From assembly GCA_035288405.1 (NCBI GenBank), contig DATEAK010000244.1:1-7550 (forward strand): a DNA stretch of 7,550 nt, read 5' to 3'. Of the stretch, positions 1 to 7,550 are shown piece by piece. Under the pieces are notes generated by a model. The model worked only from the letters and a program-made list of their open reading frames with translations, did not search any database and was not told the DNA's origin. How positions within the stretch are numbered: the first letter of the stretch is position 1; every line of letters begins with the position of its first letter. The DNA comes from JACPSX01 sp035288405 [NCBI: bacterium]. GTDB taxonomy: Bacteria; JACPSX01. Position numbers and translations under genes: made by a program.

Positions 1-60
1 AGAAGCCGCCACGAAAAAGGCAAGTAGCAAAGCCGCAAAGAAAAGATTTCGCTTTGTCAA
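1..60 (-). CDS. Secreted or membrane protein, N-terminal signal-peptide fragment (runs off left edge)
   Basis: Only the first 20 codons are present. The start is TTG at 60-58. An AAGGAG ribosome binding site at 67-72 sits 6 nt upstream, which decides the start. The translation opens MTKRNLFFAALL and continues LLAFFVAAS-like: a short positive n-region (Lys3, Arg4), then a hydrophobic stretch rich in Leu, Ala and Phe. This is a textbook Sec signal peptide, although the cleavage site lies beyond the edge. A competing ATG at 79-77 is in another frame, has no ribosome binding site and gives no signal peptide. The gene is divergent from cysK and has its own promoter candidate at 109-138. The mature protein is outside the window, so its function is unknown. 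The signal-peptide reading is direct; export is inferred. Confidence 0.7.
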   Translation of the reverse strand, partial: MTKRNLFFAALLLAFFVAAS

Positions 61-108
61 TTGACTCTCCTTGATTCATTGGACTTTTTGATCGGTTTTT
101 AGAATGAC

Positions 109-138
109 AATATCCTACTTTCAACTCTCCAGGGTCAA
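109..138 (-). promoter_or_regulatory. Candidate sigma-70 promoter for the leftward secreted-protein gene
   Basis: On the minus strand, TTGACC (138-133) matches 5 of 6 of the -35 consensus. An 18 bp spacer follows, then GATATT (114-109), which matches 4 of 6 of TATAAT. The predicted start near 102 leaves a leader of about 40 nt before the TTG codon. It is back to back with the cysK promoter. Pattern match only. Confidence 0.5.
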
Positions 139-171
139 GCCTCTTTTTCCTTTTCACTCATGTGGACAGCA

Positions 172-200
172 TTGACAGCATGGGCCAATTACGTTATGGT
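172..200 (+). promoter_or_regulatory. Sigma-70 promoter of cysK
   Basis: A perfect TTGACA (172-177), a 17 bp spacer and TATGGT (195-200, 4 of 6 to TATAAT) place the transcription start near 207. The promoter lies inside the longest open frame of cysK, which could start with GTG at 162. A transcript from here could not encode that start, which supports translation from ATG 246. The same -35/-10 geometry, followed directly by TTCTTGC, recurs upstream of thrC at 1186-1221. Confidence 0.65.
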
Positions 201-219
201 TTCTTGCCGCCTGCAAGAA
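201..219 (+). promoter_or_regulatory. Perfect palindrome at the cysK transcription start (operator or leader hairpin)
   Basis: TTCTTGC (201-207) and GCAAGAA (213-219) form a perfect 7 bp inverted repeat around a 5 nt centre (CGCCT). It begins right after the -10 box and covers the predicted start site, a usual place for a repressor operator. The word GCAAG recurs at 222-226, and GGCAA at 226-230 can pair with TTGCC at 204-208, so RNA pairings ending near the ribosome binding site are also possible. An Rrf2/CymR-type protein is the obvious local candidate to bind here, but that is inference; I do not claim a match to a known CymR box. Confidence 0.45.
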
Positions 220-245
220 TCGCAAGGCAAAGCCGAGGTGAGAAG

Positions 246-1169
246 ATGGGTCTGAACATGGAGAGTGTTGAGGGGTTGGTAGGTCGTACTCCTCTCCTGA
301 AAATCCGCCGGATCCTGCCGCCGGATTCCGCCGAACTTTTTGCAAAAATGGAGTTTTTTAACCCCGGCGGCAGCGTCAAGGACCGGATCGCTCTCGCCAT
401 GATCGATGAGGCCGAGCGCCAGGGAATCTTGAAGCCCGGCTCGACCATCATCGAACCCACCAGCGGCAACACCGGACTCGGACTCGCCATGATCGGGGCG
501 GCCCGGCGCTATCGAGTCATTGTGGTCCTCTGCCAGGGAATGAGCTTTGAGCGCCAGAAACTCCTGGAGGGGTACGGCACCGAAGTGATCCTCACCCCGG
601 CGGACTGGGGAATGAAGGGGGCCGTGGAAAAAGCGGAAAATCTCGTCGCACAGCACCCGGACTACTACATGCCCCAGCAGTTCAACAACCCGGCCAATCC
701 CGAAGCGCACCGCCGGACGACCGGCCCGGAAATCCTGGAGGGCTTACAGGGCAGGCCCGTGGACGCTCTGGTGGTCGGGGTCGGCACGGGCGGGACGATC
801 ACGGGAGTCGGGGAAGTTCTGAAGAAGTCCTACCCCCAGATGAAGGTCATCGCGGTGGAACCGGCGACTTCAGCCATCTTGTCAGGCCATGCGGCGGGAC
901 CTCACCAAATCCAGGGAATCGGCGCTGGATTTATCCCCCAAATCTTGAATCGCGAAATCATCGATGAGGTGATCCCGGTCAGCGATGAAGACGCCTTTTC
1001 CTGGGCCCGCAAGCTTGCCCATGAGGAAGGAATCGCAGTCGGCATCTCCTCCGGGGCCGCCTGCTGTGCGGCGGTTAAGGTGGCGCGCCGTCTGGGCACC
1101 GGCAAGACGGTGGTTACTTTATTTGCCGACGCCAACACGCGCTATCTCAGCACCGCCCTGTTCGATTAA
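246..1169 (+). CDS. cysK: Cysteine synthase (O-acetylserine sulfhydrylase, CysK/CysM family)
   Basis: This is a 307-residue PLP enzyme of fold type II that makes L-cysteine from an activated serine and a sulfide donor in the cytoplasm. The length is normal for the family. PLP-binding Lys45 lies in NPGGSVKDR (39-47). The substrate loop TSGNTG is at 72-77, the phosphate-binding GTGGT at 180-184, GPHQIQGIGAGF at 218-229 and GISSGAA at 266-272. The GPHxIQGIGAGF segment is typical of O-acetylserine-type CysK. The phosphoserine-specific mycobacterial CysM has an arginine-bearing segment there, so O-acetylserine is the likelier substrate. ATG 246 was chosen because GAGGTG (235-240) lies 5 nt upstream and a promoter lies inside the longer GTG-162 frame; ATG 258 is also possible. 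Oddity: the usual MPxxMS loop reads LCQGMS (95-100). A 117 nt gap separates it from thrC. The choice of symbol between cysK and cysM is less certain than the family. Confidence 0.92.
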   Translation: MGLNMESVEGLVGRTPLLKIRRILPPDSAELFAKMEFFNPGGSVKDRIALAMIDEAERQGILKPGSTIIEPTSGNTGLGLAMIGAARRYRVIVVLCQGMSFERQKLLEGYGTEVILTPADWGMKGAVEKAENLVAQHPDYYMPQQFNNPANPEAHRRTTGPEILEGLQGRPVDALVVGVGTGGTITGVGEVLKKSYPQMKVIAVEPATSAILSGHAAGPHQIQGIGAGFIPQILNREIIDEVIPVSDEDAFSWARKLAHEEGIAVGISSGAACCAAVKVARRLGTGKTVVTLFADANTRYLSTALFD

Positions 1170-1185
1170 AGCTATCCTTTCCCTC

Positions 1186-1221
1186 TTGACTCCAACCCTT
1201 TGTTATGCTAGCGTTTCTTGC
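1186..1221 (+). promoter_or_regulatory. Candidate promoter and shared TTCTTGC word upstream of thrC
   Basis: TTGACT (1186-1191, 5 of 6), a 17 bp spacer and TAGCGT (1209-1214, only 3 of 6) are followed at once by TTCTTGC (1215-1221). The -35 box alone would be weak support. What raises confidence is that TTGAC and TTCTTGC are 29 bp apart, start to start, exactly as at cysK (172 and 201). The second palindrome arm present at cysK is missing here. Transcription from this site would give a leader of about 65 nt before thrC. Read-through from cysK is also possible, since no terminator is visible in 1170-1186. Confidence 0.4.
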
Positions 1222-1286
1222 TCTTGTTGGTATCATAAAACCCGAGGCATCGGCCTTGAGCAAGCCGAGATAAGGAACGACGAGAA

Positions 1287-2525
1287 ATGGGATACGTTCT
1301 GGGACTTCAGTGCCGTGAGTGCGGGCGGCAATATCCGAAAGAGCCGTTGCACGTCTGCGAATTTTGTTTTGGCCCGCTGGAAATTGTTTACGACTACGAG
1401 CAGATCCGCCGTGTTTTAACCCGGGAGTCGATCGCCCGGGGTCCCCGCAACATGTGGCGCTATCAGCCCCTGCTCCCTCTGGATGGTGAGCCCACGGTGG
1501 GGCAGCATGTCGGCTTCACCCCGCTCGTCAAGGCAAAACGGCTTGGCAAAGTCCTGGGACTTAACAATCTCTACCTCAAGAACGACTGCGTCAACCACCC
1601 TACTCTTTCCTTCAAAGACCGGGTGGTGGCAGTGGCCGTCAGTAAAGCCATAGAATTTAAATATGACACGGTGGCTTGCGCCTCCACGGGGAATCTCGCC
1701 AATTCCGTGGCCGCCCATGCCGCCGAGGCCGGCCTGAAAAGCTACATCTTTATTCCCGCCGACATTGAAATGACCAAAATCGTCGGCACACTGGTCTACG
1801 GAACGACGCTGATCGGAATCCGGGGCGTGTACGACGAAGTCAACCGCCTGTGCAGCGAGATCGCCGCCAATTTCCACTGGGCCTTCGTGAACATCACGAT
1901 CCGGCCGTTTTACGGAGACGGCTCCAAAACCTTCGGCTACGAGATCGCCGAGCAACTTGGGTGGAAGGCTCCGGATCACGTGGTGATCCCCGTGGCGGGC
2001 AGTTCACTGATCACCAAGGTCTATAAAGCCTTTCACGAATTTCAACATCTGGGATTGATCGACGAGGTGAAGACGAAAATCCATGCGGCGCAGGCCAGCG
2101 GTTGCGCCCCGGTGACAACAGCCATCAAAGAAGGTCGCGACTTCATCAAGCCGGTCATCCCGAATACGATTGCAAAATCCATCGCCATCGGTAACCCGGC
2201 GGACGGTTATTACGGGATCAAGACCGTGAACGAAAGCGGTGGGTACGGAGAAGACGTCTCGGACGATGAGATCGTGGAATGCATAAAGCTCTTGGCCCAG
2301 ACCGAAGGGATCTTCGCGGAAACGGCCGGGGGAGTCACCCTGGGGGTTGCCCGCAAGCTGATCGCTCAGGGACGGATCCAACCCGAGGATGTCACGGTCC
2401 TGGCCATCACGGGCAACGGGATCAAGACCCAGGAAGCGGTGATGGAAAAGGTCGGTTCTCCGGTGGTCATCGATCCCCGCTTGAGCGCATTCCAGGATCT
2501 CTTTAACAGAAAGGAGGGTAAATAA
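1287..2525 (+). CDS. thrC: Threonine synthase with N-terminal zinc ribbon
   Basis: This 412-residue PLP enzyme is predicted to convert O-phosphohomoserine to threonine and phosphate. An N-terminal zinc ribbon is formed by Cys9-x2-Cys12 and Cys24-x2-Cys27. The PLP domain has Lys110 in LSFKDR (107-112), the STGN loop at 133-136, a phosphate-binding turn around PVAGSSL (235-241) and TGNGIKT (375-381) near the C-terminus. These match the threonine synthase branch of fold type II enzymes. AAGGA (1272-1276) lies 10 nt before the ATG. The stop codon ends 1 nt before the sulfur-carrier start, so the two genes are surely co-transcribed. Sharing an operon with a CysO-like carrier and a NIL protein raises the possibility that it, or a paralogue-like activity, uses O-phosphohomoserine as a sulfur acceptor for homocysteine. 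That is inference; ordinary threonine synthesis is the default reading. Confidence 0.9.
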   Translation: MGYVLGLQCRECGRQYPKEPLHVCEFCFGPLEIVYDYEQIRRVLTRESIARGPRNMWRYQPLLPLDGEPTVGQHVGFTPLVKAKRLGKVLGLNNLYLKNDCVNHPTLSFKDRVVAVAVSKAIEFKYDTVACASTGNLANSVAAHAAEAGLKSYIFIPADIEMTKIVGTLVYGTTLIGIRGVYDEVNRLCSEIAANFHWAFVNITIRPFYGDGSKTFGYEIAEQLGWKAPDHVVIPVAGSSLITKVYKAFHEFQHLGLIDEVKTKIHAAQASGCAPVTTAIKEGRDFIKPVIPNTIAKSIAIGNPADGYYGIKTVNESGGYGEDVSDDEIVECIKLLAQTEGIFAETAGGVTLGVARKLIAQGRIQPEDVTVLAITGNGIKTQEAVMEKVGSPVVIDPRLSAFQDLFNRKEGK

Positions 2526-2526
2526 C

Positions 2527-2805
2527 ATGCCTATTCTGGTGCGAGTACCGACGCCCTTGCAGAAACTGACGGGCAACCGCGGAGAGGTGAACGCTTCGGG
2601 AAGCAACGTGAAGGAGGTTCTCTCCAATCTCGAAGATCAATTCAAGGGGGTCCGTGAGAGACTGTACGACGATTCCGGAACCCTTCGCCGGTTCATCAAT
2701 ATTTACGTCAACGATGAAGACATCCGCTTCCTCCAGGGAGAAAGCACGAAGGTCAAGGAAGGGGATGAAATCTCGATCGTGCCGGCAATTGCCGGGGGGA
2801 AATGA
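2527..2805 (+). CDS. CysO/MoaD/ThiS-family sulfur-carrier protein
   Basis: A 92-residue ubiquitin-fold sulfur carrier. Such proteins are adenylated at a C-terminal Gly-Gly by an E1-like enzyme and converted to a thiocarboxylate that gives sulfide to a biosynthetic enzyme. The segment RFINIYVNDEDIRF (55-68), the preceding ERLYD and the ending VPAIAGG are very close to what I recall of mycobacterial CysO, the carrier for cysteine synthesis, and less like molybdopterin MoaD. The diglycine is Gly90-Gly91 but is followed by Lys92, so the precursor is blocked until the lysine is removed. In related systems a JAMM protease does this kind of trimming. A strong AAGGAGG (2511-2517) precedes ATG 2527 by 9 nt and lies inside the end of thrC. 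The gene shares an operon with thrC and the NIL protein. Neither the activating enzyme nor the protease is in the window. Confidence 0.88.
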   Translation: MPILVRVPTPLQKLTGNRGEVNASGSNVKEVLSNLEDQFKGVRERLYDDSGTLRRFINIYVNDEDIRFLQGESTKVKEGDEISIVPAIAGGK

Positions 2806-2861
2806 GCATCAACGCCGGATCCCCGGAGCCGCGGAAAAAGCAAGAACGGGAGGCCAAGTGA
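2802..2861 (+). other. 19-codon bridging reading frame between the carrier and NIL genes
   Basis: ATG 2802 overlaps the carrier stop (ATGA). The frame reads MSINAGSPEPRKKQEREAK and ends at TGA 2859-2861, which overlaps the GTG start of the NIL gene (GTGA at 2858-2861). It contains the GGAGG ribosome binding site of the NIL gene. Ribosomes finishing the carrier could reinitiate here and pass on to the NIL start. It may be a coupling device or chance; the peptide resembles nothing I know. Confidence 0.25.
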
Positions 2862-3097
2862 CAACACTGCGTGTGCACCTCCGATTTCCTCCTGAAATCA
2901 TCAAACGGCCGGTCATCCATGAAATAGGCCACACCTTCAACATCATCACCAATATCCGGCGCGCCAATATCACTCTCGAAGAAGGATGGGCCGACATCGA
3001 GATCAGCGGCGACAGCAAGGAAATTGATAAGGCCGTGGACACTCTCCGAAGCTGGGGTGTCCGTGTCGACCCCATCGAGGGAGATGTGATTGAATAG
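2858..3097 (+). CDS. Stand-alone NIL-domain protein
   Basis: A 79-residue protein that is essentially one NIL domain, an ACT-like ferredoxin fold. The pattern VHLRFPPEIIKRPVI (6-20), FNIITNIRRANI (27-38) and EEGWADIEISG (41-51), ending with a hydrophobic turn VRVDPIE, matches this family. NIL domains are known at the C-terminus of the methionine transporter ATPase MetN and beside ferredoxin domains in proteins of the DUF39/COG1900 homocysteine-forming system. The partner here is unknown; a sensor or accessory role in sulfur amino-acid synthesis is inferred from the operon. GTG 2858 is chosen because GGAGG (2849-2853) lies 4 nt upstream and the length then equals the domain. The frame is open back to ATG 2654, but that start would lie inside the carrier gene and add 68 residues that resemble nothing. 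Confidence 0.85.
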   Translation: MTTLRVHLRFPPEIIKRPVIHEIGHTFNIITNIRRANITLEEGWADIEISGDSKEIDKAVDTLRSWGVRVDPIEGDVIE

Positions 3098-3181
3098 GGA
3101 GCATTCAGCTTTCAGCCGGATGCGAAAATCAAGAAGGAAGGTAGACCTAAGGATCCAACTGCCGGAGATGACAGCAGCTCT

Positions 3182-3601
3182 TTAGATGTGATAGACCATG
3201 GCTCCCCTCTCAAGCTTGGCCTTACGGGCGATCAAGTCTTCGAGAGAAACCTTAAGCACATCGGCGATAGCCCCCTCGACATCTTCCCACAGAGCATTAA
3301 ATACGTCCCGGCTCCCGCCTTTCTTGTGACTGACGATCCGAATGGGGCCCTCCAGTGCTTCGATGATCTCGGCAACCGTGATCCGGCTGGAGGTTCGGGA
3401 CAAACCATAGCCTCCCGCAGCTCCCCGCTGGCTGGCCACCAAGCCCGCCTGCCGCAACCGCAGGAGAAGTTGCTCCAAGTAACGCTGGGGAATTCCCTGG
3501 CGATGCGCAATCTCGCGGATCTGGATTGGGGCGTCCGCGTGGTGGATGGCAAGATCCAGCATCGCCTTTAATCCGTATTCCCCTTTTGTGGATATTCTCA
3601 T
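3182..3601 (-). CDS. Rrf2-family transcriptional regulator, CymR-like
   Basis: A 139-residue winged-helix DNA-binding protein. It opens MRISTKGEYGLKAML, followed by the helix-turn-helix with YLEQLLLRLRQAGLV (41-55) and the wing RGAAGGYGLSR (59-69); ALEGPI (82-87) follows. These are standard Rrf2 features. It has no cysteine, so it lacks the three Fe-S ligands of IscR and should not sense by an iron-sulfur cluster. The overall layout and the aromatic C-terminus VYHI resemble Bacillus CymR, the cysteine-metabolism repressor whose co-repressor is CysK. A CysK-type enzyme two kilobases away and a sulfur operon ending 84 bp away support a sulfur role. AAGGAG (3612-3617) lies 10 nt before the ATG. 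The gene is convergent with the NIL gene and divergent from the acyltransferase fusion. The family is sure; the CymR role is inference. Confidence 0.88.
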   Translation of the reverse strand: MRISTKGEYGLKAMLDLAIHHADAPIQIREIAHRQGIPQRYLEQLLLRLRQAGLVASQRGAAGGYGLSRTSSRITVAEIIEALEGPIRIVSHKKGGSRDVFNALWEDVEGAIADVLKVSLEDLIARKAKLERGAMVYHI

Positions 3602-3647
3602 AACTCCAAAGCTCCTTCGGGTTGGATTATCTCAATGGATTTACTTA

Positions 3648-3676
3648 AAAATCGCTCATTTCCTCCGATTTGTCAA
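3648..3676 (-). promoter_or_regulatory. Candidate promoter of the Rrf2 regulator
   Basis: A perfect TTGACA on the minus strand (3676-3671) with a 17 bp spacer leads to GATTTT (3653-3648), a poor -10 (3 of 6). The following bases are AT-rich. The predicted start near 3640 falls on a TGGATT direct repeat (plus-strand 3623-3628 and 3636-3641, 13 bp apart) that could be part of an autoregulatory site. The -35 is convincing, the -10 is not. Confidence 0.35.
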
Positions 3677-3697
3677 TACGTTCTTCTCTTTCACACG

Positions 3698-3726
3698 TTG
3701 ACACCGGACCCTGCCCACTGTAACGT
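3698..3726 (+). promoter_or_regulatory. Candidate promoter of the acyltransferase-hydrolase gene
   Basis: A perfect TTGACA (3698-3703), a 17 bp spacer and TAACGT (3721-3726, 3 of 6). Its -35 is only 21 bp from the -35 of the leftward Rrf2 promoter, so the two are back to back and may interfere. The resulting leader of about 100 nt (3733-3836) holds two tiny open frames, MKAK at 3739-3753 with a good AAAGGAAG before it, and MRSARIP at 3750-3773. I see no known riboswitch or terminator in it. Confidence 0.4.
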
Positions 3727-3836
3727 AAAGGAAGTTGTATGAAAGCAAAATGAGGAGTGCGAGAATTCCGTAATCTGAGGAAACAAAGTAGAGGGGGACT
3801 TGAAACGCCACCCAAGGGCGGTGAGCACGCGTTCCC

Positions 3837-6176
3837 ATGGAAATAAAATCGGAAGATACCGCCTCGACTCCTGAGCCATCCACAGTCCCTTCTTTGCCAG
3901 CCTTCCACCTTCGGAACCTCAAGCTGACGCGCTTCTTTCTTGACCAGCTTCTGAAACGTCTCAAGGTTTCGGTGCGGGTTCATGACTTGACGGATCAGTT
4001 CTGGGCCGGAGGGGGAATCGTCGTGGCCAACCACTTCACCCGCTTCGAGACCTTCGTTCTTCCTCATGTTCTCTACCAAAAAGCCCGGGTGAAGTTGAGG
4101 ATCCTGGCCCATCATTCGTTTTTCCAGAACCGATTCTTTGGAGACTACCTAAGAAGTGTCGGGGCGCTGCCCTCAAACACCCCAGGCAAATTTGAACTGA
4201 TCGCCCGGGACATCCTGCAAGGAGGCTGGTGGCTCATTTTTCCCGAAGGGGGCATGATTAAAGACCGCAACGTGATGGAGCGCGGAAAACTTCGGATTTA
4301 CGACAACGGAATCCGGCGCCCGCCGCACTCCGGCGCAGCAGTCCTGGCGCTCCTGGTGCAACGCTACAAAAACAATCTGCGCCGGGCCATCGAGAGAGAC
4401 CGGAACGAAGTCGAATCCGTTTGCCGGCGTCTCGGCCTCGAGCATTGCACTCGAGATGACTTGATGTCCATCTCCCAACGCCTTACTTCCCTTCTTCCGG
4501 TGAACGTCACCTACTATCCCTTGCGAAGCTCGGAGATGATCTTCCAGCAACTGGCCCGGCGGCTTCCTCACGATTTTTTGTCCCGCAACGGAGGGGAGCG
4601 GCTGCTGGAGGAGATTACCGTGGAGGGCTCGATGCTCCTGGGAGGAATTGAGATTGACATCCAGGTGGGCACCCCCCTGATCGTCGAGGCAGGCTTCAAG
4701 CGAATGGATCGGCGCCAGTTCGATGCCGGTTACCATCCCCCTCTGATTAAACTCGTGGAGGCCTTGAGCAACAGAAAGATCTTTCACACTTACGGACATC
4801 TGCTGGAGAAATGGCTTCTGGAAAGTGACCGCAGGACAAAGACCCGAGCCCGGCAAATCACCAATCACTATATGAAGCAGATCTACTCCCTTGTCACCGT
4901 GAATCTGGACCATTTGATCTGTGAAACCATCCATCAATCCGTCGTGTCGCTGGGCTTGCCCGGTCTGCCCGTCTCCCAGCTCCGACATGTCGTTTACAGG
5001 ACGGCGGAGACGGTGAGCCGGGAGCGCGAAATTCACCTTCACCCCGATCTGCAGGACCCTTTCGTGATTTACTCGCTTCTTACGGAAGATGGTCACCCGA
5101 AATTCACTTCCCTCCTGCAACGTCTGGAAAATACCGGCATCATCGAGCAAACGGGGGACAGGATTCAATTTAACGAAGAGAAGATCCGGCAGAACTCGGC
5201 GTTCACCCGGATGCGTCTCCAAAACATCCTGCAGGTCTACTCCAACGAGGTCCAGCCGCTTACCAAGGTCACTGGGGCTGTCGGTCTCCAGATTAAATCC
5301 TCCCGGCAATTTACGGGTCCCGAACTGGCGGATGCGCTCTTCAGCGGAGATCTCCAAGTCTACGAGAAAGAGTGGCAAAACGCGGCGGCCCATTCAGGAC
5401 CTTTGGCGGAATCCAAACCCCACGGGCTGGGAATCCCTTTTTTCTACCGGGGCCGGCGCGGAACGCGGGAAGGGAATACGGGAGTTTTGCTCATCCACGG
5501 GTTTTCGGCAACACCGGAAGAAACAAAACCTCTGGGCCGCACACTTCACGCTCGGGGGTACACAGTGTATGGAGTACGACTGCGGGGGCACGGCACCTCT
5601 CCGGCAGATCTGGACGGAAGGCTATGGGAGGACTGGTATGGCTCCGTACTGTGGGGCTACAGTTGTCTGCGCCAGTATTGTTCCACGGTGTTCGTTGCGG
5701 GATTTTCGGCTGGAGCGGCTCTGGCCCTGATTCTGGCTTCCAGGAAGGGGGAAACAATTCACGGAGCGATAACGGTTTCCCCTCCTATCCAGATGCAAAA
5801 TCCCTGGCTGCGCCTGGCGGCTCTTGTCGGAATGGTGACACAGCAGGTGAACTCGGAACCTGAAAACCCTCACGTCAACTACACGACTCTATCTCCCAAG
5901 GCAATCGCTCAGTTCAACCGCCTGGTAGAAGCTTGTCAGGCCGAGATTCCGAACGTGAGACAGCCCACCTTGATTCTCCAGTCCCGTAACGATCCCACTG
6001 TAAAACCGGAGAGCGCACAGATCGTCTACGACGAGTTAAGAATCCGGGACAAGAAGTTAGTCTGGATTGAGCGCCCTCGGCACGTGATCATCGGGGTGGA
6101 CTGCCCTGAAGTGCACGAGGAAATTGCCGGGTTCATCGCCCGGAGGACAACCCCCGCATCGTTTCCGGAAAATTAA
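3837..6176 (+). CDS. Fusion protein: PlsC/PlsB-like acyltransferase plus alpha/beta hydrolase
   Basis: A 779-residue protein with two enzyme modules. Residues about 40-290 resemble a glycerol-3-phosphate or lysophosphatidate acyltransferase: Asn65-His66 with an acid at Glu71 (family usually H-x4-D), the GALPSNTPGKF segment near 109-119 and FPEGG at 135-139. Residues about 300-520 are helical and recall the C-terminal part of PlsB. Residues about 545-770 form an esterase/lipase fold: HGFSATPEE from His554, nucleophile elbow GFSAG with Ser624, acid Asp719 in SRNDP, and His749 in RPRHV. The set fits small carboxylesterases and monoacylglycerol lipases. There is no signal peptide or clear membrane helix. 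ATG 3837 is the first start after an in-frame TGA at 3822-3824; its ribosome binding site is weak. A role in lipid synthesis or remodelling is inferred; the substrate is unknown. Nothing links it to the sulfur genes except divergence from the regulator. Confidence 0.85.
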   Translation: MEIKSEDTASTPEPSTVPSLPAFHLRNLKLTRFFLDQLLKRLKVSVRVHDLTDQFWAGGGIVVANHFTRFETFVLPHVLYQKARVKLRILAHHSFFQNRFFGDYLRSVGALPSNTPGKFELIARDILQGGWWLIFPEGGMIKDRNVMERGKLRIYDNGIRRPPHSGAAVLALLVQRYKNNLRRAIERDRNEVESVCRRLGLEHCTRDDLMSISQRLTSLLPVNVTYYPLRSSEMIFQQLARRLPHDFLSRNGGERLLEEITVEGSMLLGGIEIDIQVGTPLIVEAGFKRMDRRQFDAGYHPPLIKLVEALSNRKIFHTYGHLLEKWLLESDRRTKTRARQITNHYMKQIYSLVTVNLDHLICETIHQSVVSLGLPGLPVSQLRHVVYRTAETVSREREIHLHPDLQDPFVIYSLLTEDGHPKFTSLLQRLENTGIIEQTGDRIQFNEEKIRQNSAFTRMRLQNILQVYSNEVQPLTKVTGAVGLQIKSSRQFTGPELADALFSGDLQVYEKEWQNAAAHSGPLAESKPHGLGIPFFYRGRRGTREGNTGVLLIHGFSATPEETKPLGRTLHARGYTVYGVRLRGHGTSPADLDGRLWEDWYGSVLWGYSCLRQYCSTVFVAGFSAGAALALILASRKGETIHGAITVSPPIQMQNPWLRLAALVGMVTQQVNSEPENPHVNYTTLSPKAIAQFNRLVEACQAEIPNVRQPTLILQSRNDPTVKPESAQIVYDELRIRDKKLVWIERPRHVIIGVDCPEVHEEIAGFIARRTTPASFPEN

Positions 6177-6210
6177 GTGGGGAGACGGACAAACGGGCCT
6201 CGGGAGGTGG

Positions 6211-7550
6211 TTACCGCGCGGCAGCAGCACCTTCCCGCCTGAGAGGAACCGTAACGGTGGCTTTCTCGTACTTGCAGAACTCGTCCCGACGGCTTTCCTC
6301 AACGATGAGCCGATCGGCCTGAATCTCTTTGATCACCCCGCCTCGGGAACCCACCAGTGTGTTTACCGTGACCGTATAGCCTTTCCCATCCGGCGCCTGG
6401 ATCAAAGCTTTGTTCCCCAATTGACCCCAGAGGACCCCCACGAGCTTCAGGGAATCCAGATCATAGCGCTGCAAGGGAGTGCGGGCCACAATCGGCGGCT
6501 CCTGGCCCTTGCACACTTTCTCGGACAAGATGACCGGCCGGAAGGGATCCCTTTGAGCACCGGATTTTTCCGCTACCTTCCCCGGTGAGGCAATCGAGGA
6601 CTCTCCAGGCTTGTCCGCAGGCGCCGGAGCCGCCTGCGGGTTCAGCAAAGCCAAGAGCCCCGGCGGTGGCTCCGAGGGAGCAGCAGCGGCCGGCTTGGGA
6701 GTCTTGGGGATATCCGCCAGAGCCATGAAAACCCGGCTCGTGATCCAATTTTTGTCGTTCACGCTTTCCCCTACCGCGAAGGGAGCTACACGCAAAAGTT
6801 CCAGAGCCTGTAGCAGACCTGAGCCTTGCTGTTGGGCATTCTTCAAAGCAGGATTCATCGAGGCCACTACGGAGACGATGCGTCCGATCGAGTCAGCAGC
6901 CTTGTTCCCATTGACAAAGAAAACCCCGTTGCTTTTTTCAGAAAGCTGTCCCTTGGCCTCCAAGAAGCGCGCGTTTTTATCCAAGGACGCCACTTTTCCC
7001 GCCGCAATGTCGAGGGCGCTCATGAGCTTCGCCTTGTCCGTCGCCACCAGAAGGAAATCCTTGGTGACAGCGTACGCGGGGCTGAGGAGTTGAGGAATCT
7101 CAAGATAGGTAATCTCCACTCCCTGGTAACTCTGGCGCTTTAGGCCCTTGGATGGGATTCGTCCCTTACTTTTGGCAATGAGCCGCGTGAGCCCGCTGCG
7201 GAGGAGACGATCGACCTTGGCCCGATCTTTCACCTGCAGGATAACCAACGCCTGGGGAATTGGAAGCGAGCTGCCCGCATCCGCCGGCAGCAGCGCGTAA
7301 GCCCACTCTTTACCCACCAGGGGAACCAGATCGCGCTCGATGCTGATCCCCAGTTCTTCTTGAACAGCAAGCTGCAATTTTTCCCCGGGAGTGACTTGAT
7401 GAGAATCGGCCTTGAGAGCCGTACGGCTGCGGCTCCAAGAAGTCCGAGAATCGAAACTGTTATTAGCCACATACACAAAGGCATCTTCGGGAACAAAAGC
7501 GAGGGACCGATAGGTGGCCGGGAGTTGAGCGAGGCGCTTGACCTGTTCGG
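6211..7550 (-). CDS. DUF3352 protein with C-terminal PilP-like domain (5' end outside window)
   Basis: The frame is open from the right edge to TAA 6213-6211, giving 445 residues. A GTG at 7476 is in frame, but coding clearly continues upstream with LAFVPEDAFVYVANNS, the usual opening of a DUF3352 repeat, so the true start is beyond 7550. The first 260 or so residues look like DUF3352: IERDLVPLVGKEWA, LVILQVKDRAKVDRLL, YQGVEITYLEI, FLLVATDKAKLMSAL, GVFFVNGN. A Pro/Ala-rich linker follows (about nt 6590-6715). The C-terminal segment from RDPFRP (near nt 6540) through PLQRYDLDSLKLVGVL to a small beta domain resembles PilP, the inner-membrane lipoprotein that links pilus alignment and secretin subcomplexes. 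Two cysteines lie in this part. A pilus or envelope role is inferred. The gene is convergent with the fusion gene, 34 nt apart, with no sure terminator between them. Confidence 0.75.
   Translation of the reverse strand, partial: EQVKRLAQLPATYRSLAFVPEDAFVYVANNSFDSRTSWSRSRTALKADSHQVTPGEKLQLAVQEELGISIERDLVPLVGKEWAYALLPADAGSSLPIPQALVILQVKDRAKVDRLLRSGLTRLIAKSKGRIPSKGLKRQSYQGVEITYLEIPQLLSPAYAVTKDFLLVATDKAKLMSALDIAAGKVASLDKNARFLEAKGQLSEKSNGVFFVNGNKAADSIGRIVSVVASMNPALKNAQQQGSGLLQALELLRVAPFAVGESVNDKNWITSRVFMALADIPKTPKPAAAAPSEPPPGLLALLNPQAAPAPADKPGESSIASPGKVAEKSGAQRDPFRPVILSEKVCKGQEPPIVARTPLQRYDLDSLKLVGVLWGQLGNKALIQAPDGKGYTVTVNTLVGSRGGVIKEIQADRLIVEESRRDEFCKYEKATVTVPLRREGAAAAR

Follow-up and report, generated by a model that had tools for sequence, protein, structure and literature searches.

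Introduction

Many genomes lack, to our knowledge, every textbook gene for homocysteine synthesis. The HcyS-HcyD system of Wolinella, described by Krishnamoorthy and Begley in 2011, reportedly uses a protein thiocarboxylate as the sulfur donor for homocysteine, with a MetY-type enzyme acting on O-acetylhomoserine. Hasebe et al. (2024, AEM 90:e01247-24) are said to have found that MetM, a ThrC-like enzyme of Streptomyces albulus, makes homocysteine from O-phosphohomoserine with the help of a sulfur carrier. The available text of PMC12172450, citing Hasebe et al. 2024, states that Streptomyces MetM converts O-phosphohomoserine to homocysteine and that metO is the neighboring sulfur carrier gene. 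According to the same text, Streptomyces metM has a SAM riboswitch while Microcystis is reported without one; when given sulfide, the Microcystis homolog produced nothing but an unidentified peak, and the authors question its role as MetM in the cell (PMC12172450). Organisms without a known homocysteine route were also named by Price et al. 2018 (PMC5764234, in the excerpt available).

We analyzed a stretch of DNA of 7,550 nucleotides, referred to here as the window, that carries a threonine-synthase homolog beside a sulfur carrier gene. The first-pass annotation had presented this combination as an undescribed pathway. That claim is outdated, because PMC12172450, in its available part, cites Hasebe et al. 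2024 for MetM/metO. The core MetM-MetO pair is already known. What is new is the operon in three uncultivated lineages (Tectomicrobia, Latescibacterota and unplaced MAGs) and its NIL gene.

Gene content of the locus

We confirmed the presence and placement of four genes, cysK, a thrC homolog, a carrier gene and a NIL gene, on the plus strand at 246-3097 (Table 1). The ORFs and profile matches thus bear out the four consecutive genes described earlier. The stop codon of cysK (1169) lies 117 nt before the thrC homolog, and the carrier gene follows after 1 nt. Of the tight packing claimed in the first-pass annotation, this 1-nt gap stands. The ATGA/GTGA overlaps do not; they belong to a 19-codon ORF that is probably not a gene. 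The NIL gene starts at a GTG 52 nt past the carrier stop, preceded by GGGAGG. Promoter and terminator scans found 2 and 2, against 1.5 and 4.6 expected, and these hits were given no weight. Window positions 1-3300 gave no Rfam match at E <= 1, so no SAM riboswitch was found there. Beyond the NIL gene lies an Rrf2-type gene whose product scored 120 bits against PF02082 and 128 bits against the CymR model NF047409, below the cut-off of 195. This CymR-like gene may regulate the operon; an Rrf2 gene is also first in the Latescibacterota operon.

Table 1. Features of the locus, with window coordinates
Feature	Position	Strand	Basis or remark
cysK, O-acetylserine-type cysteine synthase	246..1169	+	start ATG 246 or 258; TIGR01139, PDB match 2egu
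metM-like, threonine-synthase homolog bearing a CxxC..CxxC ribbon at its N terminus; putative homocysteine synthase	1287..2525	+	PF00291, TIGR00260, clade, residues
metO-like, CysO/MoaD/SAMP1-type sulfur carrier, C-terminus ...AIAGG-K	2527..2805	+	PF02597, CysO 3dwg_C, 5-carrier alignment
19-codon ORF linking the carrier and NIL genes; unlikely to be a gene itself	2802..2861	+	read from sequence
free-standing NIL protein, 79 aa, cysteine-free, NIRRA replacing the NIL motif; proposed methionine sensor	2858..3097	+	PF09383, alignment, model
Rrf2-family regulator, CymR-like below cut-off; candidate operon regulator	3182..3601	-	PF02082, NF047409

The cysK product scored 432 bits against TIGR01139 (cut-off 351) and fell below the cut-off of the CysM model TIGR01138. 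Its best PDB match is the cysteine synthase 2egu (369 bits), and its PDB neighbors are sulfide-using cysteine synthases. Because the window CysK is of the ordinary O-acetylserine type, free sulfide is likelier than the carrier to supply cysteine sulfur. The earlier suggestion that cysteine is made from carrier-bound sulfur is not supported, and the TIGR01139 assignment and sulfide-using neighbors do not favor a carrier-fed CysK. The locus resembles the mycobacterial CysO-CysM-Mec system (PMC3227635 and PMC12910592, available portions) in its CysO-like carrier and, among relatives, in a MoeB/MoeZ-type activator and a JAMM protease. It differs in that the synthase is CysK-type, the carrier-adjacent enzyme is a ThrC homolog and no JAMM gene is present among the window ORFs.

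Conservation of the operon

A single scan of genome contigs yielded 3 relatives among 34 pattern matches. A search of a plasmid collection returned 184 records; only Nonomuraea, the record at about 51% identity, was taken as a clade member, and we inspected 3 of the remaining 183. Viral contigs scanned with a five-row ThrC alignment gave 20 pattern matches and no relative. We compared five loci: the window, L001, L002, L003 and the Nonomuraea locus (L016), with the window and L001 being close relatives.

The carrier gene lies 3' of the clade ThrC gene in all five loci, at a spacing of -4 to +24 nt. In the DNA fetched for six other ThrC loci (L008, L009, L010, L051, L052 and L053), neither the carrier profile nor the NIL profile found a match at E <= 1e-3. 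The thrC-carrier adjacency exceeds chance. Three MAGs carry the operon, one from Tectomicrobia, one from Latescibacterota and one that is unplaced, and a check of conserved neighbors showed that adjacency with carrier, NIL, MoeB and JAMM genes recurs in distant genomes. MoeB and JAMM genes are added in two relatives, one of which also has homoserine dehydrogenase and sulfate-assimilation genes. In the Latescibacterota genome (G003), one contig carries Rrf2, cysH, sat, a PiT-type permease, JAMM, homoserine dehydrogenase, thiS and cysK; thrC-carrier-moeB-NIL follows on the next contig, and the two overlap by exactly 99 nt inside thrC. A NIL gene, whose product is cysteine-free, is present in four of the five loci, and a cysteine-synthase gene (cysK or other) adjoins the thrC-carrier pair in four of five, the exception being Nonomuraea. 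There, no cysteine synthase occurs among the ORFs listed around the pair, and no NIL gene in the 17 kb fetched. The Nonomuraea pair follows a SAM riboswitch at a distance of 13 nt (RF00162 matched with 68.7 bits, E 6e-14). This direct placement indicates that the thrC-carrier pair belongs to methionine synthesis.

The ThrC-like protein

The thrC product scored 278 bits against TIGR00260 (cut-off 167), a model that accepts both ThrC clades and does not separate them. The ThrC-like proteins of all five loci form their own clade apart from ordinary threonine synthases (support 100/100), and the clade includes the Nonomuraea ortholog (53% identical). All 21 listed positions with residues invariant in 8/8 ordinary threonine synthases are changed in 5/5 clade proteins, including T88, S155, N157, R160 and Q164 (Thermus chain numbering). 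We take T88, S155 and R160 to be phosphate contacts in the Thermus enzyme. Many of the 21 residues are also missing from three further plasmid-encoded ThrC proteins that fall outside this clade. Residue and neighborhood signatures separate MetM-type proteins from threonine synthase; the annotation models do not. An AlphaFold model of the protein had a mean pLDDT of 56 and was set aside. A second, ordinary ThrC over the TIGR00260 cut-off is encoded elsewhere in all three relative genomes, so the metM-like copy is free for another role and O-phosphohomoserine should be available.

We compared the locus to MetM-MetO of S. albulus by description and through Nonomuraea as a proxy. Shared features are the ThrC-homologous enzyme, the carrier gene directly 3' of its gene, the SAM riboswitch of the Nonomuraea ortholog and the ordinary threonine synthase elsewhere in 3/3 relatives. 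The window differs in having no riboswitch match, a carrier that ends in GG-Lys, and added NIL and cysK genes; some relatives further add MoeB, JAMM, homoserine dehydrogenase and sulfate-assimilation genes.

Methionine genes in relative genomes

Gene absences were counted in three relative genomes, G001 (the closest), G002 and G003, which are MAGs and may be incomplete; the window's own genome lies outside this count. No real MetB/C/Y/Z-type member (PF01053) was found in any of the three, and all 14 control genomes were positive. Four weak PF01053 matches in the relatives are DegT or class I/II aminotransferases. MetX was found in 0/3 relatives versus 7/14 controls. The suspected lack of metX and of real metB/metY-type genes was therefore seen in every relative, within the completeness of these MAGs. 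Homoserine dehydrogenase is present in all three, and G001 has an S-methyltransferase family gene. DUF39 (PF01837) is absent from G001 and full-length in G002 and G003. Because these two genomes carry NIL-ferredoxin genes as well as DUF39, a MetM-MetO route would be a second homocysteine route there. The proposed pathway resembles HcyS-HcyD in its protein thiocarboxylate donor for homocysteine; the difference is that the Wolinella enzyme is MetY-type, a family without a real member in the relatives.

The carrier and its activation

The carrier scored 64 bits against PF02597 (cut-off 22.5) and 60.6 bits against the SAMP1 model NF041918 (cut-off 60). Among solved structures, its nearest relative is the CysO of a CysO-CysM complex (3dwg_C, 83 bits). 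The GG motif is invariant across 5/5 aligned carriers, and a single Lys comes after it in the window carrier; the G001 carrier ends in GG-KRA. Two relatives carry a MoeB gene inside the operon, and G001 has one elsewhere; in G001, the sole ThiF-family gene is interrupted by an in-frame TGA at a position where G002 and G003 have Cys. Selenocysteine was considered for this codon; as no SelA turned up in G001, an error or gene decay is likelier. A JAMM gene is present in the G002 cluster and on the G003 cluster contig; none was detected in G001 at E <= 0.01, although the carrier there extends past GG. The first-pass annotation had named a MoaD encoded beside moaE as one finding that would speak against its proposal. 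In the closest genome, G001, the moaD that overlaps moaE (PF02391) and serves Moco is a different carrier gene, and we rejected the Moco MoaD reading.

Proposed pathway and alternatives

We propose, at a probability of roughly 0.78 judged from sequence comparison, that the thrC-carrier pair acts as a homocysteine synthase of the MetM-MetO type. Delivery of carrier-bound sulfur to homocysteine, one of the options raised earlier, is the best reading. In its favor are the separate clade with its changed residues, the ordinary ThrC and the homoserine dehydrogenase of all three relatives, the failure to find MetX or a real PF01053 member in them, the Nonomuraea riboswitch, the gene content of the Latescibacterota operon, the Streptomyces precedent and the MetN-like model of the NIL protein. 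Counting against it are the DUF39 genes of G002 and G003, the lack of a JAMM match in G001 and in the window, the in-frame TGA in G001, the Microcystis results, the acceptance of the clade by TIGR00260, the similar residue losses in three plasmid ThrC proteins, the lack of a riboswitch match in the window and the lack of a NIL gene in the fetched Nonomuraea DNA. Residues past GG would be removed first, probably by a JAMM protease. MoeB would then adenylate the GG terminus, and the thiocarboxylate would be formed by a rhodanese or another source of sulfide. By analogy with Streptomyces MetM-MetO, and in view of the altered active-site residues and the riboswitch, the ThrC-like PLP enzyme would activate O-phospho-L-homoserine and take sulfur from the carrier to yield homocysteine. 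The neighboring CysK would make cysteine from O-acetylserine and sulfide in the ordinary way. If this reading is true, an uncultivated bacterium makes homocysteine, the precursor of methionine, through carrier sulfur and a converted threonine-synthase enzyme. It becomes testable whether thrC-annotated genes beside moaD/cysO fill methionine gaps.

We consider it very unlikely that the enzyme is a threonine synthase, whether ordinary or bifunctional, beside a carrier for tRNA thiolation, Moco or protein modification, although the window protein passes TIGR00260. SAMP1-like carriers can modify proteins, which makes such a role conceivable here. A Microcystis homolog, also encoded beside a carrier gene, is reported to form threonine from O-phosphohomoserine and to deaminate threonine (PMC12172450, available text). 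However, we rejected the ordinary threonine-synthase assignment on the 21 changed positions, the separate clade and the second ThrC of the relatives; the Nonomuraea riboswitch, the cysteine-synthase gene adjacent in 4/5 loci, the sulfate-assimilation genes in one locus and the separate moaD of G001 also argue against this explanation. A CysO/CysM-like system, in which the carrier feeds the adjacent cysteine synthase and the ThrC homolog is incidental, would fit the similarity to CysM-bound CysO and the cysteine-synthase gene in every cluster but that of Nonomuraea. It is just as improbable: the window enzyme is CysK rather than CysM and has sulfide-using PDB neighbors, the gene touching the carrier is thrC in 5/5 loci, the ORFs listed around the Nonomuraea pair include no cysteine synthase, and the riboswitch senses SAM, not cysteine. 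Least likely is a ThrC-like enzyme that uses carrier sulfur on another phospho-amino acid, such as O-phosphoserine, and whose product is not homocysteine. The substrate could differ, since the changed residues include the presumed phosphate contacts T88, S155 and R160, and in G002 and G003 homocysteine formation is already accounted for by DUF39. Cysteate synthase, a ThrC-derived enzyme acting on O-phosphoserine, is a precedent. Homoserine dehydrogenase inside the G003 operon and the Nonomuraea riboswitch nevertheless point to homocysteine, and Streptomyces MetM is assigned to O-phosphohomoserine (PMC12172450, available text).

The NIL protein

The NIL protein scored 43.3 bits against PF09383 (cut-off 24). 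Because it is cysteine-free, it is not a sulfur carrier. Its structure model (pLDDT 86) matched MetN C-terminal domains at structural ranks 1-8 (Z 13.0 to 9.7; next Z 8.7), with 3tuz_H first (Z 13.0, rmsd 1.3, 72 residues). It resembles the MetN NIL (C2) domain in fold and profile, and differs in being free-standing, in its NIRRA motif and in having its own C-terminal tail. An alignment of the four cluster NILs showed that they share this tail, PxxGDxxE. In the DUF39 system, a NIL/ferredoxin protein likewise accompanies a homocysteine-forming enzyme, as we propose here (PMC5764234, excerpt). The enzyme is a different one, however; the NIL protein of the window is free-standing, without ferredoxin or cysteine, and G001 has no DUF39.

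Since the structure model resembles the domain with which MetN binds methionine, we propose a methionine sensor. At close to even odds, our best estimate is that the ligand of the NIL protein is methionine or a similar amino acid and that the protein modulates either the enzyme or the carrier. We tentatively extend this, at somewhat lower odds, to free-standing NIL proteins as specialized partners of homocysteine synthases supplied by a carrier; such a partner would sense methionine at the protein level and replace the SAM riboswitch of actinomycete metM-metO. If true, NIL would be a control or binding module common to MetM-MetO and DUF39, two homocysteine routes that are unrelated. The role of NIL proteins in homocysteine synthesis becomes testable. 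The literature searched yielded no mention of NIL together with MetM. There is perhaps a one-in-three chance that NIL is instead a structural or catalytic partner, such as a substrate or product channel or a carrier-docking scaffold. NIL domains accompany DUF39-dependent homocysteine synthesis, where NIL-ferredoxin is required (PMC5764234, excerpt), and the conserved tail could dock to a partner. Sensing is favored over such a role by the MetN domain being nearest in fold and profile, where methionine binding leads to inhibition (eLife 69742, available portion), and by the Nonomuraea pair, which has a SAM riboswitch and no NIL in the fetched DNA. In PDB searches, a four-row NIL profile matched MetN, and the single NIL sequence gave no meaningful match. 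Asn32 is invariant in 4/4 NIL proteins and aligns with Asn295 of E. coli MetN; two other MetN chains have Ser there.

Identification of a candidate homocysteine synthesis cluster

We assign the cysK - thrC - carrier - NIL cluster, with a probability of about 0.78, to homocysteine synthesis of the MetM-MetO type. This core is already known; the operon with NIL is new. Hasebe et al. reportedly found MetO to be thiocarboxylated and to act as sulfur donor. MetM is a ThrC homologue of Streptomyces albulus that serves as homocysteine synthase on O-phosphohomoserine (Hasebe et al. 2024, as cited in the available part of PMC12172450).

The four consecutive plus-strand genes that the first-pass annotation placed in 246-3097 are present. 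The ATGA/GTGA overlaps it described are due to an intervening 19-codon ORF, and NIL begins at a GTG codon. For the Rrf2-family gene, the top family beyond the superfamily was CymR, a regulator of cysteine metabolism, at 128 bits, under the cut-off of 195.

Positions of features in the window and in related loci
Locus	Feature	Position	Strand	Remark
Window	cysK	246-1169	+	
Window	thrC homologue	1287-2525	+	
Window	ThiS/MoaD-type carrier	2527-2805	+	GG-Lys end
Window	NIL gene	2858-3097	+	start GTG 2858
Window	Rrf2-family gene	3182-3601	-	3' of NIL gene
Window	PF01553-PF12146 protein	3837-6176		acyltransferase and alpha/beta hydrolase fused
Window	DUF3352-PilP protein	6211-7476	-	both domains in a single protein
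L001	carrier gene	2746-3030		GG-Lys-Arg-Ala end
L010 (Latescibacterota MAG)	ordinary thrC	231-1424		adjoins phosphoglycerate-mutase-like gene (PF10143)
L016 (Nonomuraea)	SAM riboswitch RF00162	7834-7975		directly upstream of thrC
L025 (G001 contig C99)	MoaD/SAMP-like carrier	1498-1815		GG end; away from cluster
L041 (G003)	second carrier, ThiS-type	5792-6046		TIGR01683, 59 bits; between homoserine dehydrogenase and cysK
L042 (G001 contig C87)	rhodanese-MoeB fusion	2925-4100		sole ThiF-family gene found in G001

Conservation of gene order

One scan of genome contigs with the window ThrC protein returned three relatives: L001, L002 and L003, from a Candidatus Tectomicrobia MAG (G001), an unplaced MAG (G002) and a Latescibacterota MAG (G003). 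The L001 protein is 93% identical over 412 residues and its gene order is unchanged, so this locus is not independent of the window. The order in G002 (L002/L043) is cysteine synthase (in two frames), JAMM, thrC, carrier, NIL and MoeB-rhodanese; the spacing between the genes is -4 to +24 nt. G003 contig C75 carries Rrf2, PAPS/APS reductase, ATP sulfurylase, a split PiT-family permease, JAMM, homoserine dehydrogenase, ThiS, CysK and the beginning of thrC, and contig C114 carries thrC, carrier, MoeB and NIL; the two have exactly 99 nt in common inside thrC, with a continuous reading frame. A protein search of a plasmid collection gave 184 records, the top one being an 11.85-Mb Nonomuraea gerenzanensis replicon (51% identity; L016). 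Here thrC precedes the carrier, a GroEL gene and a gene of the trehalose-phosphate-synthase family lie around the pair, and no NIL occurs within 17 kb. Six control ThrC loci that do not belong to the clade, three of them in these MAGs and three on plasmids, gave no match to the carrier profile or to the NIL profile. The PF10143 family that adjoins an ordinary thrC has been discussed as a possible homoserine kinase (PMC7311316, available part).

The ThrC homologue and the carrier

The window homologue scores above the threonine synthase model cut-off, as do the additional ordinary ThrC proteins found in all three MAGs; the model therefore cannot tell them apart. In a 16-row tree, the five cluster proteins formed one group (100/100), the eight ordinary proteins were set apart by a branch (100/100), and three plasmid proteins (35-38% class and similar) joined the cluster's side. 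Twenty-one positions are identical in 8/8 ordinary proteins and different in 5/5 cluster proteins, including Thermus T88, S155, N157, R160, Q164, N188 and N191, of which we take T88, S155 and R160 to be contacts to the substrate phosphate. Arg206, Tyr209, Ser213 and Lys244 are invariant in the cluster proteins instead. Many of the 21 residues are also absent from the three plasmid proteins, so the cluster is not alone in having lost them.

The best solved relative of the carrier is CysO (3dwg_C, 83 bits), followed by an Amycolatopsis carrier (4n6e_B, 76 bits). The window carrier terminates in GG-K, that of L001 in GG-KRA and that of L002 in GG-V; those of L003 and L016 stop at GG. Residues beyond GG, as in QbsE/QbsD, must be removed prior to carrier adenylation. 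The JAMM gene of two relatives fits this need (G002 and G003 have a single copy each, located inside the cluster); no JAMM was found in G001, which leaves a gap for the window's lineage. ThiF-family genes number one in G001, three in G002 and one in G003. The G001 gene has an in-frame TGA at a conserved Cys of two relatives, and SelA was not found in G001.

Weighing the homocysteine assignment

PF01053 gave four weak, partial matches in the three MAGs, all (4/4) other aminotransferases, and real members in 14/14 control genomes. MetX was found in 0/3 MAGs and in 7/14 controls. DUF39 is present in G002 and G003, where the cluster would thus be a second homocysteine route. It was not found in G001, where the cluster is thus the sole homocysteine synthesis candidate found. 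Homoserine dehydrogenase occurs in all three MAGs, and the S-methyltransferase family in G001 and G003, not in G002.

Published results on a Microcystis ThrC, 51.6% identical to MetM and adjoining a carrier 47% identical to MetO, are partly against the MetM-MetO reading: the enzyme made threonine and deaminated it, and with sulfide gave only an unidentified peak, with no methionine rise in vivo; the available part of PMC12172450 makes no mention of a carrier thiocarboxylate. Operons of ThiS/MoaD, JAB, E1 and cysteine synthase have been described, with no threonine synthase among them in the available part of PMC1779556.

Links to methionine

The L016 riboswitch scored 68.7 bits (E 6e-14, Rfam), and we place the thrC start at ATG 7989. 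The locus presumably corresponds to SCO4293-SCO4294 of S. coelicolor. No SAM riboswitch reached the gathering score in the window, L001, L041, L003 or L043, and none appeared in window 1-3300 even at E <= 1. A metM SAM riboswitch is mentioned in PMC12172450 (available part). SCO4293 (thrC) and SCO4294 appear among the sulfate assimilation genes, together with the cysM group and cysN/D/C/H/I (PMC2267785, Table 1); their grouping there follows profile, and their distance values of 0.15 and 0.20 lie below the authors' threshold of 0.134 + 1.2 x 0.067.

The four cluster NIL proteins share 21 invariant alignment columns, the motif NIRRA and a PxxGDxxE tail, and contain no cysteine. With the predicted model (pLDDT 86), ranks 1-8 were MetN C-terminal domains (Z 13.0 to 9.7; next 8.7), and the NIL profile matched seven MetN sequences. 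NIL Asn32 aligns to E. coli MetN Asn295, which is Ser in two other MetN chains. In E. coli, methionine inhibits the transporter MetNI by binding to this C-terminal domain (PMC8416018, available part). A protein-level methionine sensor is an economical reading, because one actinomycete has the SAM riboswitch without NIL and other lineages have NIL without the riboswitch, a pattern resting on four lineages. The protein may instead act as docking or catalytic partner, in line with the NIL-ferredoxin required in the DUF39 route (PMC5764234, available part). G002 and G003 each have one further NIL copy, a NIL-ferredoxin that differs from the cluster NIL in carrying FNILKA and two 4Fe-4S motifs; G001 has the cluster copy only.
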